A stretch of 64,000 bases of DNA. It comes from an uncultured Phycisphaerales bacterium (GTDB lineage Bacteria; Planctomycetota; Phycisphaerae; Phycisphaerales; UBA1924). Below, piece by piece: positions 1-64,000 of the stretch (its first letter is position 1; each line of letters begins with the position of its first letter). The notes under the pieces were generated by a model that worked only from the letters and a program-made list of their open reading frames with translations, was not told the DNA's origin and searched no databases. The stretch is from assembly GCA_937995595.1 (NCBI GenBank), contig CALKJW010000007.1:1-64000 (forward strand). The letters are read 5' to 3'. The position numbers and the translations under genes were made by a program.

Positions 1-504
1 CAGCGCGCACACGGCGATCGCGATCGCGTCCGCCACGTCCGCCGGCTCGGGCCGCCGCGTCAGGCCCAGAACCGACTTCACGCCGTCCTGCATCTGCGAC
101 TTGCTGGCGTGGCCGTTGCCCGTCAGCGATTTCTTCACTTCGGTCGCGCCCAGTTCCACGATGACCAGGCCCGCGCGCCGCGCCCGAAGCAGAACCACGC
201 CGCGGGCGTGGCCCATCACGATCGCCGTCGTGGGGTGCGCGTAGTGCGCGTACAACTTCTCAACGGCCACCGCCGCGGGACGAAGCCGCTCGATGATCTC
301 CGACAGGTCGCGCTCCAGTTCGACCAGTCGATCGGCGACGCTCGACCTCGCGCTCAGGCGGATCACGCCCGCTTCCACAAGCGCACCGCCCACGCCCGAC
401 GCGCGTGCACCTCGCCCACCGCCGCCGCCCCCACCGCCGCCCGCGGCGTCAACGCACGCGTAGCCCGTCACGCGCAGGCCGGGATCAATGCCGAGCACTC
501 TCAC
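1..504 (-). CDS. ruvC: Crossover junction endodeoxyribonuclease RuvC (C-terminus cut by window edge)
   Basis: RuvC resolves Holliday junctions with RuvAB during recombinational repair. The minus-strand product begins VRVLGIDPGLRVTGYA, which carries the first catalytic Asp of the RNase H-like fold in the LGIDPG motif. It continues with the family segment AVEKLYAHYAHPTTAIVMGH, then GNGHASKSQMQ and a final PADVADAIAIAVCAL at the window edge, where the remaining catalytic Asp residues lie. A few C-terminal residues are missing because the gene runs off the window. A glycine-rich insert lies just after GYACVDA. The start is a GTG at 504-502; a second GTG at 507-505 is possible. The start overlaps the stop of ribE as GTGA, so translation is probably coupled. 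Identity is secure from motifs. Confidence 0.93.
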   Translation of the reverse strand, partial: MRVLGIDPGLRVTGYACVDAAGGGGGGGGGRGARASGVGGALVEAGVIRLSARSSVADRLVELERDLSEIIERLRPAAVAVEKLYAHYAHPTTAIVMGHARGVVLLRARRAGLVIVELGATEVKKSLTGNGHASKSQMQDGVKSVLGLTRRPEPADVADAIAIAVCAL

Positions 505-1247
505 CACCGCCCCCCCCGCCCCCCACTGCCCTTCCGGGCACCGTCCGCGCGCGGGGCACCGCCGCGATTCGCCGTTGCCGCGCCAGACTTCGAACGCACC
601 CGCCGCGCCCGCCCGCCCTTCGCACCCGCACCCATCCCCCGCACCACGGAAGCGACCGCCTTGACAAGCATGTCCGCCTCGATGTTCACAACGTCCCCCG
701 GGCGCAGCCCCGCCAGCGTCGTCAGTTCCAGCGTCGTCGGGATGAACGCGACTTCGAACCCGTCAGCCCGCACCGCGGCGATCGTGAGCGACACCCCGTC
801 CACGCACACCGATCCCTTCGGGATCATCAACGCGCGCAACTCGCGCCCCACACGCACGCGCACGCGCCAGTCATCGCCGCGGCTCACCGACACCACCCGC
901 CCGACCCCGTCCACGTGCCCCTGCACAAAGTGACCGCCCATGAGCGTCGCGGCGGTCACGGCGTGCTCGAGGTTCACGCCGTCGCCAACCCGCAGCCCGC
1001 CCAGTTTGGTCCTGGCCAGCGTCTCGGGGATCACGTCAAAGTCGAGCGTGCGGACCTTGCCGCGCCCCCCACCGCTCCGACCTGCCACGGTCAGGCACAC
1101 GCCGCTCACGCAGATCGAGTCGCCGAGGGTCGGTCGGTGCTCCCAGGAACCGGGATCGATCCGCAGCCGAACCGGAGCCATCGGCCCGCGCCCCGTGCGC
1201 TCGATGGCGGAAACCCGGCCGACGGCTTGGACCAGCCCCGTAAACAC
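501..1247 (-). CDS. ribE: Riboflavin synthase, alpha subunit, with a basic C-terminal tail
   Basis: This enzyme dismutates two 6,7-dimethyl-8-ribityllumazines to riboflavin. The two lumazine-binding beta-barrels are both visible: the first has MFTGLVQAVGRV and GDSICVSGVCLTV, and the second has GGHFVQGHVDGVG, KGSVCVDGVSLTI and NIEADMLVK. I chose the GTG at 1247 because it gives the canonical MFTGLV start; a GTG two codons upstream (1253) is also open. At 248 residues it is longer than the usual 195-220. The surplus is a tail of about 45 Gly/Arg/Lys/Ala-rich residues after the NIEAD motif, which looks disordered. The TGA overlaps the ruvC GTG by four bases. No other rib genes are in the window. 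Confidence 0.93.
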   Translation of the reverse strand: MFTGLVQAVGRVSAIERTGRGPMAPVRLRIDPGSWEHRPTLGDSICVSGVCLTVAGRSGGGRGKVRTLDFDVIPETLARTKLGGLRVGDGVNLEHAVTAATLMGGHFVQGHVDGVGRVVSVSRGDDWRVRVRVGRELRALMIPKGSVCVDGVSLTIAAVRADGFEVAFIPTTLELTTLAGLRPGDVVNIEADMLVKAVASVVRGMGAGAKGGRARRVRSKSGAATANRGGAPRADGARKGSGGRGGRW

Positions 1248-1313
1248 GGGCACACGATAGCCGCGGGCGTAGCCGCCGAAGGGCCTCGCCCGGCCTGCCG
1301 CGGACCGTCCGGC

Positions 1314-1342
1314 TTGACCATTCGGCGGGCGGGGTCGATACT
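1314..1342 (+). promoter_or_regulatory. Putative sigma-70-type promoter for the propeller lipoprotein gene
   Basis: A TTGACC box at 1314-1319 and a GATACT box at 1337-1342 are separated by 17 bases, in the divergent gap between ribE and the gene starting at 1447. The implied leader is about 100 bases. The same GATACT -10 box precedes tRNA-Thr, which supports it being a real promoter element here. This is a sequence match only. Confidence 0.5.
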
Positions 1343-1446
1343 GCTTGCCCCCTTGCGGCGATCCCGGGCGATCCCGGCCGCCCCCCGCCCCCTCCAGCAC
1401 CCGACAACCCTCCGCCGCGGACCTGCCAACGAAAGGCCAGACCACG

Positions 1447-2613
1447 ATGAGCCTCACGCCCAACGCCCGTCGAAGCCGTGCCCGACTGTGCTCGCCCGTC
1501 GCGGGCGCAGTGCTGCTCTCGCTGGTCTCGGCGGCGGGCGGGTGCGAGTCCGACGGCCAGCCGGTCGCGGCGACGCCGGAGGCCCGTGCCGCGGCGGTGC
1601 CTGTGCACACCGACGAGTACGCCAAACTCGGCTACCGGATCGAGTGGCGGGGCTTCCCGACGATGTTCGCGGGCGAGCGCGTGCGGTTTGTCGAAGTGCT
1701 CGGCGATCTGGTCATGGTGCAGGAGACCGCGGGCGTGGTCTCGGCGATCGACGTCCGCAGCGGCGAGCGGCGGTGGTCCGACCAGCCGGCCCAGCGCCTG
1801 ACCAAGTACACGGGCATGACGCGCGACGGCAACCGCGTGATCGTCGCCAGCGAGTCCGAGGTCTTCTTCTACGACTCGGAGACGGGCAACCTGCTCGACA
1901 AGCAGCGTCTGGAGCGCGTCGTCAACACGCGCCCGCTGAAGGTGGGCGAGGTGCTGGTCTTCGGCTGCTCCGACGGGCAGGTGCTCGGCCACCTCACGCT
2001 CAACGGCTTCCGGCTGTGGGGATCGGGCCTTGACGGGGCGATCAACGCCGACGCGGTGCGGTTCGGCGACACCGACGCGGTCGCGCTGGTCTCCAGCCGC
2101 GGCGAGATCCTCATCACCGACGGCCGCACCGGCAACGGCCTGGGCCGGGCCCGCATCTTCGGCGGCCCGGGCGCGCCGATGGCCGCGAGCGAGACCTCGC
2201 TGTTTATCGCCAGCATCGACCACTCGCTGTACGCCTTCTCGCGCGACCGCGCGGCCCAACTCTGGCGGCACCGCACCGAGGAACCGCTCCGGCGCGCCCC
2301 GGTCTTCCACGAGGGCCGCGTCTACTGCGACCTGGGCGGGCCGGGCCTGACCGCCTTCGACAGCGGCTCGGGCAGCGTACTGTGGCAGAACAAGGGCGTG
2401 CACGGCGAGGTGGTCGCGATGCGCAGGGGCCGGCTGGTCGTGTGGGACAGCGCGACCTCGACCGCCACGCTCATCGACCCGGCGCGCGGCGAGACCATCG
2501 AGACGGTCAAACTCGACCGCATCGTCCACCTCCGCACCTATCAGTTCGTCGACGGCCCGCTCTACGCCGTCAGCGCCAACGGCGTGGTCGCCAAACTCGT
2601 GACCCGCAACTGA
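1447..2613 (+). CDS. PQQ-like beta-propeller lipoprotein
   Basis: A 388-residue exported protein. The N-terminus has Arg residues, a hydrophobic run and a lipobox-like AAGGC with Cys33, so it is probably a lipoprotein. The body is a series of beta-propeller blades of PQQ/WD-like type, for example VVSAIDVRSGERRWSD, VFFYDSETGNLLD, LFIASIDHSLYAFSRD and LTAFDSGSGSVLWQ. It resembles BamB-type scaffold propellers but has no obvious outer-membrane assembly partner nearby, so BamB is only one possibility. The ATG follows a GAAAGG-like site, and a promoter lies upstream. It ends 25 bases before purH on the same strand and may be co-transcribed. No catalytic residues are apparent, so a structural or ligand-binding role is likely. 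Confidence 0.8.
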   Translation: MSLTPNARRSRARLCSPVAGAVLLSLVSAAGGCESDGQPVAATPEARAAAVPVHTDEYAKLGYRIEWRGFPTMFAGERVRFVEVLGDLVMVQETAGVVSAIDVRSGERRWSDQPAQRLTKYTGMTRDGNRVIVASESEVFFYDSETGNLLDKQRLERVVNTRPLKVGEVLVFGCSDGQVLGHLTLNGFRLWGSGLDGAINADAVRFGDTDAVALVSSRGEILITDGRTGNGLGRARIFGGPGAPMAASETSLFIASIDHSLYAFSRDRAAQLWRHRTEEPLRRAPVFHEGRVYCDLGGPGLTAFDSGSGSVLWQNKGVHGEVVAMRRGRLVVWDSATSTATLIDPARGETIETVKLDRIVHLRTYQFVDGPLYAVSANGVVAKLVTRN

Positions 2614-2638
2614 GCCGACCGCCCACCGACGCGGCACC

Positions 2639-4276
2639 ATGCCCGAACTCGTCCCCATCCGCCGCGCACTCCTGTCCGTCAGCGACAAGGCAGACCTCGT
2701 GCCCTTCGCCCGCGCGCTCCGCGAGCGCGGCGTGGAGATCGTCTCGACCGGCGGCACCGCCCGGGCGCTGGCCGCGGCGGGCATCGACGCGATTGCCGTC
2801 GAGAAGGTCACCGGCTTTCCCGAGGGGCTCGACGGGCGCGTCAAGACGCTGCACCCGGCCGTGCACGGCGCGCTGCTGGCCGTGCGCGACAACGCCGAGC
2901 ACGCGGCGTTCCTGAAGGCTCACGGCATCACGCCGATCGACCTGGTGTGCATCAACCTCTACCCGTTCGAGCAGACCGCCTCGCGCCCCGGCGTGTCGCT
3001 GGCCGACGCCATCGAGCACATCGACATCGGCGGTCCGGCGATGATCCGTGCCGCGGCCAAGAACTACCAGTGGGTCACCGTCGTGCCCGCGCCGCACTAC
3101 TACGACCGGCTGATCAACGAACTGGACGCCAACGGCGGCGCCACCACGCTTCGCACGCGGGCCGAACTGGCCGCGGCGGCGTTCAGCAAGACCGCCGAGT
3201 ACGACGCGTCGATCGCGGCGTTCCTGGGGCGGCGCGCCCCGGGCGGGTTCCCGCAGGTGCTCAAGATCGCCTACACCAAGGCCGAGGAACTCCGCTACGG
3301 CGAGAACCCGCACCAGGAGGCCGCGCTGTACCGCGACCCGTCGTCGACCGGGCCGAGCATCGTCAACGCGCGGCAACTGCACGGCAAGCAACTATCATAT
3401 AACAATATATTAGATGCGTCGTCGGCGCAGGAGGCGGCCCGCGCGCTCTCCCGACTGGCCGCGCAGCCCGCGCTGGCGCACCTGCCCTTCGCCGCAGTCG
3501 TCGTCAAGCACACCAACCCCTGCGGCGCGGCCATGGCGGCGAGCCTCGCCCGCGCCGTCGACCGCGCCATCGCCGGCGACCCGCTGGCCGCCTACGGCGG
3601 GATCCTCGCCGTGAACAGGCCGGTCGACCTCGCCGCGGCGAAGGTCGTCGCCGACGAGCGCAACTTCTTCGAGGTCGTCGTGGCGCCGGAGTTCGACGCC
3701 GGCGCGCTGGCCCTCCTGCGGGACCGCTGGGCCAACGTCCGGCTGCTGGCGGTCGGCGACAACCCCGCCTCGGTCGCTCGCAAACTCGAGTACCGCTCAG
3801 TCCCCGGAGGCATGCTCGTGCAGGACCGCGATGTCGCGCCCTCCGAGCCCACGCGCTGGGAGCACAAGGCCGGACCCGCGCCGACGCCGGACCTGCTCGC
3901 CGCGTGCGTCGCGATGGAGACCGTCGTCAAGTTCGTTTCCAGCAACGCCGTGGTGATCGGCGGCGTCGACGCCGCGCCCGGGCCGGGGCCCGACGCCTCG
4001 CCGTGCATCCGGCTCTTCGGCGTCGGGTCGGGGCAGGTCGACCGCGTCTCGGCGTGCCGGCTCGCGACGGGCAGGGCCGGCGAGCACGCACGCGGCGCGG
4101 CCGCGGCGGGCGACGCGTTCTTCCCCTTTGCCGATGGCCCGCGCGTGCTCATCGATGCGGGCGTCAAGGTCATCGTCCACCCCGGCGGCTCCAGGCGCGA
4201 CCAGGAGACGTTCGACCTGTGCAACCAGCACGGCGTGACGTGCCTGACCACAGGCATGCGCCACTTCAGGCATTGA
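2639..4276 (+). CDS. purH: Bifunctional AICAR transformylase / IMP cyclohydrolase
   Basis: PurH performs the last two steps of de novo IMP synthesis: formylation of AICAR by 10-formyl-THF and ring closure. The 545-residue product has the N-terminal IMP cyclohydrolase domain (STGGTARAL at 37-45; KTLHPAVHG from 69). The C-terminal transformylase domain has the catalytic Lys-His pair in KHTNPCGAA (Lys290, His291). The C-terminal FPFADGP and HPGGSRRDQETFDLCN segments are also typical, and length is close to normal. The ATG at 2639 is the only start that gives the standard N-terminus. An AT-rich stretch at 3389-3415 encodes the conserved LSYNNILD motif with codons almost unused around it (see findings). 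purN lies elsewhere in the window, so the purine genes are dispersed. Confidence 0.97.
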   Translation: MPELVPIRRALLSVSDKADLVPFARALRERGVEIVSTGGTARALAAAGIDAIAVEKVTGFPEGLDGRVKTLHPAVHGALLAVRDNAEHAAFLKAHGITPIDLVCINLYPFEQTASRPGVSLADAIEHIDIGGPAMIRAAAKNYQWVTVVPAPHYYDRLINELDANGGATTLRTRAELAAAAFSKTAEYDASIAAFLGRRAPGGFPQVLKIAYTKAEELRYGENPHQEAALYRDPSSTGPSIVNARQLHGKQLSYNNILDASSAQEAARALSRLAAQPALAHLPFAAVVVKHTNPCGAAMAASLARAVDRAIAGDPLAAYGGILAVNRPVDLAAAKVVADERNFFEVVVAPEFDAGALALLRDRWANVRLLAVGDNPASVARKLEYRSVPGGMLVQDRDVAPSEPTRWEHKAGPAPTPDLLAACVAMETVVKFVSSNAVVIGGVDAAPGPGPDASPCIRLFGVGSGQVDRVSACRLATGRAGEHARGAAAAGDAFFPFADGPRVLIDAGVKVIVHPGGSRRDQETFDLCNQHGVTCLTTGMRHFRH

Positions 4277-4499
4277 CGATCGCGGACAGCGGAACGTCTC
4301 CCCGGCGGCCGAACCGCGGCGGGACAACTTTTGTACGAAACGCGGCGCGTTATCCGCCCCTCTGGCCTGCGCAGTGAGGATTCCATGAACCCGAACACGA
4401 TCCGTCTATCGGGTCTCGACTCCTCTGGGCTTGCCTCCTACGCTGACCGATGACAGATTTGTACAACTCACCGTCGTCGAAGGGCGACGGCGAGCGATT

Positions 4500-5243
4500 A
4501 TGAGCGTGCCCCGCTCCAGACCCGCCTACCCCAAGCAGGCCGCCCTCGAAGAAGCGGCCGGGGAGTCTGACCCGCTCGGGTCGGGAGTGTTTGGGGGCGC
4601 GGTCGGCGGCCACGCCGCGGGCGCGGCGACCGCGTTGGACTGCAAGGTCCTGGTCCTGAACAAACTGTTCGTGGCGGTCCGCGTCATCTCGGCGCGGCGG
4701 GCGTTCACGATGCTCTGCCGCGAGATGGCGGAGGTCATCCACGTCGACGAGGGCAAGTATCTCACGTACGACTTCGAGTCGTGGGCCGAACTCTCGGCGC
4801 TGCGCCGGACGTTCGAGCCCGACAAGCACGACTGGGTGCGCACGGTGCGCCTTGAAGTGGCCGTGCCGCGGGTCATCCGCCTGCTGGGGTACGACCGCCT
4901 GCCGGTGCAGGTGGTGAAACTGAACCGGCGCAACCTGTTCGCGCGCGACCGCAACCAGTGCCAATACTGCGGCAGGACGTTCCCGACCAGCGAACTCTCG
5001 ATCGACCACGTCGTGCCGCGCTCGCAGGGCGGCGGCGAGGCGTGGGAGAACCTCGTGTGCGCGTGCGTGAAGTGCAACGCACGCAAGGGCGGCCGCACAC
5101 CCGAGCAGGCGCACATGCGGCTGGTCCGGCTGCCGGTGCGCCCCAAGCGCAACCCGCTGATCACGATCCGGCTGGGGCAGGAGCGTTACTCGTCGTGGAA
5201 GACCTTCCTCGACGACGCGTACTGGAACGTCGAACTGAAGTGA
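4500..5243 (+). CDS. HNH endonuclease
   Basis: A 247-residue protein with a well-formed C-terminal HNH nuclease domain. Two CxxC zinc knuckles (Cys154/Cys157 and Cys189/Cys192) flank the core IDHVVPRSQGG (Asp169-His170), with Asn184 in WENLVCAC. The N-terminal part (LDCKVLVLNKLFVAV to LLGYDRLP) matches the widespread chromosomal HNH family in which this segment precedes the nuclease; its biological role is not established. The ATG at 4500 is preferred over a TTG at 4431 because family homology begins near 'LNKLF' and the TTG extension shows no recognisable sequence. The gene stands alone and converges on the dehydratase gene at 5681-6001 across a repeat block. It could be a house-cleaning nuclease or a domesticated mobile gene. 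Confidence 0.85.
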   Translation: MSVPRSRPAYPKQAALEEAAGESDPLGSGVFGGAVGGHAAGAATALDCKVLVLNKLFVAVRVISARRAFTMLCREMAEVIHVDEGKYLTYDFESWAELSALRRTFEPDKHDWVRTVRLEVAVPRVIRLLGYDRLPVQVVKLNRRNLFARDRNQCQYCGRTFPTSELSIDHVVPRSQGGGEAWENLVCACVKCNARKGGRTPEQAHMRLVRLPVRPKRNPLITIRLGQERYSSWKTFLDDAYWNVELK

Positions 5244-5265
5244 CCATGAAGAGGTGTTGCTGTCG

Positions 5266-5655
5266 CCTTTCCCCATTACAGATGGGGAGAGGTGCGCGAG
5301 CGCAGCGAGGGCGGTGAGGGGGGAATTGGCTTGGTTCCCCTCTCCCCGTTGCTCTCAACTGGGAGAGGGGAAGTCTTGTTGCCCTTCCTCCATTCCCCTC
5401 TCCCCATCGCAGATGGGGAGAGGTGCCCGAGCGCAGCGAGGGCGGTGAGGGGCGAATTAGCTTGGTTCCCCTCTCCCCGTTGCTCTGAACGGGGAGAGGA
5501 TGTCGCGCAGCGAGGGCGGTGAGGGGCGATTCACAAACCGCCCCTCACCGGCTCGGCCTCCGGCCTCGCCACCTCTCCCCGCGGCGCGGGGAGAGGGTAA
5601 ATGCTGTTGGCGTTCCCCCCGTCCTTTCCCCTCTCCACGCGGTGCGGGGAGGGGA
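5266..5655. repeat. Block of palindromic repeats (REP-like) filling a convergent gap
   Basis: The 437-base gap between the HNH gene and the convergent dehydratase gene holds no gene. It consists of repeated GC-rich palindromes. A long unit at 5281-5371 recurs at 5412-5500 with few changes, and a third partial copy starts near 5505. The box GCGCAGCGAGGGCGGTGAGG occurs three times (about 5300, 5431 and 5505). Hairpins of the form CCCCTCTCCC...GGGAGAGGGG sit at 5337-5370 and 5468-5499, with shorter ones at 5271-5287, 5571-5596 and 5628-5654. Palindromes of this type occur in many bacterial genomes and generate spurious proline-rich ORFs. Here they may also terminate transcription from both sides. 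Confidence 0.85.
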
Positions 5656-5680
5656 AGCCAAAAAGCGATTGATCAAACCG

Positions 5681-6001
5681 TCACGCCTTTTTCTTCCGCG
5701 GCCCCTTGGCCGCGGGCGCAGGGCCGCGCAGCTCGTCCACCTTCGCCGCGAGAGCAAAGTCCTTCTCGGTGATGCCGCCCGCGTCGTGGGTGTTGAGCGA
5801 GAGCGTGACCTTGTTGTAGCGGATGAGGATGTCGGGGTGGTGCTGGGCCGCTTCGGCCGCTTCGGCCACGCGGTTGACGAACCGCATCGCCTCGGCGAAG
5901 TCGGCAAAGTCGAAGGTCCGCTGGATCGCCCCGCCGATCTCCGACCAGTCCGGCCGCGCCTCGAGCATCCCGGCGATCTGCGCATCGGTCAGTTTCGTCA
6001 T
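5681..6001 (-). CDS. Pterin-4a-carbinolamine dehydratase
   Basis: A 106-residue single-domain protein of the PCD/DCoH family, which dehydrates 4a-hydroxytetrahydrobiopterin. The signature HHPDILIRYNKVTLSLNTHD is present, with the catalytic His pair (HH) and the later His, followed by GGITEKDFALAAKVDEL. The start ATG at 6001 has a GGAG about ten bases upstream and gives the normal N-terminus (TKLTDAQ); a longer in-frame start at 6052 adds unconserved residues. A short Lys-rich tail (KGPRKKKA) ends the protein. No aromatic amino-acid hydroxylase is present in the window, so the pterin substrate in this organism is not evident. It is divergent from gluQ. Confidence 0.93.
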   Translation of the reverse strand: MTKLTDAQIAGMLEARPDWSEIGGAIQRTFDFADFAEAMRFVNRVAEAAEAAQHHPDILIRYNKVTLSLNTHDAGGITEKDFALAAKVDELRGPAPAAKGPRKKKA

Positions 6002-6119
6002 CCCGGGCACTCCGTGCTCGTGAATCGTGTCTCCCACCGTCGCGCGGGCCACCCGCGGCCGCGAGAGTGTATCGTCTGCGGGCGGTTTGCACGGTTCGCG
6101 ACCCGGCAGACCGACGCGA

Positions 6120-7139
6120 ATGTCTCAAACTTTTGAAACAACACGACTTGCGCCATCCCCGACCGGGGCCCTGCATCTCGGCAATGCGCGCACGTTCCTC
6201 GTGAACTGGGCCATGGCCCGCCGCGCCGGCTGGCGGGTCATCCTCCGCATCGAGGACCTCGACACACCGCGGATCAAGCCGGGCGCCGCCGCGGCCCTGC
6301 TCGACACGCTTCGCTGGCTGGGCTTGGACTGGGACCCCGGTCCCGATGTTCCTGACCAAGGCGCTGGGCCGGGTGTGCTGGTGCAATCCGCCGACCTCGC
6401 GGCCTACGCCCATGAGATGCGCCGCCTTGCCAGCCTCGGCATGGCGTACCCGTGCCACCTGAGCCGGACGCAGGTCGAGGCCGCGGCGAGCGCGCCGCAG
6501 CAGGGCGCGCACGAGACCCCTTACCCAGCCTCGCTCCGACCGCCGATCGTGGGCCAATCGCTCGACTTTGACCACCCGCCGCCGGGGCCGGACACCGCAC
6601 CCGGGCAAACGCCCAACTGGCGCTTCTGCACGGCGCCGGGCATCGTGGAGTTCGTGGACCACTTCGCCGGGCCGCAGCGGATCGACGTCGCGGCGAACAT
6701 CGGCGACTTTGTCCTCTGGACGCGCCGCAACCAGCCCTCGTATCAACTCGCCGTGGTCGTCGACGACCACCGGCAGGGCGTCACGCAGATCGTCCGCGGC
6801 GACGACCTGCTGGATTCCGCAGCGCGGCAACTGCTGCTGCGCCGCGCACTGGACCTGACGCCCGAGCCGACGTTCACGCACCTGCCGCTGGTGCTCGGCG
6901 CCGATGGCCGCCGGCTGGCCAAGCGCCACGGCGACACACGCATCGACACCTACCGCGCCGCGGGCGTGGCGCCGGAGGCCGTCGTCGGGCTGGTCGCGTT
7001 CTGGTGCGGCGTGCTGGCACGCCGGGCGCGCCTGAGCGCGGCGGAGTTCATGGCCGGCCTGGACCTGAGTACCATCCCGCGAACACCGATCACCTTCACC
7101 GCCGAGGACGACCAATGGCTTCGATCGCAGTCTCGCTGA
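6120..7139 (+). CDS. gluQ: Glutamyl-Q tRNA(Asp) synthetase
   Basis: A truncated glutamyl-tRNA synthetase paralogue that attaches glutamate to queuosine in tRNA(Asp). The class I catalytic core is clear: RLAPSPTGALHLGNARTF carries the HIGH-type motif (HLGN), ILRIEDLDTPR follows, and RRLAKRHGD replaces the KMSKS loop. The protein ends after about 339 residues with no anticodon-binding domain, which separates it from GltX. The central segment keeps a Cys (YPCHLSR) but the full zinc-site Cys set of the family is not obvious. The ATG at 6120 puts the HIGH motif at the usual distance from the start. The 3' end overlaps the DUF192 gene by 25 bases. Confidence 0.9.
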   Translation: MSQTFETTRLAPSPTGALHLGNARTFLVNWAMARRAGWRVILRIEDLDTPRIKPGAAAALLDTLRWLGLDWDPGPDVPDQGAGPGVLVQSADLAAYAHEMRRLASLGMAYPCHLSRTQVEAAASAPQQGAHETPYPASLRPPIVGQSLDFDHPPPGPDTAPGQTPNWRFCTAPGIVEFVDHFAGPQRIDVAANIGDFVLWTRRNQPSYQLAVVVDDHRQGVTQIVRGDDLLDSAARQLLLRRALDLTPEPTFTHLPLVLGADGRRLAKRHGDTRIDTYRAAGVAPEAVVGLVAFWCGVLARRARLSAAEFMAGLDLSTIPRTPITFTAEDDQWLRSQSR

Positions 7140-7657
7140 ACACCGTGCTGGCCCTGTGCCTGCTGTGCGCGTGCGGCGCGCTCGCCGCGTGCGACGAGAA
7201 GGACACCGTCTCGGCCGACGTCGCGCAGGTGAAACTGGCTGGCAGGATGTTCCACCTGCAGATCGCGGCGGACTTCGACACGCGCATGCGCGGGCTGGGC
7301 GGGCGCACGCACATCGACGACGACGGCGGGATGATCTTCGTCTTCCCCGCGACGCAGGTCGGCGTGCAGAGTTTCGTGATGCGCGACTGCCCGATCGACA
7401 TCGACATCCTCTACACCGACGGCGTCGGGCGCATTCTCACGATGCACGAGATGAAGGCCGAGCCGCCCCGCGGCGAGGGCGAGGGCAAGGACGGCGAACC
7501 CAACGAGAAGTACGAGTCCCGCCTTCGCAAGTACTCCAGCCGTTATCCGGCGACCTTTGTCATCGAGGTCAAGGCCGGCACCATCAGGAAACTCGGTTTG
7601 AAGGAAGGCGACTTGGCGGTGTTTGACCACGCCGCTCTCAAGAAGATGGCCAAGTAA
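7115..7657 (+). CDS. DUF192 family lipoprotein
   Basis: A 180-residue exported protein. The N-terminus has a hydrophobic stretch and a lipobox LAAC with Cys26, so it is probably lipid-anchored. The body is a DUF192 domain: RMRGLGGR, then [25 protein letters not shown] and [10 protein letters not shown], with the late [12 protein letters not shown] strand. DUF192 proteins are widespread, small and periplasmic, and their function is not established. An insert rich in Gly and Glu (about residues 113-127) splits the usual C-terminal half. The ATG at 7115 has GAGGA upstream and lies inside the end of gluQ, so the two are probably translated from one message. Confidence 0.85.
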
Positions 7658-7744
7658 TCCGATTCCCGGTCGTTGGGCGAGTCCCGTGGCGCGGCCGCGT
7701 CGGCCGCGTGCGGCACGCTTGCCGCCGCGCAGACCGGACCGGCC

Positions 7745-9037
7745 ATGCACAGCCACTCCCTGCTCCTGATCGCCCCGGCCGGCTCGGAGGCATCCCGACC
7801 GGGGTGGTGGGAGCCGATCCTGCGCGCCTGGCCCGGCGTGCCGCCGCGGGTCGAGCACCTCACCCCCGAGCAGGTCCTTTCGACTTCGCGGGCGCTCAAG
7901 CCGGCCCAGACCTGGGACGCCGCGGCGGTCGCGCCCTTCCCCCCGTCGCAGGACCCGCTGCTGTACAAACTGGCGGACGTTCTGCAACAGGCGTTGGTGC
8001 CGACGCTGCTGCTGCTGGACGAGAACCCGGACCACAACGCGAGGCTCGAGGGCTTCAACCCCGGCTCGATCGTCACGCAGCGGGCCTCCGCCAACCCCCT
8101 GCTCATCGCGGGTCTGCTGTTCGGGCTGGCCCAGCGGCAGTCGGCCGTTCGCGCGCTGGATCAGACCGTGCGCATGACGCAGTCGTTCCAGGGCGAGACC
8201 GCCGCGGAGATCGACCGCCTGCACCAGGAACTGTTGCTGGCAGCGAAGGTGCAGCGGGACTTCCTGCCCAAGCGGATGCCGATGCTCGACGGGCTGGGCT
8301 GTTCGGTGCTGTACCGCCCGGCGGGGTTTGTCTCGGGCGACACGTACGACGTCTGCCAGTTGGACGAGTACCACGTCGGCTTCTTCCTGGCCGACGCGAT
8401 GGGGCACGGCGTGCCCGCCGCGCTCATGACGCTGTACATCTCCGGCTCGATCCCGCGCAAGGAGATCGGCCCCGGGCACAACGGCGGGTACAGGCTGATC
8501 CCCCCCGCCGAGTCGCTCAAGCGCCTCAACGCCGAACTGGCGGACTCGATCGCCGGCCCGGCGCGCTTCGCCACGGCCATCTGCGGCGTGGCGGACGTGC
8601 GGACGGGGCTGATCACGCTCGCCGCGGCCGGGCACCCGCCGCCGCTGCGCGTCGGCCCGCACGGCGTGCGGCCGATCAACGTCTCGGGGATGCTGCTGGG
8701 CGTGGTGCCGGACTTCGAGTACCAGCAGGTGACGGTCCGACTGGAGGAGGACGAGATCCTCGTCGTCCACTCCGACGGGATCGAGTCGGCCTTTGCGCGC
8801 AGCGCGCGGCCGGGCGAGGCCGGAACGCCGCCGATCCCGCCGCACTTTGCGAACTTCGCGCGGATGCGCCGCGGCGACGCGCTGCAGAGCCTCGACGCCG
8901 CGATGGACCAGCTGGCCGACGACCTCGACGCCCAGACCGGCTCGCTCCACCAGGACGACGACGTGACCGTGCTCGCGTTCCAGTCCACTTGCGTGCGCGA
9001 GCCGACGCGAACCGGCCAGGCGCAGATGCACAGGTGA
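7745..9037 (+). CDS. SpoIIE-type PP2C serine phosphatase
   Basis: A 430-residue cytoplasmic protein with an unassigned N-terminal half and a C-terminal SpoIIE/RsbU phosphatase domain. The domain begins with the linker helix [21 protein letters not shown] and shows the metal-binding motifs SGDTYDV and [15 protein letters not shown], then [17 protein letters not shown] and [14 protein letters not shown] replaces the more usual GDxxD/GGDxxD spacing but keeps two acidic residues. Such enzymes dephosphorylate STAS anti-anti-sigma factors in partner-switching systems; two STAS proteins occur elsewhere in this window. ATG 7745 is preferred; an upstream TTG (7673) would add 24 residues. The N-terminal region may be a receiver-like fold but lacks the full phospho-acceptor pattern. 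Confidence 0.85.
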
Positions 9038-9047
9038 GCAGGCCTTT

Positions 9048-9833
9048 CTATCTGCTCTCCGCCGCCTTCTTGGGCACGAACCGGTCCGACTCCACCATCC
9101 CGTCCTTGAGCCGGAAGATGCGCTCGCACCGCTCGCTGATGCGGTCGTCGTGCGTGACCATGATGATGGTCATGCCCGAGGCGTGCAGGTCCTCGATCAC
9201 GCGGAGGATCGACTCGCCCGTGGCCGAGTCGAGGTTGCCCGTCGGCTCGTCGGCCATCAGCACGACGGGCTCGGTGACCAGCGCCCGCGCGATGGCCGTC
9301 CGCTGCTGCTGCCCGCCCGAGAGTTCGCGCGGGCGGTGGCCGGTGCGGTCGGCGAGGCCGACCAGTTCGAGTTTCCGCATGGCCCGCTCGCGCCGCTCGT
9401 GGCGCGAGACGCCCTGGTACAGCAGCGGCACCTCGACGTTCTCCAGCACCGTCAGTTCCGGGATGAGGTTGAACGCCTGAAACACAAAGCCGATCTTGCG
9501 CCCGCGATAGGACGACAACTCGGTGTCCGGCATCACCGACACGTCCTGACCGTCGAGCAGGTACGACCCCGTCGTCGGCCGGTCCAGGCACCCCAGCATG
9601 TTCATGAGCGTGCTCTTGCCCGAGCCCGAGGCCCCCATGATCGCCAGGTACTGACCGCGCGGCACGGTCAGGTCCACGCCCTTGCCGGCCCGGCCCACGG
9701 CCTCGACCAGCACGGTGCCGTCGGGCTTGTAGTACGTCTTGGTCACGCCCACCAACTGGGCGATGGGGCTTCCCCAGCGGGGGTTGACCGCCGCGCCGTT
9801 CTCGGACTCGCTCTGGACCGCCGTTGCGCACAT
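9048..9833 (-). CDS. ABC transporter ATP-binding protein, LolD/MacB type
   Basis: A 261-residue ABC ATPase with Walker [10 protein letters not shown] (67-75), signature LSGGQQQR (from 171) and Walker B VVLMADE (190-196) followed by PTGNLD. The [16 protein letters not shown] and [20 protein letters not shown] segments are typical of the LolD/MacB/FtsE group, which works with FtsX-like permeases in lipoprotein release or envelope export. No permease gene is adjacent: upstream on this strand is a rhodanese gene, and downstream is the convergent phosphatase gene ten bases away. The N-terminal 30 residues are longer than usual, but the ATG at 9833 is the only near start. The partner is therefore unknown. 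Confidence 0.88.
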
Positions 9834-9897
9834 GGGCTCTGGTCCTACCCGCGCGGGGACAAAAGGTCGCGGGGCGGGCAGTGGGCTTGTCCCGTCC

Positions 9898-10287
9898 TCA
9901 GTAGCGCCGCATCCCCGGCTCGACCGTCGTCGCCCACAGATCAATGCCGCCCGCCATCGAGCGCACGTCGGCAAAGCCCATGGCCCGCAGCGCCGCCGCG
10001 GCACGCAGCGACCTTGCGCCGTGATGGCAGTAGACGATCACCGGGCGGTCGCGGCGCCCGTCGTCGTCTTCGAGTTCGTCCGCCCGGCGTTCGAGTTCCG
10101 ACAACGGGATGTGGACCGCGCCCGGCAATCGCACGATCTCCCACTCGTCGGCGCGGCGCACGTCGAGCAGGACCGGCGGGTCGGCCGCGGACAGTTCGTC
10201 GCGCGCCGCCAGCGGCGAGACCTCCCACCCCTCGCGGAACGGGTACCCGGGCGGCAGGCCGCGGTCGTCATGCAGGCGCGCCGTCAT
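9898..10287 (-). CDS. Rhodanese-like domain protein
   Basis: A 129-residue single rhodanese domain. It has the family pattern VLLDVRRADEWEIVRLPGAVH, then VIVYCHHGARS with the putative active-site Cys87 in a CxxGxR loop, and finally FADVRSMAGGIDLW. Such proteins carry persulfide sulfur or act in sulfur relay; the substrate cannot be read from the sequence. No signal peptide is seen. The ATG at 10287 overlaps the TGA of the upstream lipoprotein gene as ATGA, indicating translational coupling. The ABC ATPase gene follows 64 bases downstream. The Cys loop is intact, so it should be catalytically competent. Confidence 0.88.
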   Translation of the reverse strand: MTARLHDDRGLPPGYPFREGWEVSPLAARDELSAADPPVLLDVRRADEWEIVRLPGAVHIPLSELERRADELEDDDGRRDRPVIVYCHHGARSLRAAAALRAMGFADVRSMAGGIDLWATTVEPGMRRY

Positions 10288-10862
10288 TTCGCGCTCTCGG
10301 TCCTGCGCGGCGGCTGGGCCGGCGGCGGCAGCAGGCCGGCCCTCGCGGCGGTGTGGATCCGCGGGCCCGGCGCGCGCTCGTACGGCTCCAGCCCGTTGTC
10401 GACGATCGCCCACGGCGCGGTGCGGATCGCCCGCGGGATGAACAACACGATGTCCGCCGCGGCGTAGAACGGCGCGGCAAGGCCCTCGAACACCTGCGCG
10501 TTCATCTGCTCGGTGGTCACCGTGTCGAGCGCGGTCGCGGCGTTGGGGAAACGGCCCGACGCGCGCGGGCTGGAGTCGTTGAACGACGGCGAGCGCGTGT
10601 AGATCGGCTGGTGCTCGGGCTGCTCGGGCCACGAGGTGATCGGGATCAGCGGCCAGTGCTCGCGCGAGACCGTCTCGGTCCGCGGGCCGGGGTCGATGCG
10701 CGGCGCGTCCATCGCCAGCACCGGGCCCGTGGGGACCGGCTCGTAGAACCGCGACGGGGCCCAGCCTCGCGCCGTGGCCTCGTCGCCGTTGGTCGAGAAC
10801 GAGTTGCACCCCGACGCCGCGGCCAGCAGGAGCACGGCCGGTGGAATGAACAATCGTGTCAT
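10284..10862 (-). CDS. Hypothetical lipoprotein
   Basis: A 192-residue protein I do not recognise. The N-terminus MTRLFIPPAVLLLAAASGC is a lipoprotein signal peptide with lipobox ASGC and Cys19. The mature part is Pro-rich and mostly polar, with one hydrophobic segment near VFEGLAAPFYAAADIVLFIP and a basic Pro-rich tail. No domain is evident. It is coupled by a four-base overlap to the rhodanese gene and lies 44 bases after recX. The hydrophobic segment is a single amphipathic or membrane-associated helix at most. An envelope protein restricted to planctomycetes is plausible but is only inference. Confidence 0.75.
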   Translation of the reverse strand: MTRLFIPPAVLLLAAASGCNSFSTNGDEATARGWAPSRFYEPVPTGPVLAMDAPRIDPGPRTETVSREHWPLIPITSWPEQPEHQPIYTRSPSFNDSSPRASGRFPNAATALDTVTTEQMNAQVFEGLAAPFYAAADIVLFIPRAIRTAPWAIVDNGLEPYERAPGPRIHTAARAGLLPPPAQPPRRTESAK

Positions 10863-10906
10863 GCCGGGAGGATACGCACGGATGCGCGCCCCGGCGGCGA
10901 CGCGCC

Positions 10907-11551
10907 TCACGCGCCGACCGCCTCGCGAACGGCCCGGCGCGCCGTGTGCTCGTCGAATCCCTGCCGGGCCAGGAAGCCCAGCACGCGCCGCTCCCGCGCC
11001 TGCGCATCGAGCCGCGGCGGGAGTTTCCGCAACTGCGTGCGGGCGGCGGCGACGGCCAGTTCGAGCGCCGAGCGCGTTCGGGCCCTGACGGCCTCCTCCG
11101 CCGCGACGCGGGCCAGGCCGGAGCCCACGCCGCGGCGTGCGACCCTCGCCAGCACGCGCTGCGCGCCGACGGGCCGAGCCGCCTCGGCCCCGGCGACCGA
11201 ACGCGCGAGCCGCTCGTCGTCGATCCACCCGCGCTGCACGAAGTCGTCCACCGTGGCGCGCGCGTACTCGCCCGAGGCCCCTGCGCGGCGCATCAGCGCC
11301 TGCGCCTCGACGCGGCTGAGGGCTCGAACGGCCAGACGCGACTGCAGCCGCAGGCGGGCCTTGCAATCGGCCGCGGCCTGATCGATCCGCGCACGCAGCG
11401 CATCGCCGACCGCGCGACCCGCGCTCAGGCCGAGCGCCGCCGCGGCGTCGGCGTCGAGCCGCCACGGCTTGCGCCCGCGGATGCGCACGACGACGCACCC
11501 GGGCTTCGCCGGATCGGGGCGCACCTCGGAGATGACGGGCTGATCGCTCAC
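10907..11551 (-). CDS. recX: RecX family regulatory protein
   Basis: A 214-residue protein of the RecX family, which binds RecA filaments and modulates recombination. Family features include ALSRVEAQALMRRAGASG in the first three-helix unit, GWIDDERLARSVAGAEAARP in the middle and the terminal RRVLGFLARQGFDEHTARRAV. An N-terminal stretch of about 70 residues before the helical repeats is longer than in short RecX proteins but occurs in others. The start is a GTG at 11551 overlapping the TGA of the TPR gene (GTGA). recA is not in the window. The sequence is rich in Ala and Arg, as expected at this base composition, which makes the family call less certain than for enzymes. Confidence 0.78.
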   Translation of the reverse strand: MSDQPVISEVRPDPAKPGCVVVRIRGRKPWRLDADAAAALGLSAGRAVGDALRARIDQAAADCKARLRLQSRLAVRALSRVEAQALMRRAGASGEYARATVDDFVQRGWIDDERLARSVAGAEAARPVGAQRVLARVARRGVGSGLARVAAEEAVRARTRSALELAVAAARTQLRKLPPRLDAQARERRVLGFLARQGFDEHTARRAVREAVGA

Positions 11552-11868
11552 GTGATCTGGTCGAGCAGCGCGGAGAGTTCACCGACGGCCTTGTGCTCGT
11601 GCGTCGCGCGTGCGGCCGCAAGCCCGGCCCGCAGCGTCGCCGCGGCGCCGCCGTTGTCGTCAAGCGCGATCTGCGACACGGCCTTGTGGTAATAGGCGTA
11701 GTGGTAGGCGGGGTCGGCGGCGATGCAACGGTCGTAGTACTCGACCGCGCGGGCGTGCCCCTCGGCGGTGCCCAGTCTGGCGTGCTCCTGCGCAAGGCCG
11801 TAGAGCACGAAGGCGTCGTTGGGGTCGGCCTCGAGCATCGCGGCGAGTCGGCTGAGTCGGTCGGGCAT
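11548..11868 (-). CDS. Small TPR-type protein
   Basis: A 106-residue protein made of about two tetratricopeptide repeats: DPNDAFVLYGLAQEHARLG, followed by HARAVEYYDRCIAADPAYHY and a third partial helix pair. Tetratricopeptide repeats mediate protein contacts; no partner can be named. The inner ATG at 11868 is chosen because GGAGG lies five bases upstream, better than for the ATG at 11880. The TGA overlaps the recX GTG, so the two are translated together. No signal peptide is present, so it acts in the cytoplasm. Similar short TPR proteins are common hypothetical genes. Confidence 0.78.
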   Translation of the reverse strand: MPDRLSRLAAMLEADPNDAFVLYGLAQEHARLGTAEGHARAVEYYDRCIAADPAYHYAYYHKAVSQIALDDNGGAAATLRAGLAAARATHEHKAVGELSALLDQIT

Positions 11869-11984
11869 GGACGCCTCCATCTCCGACGCGGCCGTGAGGC
11901 GGCCGCGCGACCTCGGTATCCTACAGCCAGCCCGCGCGGCCCGGGAGCGCCGCGGGAGAAGTTGACTTCCGGATGGAGATGTCC

Positions 11985-12881
11985 ATGCAACACGGGATCA
12001 AGACGGTGGGTGTGATCGGCGCGGGGCAGATGGGCGGCGGCATCGCGCAGGTCGCGGCCCTCGCCGGGTTCACGACGCTGGTGTACGACGCGTTCCCCAA
12101 GTCGCTGGACCGCTGCAAAGCCGACCACGAGAAGCGCATCGCGCGCGACGTCGAGAAGGGAAGGATCACGCAGGCCGACGCCGACGCGGCCCGCGAGCGC
12201 CTGCGGTACGTCACCGGCCTTGAGCCCTTCGGCGACTGCGACATCGTGATCGAGGCCATCGTCGAGGACGTGAAGGCCAAGGTCGCGCTGTTCACGCAAC
12301 TGGCCGAGATGTTCGCGAAGATCCCCGGCCGGCAGATCCTGGCCAGCAACACCAGCAGCATCTCCATCACCGAGATCGCGGCGTCGTGCAACAACATCAA
12401 GGGCGCCGAGGTCGGCGCGCCCGAGCAGATCATCGGCATGCACTTCTTCAACCCCGTGCCGGTGATGAAACTCGTGGAGGTGATCAACGGTCTGGCGACC
12501 AGCACCGAGACGACGGGCCGCACCATCGCGCTGGCCGAGGCGATGGGCAAGACGCCGCTGCCGGCCAACGACCGCCCGGGCTTTGTCAGCAACCGCGTGC
12601 TGATGCCGATGATCAACGAGGCGTTCTACGCGTGGATGGAAGGCGTCGCGAAGCCCGAGGACATCGACGGGATCATGAAACTCGGCTGCAACTTCCCCAT
12701 GGGGCCGCTGAACCTGGCGGACTTCATCGGGCTGGACACGTGCGTGCACATCATGGACGTGCTGGCCGACGGGCTGAACAACGACCGCTACCGCGCCTGC
12801 CCGCTGCTCAAGCAACTGGTGACCGCCGGGCGGCTGGGCGTCAAGACCGGGCGCGGCGTGTTCGAGTACCCGAAGAAGTAA
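11985..12881 (+). CDS. 3-hydroxybutyryl-CoA / 3-hydroxyacyl-CoA dehydrogenase
   Basis: A 298-residue NAD-dependent L-3-hydroxyacyl-CoA dehydrogenase of the single-domain Hbd/FadB2 type. The Rossmann motif GVIGAGQMGGG is near the start, followed by ASNTSSISITEIA, HFFNPVPVMKLVEVI with the catalytic His, and NDRPGFVSNRVLMPMINEAF at the dimerisation domain. It interconverts acetoacetyl-CoA-type and 3-hydroxyacyl-CoA substrates in beta-oxidation or butyrate-type metabolism. Three in-frame ATGs lie close together; 11985 has GGAG six bases upstream, while 11973 and 11979 would add four or two residues. The GAEVGAPEQ insert in the middle is slightly unusual. A CoA-transferase B subunit (scoB) is also in the window but not adjacent. 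Confidence 0.93.
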   Translation: MQHGIKTVGVIGAGQMGGGIAQVAALAGFTTLVYDAFPKSLDRCKADHEKRIARDVEKGRITQADADAARERLRYVTGLEPFGDCDIVIEAIVEDVKAKVALFTQLAEMFAKIPGRQILASNTSSISITEIAASCNNIKGAEVGAPEQIIGMHFFNPVPVMKLVEVINGLATSTETTGRTIALAEAMGKTPLPANDRPGFVSNRVLMPMINEAFYAWMEGVAKPEDIDGIMKLGCNFPMGPLNLADFIGLDTCVHIMDVLADGLNNDRYRACPLLKQLVTAGRLGVKTGRGVFEYPKK

Positions 12882-12886
12882 GACAA

Positions 12887-12931
12887 GTCCTGAGTCCTGA
12901 GTCCTGAGTCCTGAGTGCTGAGTGCTGAGTC
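12887..12931. repeat. Tandem heptamer repeat (GTCCTGA)n
   Basis: Six head-to-tail 7-base units run from 12887 to 12928: four GTCCTGA followed by two GTGCTGA, then a partial GTC. They start five bases after the dehydrogenase stop. The same repeat family appears at 58995-59036. No secondary structure or open frame is implied; it is a simple-sequence array. Confidence 0.93.
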
Positions 12932-12988
12932 ACGGTCTTCGTGCTTTGACAAGTCCACACGTTCCGCCACATTGATCGGACGCTCCCC

Positions 12989-13939
12989 ATGCCGCGCACG
13001 GACGACGCAGCCCCGCAGACCGACGGCCTCCACCTGCGCGTGCTGGCCAGCGGGTCGGCGGGCAACTGCTCGGTGCTGCTGTTCCGGCGCGGCGGGGTTC
13101 GGCGGGTCTGCCTGATCGACCTGGGCCTCTCGCCGCGGAGAACGGTCCGCCTGCTGGCCGAGTGCGGCCTGGGCCTGCACGACGTCGACGACGTGCTCAT
13201 CACCCACCTGGACTCGGACCACTATTACGAGTCGTGGGGCCGCCCGGCCCGCGCTGGCGCGGCACGCGGCGAACCGATGATCCCGCGGCACGTGCGGGTC
13301 CGCGTGCACGAGCGGCACGCCGGCGCGGCGGTCCGGGCGGGCGTGCCCGCGCACCTCGTCGTTCCCTTCGACTGCGGCCCCTCGGGCGGCGGCGTGTTCG
13401 AGATGCAGCACGATCTGGGCGGGGCGGTGGTCTGGCCCGCGCTCACGGCGCACGACACGCTGGGCAGCGTGGCGTACCGCGTCGAGTATCACGGCGGCGG
13501 CGACGCGGCGACGCTCGGCTTCGCCACCGACCTCGGGCGCGTGACCGACTCGCTGCTCTCGCACTTCCGCGGCGTGGACACGCTGGCGATCGAGTCGAAC
13601 TACTGCCGACAGATGCAACTGGCCAGCGACCGGCCGGAGGTGCTCAAGCGGCGGATCATGGGCGGGGCGGGCCACCTGAGCAACGACGAAGCCGCCGCGG
13701 CGGTGCGCAAGGTTTCGCCGCGGACGCGCGCGGTGCTGCTGCACCTGTCGCGCCAGTGCAACACGCCGGAGGCGGCGCACCGCGCCCACGCCGACGGACC
13801 GTACGAGGTCGTGGTGACGAGCCAGCACGCGCCGACGCCGTGGATGCGCATCGGGGCGTCGAGCGCCGAGCACTCGCGGCTCCGCCCGAGCGTGCGCGTC
13901 GGGTTGCGCGGGCTGTTCGACGGGGTTGGCGCGGCATGA
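12989..13939 (+). CDS. Metallo-beta-lactamase fold hydrolase, YycJ-like
   Basis: A 316-residue metallo-beta-lactamase-fold protein. Near the N-terminus it has VLASGSAGNCSVLLF, the hallmark of the YycJ/WalJ-like group. The metal ligands are in THLDSDHYY (His73, Asp75, Asp77, His78). Further ligands may be the His in ALTAHD and the Asp in FATDLGRVTD. YycJ-like proteins are putative exonucleases or phosphodiesterases with cell-wall or repair links in Gram-positives; the substrate here is unknown. The ATG at 12989 follows a TTGACA-like box at 12946-12951 without a convincing -10. Its stop overlaps the next ATG as ATGA, so the methyltransferase is co-translated. Confidence 0.82.
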   Translation: MPRTDDAAPQTDGLHLRVLASGSAGNCSVLLFRRGGVRRVCLIDLGLSPRRTVRLLAECGLGLHDVDDVLITHLDSDHYYESWGRPARAGAARGEPMIPRHVRVRVHERHAGAAVRAGVPAHLVVPFDCGPSGGGVFEMQHDLGGAVVWPALTAHDTLGSVAYRVEYHGGGDAATLGFATDLGRVTDSLLSHFRGVDTLAIESNYCRQMQLASDRPEVLKRRIMGGAGHLSNDEAAAAVRKVSPRTRAVLLHLSRQCNTPEAAHRAHADGPYEVVVTSQHAPTPWMRIGASSAEHSRLRPSVRVGLRGLFDGVGAA

Positions 13940-14772
13940 GCGCGCCGGGCGAGGCGCTGCACCGCGCGGGGCGCCGCGTGCGAAGGCTGCTCGGCCGGGT
14001 GCGGTCGGCGCTGGGGCTTCGGCGCGGCGTGAAGGTGCACGGCGTGTACTACAAGGAGTTGACGGCCGAATCGCTGCAGCGCGCGCTCTCGAAGAAGGGC
14101 CGCGGATGGAAGGAGTACCGCGTCACCTTCCCCGATGGGGCCAAGCAGGTCATCCGCGCGTCGCCCGATCGGGTGTTCGACGACGTGATGGCCCCGCTGG
14201 GCTACGACGCCGGGCAGGGCCTGCTCGCCCCGCTGCTGGAGATCATCCGGCCCGGCTCGCGGCTGCTGCTCATCAACGCCGGCACCGGCGCGGCCGCGGC
14301 GTGGCTGGGCGCGGCGGTCGGCAGGTCGGGCGCGGTCGTCGCGCTGGAGCCCGATGAACAGAGCGTGGCCTTCGCCGTCAGGCGGTACCCGCGCCACAAC
14401 GTCGCCTTCGAGCACGCGGGGATCGAGGGGCTGCGCGGCGAGACGGACAGCGCGTTCGACGGTTCGGCGGTGCTGCGCGCCCTGCCCCAGAACGACGCCG
14501 CGACGCTGTCCGAGGTGTGGCGAGTGATCGCCCCCGGCGGCTGGCTGCTGCTGGTGTGCGCGCCGGGCACGGGCGAGGCCGCCGCGGCGGCGCTGCGGAC
14601 CCTGCCGGGGCTGGACGGCGTCGGCGTGCGCGCCGACGGGCCGGGCAGCACGTCGCCGGACCTTGTCTTCGCCACGCGCCTGCCGACAGAGGGCGCCGAC
14701 GAACGCTCGCAGCATACCGAGAGGCCCCCACGCGGCACGGACGAGGGCGGTGGCCTGGAGTTGCAGCAGTAG
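13936..14772 (+). CDS. SAM-dependent methyltransferase-like protein
   Basis: A 278-residue protein whose central region (IRPGSRLLLINAGTGAAAAW, then SGAVVALEPDEQSVAFAVRR) is a class I SAM-binding Rossmann fold with motif I degenerate at NAGTG and an acidic residue (EPD) ending strand 2. VWRVIAPGGWLLLVCAPG matches the motif near strand 5. A basic N-terminus of about 35 residues (RRVRRLLGRVRSALGLRRG) precedes it. The substrate is unknown. The C-terminal 25 residues are polar and low-complexity. It is coupled to the metallohydrolase gene by ATGA. The 275 bases after it, up to lysS, show no gene and no clear terminator. Confidence 0.72.
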   Translation: MSAPGEALHRAGRRVRRLLGRVRSALGLRRGVKVHGVYYKELTAESLQRALSKKGRGWKEYRVTFPDGAKQVIRASPDRVFDDVMAPLGYDAGQGLLAPLLEIIRPGSRLLLINAGTGAAAAWLGAAVGRSGAVVALEPDEQSVAFAVRRYPRHNVAFEHAGIEGLRGETDSAFDGSAVLRALPQNDAATLSEVWRVIAPGGWLLLVCAPGTGEAAAAALRTLPGLDGVGVRADGPGSTSPDLVFATRLPTEGADERSQHTERPPRGTDEGGGLELQQ

Positions 14773-15047
14773 TCCCGGCGGATGGTCCGGTCTGCCCCCG
14801 CGCGCGTGCACCCGGTGTTGGAACGAAACACGGAGTCGCACCAAGGCGCACGGGACGTGGATCGGAAGACCGAAACAGACCTCCCCCCCGAGCGAACCTG
14901 TGCGACGCTGAGTCGATCTCGGCACGGGCCGCGCCTTCCGAGCGCGGATTGTGGCGCCTGAACCCCCGATCACGAGAACCCTCCGAACCCAGATTCCCGC
15001 GCCCCGGCCCGCAAACCAAAACCCCGCCCCTCCTATCCTCCCCTCCC

Positions 15048-16841
15048 ATGCACTGGACCGACGAAGCCCTGCAGGGGCTGGACACCTCCAAGCCCGTCAT
15101 CATCAACGACTCCAAGACGCCCTCGGGCCGCGCCCACGTCGGTGCGCTCCGCGGCGTGCTCATCCACGACGCCGCGTACCGGACGCTCAAGGAGCGCGGC
15201 GTCGACGCCCACTACCGCTTCGGGTGCGACGACTACGACCCGGTCGACGAGATCCCCTTCGGCCAGGGCGAGATCTGGCGGCAGCACCTGGGCAAGCCGC
15301 TGTGCAACGCGCCGGCCCCGCCGGGCTCGAGCGCGACCGACATGGCCGACCACTTCATCTCCGAGTTCTGGTCGGTCTTCGCCGACCTGGGGGTGAAGTG
15401 CGAGTTCTACCGCATGCGGGACATCTACCGCAGCGGCAAGTTCAACGAGGCGATCGACCGCATCCTGCGCGCCGCGCCGACGGTGCGGAGAATCTACAAG
15501 GAAGTCTCCAACTCCGACCGGCCCGACAACTGGTACCCCTTCCAGACCATCTGCGAGAACTGCGGGCGCATCGGCACCACCGAGGTGACCGACTACGATG
15601 GGAAGGAAGTCACCTACGAGTGCAGGCCGGATCTGGTCGAGTGGGCCAGGGGGTGCGGGCACCGGGGCAAGGTCTCGCCGTTCGACGGGCGCGGCAAGAT
15701 GCCGTGGAAACTCGAGTGGGTCGCCAAGTGGGCGACGTTCCCCGTGGCCGTCGAGGGCGCGGGCGAGGACCACAACACCAAGGGCGGGTCGCGCGACGTC
15801 GCCGCGCACTGCCTCAGGGCGATCTACGGGCTGGAGCCGCCGCTGAACATCCCCTACGGCTTTGTGCTGGTGGGCGGGGCGAAGATGAGTTCGTCGCGCG
15901 GCGTCGGCGTCGCCGCGCGCGACGTTGCGAACTTTCTGCCGCCGGAGATCTTACGTTTTCTCATGTTGCGCACGCCGCCCAGGCGGCAGGCCAACTTCGA
16001 GCCGACGTACGAGCAACTGGTCAAGGTCTTCAACGAACTCGACCGGGCGCATTACAAGGCCTATCACGACCCGAAGTTCAACGCCGACGAGAAGCGGACC
16101 TACCACCTGTGCGAGGTCGTGCCCGAGGGCGACTTCTTCGACTGCGAGTTCGGGCTGGTGCTCGCGCTGGTGCAGATGCCGCACCTGGACGTCATCCGGG
16201 AGTTCGAGAAGATCAAGGGCTCTTCGCTGACCGACGTCGAACTCGCCCACCTGACCAGGCGCATCCGCGCCGCGCAGATGTTCCTCGAAAACTACGCGAC
16301 GCCCGAGGAGCGGATGCAGTTGCAGCAGACCCTGCCCGCCTCCGCGGCGGAGTTGACGCCCGCCCAGCGCGGCTTCCTGCACACGCTGGCGGGGCTGCTC
16401 GACAGCGCGGAGTGGAAGGGAGAGGCGCTGCAGTCGCTGGTGTTCGACGCCGCGAGAATGACGCCGATCGAGCAGCCCAGGGCCTTCGCCGCGCTGTACC
16501 GCGTGTTCTTCGACAAGACCGCGGGCCCCAAGGCGGGCAACCTGCTGGCGTTCCTCGACCGCGCGTGGGTGAAGAAGCGGCTGATGGAAGTGCCGCTGGA
16601 TCAGGTCGAGTTCTGGCGCGCGACGGCCGAACCGGCGGAGAAGATCGCCCAGTGGCTCGCGGACAACGCCGCGGCGGTCGCGTCCAAGTCGGTCACGACG
16701 CGCGAGGCGGGGGCGGTCGCGCCGGGCGTGGCGGTGGCGGAGGTGCTGGTGACCATGACCGATGGGAAGCGGCACGTGAAGCGGCTGCTTGTGGAGAGCG
16801 GCGGCGCGGAGGGGGCAAAGCGAGCGGCCGCGGGCCTCTGA
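15048..16841 (+). CDS. lysS: Lysyl-tRNA synthetase, class I (archaeal type)
   Basis: A 597-residue class I LysRS, a family unrelated in fold to the common bacterial class II enzyme. The HIGH-equivalent motif is in [12 protein letters not shown] (from about residue 27), the insertion with [13 protein letters not shown] follows, and the KMSKS loop is AKMSSSRG. A zinc-type Cys cluster (ICENCGRIG ... CGHRG) lies between them. The C-terminal alpha-helical anticodon domain is complete, followed by an extra basic or low-complexity tail. ATG 15048 is the only start before the motif. It is a stand-alone gene. Class I LysRS occurs in archaea, spirochetes, some alpha-proteobacteria and planctomycete-group bacteria, so this supports the taxonomic placement. 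Confidence 0.95.
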
Positions 16842-17101
16842 AAGACCGTGGCCCAACTGCCTTGCGGGCGAACGGAAGGCGGGGCAAACGTGCACGCGCG
16901 CGGGTCCGCTGCTCGCGAAGCGAGCGTGCGCTGGTTGCCAAATGCGCAAGCATCTGGGTGGCAACCCCGCTCTGCTCTTCGATTCGCCCCTGCCCACGAA
17001 ACGGGCGAGCGCAGCGCCCCGACTGCCTCTGCGAGCCATCGCCCGCTAGCATTGCCTGTAGCATTTCCACACGCACCCGCTCGCCGCATTCCACCCCCGA
17101 T

Positions 17102-20134
<3,033 letters not shown>

Positions 20135-20396
20135 AGCCGGCGCATTCGCGCTCGCGCGGACGCTCGCTCGACTTGCTGGCGCAGTGGGTCGAGGATGGGT
20201 CTTTGCACGGAGCCGCCAGCACCGCTGAAGCAGCGGCATGGAGCGCGACCAGCCCCTGTTCCACAGTGCGGTCGCGGCTTGCTCTCCGCGCTCGCTGCGC
20301 CTCGGCGGTGAAACGCCTACAAACGCCGTGCCGGGCCACAAGACCCGTCGAGATGGGGCATCGGTACGCTCCGCCGAGACCGGGTTGAGGCAGCAC
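20135..20396. other. Intergenic stretch after gcvP, no gene seen
   Basis: About 260 bases between the gcvP stop and the terminator of the convergent sorting-signal genes. It contains a small palindrome (CCGCTGAAGCAGCGG near 20223) and GC-rich sequence, but no frame with coding character and no RNA gene that I recognise. Confidence 0.6.
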
Positions 20397-20438
20397 AGCA
20401 AAAAGCAAACCGGCCGCCCCTTCGGAGCGGCCGGTTCA
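20397..20438 (-). terminator. Rho-independent terminator of the sorting-signal gene pair
   Basis: Read on the minus strand, AACCGGCCGC pairs perfectly with GCGGCCGGTT around a nine-base loop (20409-20437). It is followed by TTTGCTTTTTGC. It lies 38 bases after the stop of the gene at 20476-21279, which is where a terminator for that operon is expected. Confidence 0.85.
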
Positions 20439-20475
20439 ACCGTGGTTCCGCACGATGGCCCGCGGAGAGCGAGTA

Positions 20476-21279
20476 TCAGCGGCGACGCCGACCGGCCGCG
20501 ATGCCGCCGAGGGCGAGCACCACCGCCGCGCCGGGCGCGGGGATCGCGATCGAGGAGATGAACGTGCTGGTGCCGCCGACCGAGTCGCCGGGCGTCAGCG
20601 TGAAGCGGAGTTGGCCGCTCATGTCCAGCCAGCCCGGCGGGATGGGCGACAGGATGCCCGTGTTGTTGCCGCCGGAGATGGTGCCAAAGGGGGAGAAGGT
20701 CGAAATCGTCGCCGCGCCGTTCAACGCGTACTGCGTGCCACCGGGCGTGGCGTTCGGGTTCGGACCATACCCGCCGTTGTACTGCGTACGCCACCAGCCC
20801 GCCGCGGCGTTGCCGGCCGCGTCGATCGACGTCACGGTGACGCCGTCGCCGTTCTGATCGGTCGCGGTGAAGTTGCTGCTGGCCCGGGCGAGCACCGGCT
20901 CAGGGAACGACACGTCCAGGTTCGCGGTCGTGATGATGAACGTCGTGACCGACGCACCGGCCCACGCGGTGAACGTCAGGGCGATGGTGTTGTCGTGCGG
21001 AGTGGCGTTCGGCCCCTGCGGATCGATCAGCAGCGTCAACTGCGTGAAGGCCGCGCCGTTGGACAGAGGGATGTTCCCGTTACTGTACACACGCGAACCG
21101 GGGTTCGCGCCCGGCGTGGTCAGCCCCAGCGGCACGATGAACGTATCCGTGCCGGCGCTGTTGATCGCCGTGATGGTCAGGAACGGATCAGAGATCGACG
21201 CACCCGCGGTGGACGCGAGAATCAGCACCGCCGCGGAAGACCCGATCGCGGCCGCCGACATGGTGAACTTCGTGGACAT
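20476..21279 (-). CDS. Secreted protein with PEP-CTERM-like sorting signal (copy A)
   Basis: A 267-residue exported protein of unknown function. The N-terminus (MSTKFTMSAAAIGSSAAVLI, cleavage probably after TAGAS) is a signal peptide. The middle is Thr/Gly/Asn-rich beta-type sequence, for example LDVSFPEP, FTATDQNGDGVTVTSIDAAG and LRFTLTPGDSVGGTSTF. The C-terminus is IPAPGAAVVLALGGIAAGRRRR: a Pro-Ala motif, one hydrophobic helix and a terminal Arg cluster, the tripartite layout of exosortase/archaeosortase-type signals. That signal implies processing and retention at the cell surface. It lies 93 bases downstream of a paralogue with the same architecture, and a strong terminator follows. An exosortase is not in the window. 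Confidence 0.85.
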   Translation of the reverse strand: MSTKFTMSAAAIGSSAAVLILASTAGASISDPFLTITAINSAGTDTFIVPLGLTTPGANPGSRVYSNGNIPLSNGAAFTQLTLLIDPQGPNATPHDNTIALTFTAWAGASVTTFIITTANLDVSFPEPVLARASSNFTATDQNGDGVTVTSIDAAGNAAAGWWRTQYNGGYGPNPNATPGGTQYALNGAATISTFSPFGTISGGNNTGILSPIPPGWLDMSGQLRFTLTPGDSVGGTSTFISSIAIPAPGAAVVLALGGIAAGRRRR

Positions 21280-21325
21280 GGACTGGTCCTATCTGAAACG
21301 TTCAGGACGTACCGAAAGCGGGACT

Positions 21326-21335
21326 CAACCGACAC
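21326..21335 (-). promoter_or_regulatory. Shared leader element GTGTCGGTTG, copy upstream of gene A
   Basis: The ten bases GTGTCGGTTG (minus strand) lie 46 bases upstream of the ATG at 21279. An identical decamer lies at almost the same distance from the ATG of the paralogue. A regulatory element or a remnant of gene duplication would both explain it; function is not known. Confidence 0.45.
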
Positions 21336-21372
21336 ACAAGCGAACCGAGCGAAGGCCTTCTGACCCGCGTGC

Positions 21373-22170
21373 TCAGCGACGACGACGCAGGGCAAGCAGG
21401 CCGCCAATGCCCAGGAGCGACGCGGCGCCCGGAGCGGGGATGATGACGAACGTGCTGGTGCCGCTGGCGATGTCGCCGGCCGACAGGGTGAAGTCGAAGC
21501 CTGACTGCATGTTGAACACGGACCCCGGGATCAACTGGAACGGCCCGGTGCTCGCCGACTCGTTGATGCCGATCGGGTCCGTATAGGACGTGGTGTGCAG
21601 GTCGGCGAAGGTGACCCCGTCCAGATCGGAGAACGGGATGCCGGAGTTGTTGTACTTGGCGACATACATGCCGGGACGGCTGCCCAGACCGAGCGTCACA
21701 CCGTCGCCGTTCACGTCGTCGGCGGTGATGCCAGCGGAGGCGGTGCCGATCCCGTTGACGATGCTGGCGAACGAAAGGATCGTGGAGGTCGCGGAGAACG
21801 AGGTCATCACCGCGCCGGCCTGCACCGCGAAGTTGAGCGTGACCACCGGGTCGGCGATCGTCTCGACGAACGCGCTCGTCAGCGTGCCGAGCAGCACGCC
21901 GTTGGGATGCGTGGCCGTCGGGGCCGAGCGCAGTTCGAAGGGCGACTGCAGCTGCCACCCGTACACCAGGTCGCCGTTCTCGTTGGAGAACGAGTACATG
22001 TTCTGGCTGTCGATCGACAGGCTGTAGGAGACGGGCACGCCGTCAACCGTCGCGTTGGCGTTCAGCACAAAGCAGAACTGCGAAACACTGCCCAAGGCAC
22101 CCGCGCTCGTCGCGAGCAACGTGGACGCGGCGACAGCGGCGGACAAAACGCTCTTGCGGGCAAACGCCAT
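21373..22170 (-). CDS. Secreted protein with PEP-CTERM-like sorting signal (copy B)
   Basis: A 265-residue exported protein, the upstream partner of the gene at 20476-21279. A signal peptide (MAFARKSVLSAAVAASTLLA, cleavage near SAGALG) is followed by Ser/Thr-rich beta-type sequence. The C-terminus is IPAPGAASLLGIGGLLALRRRR, which matches the signal of the downstream copy: Pro-Ala-Pro-Gly, hydrophobic helix, Arg cluster. The segment before the signal (FDFTLSAGDIASGTSTFV) aligns with LRFTLTPGDSVGGTSTF of copy A, and ADDVNGDGVTL aligns with TDQNGDGVTV, so they are paralogues. The RBS GAGGAGA lies about nine bases before ATG 22170. Function is unknown; a surface-retained structural or adhesive protein is inferred. 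Confidence 0.85.
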   Translation of the reverse strand: MAFARKSVLSAAVAASTLLATSAGALGSVSQFCFVLNANATVDGVPVSYSLSIDSQNMYSFSNENGDLVYGWQLQSPFELRSAPTATHPNGVLLGTLTSAFVETIADPVVTLNFAVQAGAVMTSFSATSTILSFASIVNGIGTASAGITADDVNGDGVTLGLGSRPGMYVAKYNNSGIPFSDLDGVTFADLHTTSYTDPIGINESASTGPFQLIPGSVFNMQSGFDFTLSAGDIASGTSTFVIIPAPGAASLLGIGGLLALRRRR

Positions 22171-22491
22171 GTGGGGCTCTCCTCACTGCTTGAACCCGTT
22201 GGCCGCGAGCGATCCAACCGACACTCGGCAACGGGCGGGTCTCGTCTCATCCATGCCCCGGCGGCACAACCACCACCGGAACGCATCTCTCAGCCACCTA
22301 CTTTGCCAGAAGAAACCCTGTTTGTCAAGGCGAATGTGCTGGAATGTGTCGCACCTTGCCCATTTCTTCATCCCGTCGGACCGAACATTCAGACAATGGT
22401 CCCCATATCCGGCGGTTCGACTCGCAGAAACAGTCGAATGCACGGCCAGGGATGGCCAAAAACATCCCGAATAGTCCGTAATACGCAAGAT
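22171..22491. other. Divergent intergenic region between copy B and the subtilase
   Basis: This stretch lies between two divergently transcribed secreted-protein genes and is visibly less GC-rich than its surroundings. On the minus strand a consensus TTGACA (22323-22328) may be a -35 box for the copy B gene, but the sequence 17 bases on (CAAAGT) is a poor -10. No open frame with coding character was found. Confidence 0.5.
22215..22224 (-). promoter_or_regulatory. Shared leader element GTGTCGGTTG, copy upstream of gene B
   Basis: The identical decamer to 21326-21335, on the minus strand, 44 bases upstream of ATG 22170. The preserved position relative to both start codons is the reason for listing it. 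Confidence 0.45.
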
Positions 22492-22519
22492 TTGCAGCAC
22501 GATCCCGGGTCGGTATGCT
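22492..22519 (+). promoter_or_regulatory. Putative promoter of the subtilase gene
   Basis: TTGCAG at 22492-22497 and TATGCT at 22514-22519 are spaced by 16 bases, about 75 bases upstream of the GTG start at 22593. Both boxes match the sigma-70 pattern at four or five of six positions. Confidence 0.5.
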
Positions 22520-22592
22520 GTACACTGCAATCTCGATTCGGTCGATACCATGACAGACAGACCATCACTCCCTTGATCGCGGAGGGCCACGC

Positions 22593-24179
22593 GTGCCCGA
22601 GATTCCCCTTCGCTTGGGCCTGCTCGTCGGCCTGCTGATCGCGAACAACTCATGGGGTGATCCGACGCCGATCGACGCGGCGGCTTTGCCGACCTTCGCA
22701 CGACCCGTGCAGACTTCCGACCACTGCGAGAGCGCTCGCAGGACGATCGTCATACGCTGCACACCCGCGGGAGAGTCGGTCGTGCGCGCGACGTGCGCAG
22801 CGATCGGCGATGATCCCGACAAAGTGCTCCGCGACGGCGCCGCGGCGGACCATCAACTGCTCGCCGCGCTTGCGTCGCTGGGCGTGGTGCGCGTGCGCGA
22901 GACGTGGCCGGTCGCCCCGGCCAACGCGTTGCTCGCCGAGTTCGTCGGCCTTTCGCGCCGTCTGTCGCTGGAACTCGACGGCAGCATCCCGCCGAGCGCC
23001 GCTGCCGCCCTGCTGCGCGTCCGCGCCGACCTGTTCGAGTTAGTCGAGCCCGACGCGCTGGGCTACGTGCACGGCCACGTCGTCCCCAACGACCCGTTCT
23101 TCCCGTGGCAGTACGGCCTGTGGAACACGGGCCTGCCGATCGGCGGCAACACGGGGCTGCCGGGCGCCGACATCAACGCGCCCGCGGCGTGGGCGCAGGT
23201 CATCCCGAGCGCCAACCCGGTGATCCTCGCCGTGCTCGACACGGGCGTGAGCCACAGCCATCCCGACCTTTCGTCCCGGCTGATCGCGGGGCGGAACTTC
23301 ATCGGCGACGACCCCGACGCGACCGACGACAGCCCTTGGGTGTCGCACGGCACCGCGTGCGCCGGCATCGCCGCGGCGAGGGCCAACGACAACTACGGCA
23401 TCGCCGGGGTGTCGTGGAACACGCGGGTCATGCCCGTGCGCGTCGCCGACCTGTGGGGCAACAGCAGCGAGGTGACCTGCGCCGCGGGGATCGTGTGGGC
23501 CGTGGACAACGGCGCGCGGGTTCTGAACATCAGCCTCGGCTTCACGTTGGGGACCGAGACGCTCCGAGCCGCCGTTGAGTACGCCCGGTACAGCGGCGCG
23601 GTGCTGGTCTCGTCGTCGGGCAACGCGGGCGCGGGTGCGCCGGTCTACTTCCCGGCACGGCTGCCGGGCGTGATCTGCGTCACGGCGACGGACAACCGCG
23701 ACCAGATCGCGTCGTTCTCCTGCCGCGGGCCGGAGGTGGACGTGTGCGCGCCGGGCGTGCTGATCGCCACGACGGTGGACACGAACCAGTATCCCAACAC
23801 GCACCGGCTGGAGACGGGCACATCGATGGCCGCGCCGTTTGTCGCGGGCCTTGCGTGCCTGCTGCTGGAGAACTCTCCGTGGCTGAGCGGCGCGGAGGTC
23901 GCGCGGATCATCACCGAGACCGCCGACGACCGCGGGCCGCCGGGCTGGGACGAGTCCTACGGGCACGGCCGGATCAACGCGGGACGAGCGCTCGCGGCGG
24001 TGGCGGATTCGGACCGCTTCTGCATCGCCGACTGGAACCGCGACGGCGCGGTCAGCCCGGACGACCTGTACCTGTTCTTCGACGACTACTTTGTCGGCCG
24101 GGCAGATGTCAACGGCGACGGCGCGACCGACATGACGGACTTGTCGGCATTCCTGTCGGCGTACCTGGCCGGGTGCTGA
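22593..24179 (+). CDS. Secreted subtilisin-like serine protease with dockerin-like C-terminus
   Basis: A 528-residue S8-family protease. A signal peptide (to about residue 22) is followed by an inhibitor-like propeptide region (about 45-155). The catalytic domain has Asp216 in AVLDTGVS, His252 in VSHGTACAG, oxyanion Asn344 in SSSGNAG and Ser411 in GTSMAAPFVAG, so the triad is intact. The last 50 residues (477-528) hold two calcium-loop motifs, DWNRDGAVSPDD and DVNGDGATDMTD, the layout of a type I dockerin-like pair common in planctomycete exported proteins. No sorting signal of the RRRR type is present. The GTG start at 22593 has GGAGGG six bases upstream. It converges with the STN-domain gene across a hairpin. 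Confidence 0.9.
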   Translation: MPEIPLRLGLLVGLLIANNSWGDPTPIDAAALPTFARPVQTSDHCESARRTIVIRCTPAGESVVRATCAAIGDDPDKVLRDGAAADHQLLAALASLGVVRVRETWPVAPANALLAEFVGLSRRLSLELDGSIPPSAAAALLRVRADLFELVEPDALGYVHGHVVPNDPFFPWQYGLWNTGLPIGGNTGLPGADINAPAAWAQVIPSANPVILAVLDTGVSHSHPDLSSRLIAGRNFIGDDPDATDDSPWVSHGTACAGIAAARANDNYGIAGVSWNTRVMPVRVADLWGNSSEVTCAAGIVWAVDNGARVLNISLGFTLGTETLRAAVEYARYSGAVLVSSSGNAGAGAPVYFPARLPGVICVTATDNRDQIASFSCRGPEVDVCAPGVLIATTVDTNQYPNTHRLETGTSMAAPFVAGLACLLLENSPWLSGAEVARIITETADDRGPPGWDESYGHGRINAGRALAAVADSDRFCIADWNRDGAVSPDDLYLFFDDYFVGRADVNGDGATDMTDLSAFLSAYLAGC

Positions 24180-24186
24180 AAGCGCA

Positions 24187-24212
24187 CGCGGCCGCCCGAG
24201 TCGGCGGCCGCG
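24187..24212. terminator. Hairpin between convergent genes
   Basis: A near-perfect palindrome CGCGGCCGCC / GGCGGCCGCG with a six-base loop sits seven bases after the subtilase stop and 29 bases before the convergent stop at 24242. There is no T-run, so it may act as a weak bidirectional terminator or only as an mRNA end stabiliser. Confidence 0.55.
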
Positions 24213-24241
24213 CGGCTGAAACCTCGATTGTTCGATATCGC

Positions 24242-25186
24242 TTACGGGGGCGGCACGCCCGTCCCGCCGCCCGCGCCGCCGGCCGTGCCGGTCACGGGCT
24301 GCTGGGCGAAGCCGTCGATCTTGCCGATGCTGTTGTCGGTGTCGAGCGACACGTAGCGCCGGCCCTGAACCGTCGAGGCGGTGTACGACGGCCAGAAGGG
24401 GTAGCCGTTGATCTGCCGGTGGATGTAGTCCGGCCCGCGGACGATCAACTGGCCGTTCCATGCGCGGATGCTCGCGCCGTCGCCGCCGTTGTCGATCCAC
24501 TGCGTCGGCTCGACGAGCGTGATGAGCAGGTCGATGATGTCCTGCGTGCGCTGCTCGCGCGTGCGCTGCTCCTCCTGGCGCTGGTTGTTCGTGTCCTGGA
24601 ACGGCGACTGCCCGCCGCCCTGGCCCTGCTGCAGCACGCTCTGCAGGTCGATCTCCGGCACCTCCGCGTACCGCGGGATGACGTGCAGCAGGTCGTTGAT
24701 GTCGTAGATCTCGACGCGCTTGGTCTTGTTGAGCGCGGACTTGGGACCGATCTCCAGCGCGCCCATGTCGGAGAGTTGCCAGGTGTTCTCCTCGAAGTCC
24801 TCCTGCGCCTTGTCGAGGACCTTCTCGAGCACGCGCAGGGCCGGCTCGTTCCGGACCGACACGGTGATCAGTTTGTCCCTGTTCAACCCCGTGCCGCGGT
24901 CGGACTGCCAGATCGGATCGAACTCCGCGCCGCTGATCTCCTGGATGAACGTGATCACGTCCTCCAGTCGCGCTTCCTTGAAGTCGATCGTCATCCGCCG
25001 CTGCATCTTGAGCAGCGTCTCGCGCTTGGGGTTGACCGCCACGCGCCGCGCCGCCTGAGGGGCCTGCGCCGGCGCCGCGCCGGCGCGCGCGCCGCCCGTG
25101 GCCTGCGCGCTGGCGCTCCCCGCGCCGGCGAGCACCATCACCGCCGAAACCGCCGCGAGCGCTCCGAACCGCACGTGCATGCTCAT
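24242..25186 (-). CDS. Secretin/STN-like domain protein of planctomycete type
   Basis: A 314-residue exported protein (signal peptide MSMHVRFGALAAVSAVMVLA, cleavage near ASAQA). Residues about 50-115 (MTIDFKEARLEDVITFIQ to EPALRVLEKVLDKA) form an STN/secretin-N-type fold. Then comes VEIYDINDLLHVIP, a Gln/Arg-rich linker and the C-terminal VEPTQWIDNGG ... IRAWNGQLIVRGP unit, which I know from planctomycete proteins that carry this pair of modules. A true secretin beta-barrel is absent. ATG 25186 has GGAG seven bases upstream; the N-terminal ORF extension is not coding. It follows the RND pump gene by 157 bases on the same strand, so it may be an outer-membrane accessory of that system, though this is inference. 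Confidence 0.72.
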   Translation of the reverse strand: MSMHVRFGALAAVSAVMVLAGAGSASAQATGGARAGAAPAQAPQAARRVAVNPKRETLLKMQRRMTIDFKEARLEDVITFIQEISGAEFDPIWQSDRGTGLNRDKLITVSVRNEPALRVLEKVLDKAQEDFEENTWQLSDMGALEIGPKSALNKTKRVEIYDINDLLHVIPRYAEVPEIDLQSVLQQGQGGGQSPFQDTNNQRQEEQRTREQRTQDIIDLLITLVEPTQWIDNGGDGASIRAWNGQLIVRGPDYIHRQINGYPFWPSYTASTVQGRRYVSLDTDNSIGKIDGFAQQPVTGTAGGAGGGTGVPPP

Positions 25187-25343
25187 GAGTTGCTCCTGTC
25201 CCCGGCGCCCGCCCAGCGGCGCCGCGCCCCTGCCTGTATCCTTGGACGCCCGACCGGGACACGGGTTCCGCTCCACCGTGTGTACGCAGAACATCGGCAG
25301 GGTGTTCCCCAACAGAATCCAACTTTGTCGCACCGTCGGGAAA

Positions 25344-28300
25344 TCACGATCCGCGGCTTGCCACCGAGGGCCGAACCGAATCACCCGGTGCGGAGATCGA
25401 CCCATCACCGTTGTGAGACGCGGCCGGCGAGCCGCCGGCATGGGCCGCCGCGGCTGGGGCAGGACTGGCCGGGCGCGCCGGCCGTTCCTCGATCAACGTC
25501 CGATCGGTGGGCTGGCCGAACGCCGCGATCACGCCCTCCTTCATCTGGGCCACGAGGCTGAAGACCAGCGGGACCAGGACCAGGGTGAAGACCGTCGAGC
25601 ACGCCAGGCCGCCGAGCACCACCGCGCCCAGGCCGCGGTACATCTCCGAGCCGGAGCCGGGCGCAACGACCAGCGGCAGCATGCCGCCGAGGGTGGTGCA
25701 GGTGGTCATGAAGATCGGCCGGAAGCGCGAGGCCACCGACGCGCGGATGGCGCGGAACAGCGGCATCCGCTCGCCCTCGGCGCCGTAGCGGCCCGGGTTC
25801 TCGAAGTTGAGCGACTGCTCGACGATGAGGATCGCGTTGTTCACGACCGTGCCGATCAGGATGACAAAGCCGAGCATCGTGAGCACGTCGAGTTGCTGCG
25901 GTGCGATTGTCGGGTCGGCGAGCGTGATGTTGTGCACGATCCGCAGGCCCGCGAACCCCCCCACCACCGCCAGCGGCACGCTGAACATGATCACCAGCGG
26001 GTACAGGAAACTCTCGAACACCGCGCACATGAGCAGGTACGTGACAAGCAGCGCCCAGATGAACCGCGCCGTCAGGAACTGCGGCTGGCTCGTCACCCCG
26101 GCCAGCAGGCCGACGACGATGGTCGTCAGCAGCAGCACGCCGACCGCGCCGTAGAACGCGCCCGAGCGAGCCGGGCGCGAGCCGCCCCGACGCGCCAGCA
26201 GGCCAAGCCCGCGCGTCAGCGAGTACGCCGCGGCGAGCAGGCCGAGCACGCACAGGCCCGCGCACACCCACAGCACGCCCTTCTGCCAGTCGGCCAGCGG
26301 CGCGCCGGGCCGGGCCTTGCCGAACAGCGCGGCCCGCACCTCGTCGAGGCTCGCGGCGGTGCCCTCGAGGCGCACGCGCATCGAGGCGTCGATCAGCCCC
26401 GCGCGCACGGCCCGCGGCAGGAAGTCCTCGCGCACGCGTGTCATCACCTCGTCCACCGTCACCCCCACCGGTGGCGCGATGTTGATCGTGACCGACGGCA
26501 GCTCCTCCGACCGCTGGATGGCCTGCGGCGCGGTGGTGCGCTCCAGCGTCACGACCGTGTCGAGCGGCACGACCGGCCCCGCGGGCGTCGCGACGGGGAC
26601 CGCCGCGAGTTGCTCCTGATACTCCAGCCGCCCGCCGCGCGGCAGCAGGACCATGTCCACCGTGTCGCCGCCGAGCCGGAAGTCGTCGACGAACGCGCCG
26701 TCGAACAGGCCGCGCACCGCGACGCCGACGTCGCGCACGGTCAGGCCCAGTTCGCGCCCGTGCTGGTTCAGGCGGACCGTGGCCTCGGGCTGGCCGAGCA
26801 GGAAGTTGCTCGGCTCGGGCTGCACGTTCCGCATGCCGTAGCCGCCCTGCTCGGCGCCGGCGGCCAGGAACACGAACTGGGCCGCGGCGACGACGCGGGA
26901 CAGGTCGGGGCCGGAGATCTCGACCTTCACCGAGTTGCCGCCGCCCACGCCGCGCCCGAAGATGGCCGACTGCCGCGCGCCGCCGTAGGCGTCGGGGATG
27001 GTGTTCATCGCGTTGGTGAGCACGCCGCCGACGGGGATGACCACCTGCGGCCACGCCGACGTGGCGCCGCAGAACATCCCGCCGTTGAACCCGGCGATGA
27101 AGAAGTTGTTGATCGGCACGGGGTCGTAGGGCGGGAGGGTGGGCGGGAAGCGCGGGATGGGCGGCAAAGCCGCGACCGCCGCGCGGTCGTTGGCGTCGAC
27201 CTCGATGTACGGGCGGATCTGCTGCTCGATGCGCGTCGCGATCGACTCCTGCTGCTCGACCGAGTAGCCCGGCGGGATGAGCAGGCCGCCGAAGACCAGG
27301 TTGCGGTTGCCGGTGGGCAGGTAGTCCAGAGGGGGCATGAGTTTCATGCTGCCCCACAGGCTCAGCGCGGCCATGGCAACGACGATCGCTGGTCGCAGCG
27401 TCCAGCCGCGCCAGCCGGTCATCAGCCACAGCAGCGCGTCGGCGAGCCGCTCGGCCAGCCGCTGCAGGAGCGGGGCCAGGCCGAACAACCGGTCGAACCC
27501 GCGCCGCAGCGCGGAGCGTTCGCTCTCGGGCTTGTGCGCCGAGAGGAGCCGCGCGCCCGCCGACGGGATCACGGTGATCGACACCACCAGCGAGAACATG
27601 ACCGCCGACGCGATGGCCAGCGAGATGTCGCGGAAGAGTTGGCCCGCTTCCTCGCGGATCGTCAGCACGGGCACGAACACCGCGACGGTCGTCAGCGTCG
27701 AGGCCAGCACCGCGACCCAGACCTCCTTGGCGCCCCAGTAGGCCGCGAGCCGCGGGGAGTCGCCGGCACGCACCCGCCGCACGGTGTTCTCGAGCACGAC
27801 GATCGCGTTGTCGACGACCATGCCGGTCGCGAAGGCCAGGCCGGCCAGCGAGATGACGTTCAGCGTGCGGCCGAAGGCGACCATCGCCAGGAACGTGCCG
27901 ATGACGGAGATGGGGATCGCCAGCGCGACCACGCCCGTGGCGGTGAAACTCCGCAGGAACACCAGCAGCACCAGCGTCGCGATGATCCCGCCGACCCACA
28001 GGTTGGTCGTCACCAGGTCGATCGCCGAGTCGATGTAGGTGGTCTCGTCGTACACCTGCCGGATGCGCAGGTCGGGACCGACGTCGCCGCCCAGTTTGGG
28101 CAGGATGTCGGATCGCACCTCGTCGAGTCGCCTGCGCAACTCGGCCATGACCTCCACGACGTTGGCGTTGGCCTGCCGGATGACGTTGATCGCGATGCAC
28201 GGCTGGCCGAGCGATCGGACGAAGCCGCGCTTCTTGGTGTGGCCGAACTCGACGTCGCCCAGGTCGCGCACGTAGACGGGCTTGAGCGCCGCGCCCGGCG

Positions 28301-29081
28301 AATCCGCCGCGGGGCGGTAGGCGACGATGGTGTCGAGCACGTCCTGCTCGGTGGTGAACTGGCCGACGATGCGGACGCGGTAGTCGCGCTTGCCCTCGGC
28401 GATGGACCCGGCGGAGATGTTGCGGTTCTCGGCCTGCAGGGCGCCGATGACCTCGTTGAATGTGAGGCGTCGCTGGGCGAGTTTGACCGGGTCGAGCAGC
28501 ACGCGCACCTCGCGCTCGCGCCCGCCGAAGATGTTGACCTCCGCCACGCCGTCGATGCGCTCGAGAAACGGCTTCACTTCCTTGTCCAGCGCGTCGTAGA
28601 GCGTGGTGATGTCGAAGTCCGGGCGCCTGTGCCGCTTGGCCGGGTCGACGTCCACGATGATCCACGCGATGGCGTTCTCGCTGGCCCCGTCGGCCGCCTT
28701 GATGGTCGGCTCGTCCACCTCGGCCGGGTACGAGGGCACCTGCCGGAGCGAATCCGACACTTCCTGCAGCGCGCGGGAGATGTCCGCGCCAAGGTAGAAC
28801 TCGAGGCTGATCGTCGACTGACCCTCGGTCGAGGTCGAGCGCATCCGCTTGAGGTTCGAGACGTTCTTGAGCCGCTTCTCCTGCTCGCGCGTGATGTTGT
28901 CGACGATCTCCTGCGGGCTGCGGCCGGGCCAGCGCGTCGTCACCTCGATGTTCGGCCGGTCCACCGTCGGCGTGAGTTGGATGGGGATCGCGCCCAGCCC
29001 GATCAGGCCGAACATCACGACCAGGATCACGCCCACGGCGACGCTGACGGGCTTGTTGATCGACCAGCGGATCGGGTCCAT
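25344..29081 (-). CDS. RND-family efflux transporter permease
   Basis: A 1245-residue inner-membrane proton-driven pump of the AcrB/HAE-1 type. The N-terminus INKPVSVAVGVILVVMFGLI is TM1; the porter loops and GMVVDNAIVVLENTVRR in TM4 follow, where the second Asp of the usual DD pair is Asn. GFVILIGTVVNNAILIVEQ is the second-half counterpart. It is about 200 residues longer than typical; part of the surplus is an insert around 925-1000 with extra hydrophobic segments (WVCAGLCVLGLLAAAYSL, VGVLLLTTIVVGLLAG) just before the TM8-9 region. The ATG at 29081 gives the canonical start. The adaptor gene lies 70 bases upstream; no TolC-type gene is in the window. Substrate unknown. Confidence 0.93.
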   Translation of the reverse strand: MDPIRWSINKPVSVAVGVILVVMFGLIGLGAIPIQLTPTVDRPNIEVTTRWPGRSPQEIVDNITREQEKRLKNVSNLKRMRSTSTEGQSTISLEFYLGADISRALQEVSDSLRQVPSYPAEVDEPTIKAADGASENAIAWIIVDVDPAKRHRRPDFDITTLYDALDKEVKPFLERIDGVAEVNIFGGREREVRVLLDPVKLAQRRLTFNEVIGALQAENRNISAGSIAEGKRDYRVRIVGQFTTEQDVLDTIVAYRPAADSPGAALKPVYVRDLGDVEFGHTKKRGFVRSLGQPCIAINVIRQANANVVEVMAELRRRLDEVRSDILPKLGGDVGPDLRIRQVYDETTYIDSAIDLVTTNLWVGGIIATLVLLVFLRSFTATGVVALAIPISVIGTFLAMVAFGRTLNVISLAGLAFATGMVVDNAIVVLENTVRRVRAGDSPRLAAYWGAKEVWVAVLASTLTTVAVFVPVLTIREEAGQLFRDISLAIASAVMFSLVVSITVIPSAGARLLSAHKPESERSALRRGFDRLFGLAPLLQRLAERLADALLWLMTGWRGWTLRPAIVVAMAALSLWGSMKLMPPLDYLPTGNRNLVFGGLLIPPGYSVEQQESIATRIEQQIRPYIEVDANDRAAVAALPPIPRFPPTLPPYDPVPINNFFIAGFNGGMFCGATSAWPQVVIPVGGVLTNAMNTIPDAYGGARQSAIFGRGVGGGNSVKVEISGPDLSRVVAAAQFVFLAAGAEQGGYGMRNVQPEPSNFLLGQPEATVRLNQHGRELGLTVRDVGVAVRGLFDGAFVDDFRLGGDTVDMVLLPRGGRLEYQEQLAAVPVATPAGPVVPLDTVVTLERTTAPQAIQRSEELPSVTINIAPPVGVTVDEVMTRVREDFLPRAVRAGLIDASMRVRLEGTAASLDEVRAALFGKARPGAPLADWQKGVLWVCAGLCVLGLLAAAYSLTRGLGLLARRGGSRPARSGAFYGAVGVLLLTTIVVGLLAGVTSQPQFLTARFIWALLVTYLLMCAVFESFLYPLVIMFSVPLAVVGGFAGLRIVHNITLADPTIAPQQLDVLTMLGFVILIGTVVNNAILIVEQSLNFENPGRYGAEGERMPLFRAIRASVASRFRPIFMTTCTTLGGMLPLVVAPGSGSEMYRGLGAVVLGGLACSTVFTLVLVPLVFSLVAQMKEGVIAAFGQPTDRTLIEERPARPASPAPAAAAHAGGSPAASHNGDGSISAPGDSVRPSVASRGS

Positions 29082-29151
29082 GCGTGAAACTTCCCAAAGG
29101 CGGGCGGGCGCAGAGAGGGTCCTGCGGCAGGTTCGAACGGCGTGCGACGCT

Positions 29152-30348
29152 CTACGGTCTGGCCGCGGCGGGCCCGCCCCGCGGCGCGTCGGTCACGATC
29201 AGCGGCTGGCCGGGGAACAGGCGCTCGTTGCCCTCGATGACCACCATCATCCCCGGCCGCAGCGCGGGCGACTGCACGACGACGCGCTGCCCGACGGCGT
29301 AGTCGATCCTCACGGGCGCGATCGCCGCGACGCCGCCGCCGTCGAAGAACACGTAGGGGCCGGTCTCGTTGCGGAGGATCGCGTCCTTGTGAACGGTCAT
29401 GGCCTGCGTGCTCTCGCCGGTTGGGATCAGGCCGACGACGGTCATGCCGGGCCGCAGCGGCCCGCCGTTGGACGCGTCGGCGGAGGCGACGGCCGGCTTG
29501 TTCTCCAGCCGCACACGCACCGGGAACAGACGCGAGAGCGGGTCCGCGGCGGGGATCACGCTCGACACCGGCGCGCGGAGCGTCTCATCGACGCCGAAGG
29601 CGCGGAGCGCGGGCACGCGCAGCACGACCTCGGGCGAGCGGCCTTCCTTGGGGAACAGCCGCGGGGCGAAGGCCTCGGGCACGTCGAGCCACGCGTCCAG
29701 CGCGTCCAGCGCGACCAGTTCGACAACCGCCTCGCCCTCGCGGACCCACTGACCGATCTCGGTCCGGCGCGAGAGCGCCACGCCGTCGAAGGGCGCTTCG
29801 ATCGTCATGTCCTCCAACCGTTTGACCGCCGTGCGAAGGTCGGCCTGTGCCCACGCCAGGTCGGCACGGGCCTGCAACAACCGCGCCTCGGCGTTGGCCT
29901 TGTTGGTCCGGGCCTCGTCGAGTTCGATCTGCGCCGCGCCCGCGCGGGCGAAACTGTCCTCGATCCGGGCCAGGTCGCGCTGCGATTTCTCCAACGTGGT
30001 GACGCGCTCGGCGACGATCGCCTCGCGCGTCTGCACCAGCGCTTTGGCCCGCTCGACCTCCAGCCGAGCCAGCGCATCGTCGAGCCGCGCGATCACTTGT
30101 CCGGCCACGACCGGATCGCCCGCCTCGACCGGCAGATCGACCACCTGCCCGGCCTCTTCCGCGGCGACGACCGACCGCCGCACCGCACGGAGTTCGCCCG
30201 TCACCTCGCGCCAGCGTTCAACCGTCTCCAAGCGAACGTCATCGAGCCGGACCTTGGCCGGGGGCGGGCCGCCTTGCGCGTAAACACTTGAAGTCAAAGC
30301 GCTTATGCAGACAGCGGCCACCGCACAAAACTGCGCCGTTCGCAGCAT
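29152..30348 (-). CDS. RND efflux periplasmic adaptor (membrane fusion protein)
   Basis: A 398-residue HlyD/AcrA-type adaptor that links the pump at 25344-29081 to an outer-membrane channel. It starts with a signal peptide (MLRTAQFCAVAAVCISALTS, cleavage near VYAQ). A lipoyl/barrel half (VVAAEEAGQVVDLPVEAGDPV) and a coiled-coil hairpin rich in Ala, Arg and Glu (about residues 85-175) follow. The second lipoyl half is APFDGVALSRRTEIGQWVREGE, and the C-terminal beta-barrel region contains LRPGMTVVGLIPTG. ATG 30348 has AGGAG upstream. Gene order is adaptor, pump, STN protein on one strand. No lipobox Cys is present. Confidence 0.9.
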   Translation of the reverse strand: MLRTAQFCAVAAVCISALTSSVYAQGGPPPAKVRLDDVRLETVERWREVTGELRAVRRSVVAAEEAGQVVDLPVEAGDPVVAGQVIARLDDALARLEVERAKALVQTREAIVAERVTTLEKSQRDLARIEDSFARAGAAQIELDEARTNKANAEARLLQARADLAWAQADLRTAVKRLEDMTIEAPFDGVALSRRTEIGQWVREGEAVVELVALDALDAWLDVPEAFAPRLFPKEGRSPEVVLRVPALRAFGVDETLRAPVSSVIPAADPLSRLFPVRVRLENKPAVASADASNGGPLRPGMTVVGLIPTGESTQAMTVHKDAILRNETGPYVFFDGGGVAAIAPVRIDYAVGQRVVVQSPALRPGMMVVIEGNERLFPGQPLIVTDAPRGGPAAARP

Positions 30349-30468
30349 TCACGTACTCCTCGTGCCCCCGCGTGTTCCGCCCGCAGCTTGTGCTCGGCGG
30401 CGACGGACCGCCCCTCCCCGTACGCGGTCCTGACGATGGTAGGCAGACGGTCGGGAGTTGTAGGGACT

Positions 30469-31818
30469 TTAGCCCGCCGGGTTGCGGGGAGTGTGTTCGC
30501 GTTCCGCCAGACCCTGAACGGCCCCTCGCCCAGCGGCCCAGCCGCTCGACCAAGCCCACTGGAAGTTGAACCCCCCGATCCGCCCGTCGACATCCAGCGC
30601 CTCGCCGCAGATGTGCAGGCCGGGGCATGGGCGCGACTCCATCGTGGCGGGGCGGATCTCGCTCAATGGCACGCCGCCGGCGGTCACCTCGGCGAACAGG
30701 TAGCCTCGGTCGCCCGCGACGGGCACGGGCATCGACGTGAGCGCGCGGGCCAGAGCGCGGCGGGTCTCGCGCGTCAGCGTGTGCACGGGCGCGGCGGGGT
30801 CCGTGCCCGCGTGCTCGATGACCGACCGGGCCAGCCGCTCGGGCATCGCGGGGGCGAACGCCGCGTCTTCGAGCAGCACGCGCAGCACCGACCCGGCGCG
30901 CGACGACGCCGCCACCAGCGCGGCATCGGCCTGTTCGAACGAACGGCCCGGAAGCCAGCTGACCAGCAGGGTCGCGCCGGGATCGTCGAACCTCGCCGCG
31001 GCGAGGTGGCGCGAGATGTCGAGCGCGGCGGGGCCGGACAGGCCGAAGTGCGTGCACAGGAGCGGGCCCGTGCAGGCGGCGATCTTCCTGCCGGTTGACG
31101 AGCAGACAACCACCTCGGCGACGTGCGACAGGCCGGACAACTCGGTGATGAACGTTGCGCCTTTGTCCACGACGAGCGGCACGAGCGCGGGGAACGTCCG
31201 CGTGACGCTGTGCCCGAGCGACCCGAGCATCTCCCAGCCGTGCCCGTCCGAGCCGGTTCTGGGGAGGCTCTTCCCGCCCGTGGCGATGATCACGCGCTGG
31301 GCGACGACCACGCCGGCCGGCCCGCGCAGCACGAAACCCGACTCGGTGCGCTCGACCGACTCGACGCGCCACGGGCAGCGGAGTTCGCACCCGGCCTCGC
31401 GCACCGCGCGGAGGAGCGCGTCGAGCACCGTGTGCGCATCGTCGGTCGTCGGGAAGAGTTTGCCCGTCTCCTCGCGCTTGAGTTGCACGCCGAGTTCTGC
31501 GAAGAAGGCGACCGTCCGCGCCACGTCGAACCCGCGCAGGATGTTTCGGACGGTGTTGAGTGACGAACCCGGGCCGACGTTGTAGTCGTGATCGGTCACG
31601 GCGTGGTGCGTCACGTTGCACCGCCCGCCGCCGGCGACGAGGATCTTCGCGCCCGGCTTGCGCGCCGAATCGAGCAGCACGACACGGGCGTCGGACCCGG
31701 CCGCGCGCGCCGCCCTGCCCGCGGCGATTCCGGCCATCATCCCCGCCGCGCCGGCGCCGACAACGGCGACGTCGGCGTGGAGCGCTCCCGGACGGTCATT
31801 TGGGGGCTGGCTGGACAT
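30469..31818 (-). CDS. BaiN/HI0933-family NAD(P)/FAD-dependent oxidoreductase
   Basis: A 449-residue flavoprotein of the BaiN/RdsA (HI0933-like) family. The FAD-binding Rossmann motif is VAVVGAGAAGMMAGIAAG, and the family signature GAKILVAGGGRCNVTH follows. Next come VIIATGGKSLPRTGSDG, TGPLLCTHFGLSGPAALDIS and the C-terminal FAEVTAGGVPLSEI ... GLHICGEALDVDGRIGGFNFQWAW. The physiological substrate of most members is unknown. The start is set at ATG 31818; an upstream in-frame extension would run into tRNA-Thr. No partner gene is evident. The protein lies between the RND operon and tRNA-Thr on the same strand. Confidence 0.88.
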   Translation of the reverse strand: MSSQPPNDRPGALHADVAVVGAGAAGMMAGIAAGRAARAAGSDARVVLLDSARKPGAKILVAGGGRCNVTHHAVTDHDYNVGPGSSLNTVRNILRGFDVARTVAFFAELGVQLKREETGKLFPTTDDAHTVLDALLRAVREAGCELRCPWRVESVERTESGFVLRGPAGVVVAQRVIIATGGKSLPRTGSDGHGWEMLGSLGHSVTRTFPALVPLVVDKGATFITELSGLSHVAEVVVCSSTGRKIAACTGPLLCTHFGLSGPAALDISRHLAAARFDDPGATLLVSWLPGRSFEQADAALVAASSRAGSVLRVLLEDAAFAPAMPERLARSVIEHAGTDPAAPVHTLTRETRRALARALTSMPVPVAGDRGYLFAEVTAGGVPLSEIRPATMESRPCPGLHICGEALDVDGRIGGFNFQWAWSSGWAAGRGAVQGLAEREHTPRNPAG

Positions 31819-31875
31819 CCGGAGGCGCGTCAAAAACGACGGCGGCACGGGCCGTGCGCCCGTGCCGTGAACAAG

Positions 31876-31947
31876 AGCCACCTCAGGGATTTGAACCCTG
31901 GACCTATGCTTTACGAAAGCATCGCTCTACCGCTGAGCTAAGGTGGC
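31876..31947 (-). tRNA. tRNA-Thr (anticodon CGT)
   Basis: A 72-base cloverleaf: acceptor GCCACCT pairs with AGGTGGC, the D arm contains AGCTCAGCGGTAGAGC, the anticodon stem is ATGCT/AGCAT around TTCGTAA, and the T arm is CCAGG GTTCAAA CCCTG-like. The anticodon CGT reads ACG. The discriminator base is T. CCA is not encoded. The variable loop is short, as normal for a class I tRNA. Confidence 0.96.
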
Positions 31948-31972
31948 CAGGCCGCGGAAGCGGCAGGCCAAG

Positions 31973-32001
31973 AGTATCGGCAGGCCGGACGGAGATTTCC
32001 A
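31973..32001 (-). promoter_or_regulatory. Putative promoter of tRNA-Thr
   Basis: On the minus strand TGGAAA (32001-31996) is followed after 17 bases by GATACT (31978-31973), about 26 bases upstream of the tRNA 5' end. The -10 box is identical to the one at 1337-1342. Confidence 0.5.
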
Positions 32002-32018
32002 GCCCGGCGAATAGTGGC

Positions 32019-33476
32019 CTAGTCGGCCGGCACCGCGGGCGCGGCTTTCCCCACCACCAGCCTTCCGCCGGTGGTCGAGAGCAACTGGTCCAGCTGCCGC
32101 CGCCCGATGCGCACCCGCATGCGGACGCTGCGGCCGTCCTCGGCGTACTGTCGGTCAAGCACCTTGGCGCGGGTCTCCAGACGCTGGATGGCCTTGCCCT
32201 CGCTCAGCGGCACGGTCACCTCGACCTCCTGCACGCCCATCTGGACCGCGGCCCGCACCCTGCTTCGCAGGGTCTGGAACCCCGGGTGCGCGGGGTCGAC
32301 CGCGGCGATGGGGATCGCCCCGGGGATCTTGCTGAGCCACACCAGCAGTTCGCGGTTGTCGGACAGGCGGTCGGCCTTGTTCAGCAGGACGATGCGCTCG
32401 GGGGGCGTCCACGCGGCCTCGCCGTCGTCGCCGGCCCCGCGCGCGCCGGCGGGCCCGGCGGCGCGCGCGTCGCGCTCCTGCCGCTCGGCGATCTCCTTCT
32501 CCAGCGAGTCGAGCGTGTCGACGACGGTGCGGTACTGCAGGTCCGCCGCGGGGTCGGAGACGTCGAGCACGACGAGCACGAGGTCGGCGTGGGTCGCCTC
32601 TTCGAGCGTGGCGCGGAAACTGGCGATGAGGTGGTGCGGCAGGTCGCGCACGAAGCCGACGGTGTCGGAGAGCATGACGGCCAGCCCGCCGCCCAGGTCC
32701 CAGTCGCGCGTGCGGGTGACGAGCGTCGCGAACACGCGGTCGTCGGCGTAGGCCCCGCCGACGGTCAGGGCGTTGAAGAGCGTGCTCTTGCCGGCGTTGG
32801 TGTAGCCGACGATGCCGACGGTGAAGTGCGAGAGCTTGCGGTCGCGCACCATGCGGCGCTTGCGCTCGTAGATCACGTCGAGTTCGGCCTGCAGTTCGAG
32901 CCTGCGGCGCTGGGCCAGGCGGCGGTCGATCTCGAGTTGCTGCTCGCCCGGGCCGCGCGTGCCGATGCCCGCCATGCCCCCGCCCGCGCCGCCGACGATG
33001 CGCTCCAGGTGGTCCCACATCGCGCGGAGGCGCGGGTAGGTGTACTCCATCTGCGCCAGTTCGACGGCGAGTTTGGCCTCGTGCGTCGTCGCGCGGCTCG
33101 CGAAGATGTCCAGGATCAGTTCCGACCGGTCGATCACCTTGATCGCGCGCCGGCCCTTGGGCGAGAGCACCTCCTCGATGTTGCGGATCTGCCGCGGCGA
33201 GAGGTCGTGGTCGAAGATCACCAGCGTCGCGTCCAGCGCGTCGCACAGGTTGCGGAGTTCCTCGAGTTTGCCCGAGCCGATGAACGTCGCGGCCTCGGGC
33301 TTGGTCCGGCGCTGCTCCATCTCGCCCACGACCACCGCGCCGGCCTGCTGGGCCAGGCTCGCCAGTTCGCCGAACGGGTCGCGCGGGTCGTAGTTGGACT
33401 CGGGCAGACGGACCGCCGCGAGCACGGCACGCTCGGACTGGACGCTGATGGTGGTACGCTCGGTCGGTGCGGGCAT
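32019..33476 (-). CDS. hflX: GTPase HflX
   Basis: HflX is a ribosome-associated GTPase that splits stalled 70S ribosomes. The N-terminal HflX domain includes PEAATFIGSGKLEELR and IFDHDLSPRQIRNIEEVL, then the linker GIGTRGPGEQQLEIDRR. The G domain starts with G1 GYTNAGKST (224-232), G3 LSDTVGFVRDLPHHLI and G4 NKADRL. The 485-residue length is above average (about 430), owing to an Ala/Gly/Glu-rich insert of about 30 residues between the kinesin-like ATLEEATHADLVLVVLDVSD segment and NKAD. The start ATG 33476 is unambiguous. The gene follows the nadB-lipoprotein pair on the same strand after a 130-base gap. Confidence 0.95.
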   Translation of the reverse strand: MPAPTERTTISVQSERAVLAAVRLPESNYDPRDPFGELASLAQQAGAVVVGEMEQRRTKPEAATFIGSGKLEELRNLCDALDATLVIFDHDLSPRQIRNIEEVLSPKGRRAIKVIDRSELILDIFASRATTHEAKLAVELAQMEYTYPRLRAMWDHLERIVGGAGGGMAGIGTRGPGEQQLEIDRRLAQRRRLELQAELDVIYERKRRMVRDRKLSHFTVGIVGYTNAGKSTLFNALTVGGAYADDRVFATLVTRTRDWDLGGGLAVMLSDTVGFVRDLPHHLIASFRATLEEATHADLVLVVLDVSDPAADLQYRTVVDTLDSLEKEIAERQERDARAAGPAGARGAGDDGEAAWTPPERIVLLNKADRLSDNRELLVWLSKIPGAIPIAAVDPAHPGFQTLRSRVRAAVQMGVQEVEVTVPLSEGKAIQRLETRAKVLDRQYAEDGRSVRMRVRIGRRQLDQLLSTTGGRLVVGKAAPAVPAD

Positions 33477-33606
33477 GCGTGGCGCGTGCGAAAGACGGCT
33501 GGTTCGGCGGCAAGTTTAGGCGGCGGCGGTCACGACGCCGGGGCGCGCACGCTCGCTCGGCGCGGAGCGGCGGGCGACACGCCAACCGGGTTCGCCACGG
33601 CCGCCC

Positions 33607-34185
33607 TCACGTCACCCAGTAGAACCGCCAACCGCCGCGCTCGAAGACGACCCATAGTCTGGTGAAGCGTGTGTCCTCCGCCGCGGCGCCGGTGAGTTTC
33701 AGGATCCACACGTTGTCGCCCGGCTGCTGCAGGATGACCGTGGGCGACCGCTCGGCCAGTGGCATGCGCGCGAACAGCACGGCGATGTCGCGCCGGTGCT
33801 TCTGGAGAAAGTCGATGATCGCCCGCGGCGGCTCGCCGCGCCGGTCGAACTCCTCGAGCGTGCGCCGGCTGATCAACTGCTTGAGGATGATGTCGGCGTC
33901 GCCCTCGTCGAGTTCACGCTCCAGGTGCGACATGAGCGCGCGGACGGTGCGGCACAGGAGCGTGCGCGAGCCGTCGGGGTTCTCGACGACGATGCGCCCG
34001 TCGCCGGGGTCCGACGGCCCCGCCGGCTGCTCGGCCCGCTGGCTCACGGGCTGTTGGCCGAACTGCGCGCCGGAGATGCCGGTGAGAAACGGCTTGTAAC
34101 TGGTGACGCGTTCCTCGGTCGCGCACGCCGCGGCGAGCACCGCCGCGAGCAGAACGAACAGGACTCGCGCCCATCGTGCGCTCAC
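33607..34185 (-). CDS. Hypothetical lipoprotein
   Basis: A 192-residue protein I do not recognise. The N-terminus VSARWARVLFVLLAAVLAAAC is a lipoprotein signal with Cys21. The mature part has an acidic segment (ERELDEGDADIILKQLISRR) and a C-terminal beta-rich part (VWILKLTGAAAEDTRFTRLWVVFERGGWRFYWV) that resembles small transport-factor or DUF-type folds binding by a twisted sheet, although I cannot assign one. The start is a GTG at 34185 that overlaps the nadB stop by four bases (GTGA), so it is co-translated with nadB. No relation to NAD synthesis is apparent. Confidence 0.75.
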   Translation of the reverse strand: MSARWARVLFVLLAAVLAAACATEERVTSYKPFLTGISGAQFGQQPVSQRAEQPAGPSDPGDGRIVVENPDGSRTLLCRTVRALMSHLERELDEGDADIILKQLISRRTLEEFDRRGEPPRAIIDFLQKHRRDIAVLFARMPLAERSPTVILQQPGDNVWILKLTGAAAEDTRFTRLWVVFERGGWRFYWVT

Positions 34186-35894
34186 GGCGCGACCTCCCGG
34201 GGCGTGCGCACGGGCGCGGTCGCGGGCGCGGCCTCGCCGCGGCGCCAGCGGTCGTGCAGGCGGAACTCCTCGCGCGGCGCGGTGAAGTCGCTGCGCCAGT
34301 GGCAGCCGCGCGACTCCTCGCGCCAGTGCGCCGAGCGCGCCGTGAGCGCGGCGGCCAGCAGCATGTTCTGGGTCTGCCAGCCCTCGGGCGAGTCGAAGAT
34401 CTTGTCGAGCGTGTAGCGCGCCCAGAAGTCGATCATCTCGCGCACTCCCGCGAGCCGCGGGCCCGAGCGCTCGATGCCCGCGTTGCGCCACATCGCCGAG
34501 CGCAGGCTCGAGATCACGTCGGGCAGGTCGAGCTCGCCCTGCTCGGAGATGCGGATGTCGCTGATGATCGGCACGGGCGCGGGCGGCACGCCCCCGCCTC
34601 CGCCTGCCGCCGCGCCGTTTGCGCCCGGCGCACCGGGCGTGCACGCCCCCGCGGCCTCGCGCCCGGCGATCTCGCCCATGACCAGCCCCTCGAGCAGCGA
34701 GTTGCTCGCCAACCGGTTCGCGCCGTGCAGGCCCGTGCTCGCCACCTCGCCCACGGCGAACAGGCCGGGGAGGTTCGTCCGCCCGCGCTCGTCGGTCACG
34801 ACGCCGCCGATCGTGTAGTGCGCGGCGGGGTTCACGGGGATCAGGTCGCGCGAAGGGTCGAGATCGACCGACCTGAGCAGCGCGGCGATGCCGGGGAATC
34901 GCGCGGCGAAGTTGCGGATGCCGCGCACATCCAACAGCACGTGTGTGCCGCCGTGCGTCGCGAGGCGCTGCACGATGGCGCGGCTGACGACGTCGCGCGG
35001 CGCGAGTTCGGCCATCGGGTGCACATCCGGCATGAACCGGTGGCCCGATTGATCCAGCAGCAGCGCGCCCTCGCCGCGGACCGCCTCGGTGATCAGACTG
35101 CGCGGCCGACCCGCGAGGTAGAGCGTTGTGGGGTGAAACTGAGTGAACGCCAAGTCGGCCACCTGCGCGCCAGCGCGGTACGCCATCGCCAGGCCATCGG
35201 CCGTCGCCGTGCGTGGGTTGGTGGTTTCGCGATAGATCATCCCCGCGCCGCCTGCCGCGAGAATCGTGCCGCGGGCCCAGATCACCTGCAAGCCGTAGCG
35301 CGGGTGGTGGGTGATGGCGCCCATGACGGGCGAGCCCGGCTCGGGGCTGGGCGTGACCAGGTCGAGCGCGAAGCACTTGGTGAACACGCGGACCTTGTCG
35401 AGCGACTTGGCCCGCGCGAGCAGGCAGCGGGCCAGTTCGCGCCCGGTCGCATCGCCATCGGCGTGCAGAATGCGCGGGCGCGAGTGCGCGCCCTCCTGCC
35501 CGAGCGCAAGCGCGCCGCTCTCGAGGTCAAACCGCATTCCCCAGTCGATGAGTTCGCGGATGCGCGCCGGGCCGCCTTCGATGATCGTCCGCACCGCGGA
35601 CTCATCGCACAGTTCCGCGCCCGCGGCGAGCGTATCGGCGATGTGCGACTCGGTGCTGTCCGCGGCATCCACGACCGCCGCGATCCCGCCCTGCGCCCAC
35701 GCGGTGTTGGAATCTTCATCGGCCTCGCCGGTCTTGGTGACGACGATGCACTCCCTGCCCGCTTCCGCCGCGGCGACCGCCGCGCGAAGCCCCGCCACGC
35801 CCGTGCCGATCACCAGCACATCGGTGAAGATCTGCGGGAGCAGCGACGACCGGAAGGGAATGAGGTACCGGCGCTGGTCGAAGAGAGGGTGCAT
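34182..35894 (-). CDS. nadB: L-aspartate oxidase
   Basis: NadB oxidises L-aspartate to iminoaspartate for quinolinate and NAD synthesis. The FAD motif VLVIGTGVAGLRAAVAAAEAG begins near residue 27. The substrate-binding segment includes NTAWAQGGIAAV, HSRPRILHADGDATGRE, FTQFHPTTLY, LITEAVRGEGALL, the catalytic region HYTIGGVVTDERGRTNLPGL, and GLHGANRLASNSLLEGLV, all typical of NadB rather than fumarate reductase. A Gly/Pro/Ala-rich linker of about 30 residues separates this from the helical C-terminal domain (GVREMIDFWARYTLD). The start ATG 35894 fits. nadA and nadC are not in the window. The downstream lipoprotein gene overlaps by four bases. Confidence 0.93.
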   Translation of the reverse strand: MHPLFDQRRYLIPFRSSLLPQIFTDVLVIGTGVAGLRAAVAAAEAGRECIVVTKTGEADEDSNTAWAQGGIAAVVDAADSTESHIADTLAAGAELCDESAVRTIIEGGPARIRELIDWGMRFDLESGALALGQEGAHSRPRILHADGDATGRELARCLLARAKSLDKVRVFTKCFALDLVTPSPEPGSPVMGAITHHPRYGLQVIWARGTILAAGGAGMIYRETTNPRTATADGLAMAYRAGAQVADLAFTQFHPTTLYLAGRPRSLITEAVRGEGALLLDQSGHRFMPDVHPMAELAPRDVVSRAIVQRLATHGGTHVLLDVRGIRNFAARFPGIAALLRSVDLDPSRDLIPVNPAAHYTIGGVVTDERGRTNLPGLFAVGEVASTGLHGANRLASNSLLEGLVMGEIAGREAAGACTPGAPGANGAAAGGGGGVPPAPVPIISDIRISEQGELDLPDVISSLRSAMWRNAGIERSGPRLAGVREMIDFWARYTLDKIFDSPEGWQTQNMLLAAALTARSAHWREESRGCHWRSDFTAPREEFRLHDRWRRGEAAPATAPVRTPREVAP

Positions 35895-35903
35895 CGAGTG
35901 GTC

Positions 35904-36545
35904 CTACAGCCCCGGGCCGCTCAACCCGCTGAATCCGCCCGTCGCCTGCGCCGCCGGCCGCGCCGGCGCGGTGGGCGCCATCCGGTCGAGCTTGGCCTTC
36001 AGGTACCACGCGTGGTGTTCGAGGTGCCAGGTCGCGTAGTTGCAGATGATGCGAACGGTCTGCTCGCCGCGAACGGCGTGCAGCGCGACCCGCTCCCACT
36101 GCGCGGGCGCGAGCGTGGCAAGAAAATCGGCGTGCCACCGCCGAAGCGTGTGGATGACCGCGACATACCCGGCGATCGGGTGGGCCGGGCCGGTGTGCCT
36201 GCCATCGGGCCCCTGCGAGCCATAGAGCCCGCTGTCGATGAACGCGTTCTCGTCCCACGCGTTGAGCATGGGCTGTTCCTCGGCGACGGTGCGGCGCATG
36301 CGGTGCACGAAAGCCAGTTCCGCATCGGCCAGGTGCCCCAGCAGCACGCGCACCGGCCAGCGGCCCACGCCCGCCTCGGGCAAGAACGCCGCGTCGAGTT
36401 GCTCGTTGCGCAGATGGAACATGCGGGCGTCGAAGTTCTCGACGCCGCGGCGGTAGCGCGCGAGCAGGTCGGCGTTGCTGAGCGCGGTGACGTCCTCCAG
36501 TTTGGGCTGGGGCGGGCGCGCGACGGCGGGCGGGGTGGTGGACAT
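35904..36545 (-). CDS. DinB superfamily protein
   Basis: A 213-residue DinB-like four-helix-bundle protein. Putative metal-binding His residues occur in RVLLGHLADAELAFVHRMRR in the first part and NYATWHLEHHAWYLKAKLD near the end, matching the three-His pattern of the superfamily. Members include thiol-dependent transferases and proteins of unknown role; the substrate here cannot be read. ATG 36545 is chosen because upstream residues are not conserved. The gene is divergent from the thioesterase gene with a 62-base gap, and nadB follows after nine bases, so nadB may be co-transcribed with it. Confidence 0.8.
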   Translation of the reverse strand: MSTTPPAVARPPQPKLEDVTALSNADLLARYRRGVENFDARMFHLRNEQLDAAFLPEAGVGRWPVRVLLGHLADAELAFVHRMRRTVAEEQPMLNAWDENAFIDSGLYGSQGPDGRHTGPAHPIAGYVAVIHTLRRWHADFLATLAPAQWERVALHAVRGEQTVRIICNYATWHLEHHAWYLKAKLDRMAPTAPARPAAQATGGFSGLSGPGL

Positions 36546-36607
36546 GCCGAACGTTACGCCGCGGCGGGCGAGCGGGGGGAGGGGGAGCCGGGTGCATACG
36601 CTCCGGC

Positions 36608-37039
36608 ATGGCCGCAACCCAGCCGACCGGAGTTCCCGCACCCAACGCCGCGCGGTGCCCTGCGCTGCGCGTGATGACGATGCCCAAGGACACCAACGCC
36701 TACGGGACGATCTTCGGCGGCGTGATCCTGAGTTACATCGACCAGGCGGGTTTTGTCGAGGCCAAGCGCCACGGGCTGCACCGCTGGGTGACCGTGGCGA
36801 TGGACCGGGTGGAGTTCAAGAGGCCGGTGCACCTGGGCGACGTGGTATCGTTTTACACCTCGACCGTGCGCGCGGGGACGACCAGCGTGACCGTGCGCAT
36901 CGAAGTGGAGGCCGAGCGGTTCGAGTCCGGCGATCGCGTCCCCGTGACCGAGGCGACGATGACGCTGGTGAGCGTGGGGCCCGACGGCCGGCCGATCCCG
37001 TTCCGATCCGCGGCGACGATTCATTATCCGGCGGCGTAG
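36608..37039 (+). CDS. Acyl-CoA thioesterase, hotdog fold (YciA-like)
   Basis: A 143-residue hotdog-fold thioesterase. The family motif MPKDTNAYGTIFGGVILSYI, with the Asn-x-x-Gly and Gly-Gly of the active-site helix, precedes DQAGFVEAKRH; FKRPVHLGDVVSFYTSTVRAG and the third strand follow. It probably hydrolyses acyl-CoAs, like YciA and BACH enzymes; chain-length preference is unknown. The N-terminal 20 residues are Ala/Pro-rich and may be flexible. Start ATG 36608 is the first in the frame after the divergent promoter region. The next genes on the strand are the toxin-antitoxin pair. Confidence 0.88.
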   Translation: MAATQPTGVPAPNAARCPALRVMTMPKDTNAYGTIFGGVILSYIDQAGFVEAKRHGLHRWVTVAMDRVEFKRPVHLGDVVSFYTSTVRAGTTSVTVRIEVEAERFESGDRVPVTEATMTLVSVGPDGRPIPFRSAATIHYPAA

Positions 37040-37080
37040 GGGCGAGCGGAGCAGTTTGCGCGGTGCGCAGGTGTGGCTTC

Positions 37081-37109
37081 TGGCAAGAGCCTCATGTCGG
37101 CGTTATACT
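37081..37109 (+). promoter_or_regulatory. Putative promoter of the UPF0175/DUF3368 pair
   Basis: TATACT at 37104-37109 is a near-consensus -10 box 20 bases before the ATG at 37130. The corresponding -35 position (TGGCAA, 37081-37086) is a weak match. The short leader would suit a toxin-antitoxin promoter controlled by its product. Confidence 0.45.
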
Positions 37110-37129
37110 CAGTTGTTGGAGCGGACCGC

Positions 37130-37375
37130 ATGCCCCTGCTGATCCCCGACGATGTCCTGCGTCAGGCCGGCCTCACGGAGCGCGAGGCGCGTCTTGAGTT
37201 CGTGTGCAGGCTCTTCGAAGCGGGCAAGTTGGACCTGCACGCCGCGGCGACGCTCGCGGAACTGACCCGCCAGGATTTTGAGGATGCCCTGCTTGCCCGC
37301 GGCATCGCTGTGCACAGGCCGACGGTTGACGATCACCGCCGAGCTGTCGAGCACCTTCGCAAGGCGGGGGTGTAG
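37130..37375 (+). CDS. UPF0175 family protein, probable antitoxin
   Basis: An 81-residue protein of the UPF0175 family: PLLIPDDVLRQAGLTEREAR, then FEAGKLDLHAAATLAELTRQDFEDALLARGI, in which the helix-turn-helix-like ATLAELTRQDFEDAL is the hallmark. UPF0175 proteins are found next to DUF3368 PIN-domain proteins and are taken to be the antitoxins. Start ATG 37130 has GGAG eight bases upstream and lies just after a TATACT box. An in-frame start at 37073 would overlap the promoter. It ends eight bases before the toxin gene. Confidence 0.85.
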   Translation: MPLLIPDDVLRQAGLTEREARLEFVCRLFEAGKLDLHAAATLAELTRQDFEDALLARGIAVHRPTVDDHRRAVEHLRKAGV

Positions 37376-37383
37376 CGCTGATC

Positions 37384-37863
37384 GTGATAAGCGACACTTC
37401 GGCGATCCGCGCCCTGCATCACCTGAACCTGATGTCGGTGCTGGAGCGGCTCTTCGGATCGGTCGTGGTGCCGACTCTGGTGGCGAACGAACTCGCCCGG
37501 CCGAGACCCAGGTTATCGCTGATCGATCTGTCGCGGTTCGGGTGGATTCGCGTGACGGATCCTCACGACCAATCCACGATCGTTCGTCTGGAGAGCAGCC
37601 TCGATCGCGCCGAGGCGGCCGCCATCGCGCTCGCGGTCGAACTCCGCGCCGATCTTCTGCTGATCGACGAACAGGCCAACCGCCGCGCGGCCGCGGCGCT
37701 GGGCGTGCCGACCACCTGGGTGCTCGGTGTTCTTGTGAGGGCCAAGGCACGAGGCTTGATTGCCGACCTGACCGAGTGCGACCACCGACTGCGCTCGGAA
37801 CTCGGCTTCCACATCAGTGATGCTGTGTTGGAAGAGGCGCGCCGCCTGGCGGGCGAGGCGTGA
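37384..37863 (+). CDS. DUF3368 PIN-domain protein, probable toxin
   Basis: A 159-residue PIN-like nuclease. It begins VISDTSAIRALHHLNLMSVL, with the first catalytic acidic residue in SDTSA. Further acidic positions are in LDRAEAAAIALAVEL and DLLLIDEQANRRAAAALG, followed by VLGVLVRAKARGLI, all typical of DUF3368. PIN toxins cleave RNA. The GTG start at 37384 follows the antitoxin stop by eight bases. The acidic residues look intact, so this may be an active toxin. It is inserted between housekeeping genes, which is normal for such modules. Confidence 0.85.
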   Translation: MISDTSAIRALHHLNLMSVLERLFGSVVVPTLVANELARPRPRLSLIDLSRFGWIRVTDPHDQSTIVRLESSLDRAEAAAIALAVELRADLLLIDEQANRRAAAALGVPTTWVLGVLVRAKARGLIADLTECDHRLRSELGFHISDAVLEEARRLAGEA

Positions 37864-37909
37864 GTCCGGCGGCTTGCGTGCCCCACTTGGCGGCCGATAC
37901 CATCCGCCC

Positions 37910-38260
37910 ATGAGCGAATCCAGTTTCCTTGCCGTCGGCGACCACGTCGGGCTGCTGCTGGGCACGGTCCGGTGCGAGAAGGTCGGCGCTCGCGAGGCTC
38001 AGATCATCGAGAAGGAACTGGACGCGCTCGCGCCCGGGCGCGGCTGGCGGATCGTGCTGGACATGTCCGGCGTCACGATGCTCGCCTCGATGGGTCTGGG
38101 GCTGCTGGTCTCGACGCACAAGAAGGCCAAGAGCAACGGCGGCGCGCTGGTCATCTGCCACGTGCGGCCCGAACTGCTGCAACTGATCCAACTCACGCAC
38201 CTGCAGAAGGTGCTCAAGATCGTGCCGGACAGGAACGCCGCGCTGAAGGCCCTCGTGTGA
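37910..38260 (+). CDS. STAS-domain protein (anti-sigma factor antagonist)
   Basis: A 116-residue single STAS domain. The core VLDMSGVTMLASMGLGLLVSTH corresponds to the DLSxVxxxDSxGLG segment of SpoIIAA/RsbV, with a Ser in the phospho-acceptor region (AS-MG). Such proteins are regulated by phosphorylation by an anti-sigma kinase and dephosphorylation by SpoIIE-type phosphatases; one such phosphatase is at 7745-9037, but linkage is unproven. ATG 37910 is chosen as it gives the standard start; upstream frame is not coding. The TGA overlaps the purN GTG. No kinase gene is in the window. Confidence 0.87.
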   Translation: MSESSFLAVGDHVGLLLGTVRCEKVGAREAQIIEKELDALAPGRGWRIVLDMSGVTMLASMGLGLLVSTHKKAKSNGGALVICHVRPELLQLIQLTHLQKVLKIVPDRNAALKALV

Positions 38261-38907
38261 GCCCCCCCGCCTCTCCGACTTTGCACGCTCCCCGGGCGCC
38301 CGGCGCACCGTCTGTGCCGGTCGTCGTCATGCTCTCGGGCGCGGGGCGGACGCTGGCCAACCTGCTGGCGTGCGCCGACCGCGGCACGCTGCGGGCCCGC
38401 GTTGCGCTGGTTGTCGCTTCGCGCCAGTGCGCGGGCGCGGAACTGGCGCGGCAGCGCGGCCTGCCGACGATCGTCGAGCCCGGCGACCTCTCCGCGGCGC
38501 GGCTCGAGGCGATCGCGCGCGACGCCGGCGCGTCGTGGGTCGTGCTCGCGGGCTACCTGCGCCGGCTCGGCATCCCGTCCTCGCTGGCCGACCGCGTGGT
38601 GAACATCCACCCCGCGCTGCTGCCGAGTTTCGGCGGCGCGGGCATGTTCGGCCTGCGCGTGCACCGCGCCGTGATCGAAGCCGGCTGCAAGGTCTCGGGG
38701 TGCACGGTGCACCTGTGCGACCAGGAGTACGACCGCGGGCCGATCGTCGCGCAGGCCGCGTGCCCGGTGCTCGACGACGACACGCCGGAGACGCTCGCGG
38801 CACGCGTGTTCGACCTCGAATGCCGAACGTACCCCGACGCGCTGGAACTTCTGCTCGCCGGCCGCGTACGAGTGGAGGGCCGCCGCGCAAGGGTGGTGTC
38901 CGGGTAG
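38257..38907 (+). CDS. purN: Phosphoribosylglycinamide formyltransferase (GAR transformylase)
   Basis: PurN formylates GAR with 10-formyl-THF in de novo purine synthesis. The 216-residue protein starts VVVMLSGAGRTLANLLACA and has the active-site segment VVNIHPALLPSFGGAGMFG, with catalytic Asn and His, then HLCDQEYDRGPIVAQAACPV with the catalytic Asp. The usual SGxGSN is here SGAGRT, a minor change at the phosphate loop. The GTG start at 38257 overlaps the STAS gene stop (GTGA), so it is translationally coupled to a regulatory gene that has no obvious connection with purines. purH lies far upstream. Confidence 0.92.
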   Translation: MSPPASPTLHAPRAPGAPSVPVVVMLSGAGRTLANLLACADRGTLRARVALVVASRQCAGAELARQRGLPTIVEPGDLSAARLEAIARDAGASWVVLAGYLRRLGIPSSLADRVVNIHPALLPSFGGAGMFGLRVHRAVIEAGCKVSGCTVHLCDQEYDRGPIVAQAACPVLDDDTPETLAARVFDLECRTYPDALELLLAGRVRVEGRRARVVSG

Positions 38908-38929
38908 CCGCGGTGCGCAGGGTCGAGAC

Positions 38930-40492
38930 ATGGTCCATCGAGCCGCGATGCTGGTTGCGTGGGCCGCGCTGGTTGCCCCGGCGCACGGCGCGGCCGCCGC
39001 GCAGCCCACCGAACCACCGCCGGAACGGCACACCGAGCGCGAAACGTCGGAGCCCGCGCTCTCGCGCGAGGAGCACGAGGAGGTCTTCCTGAAGGCCATG
39101 CGCCGCGGCGACCTCGACGCCGCGGAGCGCGCCCTGCTCGCGTGGACGCGCGACGACGGCGAGAACTTCGTGCCGTGGTACAACCTCGCGTGCGTCCTGT
39201 CGGTGCGCGGCAAGATCGAGCCCGCGGCGGACGCTCTGCAGCAGTCGGTCGTCAAGGGCTTTGCGGACTTCCACACGCTCACGACCGACCCAGACCTGCG
39301 CCACCTCCGCGGTACCGAGACCTACAAGGCCATCGTCGAGGGGTGGGACCGCATCATCGACTCGCGGATCGACGCGCAGCTCGACGCCGCGAAGAAGGTC
39401 TTCCGCGGCACGCCGGGCAGGCCGTACACGTTCGAGAAGGACGCGGACCTGCGGCTGGCGTACATCAGCGCGTTCGACGCCGCGACCTTCGCGCAGGCGC
39501 GACAGGAGATCGCGCTGCTCACGCACTGGTGGGAGACGCTGGTGCTCCCGGCGGAGGAACCGCTGCGCACCGGCAGGCGCGCGGCGGAAGCCGGGGGCGA
39601 GCCCGGCGCGCGGCCCGCCCCGCCGTGGGTGACGATCGTCCTGCCGAGCAGGCCAGATTACCTGCGCTGGGTGACGCAGCGCTACGGCGCGGCCGGGCAG
39701 GGCGTGGGCGGGGCCTACAGCCACGACGAGAAGCGGCTGGTCGCGATGGACGCGGGCTCGACGCTGCGCCACGAGTACTGGCACGCGCTGCACTGGCGGC
39801 ACATGGACCAACTCGGCCAGCGCCACCCGGTGTGGGTCATGGAGGGCCTGTGCAGCCTGGTCGAGGACGTCGAGCCCGCGCCCGGCGGCTTCCGCGCGCT
39901 GCCGAGTTGGCGCACCAACATGGCCCGCCGGCTGGCCAACGCCAACGCGCTCATGCCGTGGGAGGCACTGTTCGAGATGGGCCAGCGCCGGTTCGTCGGC
40001 ACGCGACCGCTGGCCTGCTACGCGCAGGCCCGCGCGGTGTTCATGTTCCTGGCCGAGCGCGGCAGGCTGCGCGACTGGTACACGGCGTACGTCCGCGGCT
40101 ACGCCGACGACCGCACCGGCGCACGGGCGATGGAAGAGGTCTTCGGCGCGCCGCTGGCCGACGTCGAGAAGCAGTTCCGCGCGTGGCTGCGCGAGGTGCC
40201 GACGGTGGCCGAGGAGATCCGCCCCGGCATGGCCAACCTGCCGTTCGACGTCAACCCCGGCGTGGGCGACGGCGTCGTCGTCGACAGCACGCCGCGCGGC
40301 AAGGCCGGGCGCGAGTCGGGGCTGCGGCTGCGCGACGTGATCACCGCGATCGACGGCCAACCCGTGCGCGACATGAACGACTTCGTGCGAATCATCGGCG
40401 ACCGCGAGCCGGGCGAGCGCGTGCGCGTCGCGTACCGGCGCGGGAGGACGAACGCAGAAACCACCGTGGAACTGGTCCGGCAGCCGGGCTGA
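38930..40492 (+). CDS. TPR - HExxH metallopeptidase-like - PDZ protein
   Basis: A 520-residue exported protein. The signal peptide (MVHRAAMLVAWAALVAPAHG, cleavage near AAAAQ) is followed by an N-terminal TPR-like helical region (50-120). The middle is a gluzincin-type peptidase: LRHEYWHALH gives HExxH at 281-285, and VWVMEGLC supplies the likely third ligand Glu305. The C-terminal domain (about 415-520) is PDZ, with SGLRLRDVITAIDGQPV as its ligand-binding and strand segment. This order resembles DUF1570-type putative peptidases of planctomycetes, function unknown. Start ATG 38930. It converges with kdsC with a 7-base gap. Confidence 0.82.
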   Translation: MVHRAAMLVAWAALVAPAHGAAAAQPTEPPPERHTERETSEPALSREEHEEVFLKAMRRGDLDAAERALLAWTRDDGENFVPWYNLACVLSVRGKIEPAADALQQSVVKGFADFHTLTTDPDLRHLRGTETYKAIVEGWDRIIDSRIDAQLDAAKKVFRGTPGRPYTFEKDADLRLAYISAFDAATFAQARQEIALLTHWWETLVLPAEEPLRTGRRAAEAGGEPGARPAPPWVTIVLPSRPDYLRWVTQRYGAAGQGVGGAYSHDEKRLVAMDAGSTLRHEYWHALHWRHMDQLGQRHPVWVMEGLCSLVEDVEPAPGGFRALPSWRTNMARRLANANALMPWEALFEMGQRRFVGTRPLACYAQARAVFMFLAERGRLRDWYTAYVRGYADDRTGARAMEEVFGAPLADVEKQFRAWLREVPTVAEEIRPGMANLPFDVNPGVGDGVVVDSTPRGKAGRESGLRLRDVITAIDGQPVRDMNDFVRIIGDREPGERVRVAYRRGRTNAETTVELVRQPG

Positions 40493-40499
40493 GCCGCGC

Positions 40500-41009
40500 T
40501 CAGTCGAACAGAGACAGGGCACGCTCGTACATACTGTTGAGCACCAGCAGGTGCTCGACGGCCTCGCGCACCGCGCCGCGCCCGCCGCGCGCGATGGTCA
40601 CGAACTTCGCCGCGGCCTTCACCTCCGGCGCGGCGTCGGCCACGGCGATCGGGAACCCCACCAAACGCAGCGCGGGCAGGTCGGGCCAGTCGTCGCCGAT
40701 GAACGCGGCCCGCGCCAGCGGCACGTTGCACGCGGCCGCGAGTCTGGTGACCGCCTCGCGCTTGTCTCCGCACCCCTGCACGACGTGGGCGATGCCCAGT
40801 TCGCGCGCGCGGTGCTCGACGGCGCGCCCCGCGCGCCGGGTGATGATGCCCGCGTGCAGGCCCAGGCGCAGCCACGTGGTGATGGCCAGGCCGTCGCGGA
40901 CGTTGAACCGCTTGATCTCGCGCCCGTCGTCGTCGAGCATGATCGAGCCGTCGGTCATCACGCCGTCGACGTCGAGCGCGAGCAGGGAGAAGGCGGGAGT
41001 GTCGGGCAT
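40500..41009 (-). CDS. kdsC: 3-deoxy-D-manno-octulosonate 8-phosphate phosphatase
   Basis: KdsC removes phosphate from Kdo-8-P, the third step of the Kdo pathway for LPS. The 169-residue C0-type HAD has the motif I LDVDGVMTDGSI (from about residue 12, with the Asp nucleophile and acid/base Asp), then RFNVRDGLAITTWL, the Thr of motif II in GIITRR, and motif IV GDDWPDLPAL. No cap domain is present, as expected for this tetrameric family. It lies four bases downstream of kdsD on the same strand, so an operon is very likely, and this pairing makes the call strong. The start ATG 41009 is clear. Confidence 0.95.
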   Translation of the reverse strand: MPDTPAFSLLALDVDGVMTDGSIMLDDDGREIKRFNVRDGLAITTWLRLGLHAGIITRRAGRAVEHRARELGIAHVVQGCGDKREAVTRLAAACNVPLARAAFIGDDWPDLPALRLVGFPIAVADAAPEVKAAAKFVTIARGGRGAVREAVEHLLVLNSMYERALSLFD

Positions 41010-41013
41010 CTGA

Positions 41014-42129
41014 CTACTCCGCTTCGATCAGCCGCATGGCGATCAGGTCCTGCACGTCGAGGATGCCGACGGGCCGGCCCGCGTCGTCGACGACGGGGAT
41101 CTCGTCGCGCCGGTGCTCGCGCACCATGTTCACCGCGTCGCGCACCAGCGCGGTGTCGCGGATGGTCTGCGGCGCGCGGGTCATCAGTTCGCGCGCGGGC
41201 CGGTCGAGTTCGGCGTGCGAGCGCAGCACCACGCGCCGGATGTCCGCGTCGGTGAAGATGCCCGACAGCACGCCCGTCGCGCGGTCCACCAGCAGCAGCG
41301 CGCCAGGCCGTCGCACGCCCGGAAGGTCCGACGCGCGCATCGCCTCGCGCATGCTCACGTCGTCCGGGGTCGCGGCGAGGTTCCGGCCCACCCTGAACCG
41401 CAGCACCTCCCCCACCGTCTGCAGCAGCCCGCCCAGCGCGCCGCCCGGGTGCCGCTTGCGGAAGTCGTCGTCGGTGAAGTTCCGCCGACGCGCGGCGCAC
41501 AGCGCCAGCGCGTCGCCGAGCGCCAGCGTCGCGGTCGTCGAGCACGTCGGCGCGGGAGAGATCGCCGCGTCGTCGCACGCGCCGATGGCGAGGCTCACCG
41601 TCGCCAGCCGTTCCAGCGTGAGCGCGTTCCCGCCGTCCGATCCGCGCGTGACCGCGATGACCGGCAGGTTGTCCTGCCGAAGGATCGCCGCGAGGCTCAC
41701 GACCTCCGCCGTTTCGCCCGAGTACGACAGCGCGACGCACACGTCCGTCGCCCGGAAACGCCCGAGGTCGCCGTGCGCGGCCTCCGCCGGGTGCACGAAG
41801 TGCGACGGGATGCCGACCGACGAGAGCGTCGCGGCGATCTTCTGGCCGATCAGGCCCGACTTGCCCAGCCCCGTCACCAGCACGCTGCCGCCCGCGTCGG
41901 CACAGCGGACGATCAGCCCCACGGCCTCGCGGAAGGCGGGCCCGAGCGTGTCTGCGAGACGGTTGACCGCCGCGGCCTCGGCCTGCAGCAGCCGGCGGGC
42001 AAAGGCCTCTTCACCGACCGCCGGGTCGTGCGCGGAGCGGACGGAACCCTGAGCGGTCTGCGAGGGGGGCGGCGGGCGGGTCGGCGCGGGGGGCGAATCG
42101 GCGTGCGTCACTCGGGGCGTGCCGGGCAT
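41014..42129 (-). CDS. kdsD: Arabinose 5-phosphate isomerase
   Basis: KdsD converts ribulose-5-P to arabinose-5-P, the first committed step of Kdo synthesis. The 371-residue protein has a SIS isomerase domain, with GGSVLVTGLGKSGLIGQKIA, SHFVHPAEAAHGDLG and ALSYSGETAEVVSLA, and the HPGGALG signature. Two CBS domains follow (about 250-371), ending with MVREHRRDEIPVVDDAGRPVG. An N-terminal Pro-rich stretch of about 40 residues precedes the SIS domain; start ATG 42129 is the only start close to the divergent scpA promoter region, but a downstream start is possible. kdsC follows four bases after. Both genes imply a Gram-negative LPS. Confidence 0.94.
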   Translation of the reverse strand: MPGTPRVTHADSPPAPTRPPPPSQTAQGSVRSAHDPAVGEEAFARRLLQAEAAAVNRLADTLGPAFREAVGLIVRCADAGGSVLVTGLGKSGLIGQKIAATLSSVGIPSHFVHPAEAAHGDLGRFRATDVCVALSYSGETAEVVSLAAILRQDNLPVIAVTRGSDGGNALTLERLATVSLAIGACDDAAISPAPTCSTTATLALGDALALCAARRRNFTDDDFRKRHPGGALGGLLQTVGEVLRFRVGRNLAATPDDVSMREAMRASDLPGVRRPGALLLVDRATGVLSGIFTDADIRRVVLRSHAELDRPARELMTRAPQTIRDTALVRDAVNMVREHRRDEIPVVDDAGRPVGILDVQDLIAMRLIEAE

Positions 42130-42192
42130 GGGGATAGGGTAGACTGGTGGGCCGCCGTTCTGCCCCGTACGTTCCCCAAGCGCGGAGCCCGC

Positions 42193-43125
42193 ATGGTCGC
42201 CGAGTACAAGGTCCGGCTTGAAGCGTTCGAAGGCCCGCTGGACCTTCTGCTGTTTCTCATCCGCCGCGCCGAGGTGGACATCCACGACATCCCGATCGCG
42301 ACGATCACCGAGCAGTACCTGTCGTATCTGGAGCAACTGACCGGCGCGGGCGAGTCGGTCCGGATCGACATCGAGCGTGCGGGAGAGTTTCTCGTGATGG
42401 CCGCGACGCTGATGGAGATCAAGTCGCGCATGCTCGCCCCGCCGTCGGCCGACGGCGCCGAGAGCGGCGAGCCGGCGTCGCACGCCGCCGGTGACAACAA
42501 GGCCCCGGTCGATCCGCGCGCCGAACTGGTCCGGCAACTGCTCGAGTACAAGCGCTTCCGCGACGCCACCGAGCGGCTCGAGGAGTACCGCTCGGAGTGG
42601 GACCGGCGGTTCCCCGTCGGCGCGGCGGGGCGGCCCGAGGCGCCCGCGGACGAGACCCCGGCCGACGACGAGCCCGCGGACATCGAGGACGTGGACCTTG
42701 TCGACCTGGTCGAGGCGTTCGCGCGGATCATCGAGACCGTGGACCTCGCCCGCGTCGGCGAGCACCGCGTAGTGCTCGACGACACGCCGGTGGAGATCCA
42801 CGCCGAGGACATACTCGACCAGTTGCGTCGGCGCGCCGAGGCCTCGCTCGCGGCGCAGATCGCGGGCACCGGCACGGCCGAACTCGAGTTCGCCGAAATC
42901 TTCGCCGGTCGCACCCGATCGGAAATGATCGGCCTGTTCCTGGCGATGCTCGAACTGGTCCGGCAGCGCCGCATCGCCGTGCGGCAGGAGAGTACGACGG
43001 GCACGATCTTCCTCGGCCTGTCGGGCGAAGAGGAGTCGCAAGCCGCGGCGGAATCATCCGAACAAGCCGGAGCGACCGGCGCGCAGGCCCAAGCCGCGGC
43101 CGGTCGGCCGGAGCACCACGGATGA
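42193..43125 (+). CDS. scpA: Segregation and condensation protein A
   Basis: ScpA is the kleisin that bridges SMC heads in the bacterial condensin complex. The 310-residue protein begins YKVRLEAFEGPLDLLLFLI, then VDIHDIPIATITEQYL and ATLMEIKSRMLAP, the classical N-terminal ScpA block. The C-terminal winged-helix part (IGLFLAMLELVRQRRIAVRQ) closes it. An acidic insert lies near the middle and a Gln/Ala tail at the end. ATG 42193 has GGAG nine bases upstream. The stop overlaps the next ATG as ATGA. scpB and smc are not in this window. Confidence 0.95.
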   Translation: MVAEYKVRLEAFEGPLDLLLFLIRRAEVDIHDIPIATITEQYLSYLEQLTGAGESVRIDIERAGEFLVMAATLMEIKSRMLAPPSADGAESGEPASHAAGDNKAPVDPRAELVRQLLEYKRFRDATERLEEYRSEWDRRFPVGAAGRPEAPADETPADDEPADIEDVDLVDLVEAFARIIETVDLARVGEHRVVLDDTPVEIHAEDILDQLRRRAEASLAAQIAGTGTAELEFAEIFAGRTRSEMIGLFLAMLELVRQRRIAVRQESTTGTIFLGLSGEEESQAAAESSEQAGATGAQAQAAAGRPEHHG

Positions 43126-43796
43126 GCCGGTTCCCGCCCGAATCGCAACCGACGCCGCACCCGGGTCCCCTCGCCCCGCCGACGACGCCCGGCGCGCTGT
43201 CCATCCCGGATCGGCCGGCCGCGTGGCCGAGCGTGCTGGGCATCGTCTGCATCGTTCTCGGCGCGCTGGGCACGCTCGGCGGGTTGTGGGGCGTCGCTTC
43301 GAGCGTCATGATGATGACGGGCGCCATGCCCGTGCAGACCATGGGCGCGGGTCCGGCAACACCGGACATCGCCCAGTCCATCCGCACCATGGCCCCGATG
43401 CAGATCGTTGCCGAGGCCCTCAAGTTCCTGTGCGGGTCCGCGCTCATGCTCGTAGGCTGGTTCATGTACCGGCGGCGGCCTGTCGCGCGCCCCGCGGCGG
43501 TGTGGTGGTCGATCGCGAAGATCGTTGTCGCGCTGGGCAGCACCGCGATCGCGGCGTGGATGCAGTACGTGATCATGACCGACATCTCGCGGGCGGTCGC
43601 CGCGGACCCCAGCGCGCCGGCCCAGATGCAGGGCGTGATGACCGGCATGATGGCCGCGACGATCGGCGTGATGGTGGTCTGGGGCATCGTGTGGGGCTGC
43701 GCGCTGCCGGTGTTCATGCTGGTCTGGTTCTCTCGGGCCGGCGTCCGGGCGGAGGTCGCGCGCTGGGCCGACCGCCAGCACGGGTGGGTGTCCTGA
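43122..43796 (+). CDS. Hypothetical membrane protein
   Basis: A 224-residue integral membrane protein I do not recognise. After a Pro-rich cytoplasmic N-terminus of about 40 residues come four likely TM segments: SVLGIVCIVLGALGTLGGLW, AEALKFLCGSALMLVGWFMY, WSIAKIVVALGSTAIAAWM and GVMVVWGIVWGCALPVFMLV. A Met-rich loop lies between TM1 and TM2. The start codon overlaps the scpA stop (ATGA), so it is translated with scpA, and the zinc-ribbon membrane protein gene follows 18 bases later. No catalytic motifs are seen. Role unknown. Confidence 0.75.
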   Translation: MSRFPPESQPTPHPGPLAPPTTPGALSIPDRPAAWPSVLGIVCIVLGALGTLGGLWGVASSVMMMTGAMPVQTMGAGPATPDIAQSIRTMAPMQIVAEALKFLCGSALMLVGWFMYRRRPVARPAAVWWSIAKIVVALGSTAIAAWMQYVIMTDISRAVAADPSAPAQMQGVMTGMMAATIGVMVVWGIVWGCALPVFMLVWFSRAGVRAEVARWADRQHGWVS

Positions 43797-43814
43797 GACG
43801 GGCGCGGACGAACG

Positions 43815-45380
43815 ATGCGCTGCAAGAACTGCGACTATCCCCTCTGGCAGATCCGCGACCGCAAGTGCCCGGAGTGCGGCACGGCCTTCCGCCCCAGCGA
43901 GTTCGACTTTGTCCTCAACTCGGTGCGGTTCTGCTGCCCGGACTGCGACCAGGCGTACTACGGCACGGGCGAGCGCGGGCACCTGGTGCCGCGGACGTTC
44001 GCGTGCGTCTCGTGCGGGCGCACCGTGGACATGGACGACATGGTCCTGCTGCCGACGCAGGGGGTGCGTGAGGAACAGACCAAGGTCGAGATGAACCCGT
44101 GGCTGGAGCGCGACAGGCGCGGGTTCTTCCGCGCGTGGCTGAGCACGACGCTCAAGGCGCTCGGCACGCCCAACCGCCTGATGGAGGCGACGCCCGACGG
44201 CGCCTCGACGCTGCAGGCCGCGTGGTACGCGGCCGTCTGCAACGGCGTGTACGCGTTCACCGGCGTGCTGCTCCCCTTCGGCGCGATCATCCTGTTTGCG
44301 GCCTTTGGCGCGGGCGGCGGGGGAGGCGCTTTCGGCCCGCTCGGCGGCCTTGCGGGCTTTTATCTCGGATCGGTGCTGGCGGTGCTGGTCGGCGCGTTCA
44401 TCTGGGCCGCCGCGGCGCACCTGATCCTCGTGCTCACGGGGCCGGTCGCCGCGGGGATCGGTCGCACGACGCAGTGCATGCTGTACTCCAGCGCGGCGAT
44501 GCTCATCCTCGCCATCCCGTGCCTGGGCGCCTATTTCTCGTTCATCAGCGGCATCTGGTGGGCGGTCGCGGCGACGATCATGGTGCTCGCCGCGCAGCGC
44601 GTGCAGGTGTGGCGCGCGGTCGTCGCGGTGCTCGCGCCGCTGGTCGTGGTCGTCGGCATCTCGGTCCTCGGCGTCGCGGGGATGATCTGGTACTCAACGT
44701 CGCAGGCCTCGGCCGCGGCGGCGCAGGCCCAGGCGCAGGCCGCGCAGGCGCAGGCCAGCGCCGCGGCGGCGATGAACAACCCCTACCCGTTCGACCCCGA
44801 GGCCGGGCGCATCCACCAGTGGGCGACAGCGCTGCGTACGCATGTGTCAAAGCACGACCAATGGCCGACGCACCCCGCGGAACTGCTCAAGGTCGACGGC
44901 GCGTGGGCGGGGCACTTTGTGAGCAACCGGATCGGCGGGGCCGCCCCGTTGATCGGCGAGGGCGCCGAGATGGGGCAGTCGAAAGCGCGGATCGGCGCCA
45001 TGACGGTGGCCGATTTCCTGACGGCCGACGCCGCGACCCAGGACCTGGCGGTGCGCAGCGCGATGACCAGCATCCCCGAGGGCACGATCGCCTGCCGCGT
45101 GGGCGACACGGTCTTCGTCTACTACGGCATCGACCCGGCCGACGGGCCGGGCGAACTGTGGACCGTGATCGGCCACAACGAACCGCGCGCCGGCAGTCGG
45201 CAGGCAACCACGTTGATCTGGGTTGGCCGGGCCGACGGCACGCTGGACCGCTTTGCGCCGATGGAACTCGCCTCGCGCCTGGCGGAGCAGAACGCGCTGC
45301 GCGCGGCCAACGGCCTGCCGCCGATCCCGGATCTGGACACCATCACCGCCGAGCGGCCGGCGGTGCGCGAGCAGCCCTGA
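43815..45380 (+). CDS. Zinc-ribbon multi-pass membrane protein, Yip1-like
   Basis: A 521-residue protein. The N-terminal 75 residues hold several CxxC zinc ribbons: MRCKNCDYPLWQIRDRKCPE with CGTAF, then FCCPDCDQAYYG and FACVSCGRT. A central Yip1-like region (WYAAVCNGVYAFTGVLLPFG, LAVLVGAFIWAAAAHLILVL, MLYSSAAMLILAIPCLGAYF, and others) has five or six TM helices. After an Ala/Gln-rich linker comes a C-terminal soluble domain (from about residue 330) with WATALRTHVSKHDQWPTHPA, which I know from planctomycete type II secretion-like 'prepilin C-terminal' proteins only loosely. Function unknown. It is probably co-transcribed with the previous gene. Confidence 0.72.
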   Translation: MRCKNCDYPLWQIRDRKCPECGTAFRPSEFDFVLNSVRFCCPDCDQAYYGTGERGHLVPRTFACVSCGRTVDMDDMVLLPTQGVREEQTKVEMNPWLERDRRGFFRAWLSTTLKALGTPNRLMEATPDGASTLQAAWYAAVCNGVYAFTGVLLPFGAIILFAAFGAGGGGGAFGPLGGLAGFYLGSVLAVLVGAFIWAAAAHLILVLTGPVAAGIGRTTQCMLYSSAAMLILAIPCLGAYFSFISGIWWAVAATIMVLAAQRVQVWRAVVAVLAPLVVVVGISVLGVAGMIWYSTSQASAAAAQAQAQAAQAQASAAAAMNNPYPFDPEAGRIHQWATALRTHVSKHDQWPTHPAELLKVDGAWAGHFVSNRIGGAAPLIGEGAEMGQSKARIGAMTVADFLTADAATQDLAVRSAMTSIPEGTIACRVGDTVFVYYGIDPADGPGELWTVIGHNEPRAGSRQATTLIWVGRADGTLDRFAPMELASRLAEQNALRAANGLPPIPDLDTITAERPAVREQP

Positions 45381-45431
45381 CCGCCCGGGCCCGCACCGCG
45401 GCGATCCCGATGTTGCGCAGCGCGGCGAAGT

Positions 45432-46829
45432 TCACCGCACGGGGATGTGCCGTAGGAGGAACGGATCCAGCGGCGTGGACGTGTTGCCCGTGTTTTCCAG
45501 GTCGTGGCGCATCATCGTCCAGGCGTTGGAGTGCGAGGCCCGCCCGGCAAAGCCCGTGACGGCGACCGCCAGTCCGTAGCGCGGCGTCGTCTGGCCATCA
45601 GGTCCCCGCTCCCCGCCGCCGCCAACGACAAAGAACGCGTCGAGCAGGCCGTCGCCGTTCAGGTCGGCCAGCACCGCGCCGTTTGAGCCGTCGGAAGCGC
45701 GCCGGCCGTCGCCGAGCAGCGCCGACCCGTCGAACCGATGGACCAGCGTGCCGCCGTCAAAGACGGCGAGCAAACCGCCGCCGGTCACGATGGCGACGTC
45801 GGGCCGCCCGTCGCCGGTCAGGTCGGCGACGCTGGCGCCGCGTGCGGCGTGCCCCGCCGAGGCCGGCCAACTGCGCCGCCCGCCGTCGGGCGTGCCGTCG
45901 AGCGTCATCGCGCCCCAGCGGACGCTGGTCCACAGCACGCGCAGCGCGCCATCCGGCCCGACGGGCGCGACCACGCACGGGGCCATGACGTAATGATCGC
46001 CGCTGGGCCTGTCCCACCGCACGCGGCCCGTCCGCGCCTCGACGCAGCGCACGCGCCCGTCGTAGCAACCAATCAACAGCAGCCGTTCGTCGCCGTCGCT
46101 GGCCAGCGCGGGGCCGTGGTAGACGCTGTCGGGCAGTTCGACACGCCACAGGCGCGAGCCGTCCCTGCCGGAAAGCGCGTACAGGCCCAGGTCGTCCTTG
46201 CGGCGCGAGAACACGCCGGCGACGTAGTCCTTCACGCCGTCGCCGTCGAGGTCGAGCACCAGCGGGCAGGTCTGGACGGCGTTGAGCGTCCGGCCGTCGG
46301 CCGGGTCGGGCGCGACCTGCAGCACGCGCAGCACCGCGCCGTCGGTTCCGGCCAGCACGTGCAGACGGCCCTTGAAGGTCCCGACGACGACCTCCGTCGC
46401 CCCGTCGCCGGTCGCGTCGCCGATCCACGGCGGCGTGTCGATGCACTCGCCGTCGCCGAGGAACGTGTCCCACCTGGCCTTGCCCGTCGCCGCGTCAAGG
46501 CACAGCACGCGGCAGCCCGACGAGTTTGGCGCGACCAGGTCCAGCCGCCCGTCGCCGGTCACGTCGGCGAACTTGCACGAGGCGTCGTAGCAGTGGTCGC
46601 CGTCGGCGTACTCCCAGATCGGCGCGCCGTCCTTGCCCGACAGCACGATCACGCGCGAGTCGCCGAAGTACGTGCAGAACGCCACGTCGGCGAACCCGTC
46701 GCCGTTCACGTCGGCCACCGCCGCGGACCCGAAGCAGTGCGACCCGAGCGGGTACGTCCACAGGACGCGCAGGCCGTCGGGCTCTGTGCTCGCCAACGCC
46801 GCGGCCGCGACCAACGCATGCGCCAACAT
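45432..46829 (-). CDS. FG-GAP/VCBS repeat secreted protein
   Basis: A 465-residue exported protein. A short signal peptide (MLAHALVAAAALA) is followed by a beta-propeller built from FG-GAP/VCBS-type repeats with calcium loops, for example AVADVNGDGFADVAF, KFADVTGDGRLDLVA, GDATGDGATEVVV, VLDLDGDGVKDYVA, VADLTGDGRPDVAIV and LADLNGDGLLDAFF. Alternate blades are PQQ-like (ALSGRDGSRLWRV, CVEARTGRVRWDR). It is probably a surface or periplasmic scaffold; no enzymatic motif is visible. ATG 46829 has GGAGGG six bases upstream. Sixteen bases upstream lies scoB on the same strand. Confidence 0.85.
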   Translation of the reverse strand: MLAHALVAAAALASTEPDGLRVLWTYPLGSHCFGSAAVADVNGDGFADVAFCTYFGDSRVIVLSGKDGAPIWEYADGDHCYDASCKFADVTGDGRLDLVAPNSSGCRVLCLDAATGKARWDTFLGDGECIDTPPWIGDATGDGATEVVVGTFKGRLHVLAGTDGAVLRVLQVAPDPADGRTLNAVQTCPLVLDLDGDGVKDYVAGVFSRRKDDLGLYALSGRDGSRLWRVELPDSVYHGPALASDGDERLLLIGCYDGRVRCVEARTGRVRWDRPSGDHYVMAPCVVAPVGPDGALRVLWTSVRWGAMTLDGTPDGGRRSWPASAGHAARGASVADLTGDGRPDVAIVTGGGLLAVFDGGTLVHRFDGSALLGDGRRASDGSNGAVLADLNGDGLLDAFFVVGGGGERGPDGQTTPRYGLAVAVTGFAGRASHSNAWTMMRHDLENTGNTSTPLDPFLLRHIPVR

Positions 46830-46845
46830 GGGATGTCCCTCCGGT

Positions 46846-47517
46846 CTAGGCGCCGACGACCGCGACGCGCTCGGCCACGTCGAACCCCGCCTCGGTCCTG
46901 GCTTTCACCTCGTCCACCGTCACGCCGGGCGCGACTTCCGTCAGCACGAACCGCCCGCCGCCGCCCCGCTTCTCATCGAACTCGAACACGGCCAGGTCGG
47001 TGATGAGCATGTGCACGCACCGCCGCCCGGTCAGCGGCAGGTTGCATTCGCGCACGAACTTGGCCGCGCCGTCCTTGGAGTTGTGCTCCATCGTGACCAC
47101 GACCTTCTTCACGCCGGCGACCAGGTCCATCGCGCCGCCCATCCCCTTGACCATCTTGCCGGGGATCATCCAGTTGGCGATGTCGCCGCGCTCCGAGACC
47201 TGCATCGCGCCGAGGATGCACATGTCGATGTGTCCGCCGCGGATCATCGCGAACGAGTCGGCGGAGGAGAAGTAACTCGCGCCGGTGCGCGCGGTCACGG
47301 TCTGCTTGCCGGCGTTGATCAGGTCGGGGTCGACCTCGGCCTCGGTCGGAAACGGGCCGATGCCCAGCAGGCCGTTCTCCGATTGCAGCCACACGTCCAT
47401 CCCCGCGGGGATGTGGTTGGCCACGAGCGTGGGCATGCCGATGCCGAGGTTGACGATGTAGCCGTCGCGCAGTTCCTTGGCGGCTCGGACGGTGATCTGG
47501 TCGCGGGTCAGGGGCAT
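46846..47517 (-). CDS. scoB: 3-oxoacid CoA-transferase subunit B
   Basis: The B subunit of a heteromeric acetoacetyl/succinyl-CoA:3-oxoacid CoA-transferase. The active-site Glu is in [13 protein letters not shown], preceded by [20 protein letters not shown] and followed by [45 protein letters not shown] and [20 protein letters not shown], all hallmarks of ScoB. At 223 residues it is a full B subunit. No A-subunit gene lies on either side: downstream is an FG-GAP gene and upstream, after 52 bases, a BatA-type gene. ATG 47517 gives the standard MPLTRDQI start. The A subunit must be encoded elsewhere. Confidence 0.93.
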
Positions 47518-47569
47518 GGCGGAAGCATACCGCGTCGCCGGACCCGCCGGGCGGGCCGAGCGGGCCGGC

Positions 47570-49708
47570 TCAGATCGCCACCTTGCGGTTGTACACCCAC
47601 CACTCCAGCATGATGACCGCCAGCGCGGCCAGCAGCAGGTACGGCCAGACCTTGCGGCGCAGCGCGGCGTCCTCGTCGCCCCGGGCCGAGACGCGGTCGT
47701 TGGCCAAGTCGAGCCGCGACGCCGCGCCGATGTCGGACTCGTTCGGATCGGCGAGGTTCGCGGCGACGGGCCTGCGGGCGCGCCCGTCGACGACGAAGTC
47801 GGCCGCGGTGCCGGGACCGTCCCACGACACGGTGTAGATGCCGTTGCGCAGCACGGGGCCGAAGGCGACCGAGCCGTCGCCCGCGGGCTCGAGGTTGTGG
47901 CGCGCGTTGTCGGGCGTGGTGAGGCGGACATCGCGCGAGCCGATCGGCACGCGCGTGCGGAGCGTGTCGCCGGGGCGGACCATGTCGCCGCCGGTGCCCG
48001 CGCCCGAGTCCGACAGGTACAGCACCGCGCCGGCCATGAACAGCACCCAGCCGGGGTCGAGCCACCAGTCCGAGTCCGCCGGGTCCCACGGGATGACGAT
48101 CGACAGCACCGAGGCGTCCGACACCTCCAGCACGCCCGGCCCCTTGTCGGTCGAGGCCAGCACGCGCACGGGGGTGTCGGGCCTGACCGACACGCGGCGG
48201 AACTTCGAGATCGTGACCTTGTCGAGCGCGGAGAGCGCGAGCGCGGGGTGGTCGCGCCGGAAGTCGGCGAACACCGCGCCCTCGGCAGGGCCCTCGTCCA
48301 CGACGCCCAGCGGCGGCGGCGGGACCGCGCCCAGCACCACGCTCCGGCCCGGCGGCAGGCCGGGCACGCGCGCCGCCGACGCCTCGCCCGCGCCGACCGA
48401 ACCTACCCGCACCTGCGGCAGGAAGCGGTCGAGCACGAACACGTCGTACTGGCTGGTCCTGCCGTCGTCGAGCATCTGCTGGAACTGCGCGGGCTTGATG
48501 ACGTCCAGGGCCGAGAGTTTCATGCCGCGGAACGCCGACTGGACGAGCAGGTTGCCCTCCGACACCAACGCGACGGCCAGCCGCTTGGCGGGCGGGATGA
48601 CCAGGTACCCGATGTTGTCGCTCGGCAGGGCGTCGGGTTCGCGCGTCGAGATGCGCACGGTGGCGATGCCGCCCTCGGCGCGGTCGATCGGGAAGACGAA
48701 CCCGCCGAGCCCGGGCACCCACCTGTCGCCCGAGTCCTCGCCGGGATCCTCACCCTCCAGCGCGGCGGCGTCCTTGGGCTTGGCCGCGCCGACGACGACG
48801 TCGCGCACGTTGGTCGTCGCGCCGTCGATGATGAGTTCGACGTCCACGCTCCGCGGCTGTCGCGCGGTCGATTGAAGGCCGACGAAGATCGACAGCCGCG
48901 CGGGGTTGTCGAACGCGCGCTCGGCGCGGATGCCGGTGATGCCGACGTTCGCGGCGTCGGGCGTGCCGACCCGGTGGAAGAAGACCGCGTCGGTCTCGCC
49001 GCGCTGGACCTTCCCGGCGTCGGGCAGCCGGCCGTCGGAGAGCAGGTGGACCGTCGCGCCGGGGCCGACGGGGACAAAGCCGACGTCCTCCTGGAACACC
49101 TTCTTGCCGGTGTAGGCGTCGGCCAGCGCCCACGCGCGCTCCAGATACCCCGGCGCGTCGGTCGGCTGGATGCCGTTGATCGCGTTCCTGAGGTCGCTCT
49201 TGCTCGAGGTGAAGGTCTGCAGCACCTGGGCGGTGGTGTTGAAGACGATCACCATCGCCTCCTCGCCCCGGTTGTCGAACACGCCAGGTTCCTTGAGCGC
49301 GTCGACCAGTTGCAGGGCCCGCTGCTTCGCGGCGTCGAGCCGCGTGGTCGGCGTCGACTCGGGCGGCGCGCCCGGCGGCAGCACGCGCCCGTCGGTCGCG
49401 TTCATGCTCGCGGAGTTGTCGATGACGATGATGTGCCGCGCGTTGGTCAGGCCCGTGTCGCGGTACTCGGGCTGGGCCAGCGCGAGCAGCGCCGCGGCGA
49501 GCACCAGCAGTTGGAGGAACAGCAGGATGTTGTTCCGCAGTTTCTGGAACGGGGCGTTGGCCTGCAGGTCCTGGATCGCCTTCTTCCACAGCAGCGTGGT
49601 CGAGACCTCAAGGTCGCGCCGGCGGAGTTTGAGGAAATACAGGATGATCAGCGCCGGCACGGCGACGGCCGCGGCGATTCCGGCGAGGATGGGCGTGGCG
49701 AAGGTCAT
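47570..49708 (-). CDS. BatA-type vWA-domain membrane protein
   Basis: A 712-residue protein. The N-terminal BatA domain has TM1 [20 protein letters not shown], the basic-hydrophobic block [20 protein letters not shown] and TM2 [19 protein letters not shown] vWA domain follows with MIDAS motif [11 protein letters not shown] (Asp-x-Ser-x-Ser) and [20 protein letters not shown]. The long middle (about 240-640) is beta-rich and includes a CARDB-like segment. A C-terminal [22 protein letters not shown], closes it. Such proteins work with MoxR ATPases and DUF58 proteins in envelope stress or metal/cofactor insertion systems. It is the last gene of that set on this strand; a GxxExxY gene lies 67 bases upstream. 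Confidence 0.85.
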
Positions 49709-49775
49709 GGGTGTTCGGGAAGGAACTCAGAGAAGCAGAGCGGTCGGAGCAAAGCAGGGACTGAAAGGGATCGGC

Positions 49776-50273
49776 TCAACTGCATGCATGCGAGCGATCC
49801 GACAGAGGCGCACGGACGCCGCAACGGGCTGGCGAGAGTGCGTCGAATGGCAGGTGTTTCATGGCCGAGGCATGCGGGATCAGGATGCGAGCGATGCCGT
49901 CGCGAGCTCGCACATCGTTGAGGTTGATCAGCAGGCGCAGGGGAAGATCGGCCGATCGAAGGTACGACAGTGTCTGTGCGCGGTGGACGGGCAGCACGCG
50001 TTCGATCGCCTCGAGTTCAACGATGACGAGGTTCTCCACGACCATGTCGGTCCGCGGGTCTCCGATCTCCACTGCCTTGTCTCGGAGCCGGATCGGGCGT
50101 TGGCGCTCCAGCCGCAGACCGCGCTGGATCGGTTCGTACGCCATCGCGTCTTCGTAGAGCCGTTCGAGCAACCCCGGCCCCGGGAGCGTGTGGACTTCAA
50201 TGGCCGCCGCGATGATTGCGCCGGTCACGTCGTTCCATGCCGCGGGAATCTGTCTTTGCGACTCGGTGTTCAT
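49776..50273 (-). CDS. GxxExxY family protein, copy 1 (ExK lysine absent)
   Basis: A 165-residue member of the GxxExxY family, named for the motif seen here as GPGLLERLYEDAMAYE. The rest of the fold follows: RTDMVVENLVIVELEAIERV, then HRAQTLSYLRSADLPLRLLI and NLN. Family members resemble PD-(D/E)XK nucleases, with an ELK triad residue after the D-x-V-E strand; here it is ELEA, so the Lys is missing. The second copy at 51385-51834 has ELKS. The C-terminal 35 residues after NLND are unconserved. ATG 50273 is used; the upstream frame to 50363 is unsupported. It is inserted between the DUF58 and BatA genes. Function unknown. Confidence 0.8.
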   Translation of the reverse strand: MNTESQRQIPAAWNDVTGAIIAAAIEVHTLPGPGLLERLYEDAMAYEPIQRGLRLERQRPIRLRDKAVEIGDPRTDMVVENLVIVELEAIERVLPVHRAQTLSYLRSADLPLRLLINLNDVRARDGIARILIPHASAMKHLPFDALSPARCGVRAPLSDRSHACS

Positions 50274-50373
50274 GCAGGTTCCGTTGGGTGCGGCCCGTCG
50301 ATCGTCCTCGAACTCTCTCTGCTTGCCCCTGCTCTCTCCGATCCTCTGAGTTCCTTCTTCCACCCCGCCCTCC

Positions 50374-51357
50374 CTACTTCAACAACCCCCGCCGCCGCAG
50401 ATAGTCCAGCACCAGCGTGTCGATCGGGGTGTCGCTCTTGACCGTCATGTGCACGATGTCGCGCTGGACGCAGAACTCGTGCAGCCGGTTGCAATAGGCG
50501 TTGAGCGTCTGCTTGTACCTCTTGAGCAGCGGCGCGGTGATGGTCACTTCCGCCGTATCGCCGTCCTCCATGTCCCTGAGGCGCAGGTCGCCGCCGATGC
50601 CGCCCTTCTCCGGCTCCATCTCCTGCGGGCTCAGGACCTGTATCGCGAACAGGTCGTAGCCGTGCCCGACCAGCAGGCGCAGGCCCGTCTCGTAGCCCTC
50701 CTTCACCATGAAGTCCGACAGCACGATCATCACGCCCTTGCCGCGCCGGGTCAGCGCGATCTTCTTGCACGCGTCGGTGAAGCGCGTGCCGCCGATCGGC
50801 TGCAGTCCGATGAGGTACCGCGAGATGTCGTCCAGCCGCCGCCGGCCGCGGAGGTCGCGCAGCGTCGAAACCAGCCCGCTGGACACGCTCGTCGGCTCGG
50901 CGCCCGCGCCGCCCTCGACGCTCGGCGTGTCGATGCGCTCGCCGATCGCCGACAGTGCGACGCGGTTGAGGTTCACCAGACCGATGTACGCAAGACTCGC
51001 GGCGAGTCTCTGGCAGAACAGGAACTTGTTGGGCTCGCCCGCGTCCATGCTCGTCGAGCAATCGACGACCACGTGCAGCGAGAGGTCCTCCTCTTCGAGG
51101 AAGAGTTTGAGGAAGAGCCGGTCGAGTCGGCCGTAGATGTTCCAGTCGATGTGGCGGAGGTCGTCGCCGACAACGTAGGGCCGGTGGTCGGCGAACTCGA
51201 CGCTCTGGCCGCGCTTCTTGGAGCGCCGCTCGCCCCTGAGTTTGCCGGCGAAGATCTTTCGGCTGGAGACGTCCAGTTGCCCCAGACGCGCCATGAGCGC
51301 GGGCTCGAGCAGGTCGTCGAGCCGTTCGGGTCTCTTGATGTTTGGGGATCTCAGCAT
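50374..51357 (-). CDS. DUF58 domain protein
   Basis: A 327-residue cytoplasmic DUF58 protein. The family core is VVGDDLRHIDWNIYGRLDRL, followed by a vWA-like MIDAS, VVVDCSTSMD, then NRVALSAIGERID and GGTRFTDACKKIALTRRGKG with the late-acting VMIVLSDFMVKEG. DUF58 proteins are partners of MoxR ATPases and BatA proteins. The order here (MoxR, DUF58, BatA on one strand) is standard except for the two intervening GxxExxY genes. Start ATG 51357 has no better alternative. The C-terminus CVQRDIVHMTVKSDTPIDTL is typical of the family end. Confidence 0.9.
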   Translation of the reverse strand: MLRSPNIKRPERLDDLLEPALMARLGQLDVSSRKIFAGKLRGERRSKKRGQSVEFADHRPYVVGDDLRHIDWNIYGRLDRLFLKLFLEEEDLSLHVVVDCSTSMDAGEPNKFLFCQRLAASLAYIGLVNLNRVALSAIGERIDTPSVEGGAGAEPTSVSSGLVSTLRDLRGRRRLDDISRYLIGLQPIGGTRFTDACKKIALTRRGKGVMIVLSDFMVKEGYETGLRLLVGHGYDLFAIQVLSPQEMEPEKGGIGGDLRLRDMEDGDTAEVTITAPLLKRYKQTLNAYCNRLHEFCVQRDIVHMTVKSDTPIDTLVLDYLRRRGLLK

Positions 51358-51384
51358 TGGATGTGAACGCGAAGACCGCGGAGA

Positions 51385-51834
51385 TCACGAAAGCGGACGC
51401 CAACGCGGCAGCGCTCGCTCGTCCAGAACCCGATGGATCGGTCCTTTGAGTACGACGGCGTTGCAGTTGATCAGCAGGCCAAGAGAAAGTTCGGCCGCGC
51501 GGAGATAGGAAAGAAGTTTGGCCTTGAAGACCCCGTGAATCTCGGACACCGACTTCAGTTCGACGATGATCGCTCGTTCCACGATCAGGTCCACGCGCTG
51601 CCCCTCGATCACGATGTCCTTGTACGGGATCTGGACAGCAATCTGACGCTCAACCCAGAGGCCACGACGCTCGAGTTCATGCGTCAGCGCCTGCTCGTAC
51701 ACGCTCTCGATCAACCCGGGGCCGAGGTGCCGGTGCGCCTCGATCGCCGCTCCGATCACGGAATGACTCAGCGCCTCGACCTCCCGAGGCAGATCGGCCT
51801 TCGCGACGAGATTGCGCAGTTCCTGTGGGTTCAT
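51385..51834 (-). CDS. GxxExxY family protein, copy 2
   Basis: A 149-residue member of the GxxExxY family. The motif is GPGLIESVYEQALTHELERR, followed by the acidic-lysine strand RVDLIVERAIIVELKSVSEI and FKAKLLSYLRAAELSLGLLI with the NCN end. This copy keeps Asp, Glu and Lys of a PD-(D/E)XK-like core and should be competent if the family has nuclease activity. ATG 51834 starts the frame. It lies 43 bases after the moxR stop and 27 bases before the DUF58 start, on the same strand, which makes co-transcription likely. It shares roughly 40% identity with copy 1 by eye. Confidence 0.85.
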   Translation of the reverse strand: MNPQELRNLVAKADLPREVEALSHSVIGAAIEAHRHLGPGLIESVYEQALTHELERRGLWVERQIAVQIPYKDIVIEGQRVDLIVERAIIVELKSVSEIHGVFKAKLLSYLRAAELSLGLLINCNAVVLKGPIHRVLDERALPRWRPLS

Positions 51835-51877
51835 TCTCTTCGCGTGCCTCGCGTCCTTCGCGTTGAGCCGGTTCGCT

Positions 51878-52915
<1,038 letters not shown>

Positions 52916-53063
52916 GGGGTGGGGTCCTTGTCTGGTCGTCTGGTCGGGCTCTGGGGGTGGGGCGGGGGAGGTCGACGTTCAGCGGTCATTCGCGGCGGTC
53001 GGCGGGCCTGCGTTCGTCATGTGCGCTTTCTATCCCAAGGTTGTTTCTCCGGCCGCTGTTCGC

Positions 53064-56000
53064 CTACCTCTTCCCGTCCCCGTCCTTCATGTCCTCGCGG
53101 GCGCGTTCCTTGGCCTTGCGCAGACGGGCCAGCCCGCCCTCGCCGGCGTCCGCGGCGGCCTCCGCCTGCCTGCGCTGCGCCGGCGCGGCCCGCGGCGCAT
53201 CGTCGAAGGTCGGCAGCGCGAGGTTCTCCTTGGCCGCGGCCAGCTCCGAGGCCGAGACCTCGAACTTGGCTTTGGCGGTTTGCTCGTCGGCCCGCGCGGC
53301 CGTGCGCAGCGCCTCGCGCTGCTCGGCGGTGCTGGCCCCGGCGGCCATGCCGGCCCGGGCGCGCCTGCGGGCCTCCAAGAGCGTGCCCGTCTGCTCGCTC
53401 CCGCGCGACACGCCCCTGCCCATCGCCCGGCGCACCGCCGCGGCGATGAGTTGCGGGTCGATGCGGACTCGGCGCACCGCGACGTCGACCAGGAACAGCG
53501 CGACGGCCAGCAGCGCGACCAGCAGCCAGATGGGCCGCACCGCGACCGGCATCTTCAGCCCGTCGCGCAGCCAGAGGTCCACCTGCCCCGGGCTCTGCGA
53601 CAGGTCGATGACGCGCCCGCCGGTGCGCTCGGCGATGAGCCGGCCCAGCGGCGCGTTGTCGCGCAGCGTGCGGAACTCGTCGGCGAAGGGTCGGGTGACG
53701 GCGACCTGCAGGTTGCCCTCGCGCGGCTGTCCGCCGGGCGTCTCGGGCGGGGCGACGTACTTGAGGTTCGCGACGTACGCCCCCGCGCGGGCCGAGTCGA
53801 ACACGCCCTCGTAACGGCCGGGCCCGACCTGGCGCATCTCCACGGCCTCGGCGGTGCCGTCGGGCCGGACCACGCGCGGGAAGAACCGCACGAAGTTCAT
53901 CCGCTCGCCGCTGGCGTCGAGCGCCTCGACGACGACGCGGGTCTTGTCGCCCAAGTCCTCGGTGACCACGCGCATGTCGGCGTTGCCGCCGGGCCGCATC
54001 ATCCACCGCACGTGGCCGTCCCAGAACGCGCGGTACCTGCCCCACGACGGCCAACTCCGGGCCCAACGCTGGCCCGCGTCGGAGGTGAACGCCACGACCT
54101 TGCCCAGCCCGTGCTGCCAGTGCGCCAGGATCGGGTCGTTCTCCTTGCCGCGGAGGGTGACGACCGAGAGGCCGTCGCGGTCGGCGGCGACGACGTAGCC
54201 CTGGATCGGCGGGACCGAACCGCCCAGTCCGCGCACGGGCTCGGCGACGGCGTTGACCATCGTTGGCGAAAACGGCGGCCCCTCCCAGATGAGCGAGCGC
54301 TTCACGATCTGCGCTTCTTTCACGAAGATGCTGGGCAACTGCGCGAACTGCCCCTGATCGACGATCGGGTAGAACTTCCCGCCCGTGCGGTCTGCGATCA
54401 TCTTCATCTGCTGGCCGCTGGGGCCCGTGGCGCTGCGCTCGTGCGGGTAGACCAGGACCGTGGAGATGGAGATCTTCGCGGCGCGGCACTGGTTGAGCAG
54501 GTTGAAGTCGGTGAACGACGGGTCGCCGTCGCTCATCACGATCATGTGCTTGGCCCCGGCGTCGGCGGCGACCAGGCCGTTGTACGCCAGGCGCAGCATG
54601 GTGTCGAACGACGGCGCGTCGCCGAAGGTCAGCGAGTTCATCGCGCGCGTCACGGCCGTGCGGTTGCCGACCTCGGTGATGGGGTGCACCCACGTCGCGT
54701 CGCGGCTGAAGTTGTACTCGACCACGCCGATCAGGTCGAGGCGCGAGAGGTTGTTGATCGCCGCCAGGCCCGTCTGCTTGGCCCAGTAGTTGCCCTGCGG
54801 CATCTCGCACGAGTGCATGACCAGCACCAGCGCGCCGCGCGGCATCTGCCGCTTCTGCGGCGGGTCGAGGCGGATGGGCAGCGCGTCGGCCAGCGGCGAA
54901 CCGAGCCAGCCGCCGGCGCCGAAGGAGTCGGGCCCGCCGACCATCATCAGGCCTCCGCCCAGGTCGTGCACGTAGGCCTTGAGTTCCTCCTGCAGGCGCA
55001 TCGCGATCTGGTCCGACGGCGTGTTGACCATGATCACCGCGTCCCAGGCCTGCAGTTCGATGAGCGACTGCGGGGCCTGCGCGGGCGTGATGACCTCGCA
55101 GGCGATGCGCGACTCGGTGAGCGCGCGGTCGATCGGCTCGGCCTCGGAGGTGTCGGGCGCGATGATGAGCACGCGGCCCTCGCTCTGCACGAATGTGACC
55201 GCCAGCGACTCGTTGTTCTCCTTGATCGAGTCCGCCGCGGGGTCGTCGGGCTCGAAGACGGCCCGGAAGGTCTGCGGGCCGGCGCGCGGGAGCGAGATCG
55301 GCACCCACAGCGCGTTGAGCCCCTCGTCGAGCGCGACGCGGCGCGACAGCCCGGGGCCGTCCGCGTCGAGATCGACCGGCTCGCCGTTGATCAACAGCGT
55401 GAGCCGCCCGGTCGTCGGCTTGAGCGACGTGATGAGCACGCGGAGGTTGACGTTCTGGCCCATCCGCGCCGTCGAGGGCACCACCACCCGGTCGACGATT
55501 ACCTCGTTCTCGTGGTTGTAGGGCAGGATGACGACGTCGATGGGAACGCCCGCCGCCGCGGCGGTGTCGGCGAACGACCGCACGTCGCCGATGGTCTCGT
55601 TGAAGTCGCTGACAAACAGCAGCCGGTTGGCGGTGTCGGCCGGCTTGGTGGCCATGCCGAGCCGCCCCGCCTCGGCGAGGTTGGTGCCGTCGGTGCCGGC
55701 GAGTTGGACGGTGTCGGCCTCGTCGGCGGGCGATGCGGGCAGGTTCTGCACCAGCGCCTCGCGCGCCACGGCGATGCGCGAGATGAGGTCCCCGGCGCGG
55801 TAGCGGCGCGAGGCCTCGCGGAGCCACGACTCGGCGGTCCGCTGCAGGTCCTTGGGGACCGACTCGCTCTTGTCGAGGATGACGGTGACGTTGACGTTCT
55901 CGGCCTCGCGCCGCCACGAGGGGCGGGCCAGCGCCGCGGCGATCAGCAGGATCACCGCCAGCCGCACGCCGAGGGCCGCGCGCCTCGCCGTGGTGCCCAT

Positions 56001-56117
56001 GCCCGAGAGCGACTGTCGGCCGATCCACACGACCAGCGCGCCGCACACCACCACCAGCGCCAGCCACACCGGCTGGTCGAACTGGAGCGGGCCGAGGGTG
56101 ATGGAGGCGAGCGTCAT
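53064..56117 (-). CDS. Large vWA / glutamine-amidotransferase-like membrane protein
   Basis: A 1017-residue protein. TM segments are at the N-terminus (WLALVVVCGALVVWIG, LGVRLAVILLIAAALA) and near residue 880 (IWLLVALLAVALFLVDVAVR). The first vWA domain has an intact MIDAS, NVTVILDKSESVPKDL. A Class I amidotransferase-like segment follows (VLIIAPDTSEAEPIDRAL to YVHDLGGGLMMVGGPDSFG). A second vWA domain has lost its MIDAS (VLVMHSCEMP) but keeps HMIVMSDGDPSFTDFN. The C-terminal 130 residues are Arg/Ala/Glu-rich and probably coiled. It resembles planctomycete 'vWA/GATase' proteins next to MoxR genes. The ATG 56117 is chosen; the longer frame starts with TTG. It ends 148 bases before moxR. Confidence 0.82.
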   Translation of the reverse strand: MTLASITLGPLQFDQPVWLALVVVCGALVVWIGRQSLSGMGTTARRAALGVRLAVILLIAAALARPSWRREAENVNVTVILDKSESVPKDLQRTAESWLREASRRYRAGDLISRIAVAREALVQNLPASPADEADTVQLAGTDGTNLAEAGRLGMATKPADTANRLLFVSDFNETIGDVRSFADTAAAAGVPIDVVILPYNHENEVIVDRVVVPSTARMGQNVNLRVLITSLKPTTGRLTLLINGEPVDLDADGPGLSRRVALDEGLNALWVPISLPRAGPQTFRAVFEPDDPAADSIKENNESLAVTFVQSEGRVLIIAPDTSEAEPIDRALTESRIACEVITPAQAPQSLIELQAWDAVIMVNTPSDQIAMRLQEELKAYVHDLGGGLMMVGGPDSFGAGGWLGSPLADALPIRLDPPQKRQMPRGALVLVMHSCEMPQGNYWAKQTGLAAINNLSRLDLIGVVEYNFSRDATWVHPITEVGNRTAVTRAMNSLTFGDAPSFDTMLRLAYNGLVAADAGAKHMIVMSDGDPSFTDFNLLNQCRAAKISISTVLVYPHERSATGPSGQQMKMIADRTGGKFYPIVDQGQFAQLPSIFVKEAQIVKRSLIWEGPPFSPTMVNAVAEPVRGLGGSVPPIQGYVVAADRDGLSVVTLRGKENDPILAHWQHGLGKVVAFTSDAGQRWARSWPSWGRYRAFWDGHVRWMMRPGGNADMRVVTEDLGDKTRVVVEALDASGERMNFVRFFPRVVRPDGTAEAVEMRQVGPGRYEGVFDSARAGAYVANLKYVAPPETPGGQPREGNLQVAVTRPFADEFRTLRDNAPLGRLIAERTGGRVIDLSQSPGQVDLWLRDGLKMPVAVRPIWLLVALLAVALFLVDVAVRRVRIDPQLIAAAVRRAMGRGVSRGSEQTGTLLEARRRARAGMAAGASTAEQREALRTAARADEQTAKAKFEVSASELAAAKENLALPTFDDAPRAAPAQRRQAEAAADAGEGGLARLRKAKERAREDMKDGDGKR

Positions 56118-56156
56118 GCGGGTTTGACGGATCAAGGTTCGAGTCGCGGCGGGCGT

Positions 56157-57227
56157 CTATCGCCGCGGGCGCGGCGCGTTGAAGGCGAGCAGGCGGCTGT
56201 TGCCCGTGTCGAGGACGTACGCCGTCCTGCCGAGGATACCAACTGCCCAAGGGGCCGCGAGTTCGCCCGGCCCGCGCCCGGGGCGGCCCCACGCCGCCAG
56301 CCCCCGCCCGGTGGCGAGGTCGAGGTGCTGCACGCGGTTGTTGCCGTACTCGGCGATGAGCACGGTCCCGTCGCCCATCGACGCGATGCCCTGCGGGTAT
56401 CGGAACCGGCCCAGCGCGTCGCCCGGCTCGTCGCGCGAGCCGTACCAGGCGATGAGTTCGCCGTCGAGCGTGAAGCGGCCGACGCGGTGGTTGTGCGAGT
56501 CGACCACGACCAGTTCGCGCCGGCCCTCGACGTTCTCGATCGAAATCGCCTGCGGGCGGTCGAACTCGACCTCGCGCGTGCCGGGCGTGTCGGCGCGCCC
56601 TGCGCCGAACCGTCCGAACGAAAACAGGAACTGGTACGACGGGTCGAACACGCTGACGCGGTCGTTGCCGCCGTACTCGCTGACGTATATCCGTTCGATG
56701 GAGCGCCCGTCGGGCGCATACAGCACCGCGACGTCGGTCGTGTATCGGAACTGCCCCGGCCCGGTGCCGTAAGAACCGAACGACCGCACCAGCGTCGGCG
56801 CGTGGTCCGGGTCGGAACGGTCGCTGGCCGGCGGCCGGTACACCATCACGCGGAAGTAGTGGGTATCGGGGATCCAGACCAGTTCGTCGCACCAGTCGCC
56901 GTGTTCATCCGGCCCGGGCCCGATGGTGATGCCCACGGGCTTGCCAATGTCGATCTCGGGCATGCGCCACAGGACTTCGCACCGCCCGTCGGCGGGGTTC
57001 AAGCCCTGCACGCGCCCGGTCTTGTCCACGACCCACACCAGTCCCGATGACCGCCCCGCGCCCGCCGCGGCGGCAGAGACGTCGAGCGCGCGCGGGTAGC
57101 CGAACCGGCCCGGCACGTCGCCGAGACCGCCGAAGACCTGCCTGACGGCGATGGGCTCACCTTCGGGCGCGCCACCGCATCCCCACAGCGCCAAGCACAG
57201 CGCGGCGGCCGGTGCGCTGCGCGCCAT
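56157..57227 (-). CDS. NHL-repeat lipoprotein
   Basis: A 356-residue beta-propeller of NHL type with a lipoprotein signal (MARSAPAAALCLALWGC, Cys17). Repeats include RFGYPRALDVSA, GPGQFRYTTDVAVLY, RIYVSEYGGNDRVSVFD, FDRPQAISIEN, LVVVDSHNHRVGRF, RFRYPQGIASMGDGTVLIAE and YGNNRVQHLDLATG, about six blades. NHL propellers bind proteins or RNA-like ligands; no enzymatic motif is seen. The ATG 57227 follows a GGGGGGAGGG stretch; a longer frame up to 57314 is not supported. The vWA gene follows 40 bases downstream on the same strand. Confidence 0.85.
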   Translation of the reverse strand: MARSAPAAALCLALWGCGGAPEGEPIAVRQVFGGLGDVPGRFGYPRALDVSAAAAGAGRSSGLVWVVDKTGRVQGLNPADGRCEVLWRMPEIDIGKPVGITIGPGPDEHGDWCDELVWIPDTHYFRVMVYRPPASDRSDPDHAPTLVRSFGSYGTGPGQFRYTTDVAVLYAPDGRSIERIYVSEYGGNDRVSVFDPSYQFLFSFGRFGAGRADTPGTREVEFDRPQAISIENVEGRRELVVVDSHNHRVGRFTLDGELIAWYGSRDEPGDALGRFRYPQGIASMGDGTVLIAEYGNNRVQHLDLATGRGLAAWGRPGRGPGELAAPWAVGILGRTAYVLDTGNSRLLAFNAPRPRR

Positions 57228-57285
57228 CCCTCCCCCCCATCGCCCCGCCCCGGCCCGGTCTGCCCGGTCGCTTGTCACGTCGTGC

Positions 57286-58965
57286 CTACCCGCTGGACAC
57301 GCTCTCCGTTGCACGGCGCCACGGCGCGCCGCCGAGGGGACGATACGCCCGCCGCGACGATCGGGATCGTTGCGATTCGCGGCGCGCGGCCTTCGCCAGC
57401 AGCACGCCCCCCGCCAGCGCGCCCAGCAGGCCCGCCGCGGTCATGCTCGCCCCCGCCGCGGCGAGTTGGTCCTGACGCAGGTAGTGCAACTGGTCGAGCA
57501 GGTACTGGGCGAGGTTGTCCAGGCCCGGCGGCTGCACCTGCACGGTCGATTCGATCTCGTGCAGCGAGAGCATCGCCAGCGCGACCGCCGCGCCGACCGC
57601 CGCGGCCCAGCGCGGCCGCACGCACGCGAGCGCCCAGCCGCGGAACGTCGAGCCCCCGTCGAGTTCGCGCGCGTCGCGGAGGTCGGCGGGCTCGCTCGCG
57701 CCCAGCCACCAGCCGACGAGCGCGCCGATGAACGCGAACCTCGCCAGGTGCGTGAGCACGACCAGCGGCAGGCCCGACGCCGGCGCGGCCAGCGCCATCG
57801 CGCTGCCCACCAGCACGCCCGGCAGCAGGCCGACGACCGTGAGCCACAGCACCACCTGCGCCGCCGCGCGCCGGCCCTGTGCGCTGCGCGCGGTCGAGAC
57901 CACCGCCCACGTCGCCAGAAGCACGAGCACGCCGAGCACGCCCGTCCACGCCGCGGCGTGCGCGCTGTGGCCCACCGCCGCGCCGCCCTCGCGCCAGAAC
58001 TCGATGAACGCCGACGGCTCGCGCACGCTCAGCACGAACAGCAGCAGCGGCACGATCACCGAGCAGGCCCACAACGCGGCGGCGCAGGCGGTCAGCCCCG
58101 CGGATGCGCCGCGCCCGCGGGGCGCGTTCTCCGGCTCGGACTCGTCGGCCTCTCCGCCGCCGGCACGCGGCACCATCCGCACGACAAACACCGCCCCCGC
58201 CACCGCGACCACCCACAGCGGCCACGAGGCCATCCACACGCCGCGGAGGTCGGGCACGCGGTTCATCTCCGACCACAGCCAGATCGAGTAGGTGTAGACC
58301 TGCGCGACGTGCAGGGGGATCGCGGACCCGGCCATCGCCAACGCGCACAGCGTCGCCGCGCGTGCGATGTCGCGCCGCAGCATCCGCACCACCTGCGCCA
58401 GCATCACCCGCGCCGGCGCGCCGTCGGCACGCATCGCCTCCAGCACGCCTCGCGGCACACGCGCCGACGCCGGCGCGAGCACCAGCAGCGCCAGCGGCCA
58501 GACCCACAGCGTCAACCCGACCAGCGCGAACGCCCGCCACGCGTTGGCCGCGACGCTCACCGGCGCGACCGCAAGCGCATCGCCCAGCCACGTGCCCGGC
58601 GAGCGCAGCAGGTTCCACCCCGCGTACGCGAGGTAACTCGGCAGCAGCAGCGGCGACAGGCCGACGCCCATCGCCCACACCCGCGCCCGCGGACCCAGCC
58701 CGCGCATCCACCACGCCCAGACCAGCGCCAGCGCCGCCGCGCACGCGCCGAGCGCCACGCACCACGCGACCGTCTGCCCCAGCGCGAGCACGCCGACCCA
58801 CCCGCGGAACGGATCGACGCGCTCGATCGCCTCGTCCGGGCGCGGCAGCGCGCGCAGACGGCGGATCAACCCCGCCGCGGGCAGCACCACCAGCACGAAC
58901 GCGACCGCGAGCAGGAACACCGTCCCGAGGTCCGCGGCCAAGGGTCGTCGCCGGGGCGAGAACAT
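57286..58965 (-). CDS. ABC-type transporter permease, two-domain (FbpB-like)
   Basis: A 559-residue multi-pass permease of the binding-protein-dependent type, with two homologous halves, like FbpB/SfuB iron permeases. Around ten or more TM segments are visible, for example LGTVFLLAVAFVLVVLPAAG, VWAMGVGLSPLLLPSYLAY, VVLWLTVVGLLPGVLVGSAM and AAVGAAVALAMLSLHEIEST. EAA-like loops are EAMRADGAPARVMLAQVVRM in the first half and DARELDGGSTFRGWALACVR in the second. No ATPase or substrate-binding protein gene is adjacent, so the substrate is unknown. ATG 58965 is chosen; a longer frame to 59067 runs through the heptamer repeat and is unlikely to be coding. Confidence 0.82.
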   Translation of the reverse strand: MFSPRRRPLAADLGTVFLLAVAFVLVVLPAAGLIRRLRALPRPDEAIERVDPFRGWVGVLALGQTVAWCVALGACAAALALVWAWWMRGLGPRARVWAMGVGLSPLLLPSYLAYAGWNLLRSPGTWLGDALAVAPVSVAANAWRAFALVGLTLWVWPLALLVLAPASARVPRGVLEAMRADGAPARVMLAQVVRMLRRDIARAATLCALAMAGSAIPLHVAQVYTYSIWLWSEMNRVPDLRGVWMASWPLWVVAVAGAVFVVRMVPRAGGGEADESEPENAPRGRGASAGLTACAAALWACSVIVPLLLFVLSVREPSAFIEFWREGGAAVGHSAHAAAWTGVLGVLVLLATWAVVSTARSAQGRRAAAQVVLWLTVVGLLPGVLVGSAMALAAPASGLPLVVLTHLARFAFIGALVGWWLGASEPADLRDARELDGGSTFRGWALACVRPRWAAAVGAAVALAMLSLHEIESTVQVQPPGLDNLAQYLLDQLHYLRQDQLAAAGASMTAAGLLGALAGGVLLAKAARRESQRSRSSRRAYRPLGGAPWRRATESVSSG

Positions 58966-58994
58966 CGCGGCGAGTCTACGCGGGTATGGGCGGC

Positions 58995-59036
58995 GTCCTA
59001 GGTCCTGGGTCCTGGGTCCTGAGTGCTGAGTCCCGG
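58995..59036. repeat. Tandem heptamer repeat, second locus
   Basis: Six 7-base units: GTCCTAG, GTCCTGG, GTCCTGG, GTCCTGA, GTGCTGA and GTCCCGG. They belong to the same family as the array at 12887-12931 (GTCCTGA/GTGCTGA) and keep the same order of variants. The array lies just upstream of the ABC permease gene and is probably non-coding. Confidence 0.9.
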
Positions 59037-59107
59037 GCGCTGAAGCGCGGCATCGCTCGCGGCACACTCCCGCCGCGCGAACAGGGCTCGAACCGAACAG
59101 GCGAGGC

Positions 59108-59518
59108 TCACTCCCCCTGCTGCTTGAGTTGCACGCTCGCCAGCGCGGTCATCGGGTCGGGTGCGAAGGTGAAGACCTTGTCCAGACCGGTCAGCATCAT
59201 CATCGACCACACCTCGTCGCCCAGCGAGCACAGCACCAGTTGCCGGCCCGCCTCGGTCAGACGCTTGCGCATCCGCAGCAGCGCGGCGATGTGCGTCGAG
59301 TTCAGGTACGACACGCCGGCGAAGTTCAGCACCACGTGCGGCACGTTGTCGGCCGGCGTCAGCGGCCGCTCGCCGCGGCTGCCCTCGCGGGCCGAGCCCA
59401 GTTCATCCTCGGCCTCCTCGCCGCGGAGTCGCGCGAAGATCGCGGCGAACTCTTCAGAGAGTTCCGGCTCGTCGGCCAGTTCGCCCAGCAGGATGCCTTC
59501 GGACCAGTCGGTGGGCAT
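59108..59518 (-). CDS. STAS-domain protein (anti-sigma factor antagonist type)
   Basis: A 136-residue protein with a C-terminal STAS domain (about 65-130): VVLNFAGVSYLNSTHIAALLRM, then LTEAGRQLVLCSLGDEVWSMMML and LDKVFTFAPDP. The phospho-acceptor position is Ser or Thr in YLNSTH. The N-terminal half is acidic and unassigned (EEFAAIFARLRGEEAEDEL). Start ATG 59518 is chosen; the longer frame reads through tRNA-Cys. It is the second STAS protein in the window. The neighbours are a tRNA and the ABC permease, so no kinase or sigma gene is adjacent. Confidence 0.85.
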   Translation of the reverse strand: MPTDWSEGILLGELADEPELSEEFAAIFARLRGEEAEDELGSAREGSRGERPLTPADNVPHVVLNFAGVSYLNSTHIAALLRMRKRLTEAGRQLVLCSLGDEVWSMMMLTGLDKVFTFAPDPMTALASVQLKQQGE

Positions 59519-59581
59519 GAGGGCCGGAGTATACAGAAACTCCGGGCCGTGCGCCGGGCCCCACCGGGTATCCACTCGCAA

Positions 59582-59662
59582 AGGCCGAGGTGGGATTCGA
59601 ACCCACGAAGCTTGCGCAACGGATTTGCAATCCGTCCCCTTAGACCGCTCGGGCACTCGGCC
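59582..59662 (-). tRNA. tRNA-Cys (anticodon GCA), enlarged variable region
   Basis: An 81-base tRNA. The acceptor GGCCGAG pairs with CTCGGCC, the discriminator is T, and the anticodon stem is ACGGA/TCCGT around TTGCAAA (anticodon GCA, Cys). The T arm is GTGGG TTCGAAT CCCAC. The D region (CCCGAGCGGTCTAAGGG) has an 11-base loop closed by CCC/GGG, as in class II tRNAs. The variable region between the anticodon stem and T stem is 12 bases (TGCGCAAGCTTC), longer than the usual 4-5. CCA is not encoded. Cys identity rests on the anticodon; the anticodon arm CGGATTGCAAATCCG equals that of typical bacterial tRNA-Cys. Confidence 0.92.
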
Positions 59663-59678
59663 GCCTTGTCAAGCACAC

Positions 59679-59707
59679 ACCGTAAGTCGTGGAGCACACC
59701 CCGTCAA
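59679..59707 (-). promoter_or_regulatory. Putative promoter of tRNA-Cys
   Basis: On the minus strand TTGACG (59707-59702) is followed after 17 bases by TACGGT (59684-59679), 17 bases upstream of the tRNA 5' end. Position and spacing fit a tRNA promoter. TTGACA also occurs at 59673-59668 but is too close to be the -35. Confidence 0.5.
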
Positions 59708-59883
59708 GCCGTGTGCGCGCCAGATTGGGGTTCCCGGCCGTTCCGGCCCGCCGCGGCGGGGTTCTCGGCCCTGCAATCGCCCACGGTGCGCGCGTCCGCG
59801 GGCCGATCGAATACCATCGACCGGCGGGGGACCTCGGCCGCGGACGCCGCCGACCTGACCCGCCCCGCACGCACGGAGGCACC

Positions 59884-60855
59884 ATGACCGTTCGCTTCAC
59901 CGCTCGTCGGATCGTGCAGGGAGTCGGTCTGGCTGTCGCGTGCAGCGTGGCCGGGCTGGCCGCGGGGGGCGAGCCGCCGCGACCGACGCAGCCGCAGCCA
60001 TCGCCGGTGCGTCCGGGGCTGCCCGGCTCGGTGCAGAACGAACTGGGGATCGAGCGCGGACCGTCGCTGGTGCGCGAGGGCTCGTTCGTGTCCTCCGCGC
60101 GCGGCGCGCTGGTGAAGGGCAGGAGCGGGCGGTGGTTCTTCGTCTTCGACCGCGACCGCCGCGGCCGGCAGATGCCCCCGATGGTCGTGCTCCCCAGCGA
60201 GCACCTGGCCGCGATGGAACGGCTGGCGGCGCGCATGAACGAGGACGAGGTGCGCCGCACCGGCGCGCGGATGCTCGTGACCGGGCAGGTCATGGCGTAC
60301 GCCGGGAACAACTACCTGCTGCCGACCGCTCCGCCCTTGGTCGACACGCCCGCACCCGAGAGCGAGCCGCGCGACGCCGAGACGCGGGCAGAGACGGCGC
60401 CCGCCGCCACCGGCGCCGGCGTGGCGGACCCCGCACAGCCCGAGCCGACGATCGAGCAGATCGTGGCGGACCTGGACAAGGCCATCGGGACCCGCCGCGC
60501 GGCCAACCCGTCGCGCCTCGCGCCCGCACCGGAGGCGGGCAGTTCGGAAGGCGGCACGCCGCGGCTCCGCCCCGCCGGGGTGCTGACGCCGCGTCGCGGC
60601 CGCGTGGTGCGGTCGGCCGCGGGCGAGCCGGTGTTCGTCGTCGACAGCGGCGCGGCGGGCGTCGTGCCCGAGCCGCCGATGGTGCTTTTGCCGTGCACCA
60701 ACCTGGCGGGGATCGAGTCGCTGGCCGAGCGTCTGGGCGAGAACGCGACGTTCACCATCAGCGGGCAGGTGCTGGTCTACAAGGATCGGAACTACCTGCT
60801 GCCGACGATGTACACCGTCAACCGCGCGGGCGACCAGGTGCTGCCGACGCAGTGA
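59884..60855 (+). CDS. Exported protein with a duplicated module
   Basis: A 323-residue protein I do not recognise. The N-terminus (MTVRFTARRIVQGVGLAVAC, then AGLAAGGE) is a signal peptide. Two copies of one module are visible: residues 64-148 (GRWFFVFD ... MPPMVVLPSEHLAAMERLA ... LVTGQVMAYAGNNYLLPT) and 229-308 (EPVFVVD ... EPPMVLLPCTNLAGIESLA ... TISGQVLVYKDRNYLLPT). Each has the order strand, PPMV(V/L)LP, helix, (V/I)(T/S)GQV, Y...NYLLPT. A Pro/Glu/Ala-rich linker joins them. The fold suggests OB-like or similar beta modules, but I cannot assign one. ATG 59884 has GGAGG upstream. It converges with nuoH, leaving 12 bases between stops. Confidence 0.78.
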   Translation: MTVRFTARRIVQGVGLAVACSVAGLAAGGEPPRPTQPQPSPVRPGLPGSVQNELGIERGPSLVREGSFVSSARGALVKGRSGRWFFVFDRDRRGRQMPPMVVLPSEHLAAMERLAARMNEDEVRRTGARMLVTGQVMAYAGNNYLLPTAPPLVDTPAPESEPRDAETRAETAPAATGAGVADPAQPEPTIEQIVADLDKAIGTRRAANPSRLAPAPEAGSSEGGTPRLRPAGVLTPRRGRVVRSAAGEPVFVVDSGAAGVVPEPPMVLLPCTNLAGIESLAERLGENATFTISGQVLVYKDRNYLLPTMYTVNRAGDQVLPTQ

Positions 60856-60867
60856 GCGTGCGCGGGG

Positions 60868-62205
60868 TCAGACGGGCAGCGAGCCCTCGTACGGCCGGTC
60901 CTCCAGCGCGCGGGGGTCGTTCGAGCGCGTCCGCACCGCCTCGCCCACCGCCGGGTACCAGCGCGAGCCGGCCAGCCGGACGCGCTTGTTGCCGGTCGCT
61001 CGCGGCATGAGCGGCAGGAGGATGTAGATCGCCGCGGCCAGCGCGACGTTGAACGCGAGCATCCACAGCGTGGAGGAGCGGCCGGTGTGCACGAGCACCG
61101 CGGTGCCGACGACGATGACGAGGCTGATGGGGATCATCCCCTGCCACGCCACGGCCATGATCTGGTCGAACTTGAGCCGCGGGATCGACCAGCGCACCAG
61201 CATCATCAGGAAGATGAGCGCGAGCACCTTGGCCAGGAAGACGTGGAACTTGAGCAGCATCGCCAGCACGCCGGTCGCCTCGGGCGTGAGCAGGTGGTGC
61301 TCGACGCCCAGCGGGAGGTGGTACCCGCCGAGGAACAGCAGCGCGAAGAACGCGGAACTGGTGATCATGTGCGAGTACTCGGCCAGGAAGAACAGGGCCC
61401 AGCGCATCGCGCCGTACTCGGTGTGGTAGCCGCCGACCAGTTCCTGCTCGCACTCGGCGTTGTCGAACGGCGTGCGGTTGCACTCGGCCAGCACGCAGGT
61501 GAAGAACAGGACCGCGGCGATGGGGTGCGCCAGCACGAGCCAGCCGTGCGCGGCCTGGTGCTCGATGATCTTCTCGGGCAGCAGCGACCCGGTGAGCAGC
61601 AGCACCGTCAGCAGGCACAGGCCCAGCGGGATCTCGTACGAGATCATCTGCGCCGAGGCGCGGAGCGCGCCCAGGAACGAGTACTTGTTGTTCGACGCCC
61701 ACCCGGCGAGCGTGATGCCGTAGATCGACAGCGAGCCGACCGCGAGCAGGTAGATCACGCCGACGTTGACCGGCGCGCCCGCCACCACGCACGGCCCGCC
61801 TTCGATGCGCCAGTTCAGCAGCGGGATCGTGAACGAGGGCACCTCGACCGTGCCGCCCCACGGGATGACCGCAAAGCCGATCAGCGCGGGGATGACGCAG
61901 GCGATCGGGCCCAGCGAGAACAGGATCTTGTCCGCGCCCCGCGGCCGGTAGTCCTCCTTGAGCATGAACTTCAGGCCGTCGGCCAGCGGCTGCCCGAGGC
62001 CCCACAGGCCCTTGAGGAACCACAGCGCGGGCAGGTTGAGGTCGAACCCGACGCGGTTGGGGCCGATGCGGTCCTGGATGTAGGCCGAGACCTTGCGCTC
62101 GAAGTAGGTGCAGTACCCGGCGAGCACGAGGACCAGGTGAACGACGGCGAGGATCACGACGACGCTGACGAGCAGTTGGGCCGTGATGAAACTGGGGGCG
62201 TCCAT
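60868..62205 (-). CDS. nuoH: NADH-quinone oxidoreductase subunit H
   Basis: NuoH is the membrane subunit of complex I that helps form the quinone-binding site. The 445-residue protein begins with TM1 and then YFERKVSAYIQDRIGPNRVGF. LWGLGQPLADGLKFMLKEDYRP follows; GGWASNN-like SIYGITLAGWASNNKYSFLG, SYEIPLGLCLLTVLLLTG, and CVLAECNRTPFDNAECEQELVGGYHTEY are the family's most conserved blocks. It is longer than most NuoH (about 330-350), with additional hydrophobic sequence and a 35-residue polar tail. No other nuo gene is adjacent: upstream on this strand is wzt, 34 bases away. ATG 62205 is chosen; the longer frame lacks conservation. Confidence 0.95.
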   Translation of the reverse strand: MDAPSFITAQLLVSVVVILAVVHLVLVLAGYCTYFERKVSAYIQDRIGPNRVGFDLNLPALWFLKGLWGLGQPLADGLKFMLKEDYRPRGADKILFSLGPIACVIPALIGFAVIPWGGTVEVPSFTIPLLNWRIEGGPCVVAGAPVNVGVIYLLAVGSLSIYGITLAGWASNNKYSFLGALRASAQMISYEIPLGLCLLTVLLLTGSLLPEKIIEHQAAHGWLVLAHPIAAVLFFTCVLAECNRTPFDNAECEQELVGGYHTEYGAMRWALFFLAEYSHMITSSAFFALLFLGGYHLPLGVEHHLLTPEATGVLAMLLKFHVFLAKVLALIFLMMLVRWSIPRLKFDQIMAVAWQGMIPISLVIVVGTAVLVHTGRSSTLWMLAFNVALAAAIYILLPLMPRATGNKRVRLAGSRWYPAVGEAVRTRSNDPRALEDRPYEGSLPV

Positions 62206-62239
62206 GTGGGGCGAAGTGTAGTGCCCTGTTCGGGTCGCG

Positions 62240-63595
62240 TCACACCGACCGCCCCACCCTCTTCCGCACCGTGCCCTCCGGCCGCAGGACGGTGCACTCG
62301 GCGTGCACCGGGTGCAGGTACTTGCCACGGATCTTTCGGCGCGGGTGGCCGACGCAGTGGAACGCGGCGCACGCGTCGAGGTGGTCGAGCGTGGCCTTGC
62401 CGTCGCCGCGCTCGTCGGGCCGGCGCGAGACCGACACGCTGATCCCGTACGACCCGGCGCGGACGTTCAACCGGAACGAGAAGCGGACCACGGCCAGTTC
62501 GCCCGCGCGCAGCCGCGGCACGCGCGAGCCCTCGCGGAACGCCGTCGCGCCGAACAGGTCCACACCCGTCTGGTCGCGCAGCGTGAACTCGACGTCGACC
62601 CGCTCGATGTCGATGACCGCGCGGACCGACACCTCGACGGTGACGCGCTCGCCGAAGGCGAACTCCTCGCGCTCCTCGCCGTGCCGGTCGAGCAGGCGCA
62701 CGCGCTCCACCTGCGCGTGCCCGGTGCCGTAGCGCAGGTCGCTCTCGACCTCGGCGATGCGCTCGCGCTGGTCGGCGAGTTTGGCGACCTTCTCGACGGC
62801 GCGCTGCGTGCGTGCCTCGCGGACCACGCTCAGGTACTGGTCCACGGCCTGCTCGGTCGGGCCGACGAAGACCGCCCGGCCCTTGGCCAGGTACACGCCG
62901 CGCCGGCAGATGCTCTTGACCGAGTCGAGGTTGTGGCTGACGAACAGGAGCGTGACGCCCGCGTCGAGCAGTTTGTGCAGCCGCGCCATGCACTTTTGCG
63001 TGAAACTCGCGTCGCCGACCGCGAGGATCTCGTCGAGGATGAGCACCTCGGGCTCGACCATGCTCGCGACGCTGAACGCCAGTCGCGCGTGCATGCCGCT
63101 GGAGTACATGCCGACGGGCTGGTCGAAGAACTCGCCGATGTCGGCGAACGCGGCGATGTCGTCGATCTTCTCCTCCATCGCGCGCCGGTTCAGCCCGCGG
63201 ATCGCCCCGGCGAGGAACGCGTTCTCGCGCCCCGTGAAGTGCGGGTTGAACCCGCTGCCCAGTTCCAGCAGCGCGGCGACGCGCCCGCGCACCAGCGCGA
63301 CGCCCTCGGTCGGCGCCAGCGTGCCCGCGATGATCTGCAGCAGCGTGCTCTTGCCCGAGCCGTTTCGCCCGACGATGCCCACCGCCTCGCCGCGGGCGAC
63401 GTCGAACGACACGTCGCGCAGCGCCCAGAACTTGCGGTGAAACTCGCTCTGCAGCAGGCGGCCCAGGATCGACTGCTTGAGGCGGTCGATCGGCCTGTCG
63501 TAGATCTCGTAGCACTTGCCCACGCCGCGGACGCTGACGGCCAGCGACTCGTCGAGCATGGGCGCGCCGGGCACATCGTGGGGGTCAGACGACAT
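62240..63595 (-). CDS. wzt: Polysaccharide ABC exporter ATP-binding protein, Wzt type
   Basis: A 451-residue Wzt-like ATPase exporting O-antigen or a related polysaccharide. The ATPase domain has Walker A GIVGRNGSGKST (around 74-84), the family segment ALLELGSGFNPHFTGRENAF, signature MYSSGMHARLAFS and Walker B EVLILDEILAVGD. The C-terminal domain (about 290-445) has the beta-sandwich pattern of Wzt carbohydrate-binding domains (GERVTVEVSVRAVIDIERVD, FSFRLNVRAGSYGISVSVSR), which recognises the glycan terminus. ATG 63595 overlaps the upstream permease gene by 11 bases, so the two are co-translated. Together with kdsCD it supports an LPS-bearing envelope. Confidence 0.93.
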   Translation of the reverse strand: MSSDPHDVPGAPMLDESLAVSVRGVGKCYEIYDRPIDRLKQSILGRLLQSEFHRKFWALRDVSFDVARGEAVGIVGRNGSGKSTLLQIIAGTLAPTEGVALVRGRVAALLELGSGFNPHFTGRENAFLAGAIRGLNRRAMEEKIDDIAAFADIGEFFDQPVGMYSSGMHARLAFSVASMVEPEVLILDEILAVGDASFTQKCMARLHKLLDAGVTLLFVSHNLDSVKSICRRGVYLAKGRAVFVGPTEQAVDQYLSVVREARTQRAVEKVAKLADQRERIAEVESDLRYGTGHAQVERVRLLDRHGEEREEFAFGERVTVEVSVRAVIDIERVDVEFTLRDQTGVDLFGATAFREGSRVPRLRAGELAVVRFSFRLNVRAGSYGISVSVSRRPDERGDGKATLDHLDACAAFHCVGHPRRKIRGKYLHPVHAECTVLRPEGTVRKRVGRSV

Positions 63596-64000
63596 CGGCC
63601 ATCCCCCTCTTGGTCCGCATGAACCACGCGTACCCGGCCTGCATGACGACGAACGCCAGCAGCGTGACCCACGCGAGTCGTTGCCACTCGGGCCACTCGC
63701 CCCACAGGAGCGTGCGCCGGCCGTTCTCGATGATCACCGCCAGCGGGTTGTAGCGCACCAGCGGCTGCCACCCCTCCGGCACGCGCTGGATCGGGTAGAA
63801 CACCGCGCTCATGAACACGACCACCTGCACCAGCACCTGCACCACGTTCCGCACGTCGCGCAGGAACACGCCCAGCGACGCCAGGAACCAACTCGCCCCC
63901 AGCGCGAGCATCACCAGCGGCACGACCGGCACGACAAACAGCGGCGCGGTCGGCGGGATGCGCCCCGCGAAGACCAGCGAGCACACCAGCAGGATGCCCA
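63585..64000 (-). CDS. wzm: Polysaccharide ABC exporter permease, Wzm type (N-terminus outside window)
   Basis: The last 138 or so residues of an ABC-2-type permease (Wzm/TagG family). Visible are the TM segments APLFVVPVVPLVMLALGASW, then the conserved cytoplasmic loop FLASLGVFLRDVRNVVQVLV, VVVFMSAVFYPIQRVPEGWQ, PLVRYNPLAVIIENGRRTLL and the last TM RLAWVTLLAFVVMQAGYAWF, all typical of this family. The N-terminal part lies beyond the window end. The stop overlaps the wzt ATG by 11 bases. It forms the channel of the exporter energised by the wzt product. Confidence 0.92.
   Translation of the reverse strand, partial: GILLVCSLVFAGRIPPTAPLFVVPVVPLVMLALGASWFLASLGVFLRDVRNVVQVLVQVVVFMSAVFYPIQRVPEGWQPLVRYNPLAVIIENGRRTLLWGEWPEWQRLAWVTLLAFVVMQAGYAWFMRTKRGMADVV

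Follow-up and report, generated by a model that had tools for sequence, protein, structure and literature searches.

The gene at 59582–59662 of the window—the whole stretch of 64,000 nucleotides that was analysed—raises the question of whether a tRNA-Cys can carry a long variable arm and still be the ordinary tRNA-Cys of its genome. In the excerpts of published work drawn on here, long variable arms belong to the tRNAs for Ser, Leu, bacterial Tyr, and Sec, and tRNA-Cys is counted as class I; for tRNA-Tyr, the same excerpts describe two losses of the long arm.

The gene and its variable arm

The minus strand of 59582–59662 is identified as tRNA-Cys with anticodon GCA by ARAGORN and by the Rfam covariance model RF00005 (59.0 bits at a cut-off of 29). 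Both give identical ends, and the tRNA-Cys with a 12-base variable region claimed in the earlier note is thereby placed exactly. The gene features a 7/5 acceptor/T branch and U73, and CCA is not encoded. Its stems comprise 7 bp (acceptor), 5 bp (T), 5 bp (anticodon), and 3 bp (D), the latter with G13 opposite A22. Anticodon and anticodon stem are standard for Cys, as had been noticed from the letters alone, with GCA in ACGGA-UUGCAAA-UCCGU according to both programs. Instead of the class I variable loop of 4–5 nt, the 12 bases UGCGCAAGCUUC, arranged as U-GC(GCAA)GC-UUC, separate the anticodon stem from the T stem and contain a predicted hairpin. The RF00005 alignment keeps this long region, with ten inserted bases there and two in the D loop, and yields no short-loop fold. 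The predicted minimum free energy (MFE) fold of the full RNA is a cloverleaf with a 2-bp GC(GCAA)GC hairpin (z −2.16; six of 200 shuffles fold equally well). With the length definition taken from the consulted part of PMC7609411—a variable region of at least 10 nt forming a stem—the gene belongs to structural class II. The length of the variable loop is treated here as a usual feature of tRNA-Cys and not as an identity-defining one. No match to a sigma-70 promoter or a terminator was found within 59400–59950.

Features of the tRNA-Cys gene, in coordinates of the window
Feature	Position	Strand	Basis
81-nt gene for tRNA-Cys(GCA), CCA not encoded	59582..59662	-	ARAGORN; RF00005, 59 bits; sole tRNA-Cys among 44 tRNAs
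Acceptor stem, 5' strand GGCCGAG, partner 59583–59589	59656..59662	-	RF00005 alignment, predicted fold
D arm: stem CCC/GGG, 3 bp, G13 opposite A22, loop with GG	59637..59653	-	RF00005 alignment, predicted fold
Anticodon arm ACGGA-UUGCAAA-UCCGU; anticodon GCA at 59626–59628	59619..59635	-	ARAGORN, RF00005
Long variable region UGCGCAAGCUUC, 12 nt versus 5 nt	59607..59618	-	Sequence, MFE fold, pairing in relatives
Predicted variable-arm hairpin GC(GCAA)GC, GNRA-type loop	59610..59617	-	MFE fold; covariation among relatives
T arm: stem GUGGG/CCCAC, 5 bp, loop UUCGAAU	59590..59606	-	RF00005 alignment, predicted fold
Acceptor stem, 3' strand CUCGGCC	59583..59589	-	RF00005 alignment, predicted fold
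Discriminator U73, cysteine identity base	59582..59582	-	Sequence; T in 112/112 related long loci; identity role from the consulted part of PMC9976931

The likeness of the D region to tRNA-Tyr and tRNA-Ser, also pointed out in the earlier note, is literally true. However, the D arm of the short tRNA-Cys of relatives is of the same kind (CCCAAGTGG..AAGGG), and hence the likeness is not tied to the long variable region.

The variable hairpin of this gene comprises only 2 bp and is weak evidence by itself; it is more than chance because the variable regions of relatives pair and covary. The genome set consists of the host and 60 relatives. ARAGORN on the matched loci gave tRNA-Cys in 59 of these 61 genomes; G033 has no match, and the only match in G019 is a tRNA-Tyr. 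The variable region is long (12–18 nt) in 22 of the 59 and has 5 or 6 nt in 37. A pattern scan of named genomes yielded at least 119 stretches, 105 of them with a tRNA overlapping the pattern; after 15 of other types were left out, 90 loci remained, of which 86 are Planctomycetota and one is Leptolyngbya by title, the titles of the other three being uninformative. (The contig titled Leptolyngbya sp. PLA1, L205, carries a Phycisphaerales-type tRNA-Cys identical to L162 and is likely from a misnamed or mixed genome.) Together with the 22 long forms, this makes 112 loci with 48 distinct variable regions, where one organism may occur in both sets.

Across the 112 loci, the stems of the variable arm differ yet pair—GUC/GAC, GCC/GGC, GGA/UCC, GGG/CCC, AGC/GCU, and UGC/GCA—and the loops are mostly GCAA, GAAA, or GUAA. 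In the simple register, at least two pairs form in 41 of the 48 distinct regions; most of the other seven pair if the register is shifted or a mismatch is allowed. When halves are exchanged among the 48 regions, own halves pair at 143 of 161 positions versus 1216 of 1996 for exchanged halves of equal length. In a gapless alignment of 27 distinct 83-nt sequences, 80 of 81 stem cells are paired, and all three stem pairs feature two-sided changes (17 cells). The covariation score of 0.693 compares with a shuffled mean of 0.153; none of 500 shuffles is as high, and slid versions reach at most 0.121. The bare count of pairs with a two-sided change (three) is a weak measure, matched by 47 of 500 shuffles, and kinship can beat shuffles. 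As judged by this pairing, the variable arm is a real, conserved structure, and the small GC(GCAA)GC hairpin first offered as a possibility is borne out by the MFE fold and the covarying arm of the relatives. The arm would project like that of tRNA-Tyr, with a single base ahead of the stem, loop, and stem and UUC/AUC after them, and compensatory changes would keep an existing arm foldable.

The sole tRNA-Cys and its charging

The host genome (G000; 3.1 Mb, 55 contigs, 96% complete) features 44 tRNA matches, all of which were confirmed by ARAGORN on the matched stretches (43 in L009–L048 and Thr(CGT) in L008). One of the 44 is a tRNA-Cys; the check for a second gene thus returned none besides 59582–59662 in this 96%-complete genome. 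Neither tRNA-Asn(GTT) nor tRNA-Leu(TAG) is among the 44, probably because of an assembly gap. One CysRS match was found in the host genome, with the domains PF01406 and CysS_C and the stretches CGPTVY and KMSKS. Its conserved cysteines are encoded by TGC, and two of them presumably bind zinc. This CysRS scores less than the 340 bits required by the TIGR00435 cut-off, and many genomes of the same family likewise fall short. Within family f1, many CysRS of both variable-region forms lie below this cut-off, which 33 of 60 genomes searched reach; because of these low scores in both forms, CysRS recognition may be altered.

In the part of PMC9976931 consulted, U73 and GCA are given as the basis of cysteine identity, and the unusual G15–G48 pair of E. 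coli is a strong cysteine determinant; the tRNA-Cys at 59582–59662, in contrast, has an ordinary G15–C48. All 112 related long loci carry U73 and GCA.

Class I synthetases such as CysRS approach the tRNA from the side opposite the variable arm. An ordinary CysRS would charge the long form via U73 and GCA, with no need for the variable region, and SerRS, LeuRS, and TyrRS would reject it through discriminator and anticodon—the lack of A73 and GUA keeping TyrRS away. If CysRS in this lineage is independent of the variable region, small insertions and deletions there would be tolerated for this reason. Coevolution of CysRS with the variable-region form was considered and rejected: of 755 residue tests on 59 CysRS sequences, the 25 with the largest raw differences were compared across independent pairs of the rpoB tree, and none of these residues tracks the form convincingly. 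One C-terminal residue gives p values of 0.04–1 with a median of 0.22, which is no evidence after 755 tests. The test has low power with approximately ten independent pairs; at that power, the null result fits a CysRS indifferent to the form.

The earlier note had also entertained an isoacceptor with unusual charging. A miscoding or specially charged tRNA that places, e.g., serine or leucine on Cys codons has a precedent in nematode nev-tRNAs, which carry a variable arm and receive leucine according to the excerpts of PMC4300185 and PMC4033280. For the present gene, such a role is very improbable and the suggestion finds no support: it is the sole tRNA-Cys found, carries U73 and GCA, is accompanied by one CysRS, and that CysRS has TGC at its own conserved cysteines. 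With high confidence, 59582–59662 is regarded as the normal and only tRNA-Cys gene of its genome, bearing a true variable arm of class II type, which appears and disappears in evolution, and its product would be charged by the normal CysRS. The function of the long tRNA-Cys is probably ordinary.

Distribution and switching of the variable arm

A census of 146 Phycisphaerales genomes, which overlaps the set of 61, gave exactly one match (E up to 2e-17) in 141 and none in five. By coordinates, 58 of the 141 matches are 81–87 nt long and 83 are 74–75 nt long. The families differ in composition: 25 long and 19 short in f1; 1 and 41 in f2; 1 and 0 in f3; 0 and 6 in f4; 0 and 9 in f5; and 31 and 8 in f6. 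The samples outside the order comprise 198 genomes of the class (46 re-searched) and 88 of the phylum (29 without a match at 1e-14). There, the matches listed with E below 1e-17 are 72–77 nt long by coordinates. The class and phylum searches yielded 61 loci, 58 of them tRNA-Cys; the seven long ones are all in the order (L276, L278–L280, L282, L288, and L295). Best matches of at least 81 nt outside the order, checked in 21 cases with G108, G217, and G232 left out, are 17 tRNA-Tyr and four tRNA-Ser, with no tRNA-Cys. No long tRNA-Cys outside the order was found among the planctomycete matches listed and checked in the class and phylum samples. The idea of a lineage-specific tRNA-Cys accordingly agrees with the planctomycete genomes sampled and matches listed, where the long form is confined to one order and patchy there. 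The comparison with other planctomycetes called for at the outset reveals a structure that is not phylum-wide among the genomes sampled. In three loci of family f16 of the class, outside the order (L275, L283, and L285), the variable region has an intermediate length of 8 nt, such as CATATTTC, with no evident hairpin.

Most of the genomes are fragmented assemblies, and the patchy distribution might be taken for an assembly or binning artefact from mixed genomes. However, one- or two-contig assemblies show both forms (G189, G195, and G211 long; G235 and G056 short), a single contig carries tRNA-Cys together with rpoB in G053 and G057 (long) and in G049 (short), the hairpin shows covariation, and several pairs have orthologous neighbours. 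An artefact is hence extremely improbable and already largely refuted.

On a tree of the single gene rpoB with 60 genomes (25 long and 35 short), the form changes 13 times, and at least 12 of these changes are forced by supported branches; 200 bootstrap trees give 13 changes at both the 5% and the 95% points. Since shuffled form labels average 19.4 changes, the form is clustered yet far from one clade. The CysRS tree requires 13 changes as well, with only seven forced by supported branches. With a short root, the cheapest histories of 13 steps range from five gains and eight losses to 12 gains and one loss. A single origin of the long form, with one gain and 14 losses, takes 15 steps versus 13 and is still to be reckoned with. 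Most likely, the short form is the ancestral state, from which the arm arose one or more times and was lost, or arose anew, many times.

The switch can be followed at the locus. In genus g24, G361 is short (variable region AAUUC; 74 nt), and G024, G072, G090, G103, and G350 are long. Compared with G024 and G072 (85 nt), the flanking frames of G361 are approximately 91% identical on one side and 72–81% on the other, with 74–81% for G024 on that side; the tRNAs of G361 and G024 differ only in the variable region and base 27; the flanks of G350 do not match those of G361. In genus g54, the short form of G375 stands against long forms in G057, G349, and G366. On one side of the gene, G375 and G366 have neighbours in common; for G349, a single frame matches G375, at another distance, and for G057, none does. 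With the tRNA itself masked, pairs of unlike form in family f1 have adjacent genes in common (G006/G014, G014/G018, G005/G036, and others among the best 71 pairs). Site orthology is less sure for G029/G035, G013/G011, and G017/G028, because they have just one weakly similar neighbour in common (31–36% identity). As judged by gene neighbourhood, unlike forms occupy an orthologous place in several pairs, once within a genus. Slippage or deletion at the hairpin would be the simplest cause of the switching and would fit G361.

Bases 9 and 13 tend to vary along with the arm. G9 and G13 go with the long tRNA-Cys: in ten independent pairs, on average seven point the same way, none the opposite way, and three show no difference (median p 0.016). 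The exceptions among 55 tRNA-Cys are three long ones with A9/A13, five short ones with G9/G13, and one short one with G9 alone. Among short forms with long relatives, G9/G13 is kept in G022, G025, G034, G036, G049, G361, and G375—as expected after loss of the arm—and A9/A13 is present in G007, G009, G013, G014, G026, and G029. As a general signature of class II, G9/G13 was rejected, since tRNA-Tyr, which is long in 49 of 49 genomes, has A13 in 36 of 49, and the exceptions in tRNA-Cys go both ways.

A tRNA-Tyr could have been the source of the arm, either through gene conversion or because a tRNA-Tyr copy was recruited. In searches with tRNA-Cys, tRNA-Tyr often ranks next, and its arm geometry is similar (TGGC..GCC-TTC or -TAC). 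In 49 genomes, with relatedness uncontrolled, the D region of tRNA-Cys is slightly closer to tRNA-Tyr of its own genome (0.774 versus 0.746; P 2e-4), as are bases 9 and 13 (0.663 versus 0.506; P 0.0045). In addition, an unrelated actinobacterium (a metagenome-assembled genome (MAG), G326) has a long tRNA-Cys (L183) and an own tRNA-Tyr (L431) with very similar 5' halves, possibly a Tyr-to-Cys recruitment. In Phycisphaerales, however, T stem and acceptor are no closer to the Tyr of the same genome (P 0.96 and 0.66; 49 genomes), the D arm of the short tRNA-Cys is likewise of this kind, and sequence variation in the Cys arms far exceeds that in the Tyr arms. Conversion from tRNA-Tyr leaves no signal in T stem and acceptor and a slight one, with relatedness uncontrolled, in D region and bases 9 and 13; an origin of the arm from tRNA-Tyr by either route appears improbable.

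Integrative elements offer another possible way of exchanging the arm: with the integrase crossing over within the anticodon stem of tRNA-Cys, all sequence 3' of that point, the variable region among it, would be provided by the element, and integration followed by decay would replace one form with the other at the same site. In G012, G045, G057, and G366, tRNA-Cys also occurs as detached 3' parts beginning in the anticodon arm. In G012 (G012:C50, loci L570 and L571), two copies of a 70-bp direct repeat, which begins in the anticodon arm and extends past the 3' end, enclose an integrative element of approximately 37.5 kb on a single contig, and a PF00589 phage integrase lies beside the intact tRNA-Cys; 5' halves and forms also combine in mixed ways. 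Against this, detached copy and intact gene have the same form in all four genomes, and because they agree every time, an element-supplied 3' half stays hypothetical. The short G361 retains the acceptor 3' strand of its own genus, which fits a simple deletion and not a foreign 3' half. Second copies are uncommon (three of 80 genomes by exact pattern, 13 of the 80 being without any match; the copy in G057 was found separately), and no integrase was detected in the few frames scanned beside the copies in G045, G057, and G366. Exchange by such elements is thus judged unlikely. The detached 3' parts in G045:C20 (L574), G057:C7 (L573), and G366:C193 (L572) are probably attachment sites. The most far-reaching scenario is equally doubtful: an essential single-copy tRNA would toggle between class I and class II in place many times in one order, helped by integrative elements that replace the 3' half bearing the variable arm and with core positions 9 and 13 adjusting alongside, so that class would not be fixed per amino acid.

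Long forms elsewhere and comparison with known systems

Long-armed genes with a GCA anticodon are also scattered among genomes outside Planctomycetota. Those of L119 (Mollicutes) and L167 (Gammaproteobacteria) are extra genes, since an ordinary tRNA-Cys is present as well. L213:67-151 (Anaerolineales MAG) combines GCA with A73 and a body resembling tRNA-Tyr; its genome also has a normal tRNA-Cys (L430), and L213 may be a tRNA-Tyr whose anticodon has changed. L155 (Brevibacillus reuszeri) has GCA and G73 and resembles the tRNA-Ser(GCT) of its genome with a shortened variable arm; a normal tRNA-Cys is also present. L133, L189, L208, and L218 (Chryseobacterium, Weeksellaceae) are long tRNA-Cys(GCA) genes that have U73 and a peculiar D arm common to these genomes. 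L445 (Hydrogenophaga sp. NFH-34) is a long tRNA-Cys(GCA) embedded in a closely packed array of 14 or more tRNA genes, which may lie on a mobile element. In Actinomycetes, L122, L131, L148, L188, L214, and L221 are stretches resembling the 3' half of a long-armed tRNA with a TGCAAA loop and no ARAGORN tRNA, perhaps attachment sites of integrative elements. It is possible that a long form is the sole tRNA-Cys in some other lineage.

The gene represents a genuine structural variant; the essential tRNA concerned is unusually labile in class, and its evolution is surprising. Structural class is normally fixed per amino acid; tRNA-Cys in one planctomycete order switches it repeatedly, including one switch between class I and class II inside a single genus, where the site is orthologous. 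No accompanying change in the synthetase was detected. The natural matched pairs of long and short forms lend themselves to testing what the variable region contributes to folding, charging, delivery by EF-Tu, and rejection by synthetases; the repeated switching also bears on the origin of class II tRNAs. For annotators, a long tRNA-Cys can be real. Among the titles, abstract openings, and excerpts of open-access literature consulted, no report of a long-armed 7/5 tRNA-Cys in Planctomycetota was found.

Compared with the canonical bacterial tRNA-Cys of class I, GCA, U73, and the 7/5 branch are the same, and the gene has an orthologous place in several short-form relatives; the difference is a variable region of 5–6 nt there versus 12–18 nt with a hairpin in the long form. 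Bacterial tRNA-Tyr of class II is similar in variable-arm geometry and D arm but has A73 and GUA, and its variable region is long in all 49 genomes compared. The selC* tRNA-Cys, as described in the consulted part of PMC7609411, likewise has a long variable arm together with U73 and, in most cases, GCA. Its 8/4 acceptor/T branch with bulge 51a and Sec-like form set it apart, and it serves as an isoacceptor that is sometimes accompanied by a dedicated selB* or cysS*, whereas 59582–59662 has a 7/5 branch and no bulge and is the sole tRNA-Cys found. The nematode nev-tRNAs, in the excerpts of PMC4033280 and PMC4300185, also combine a class I anticodon with a class II variable arm. In contrast to the gene described here, which is the only one found for its codons, they are eukaryotic, leucine-charged in vitro, and expressed far below canonical tRNAs.
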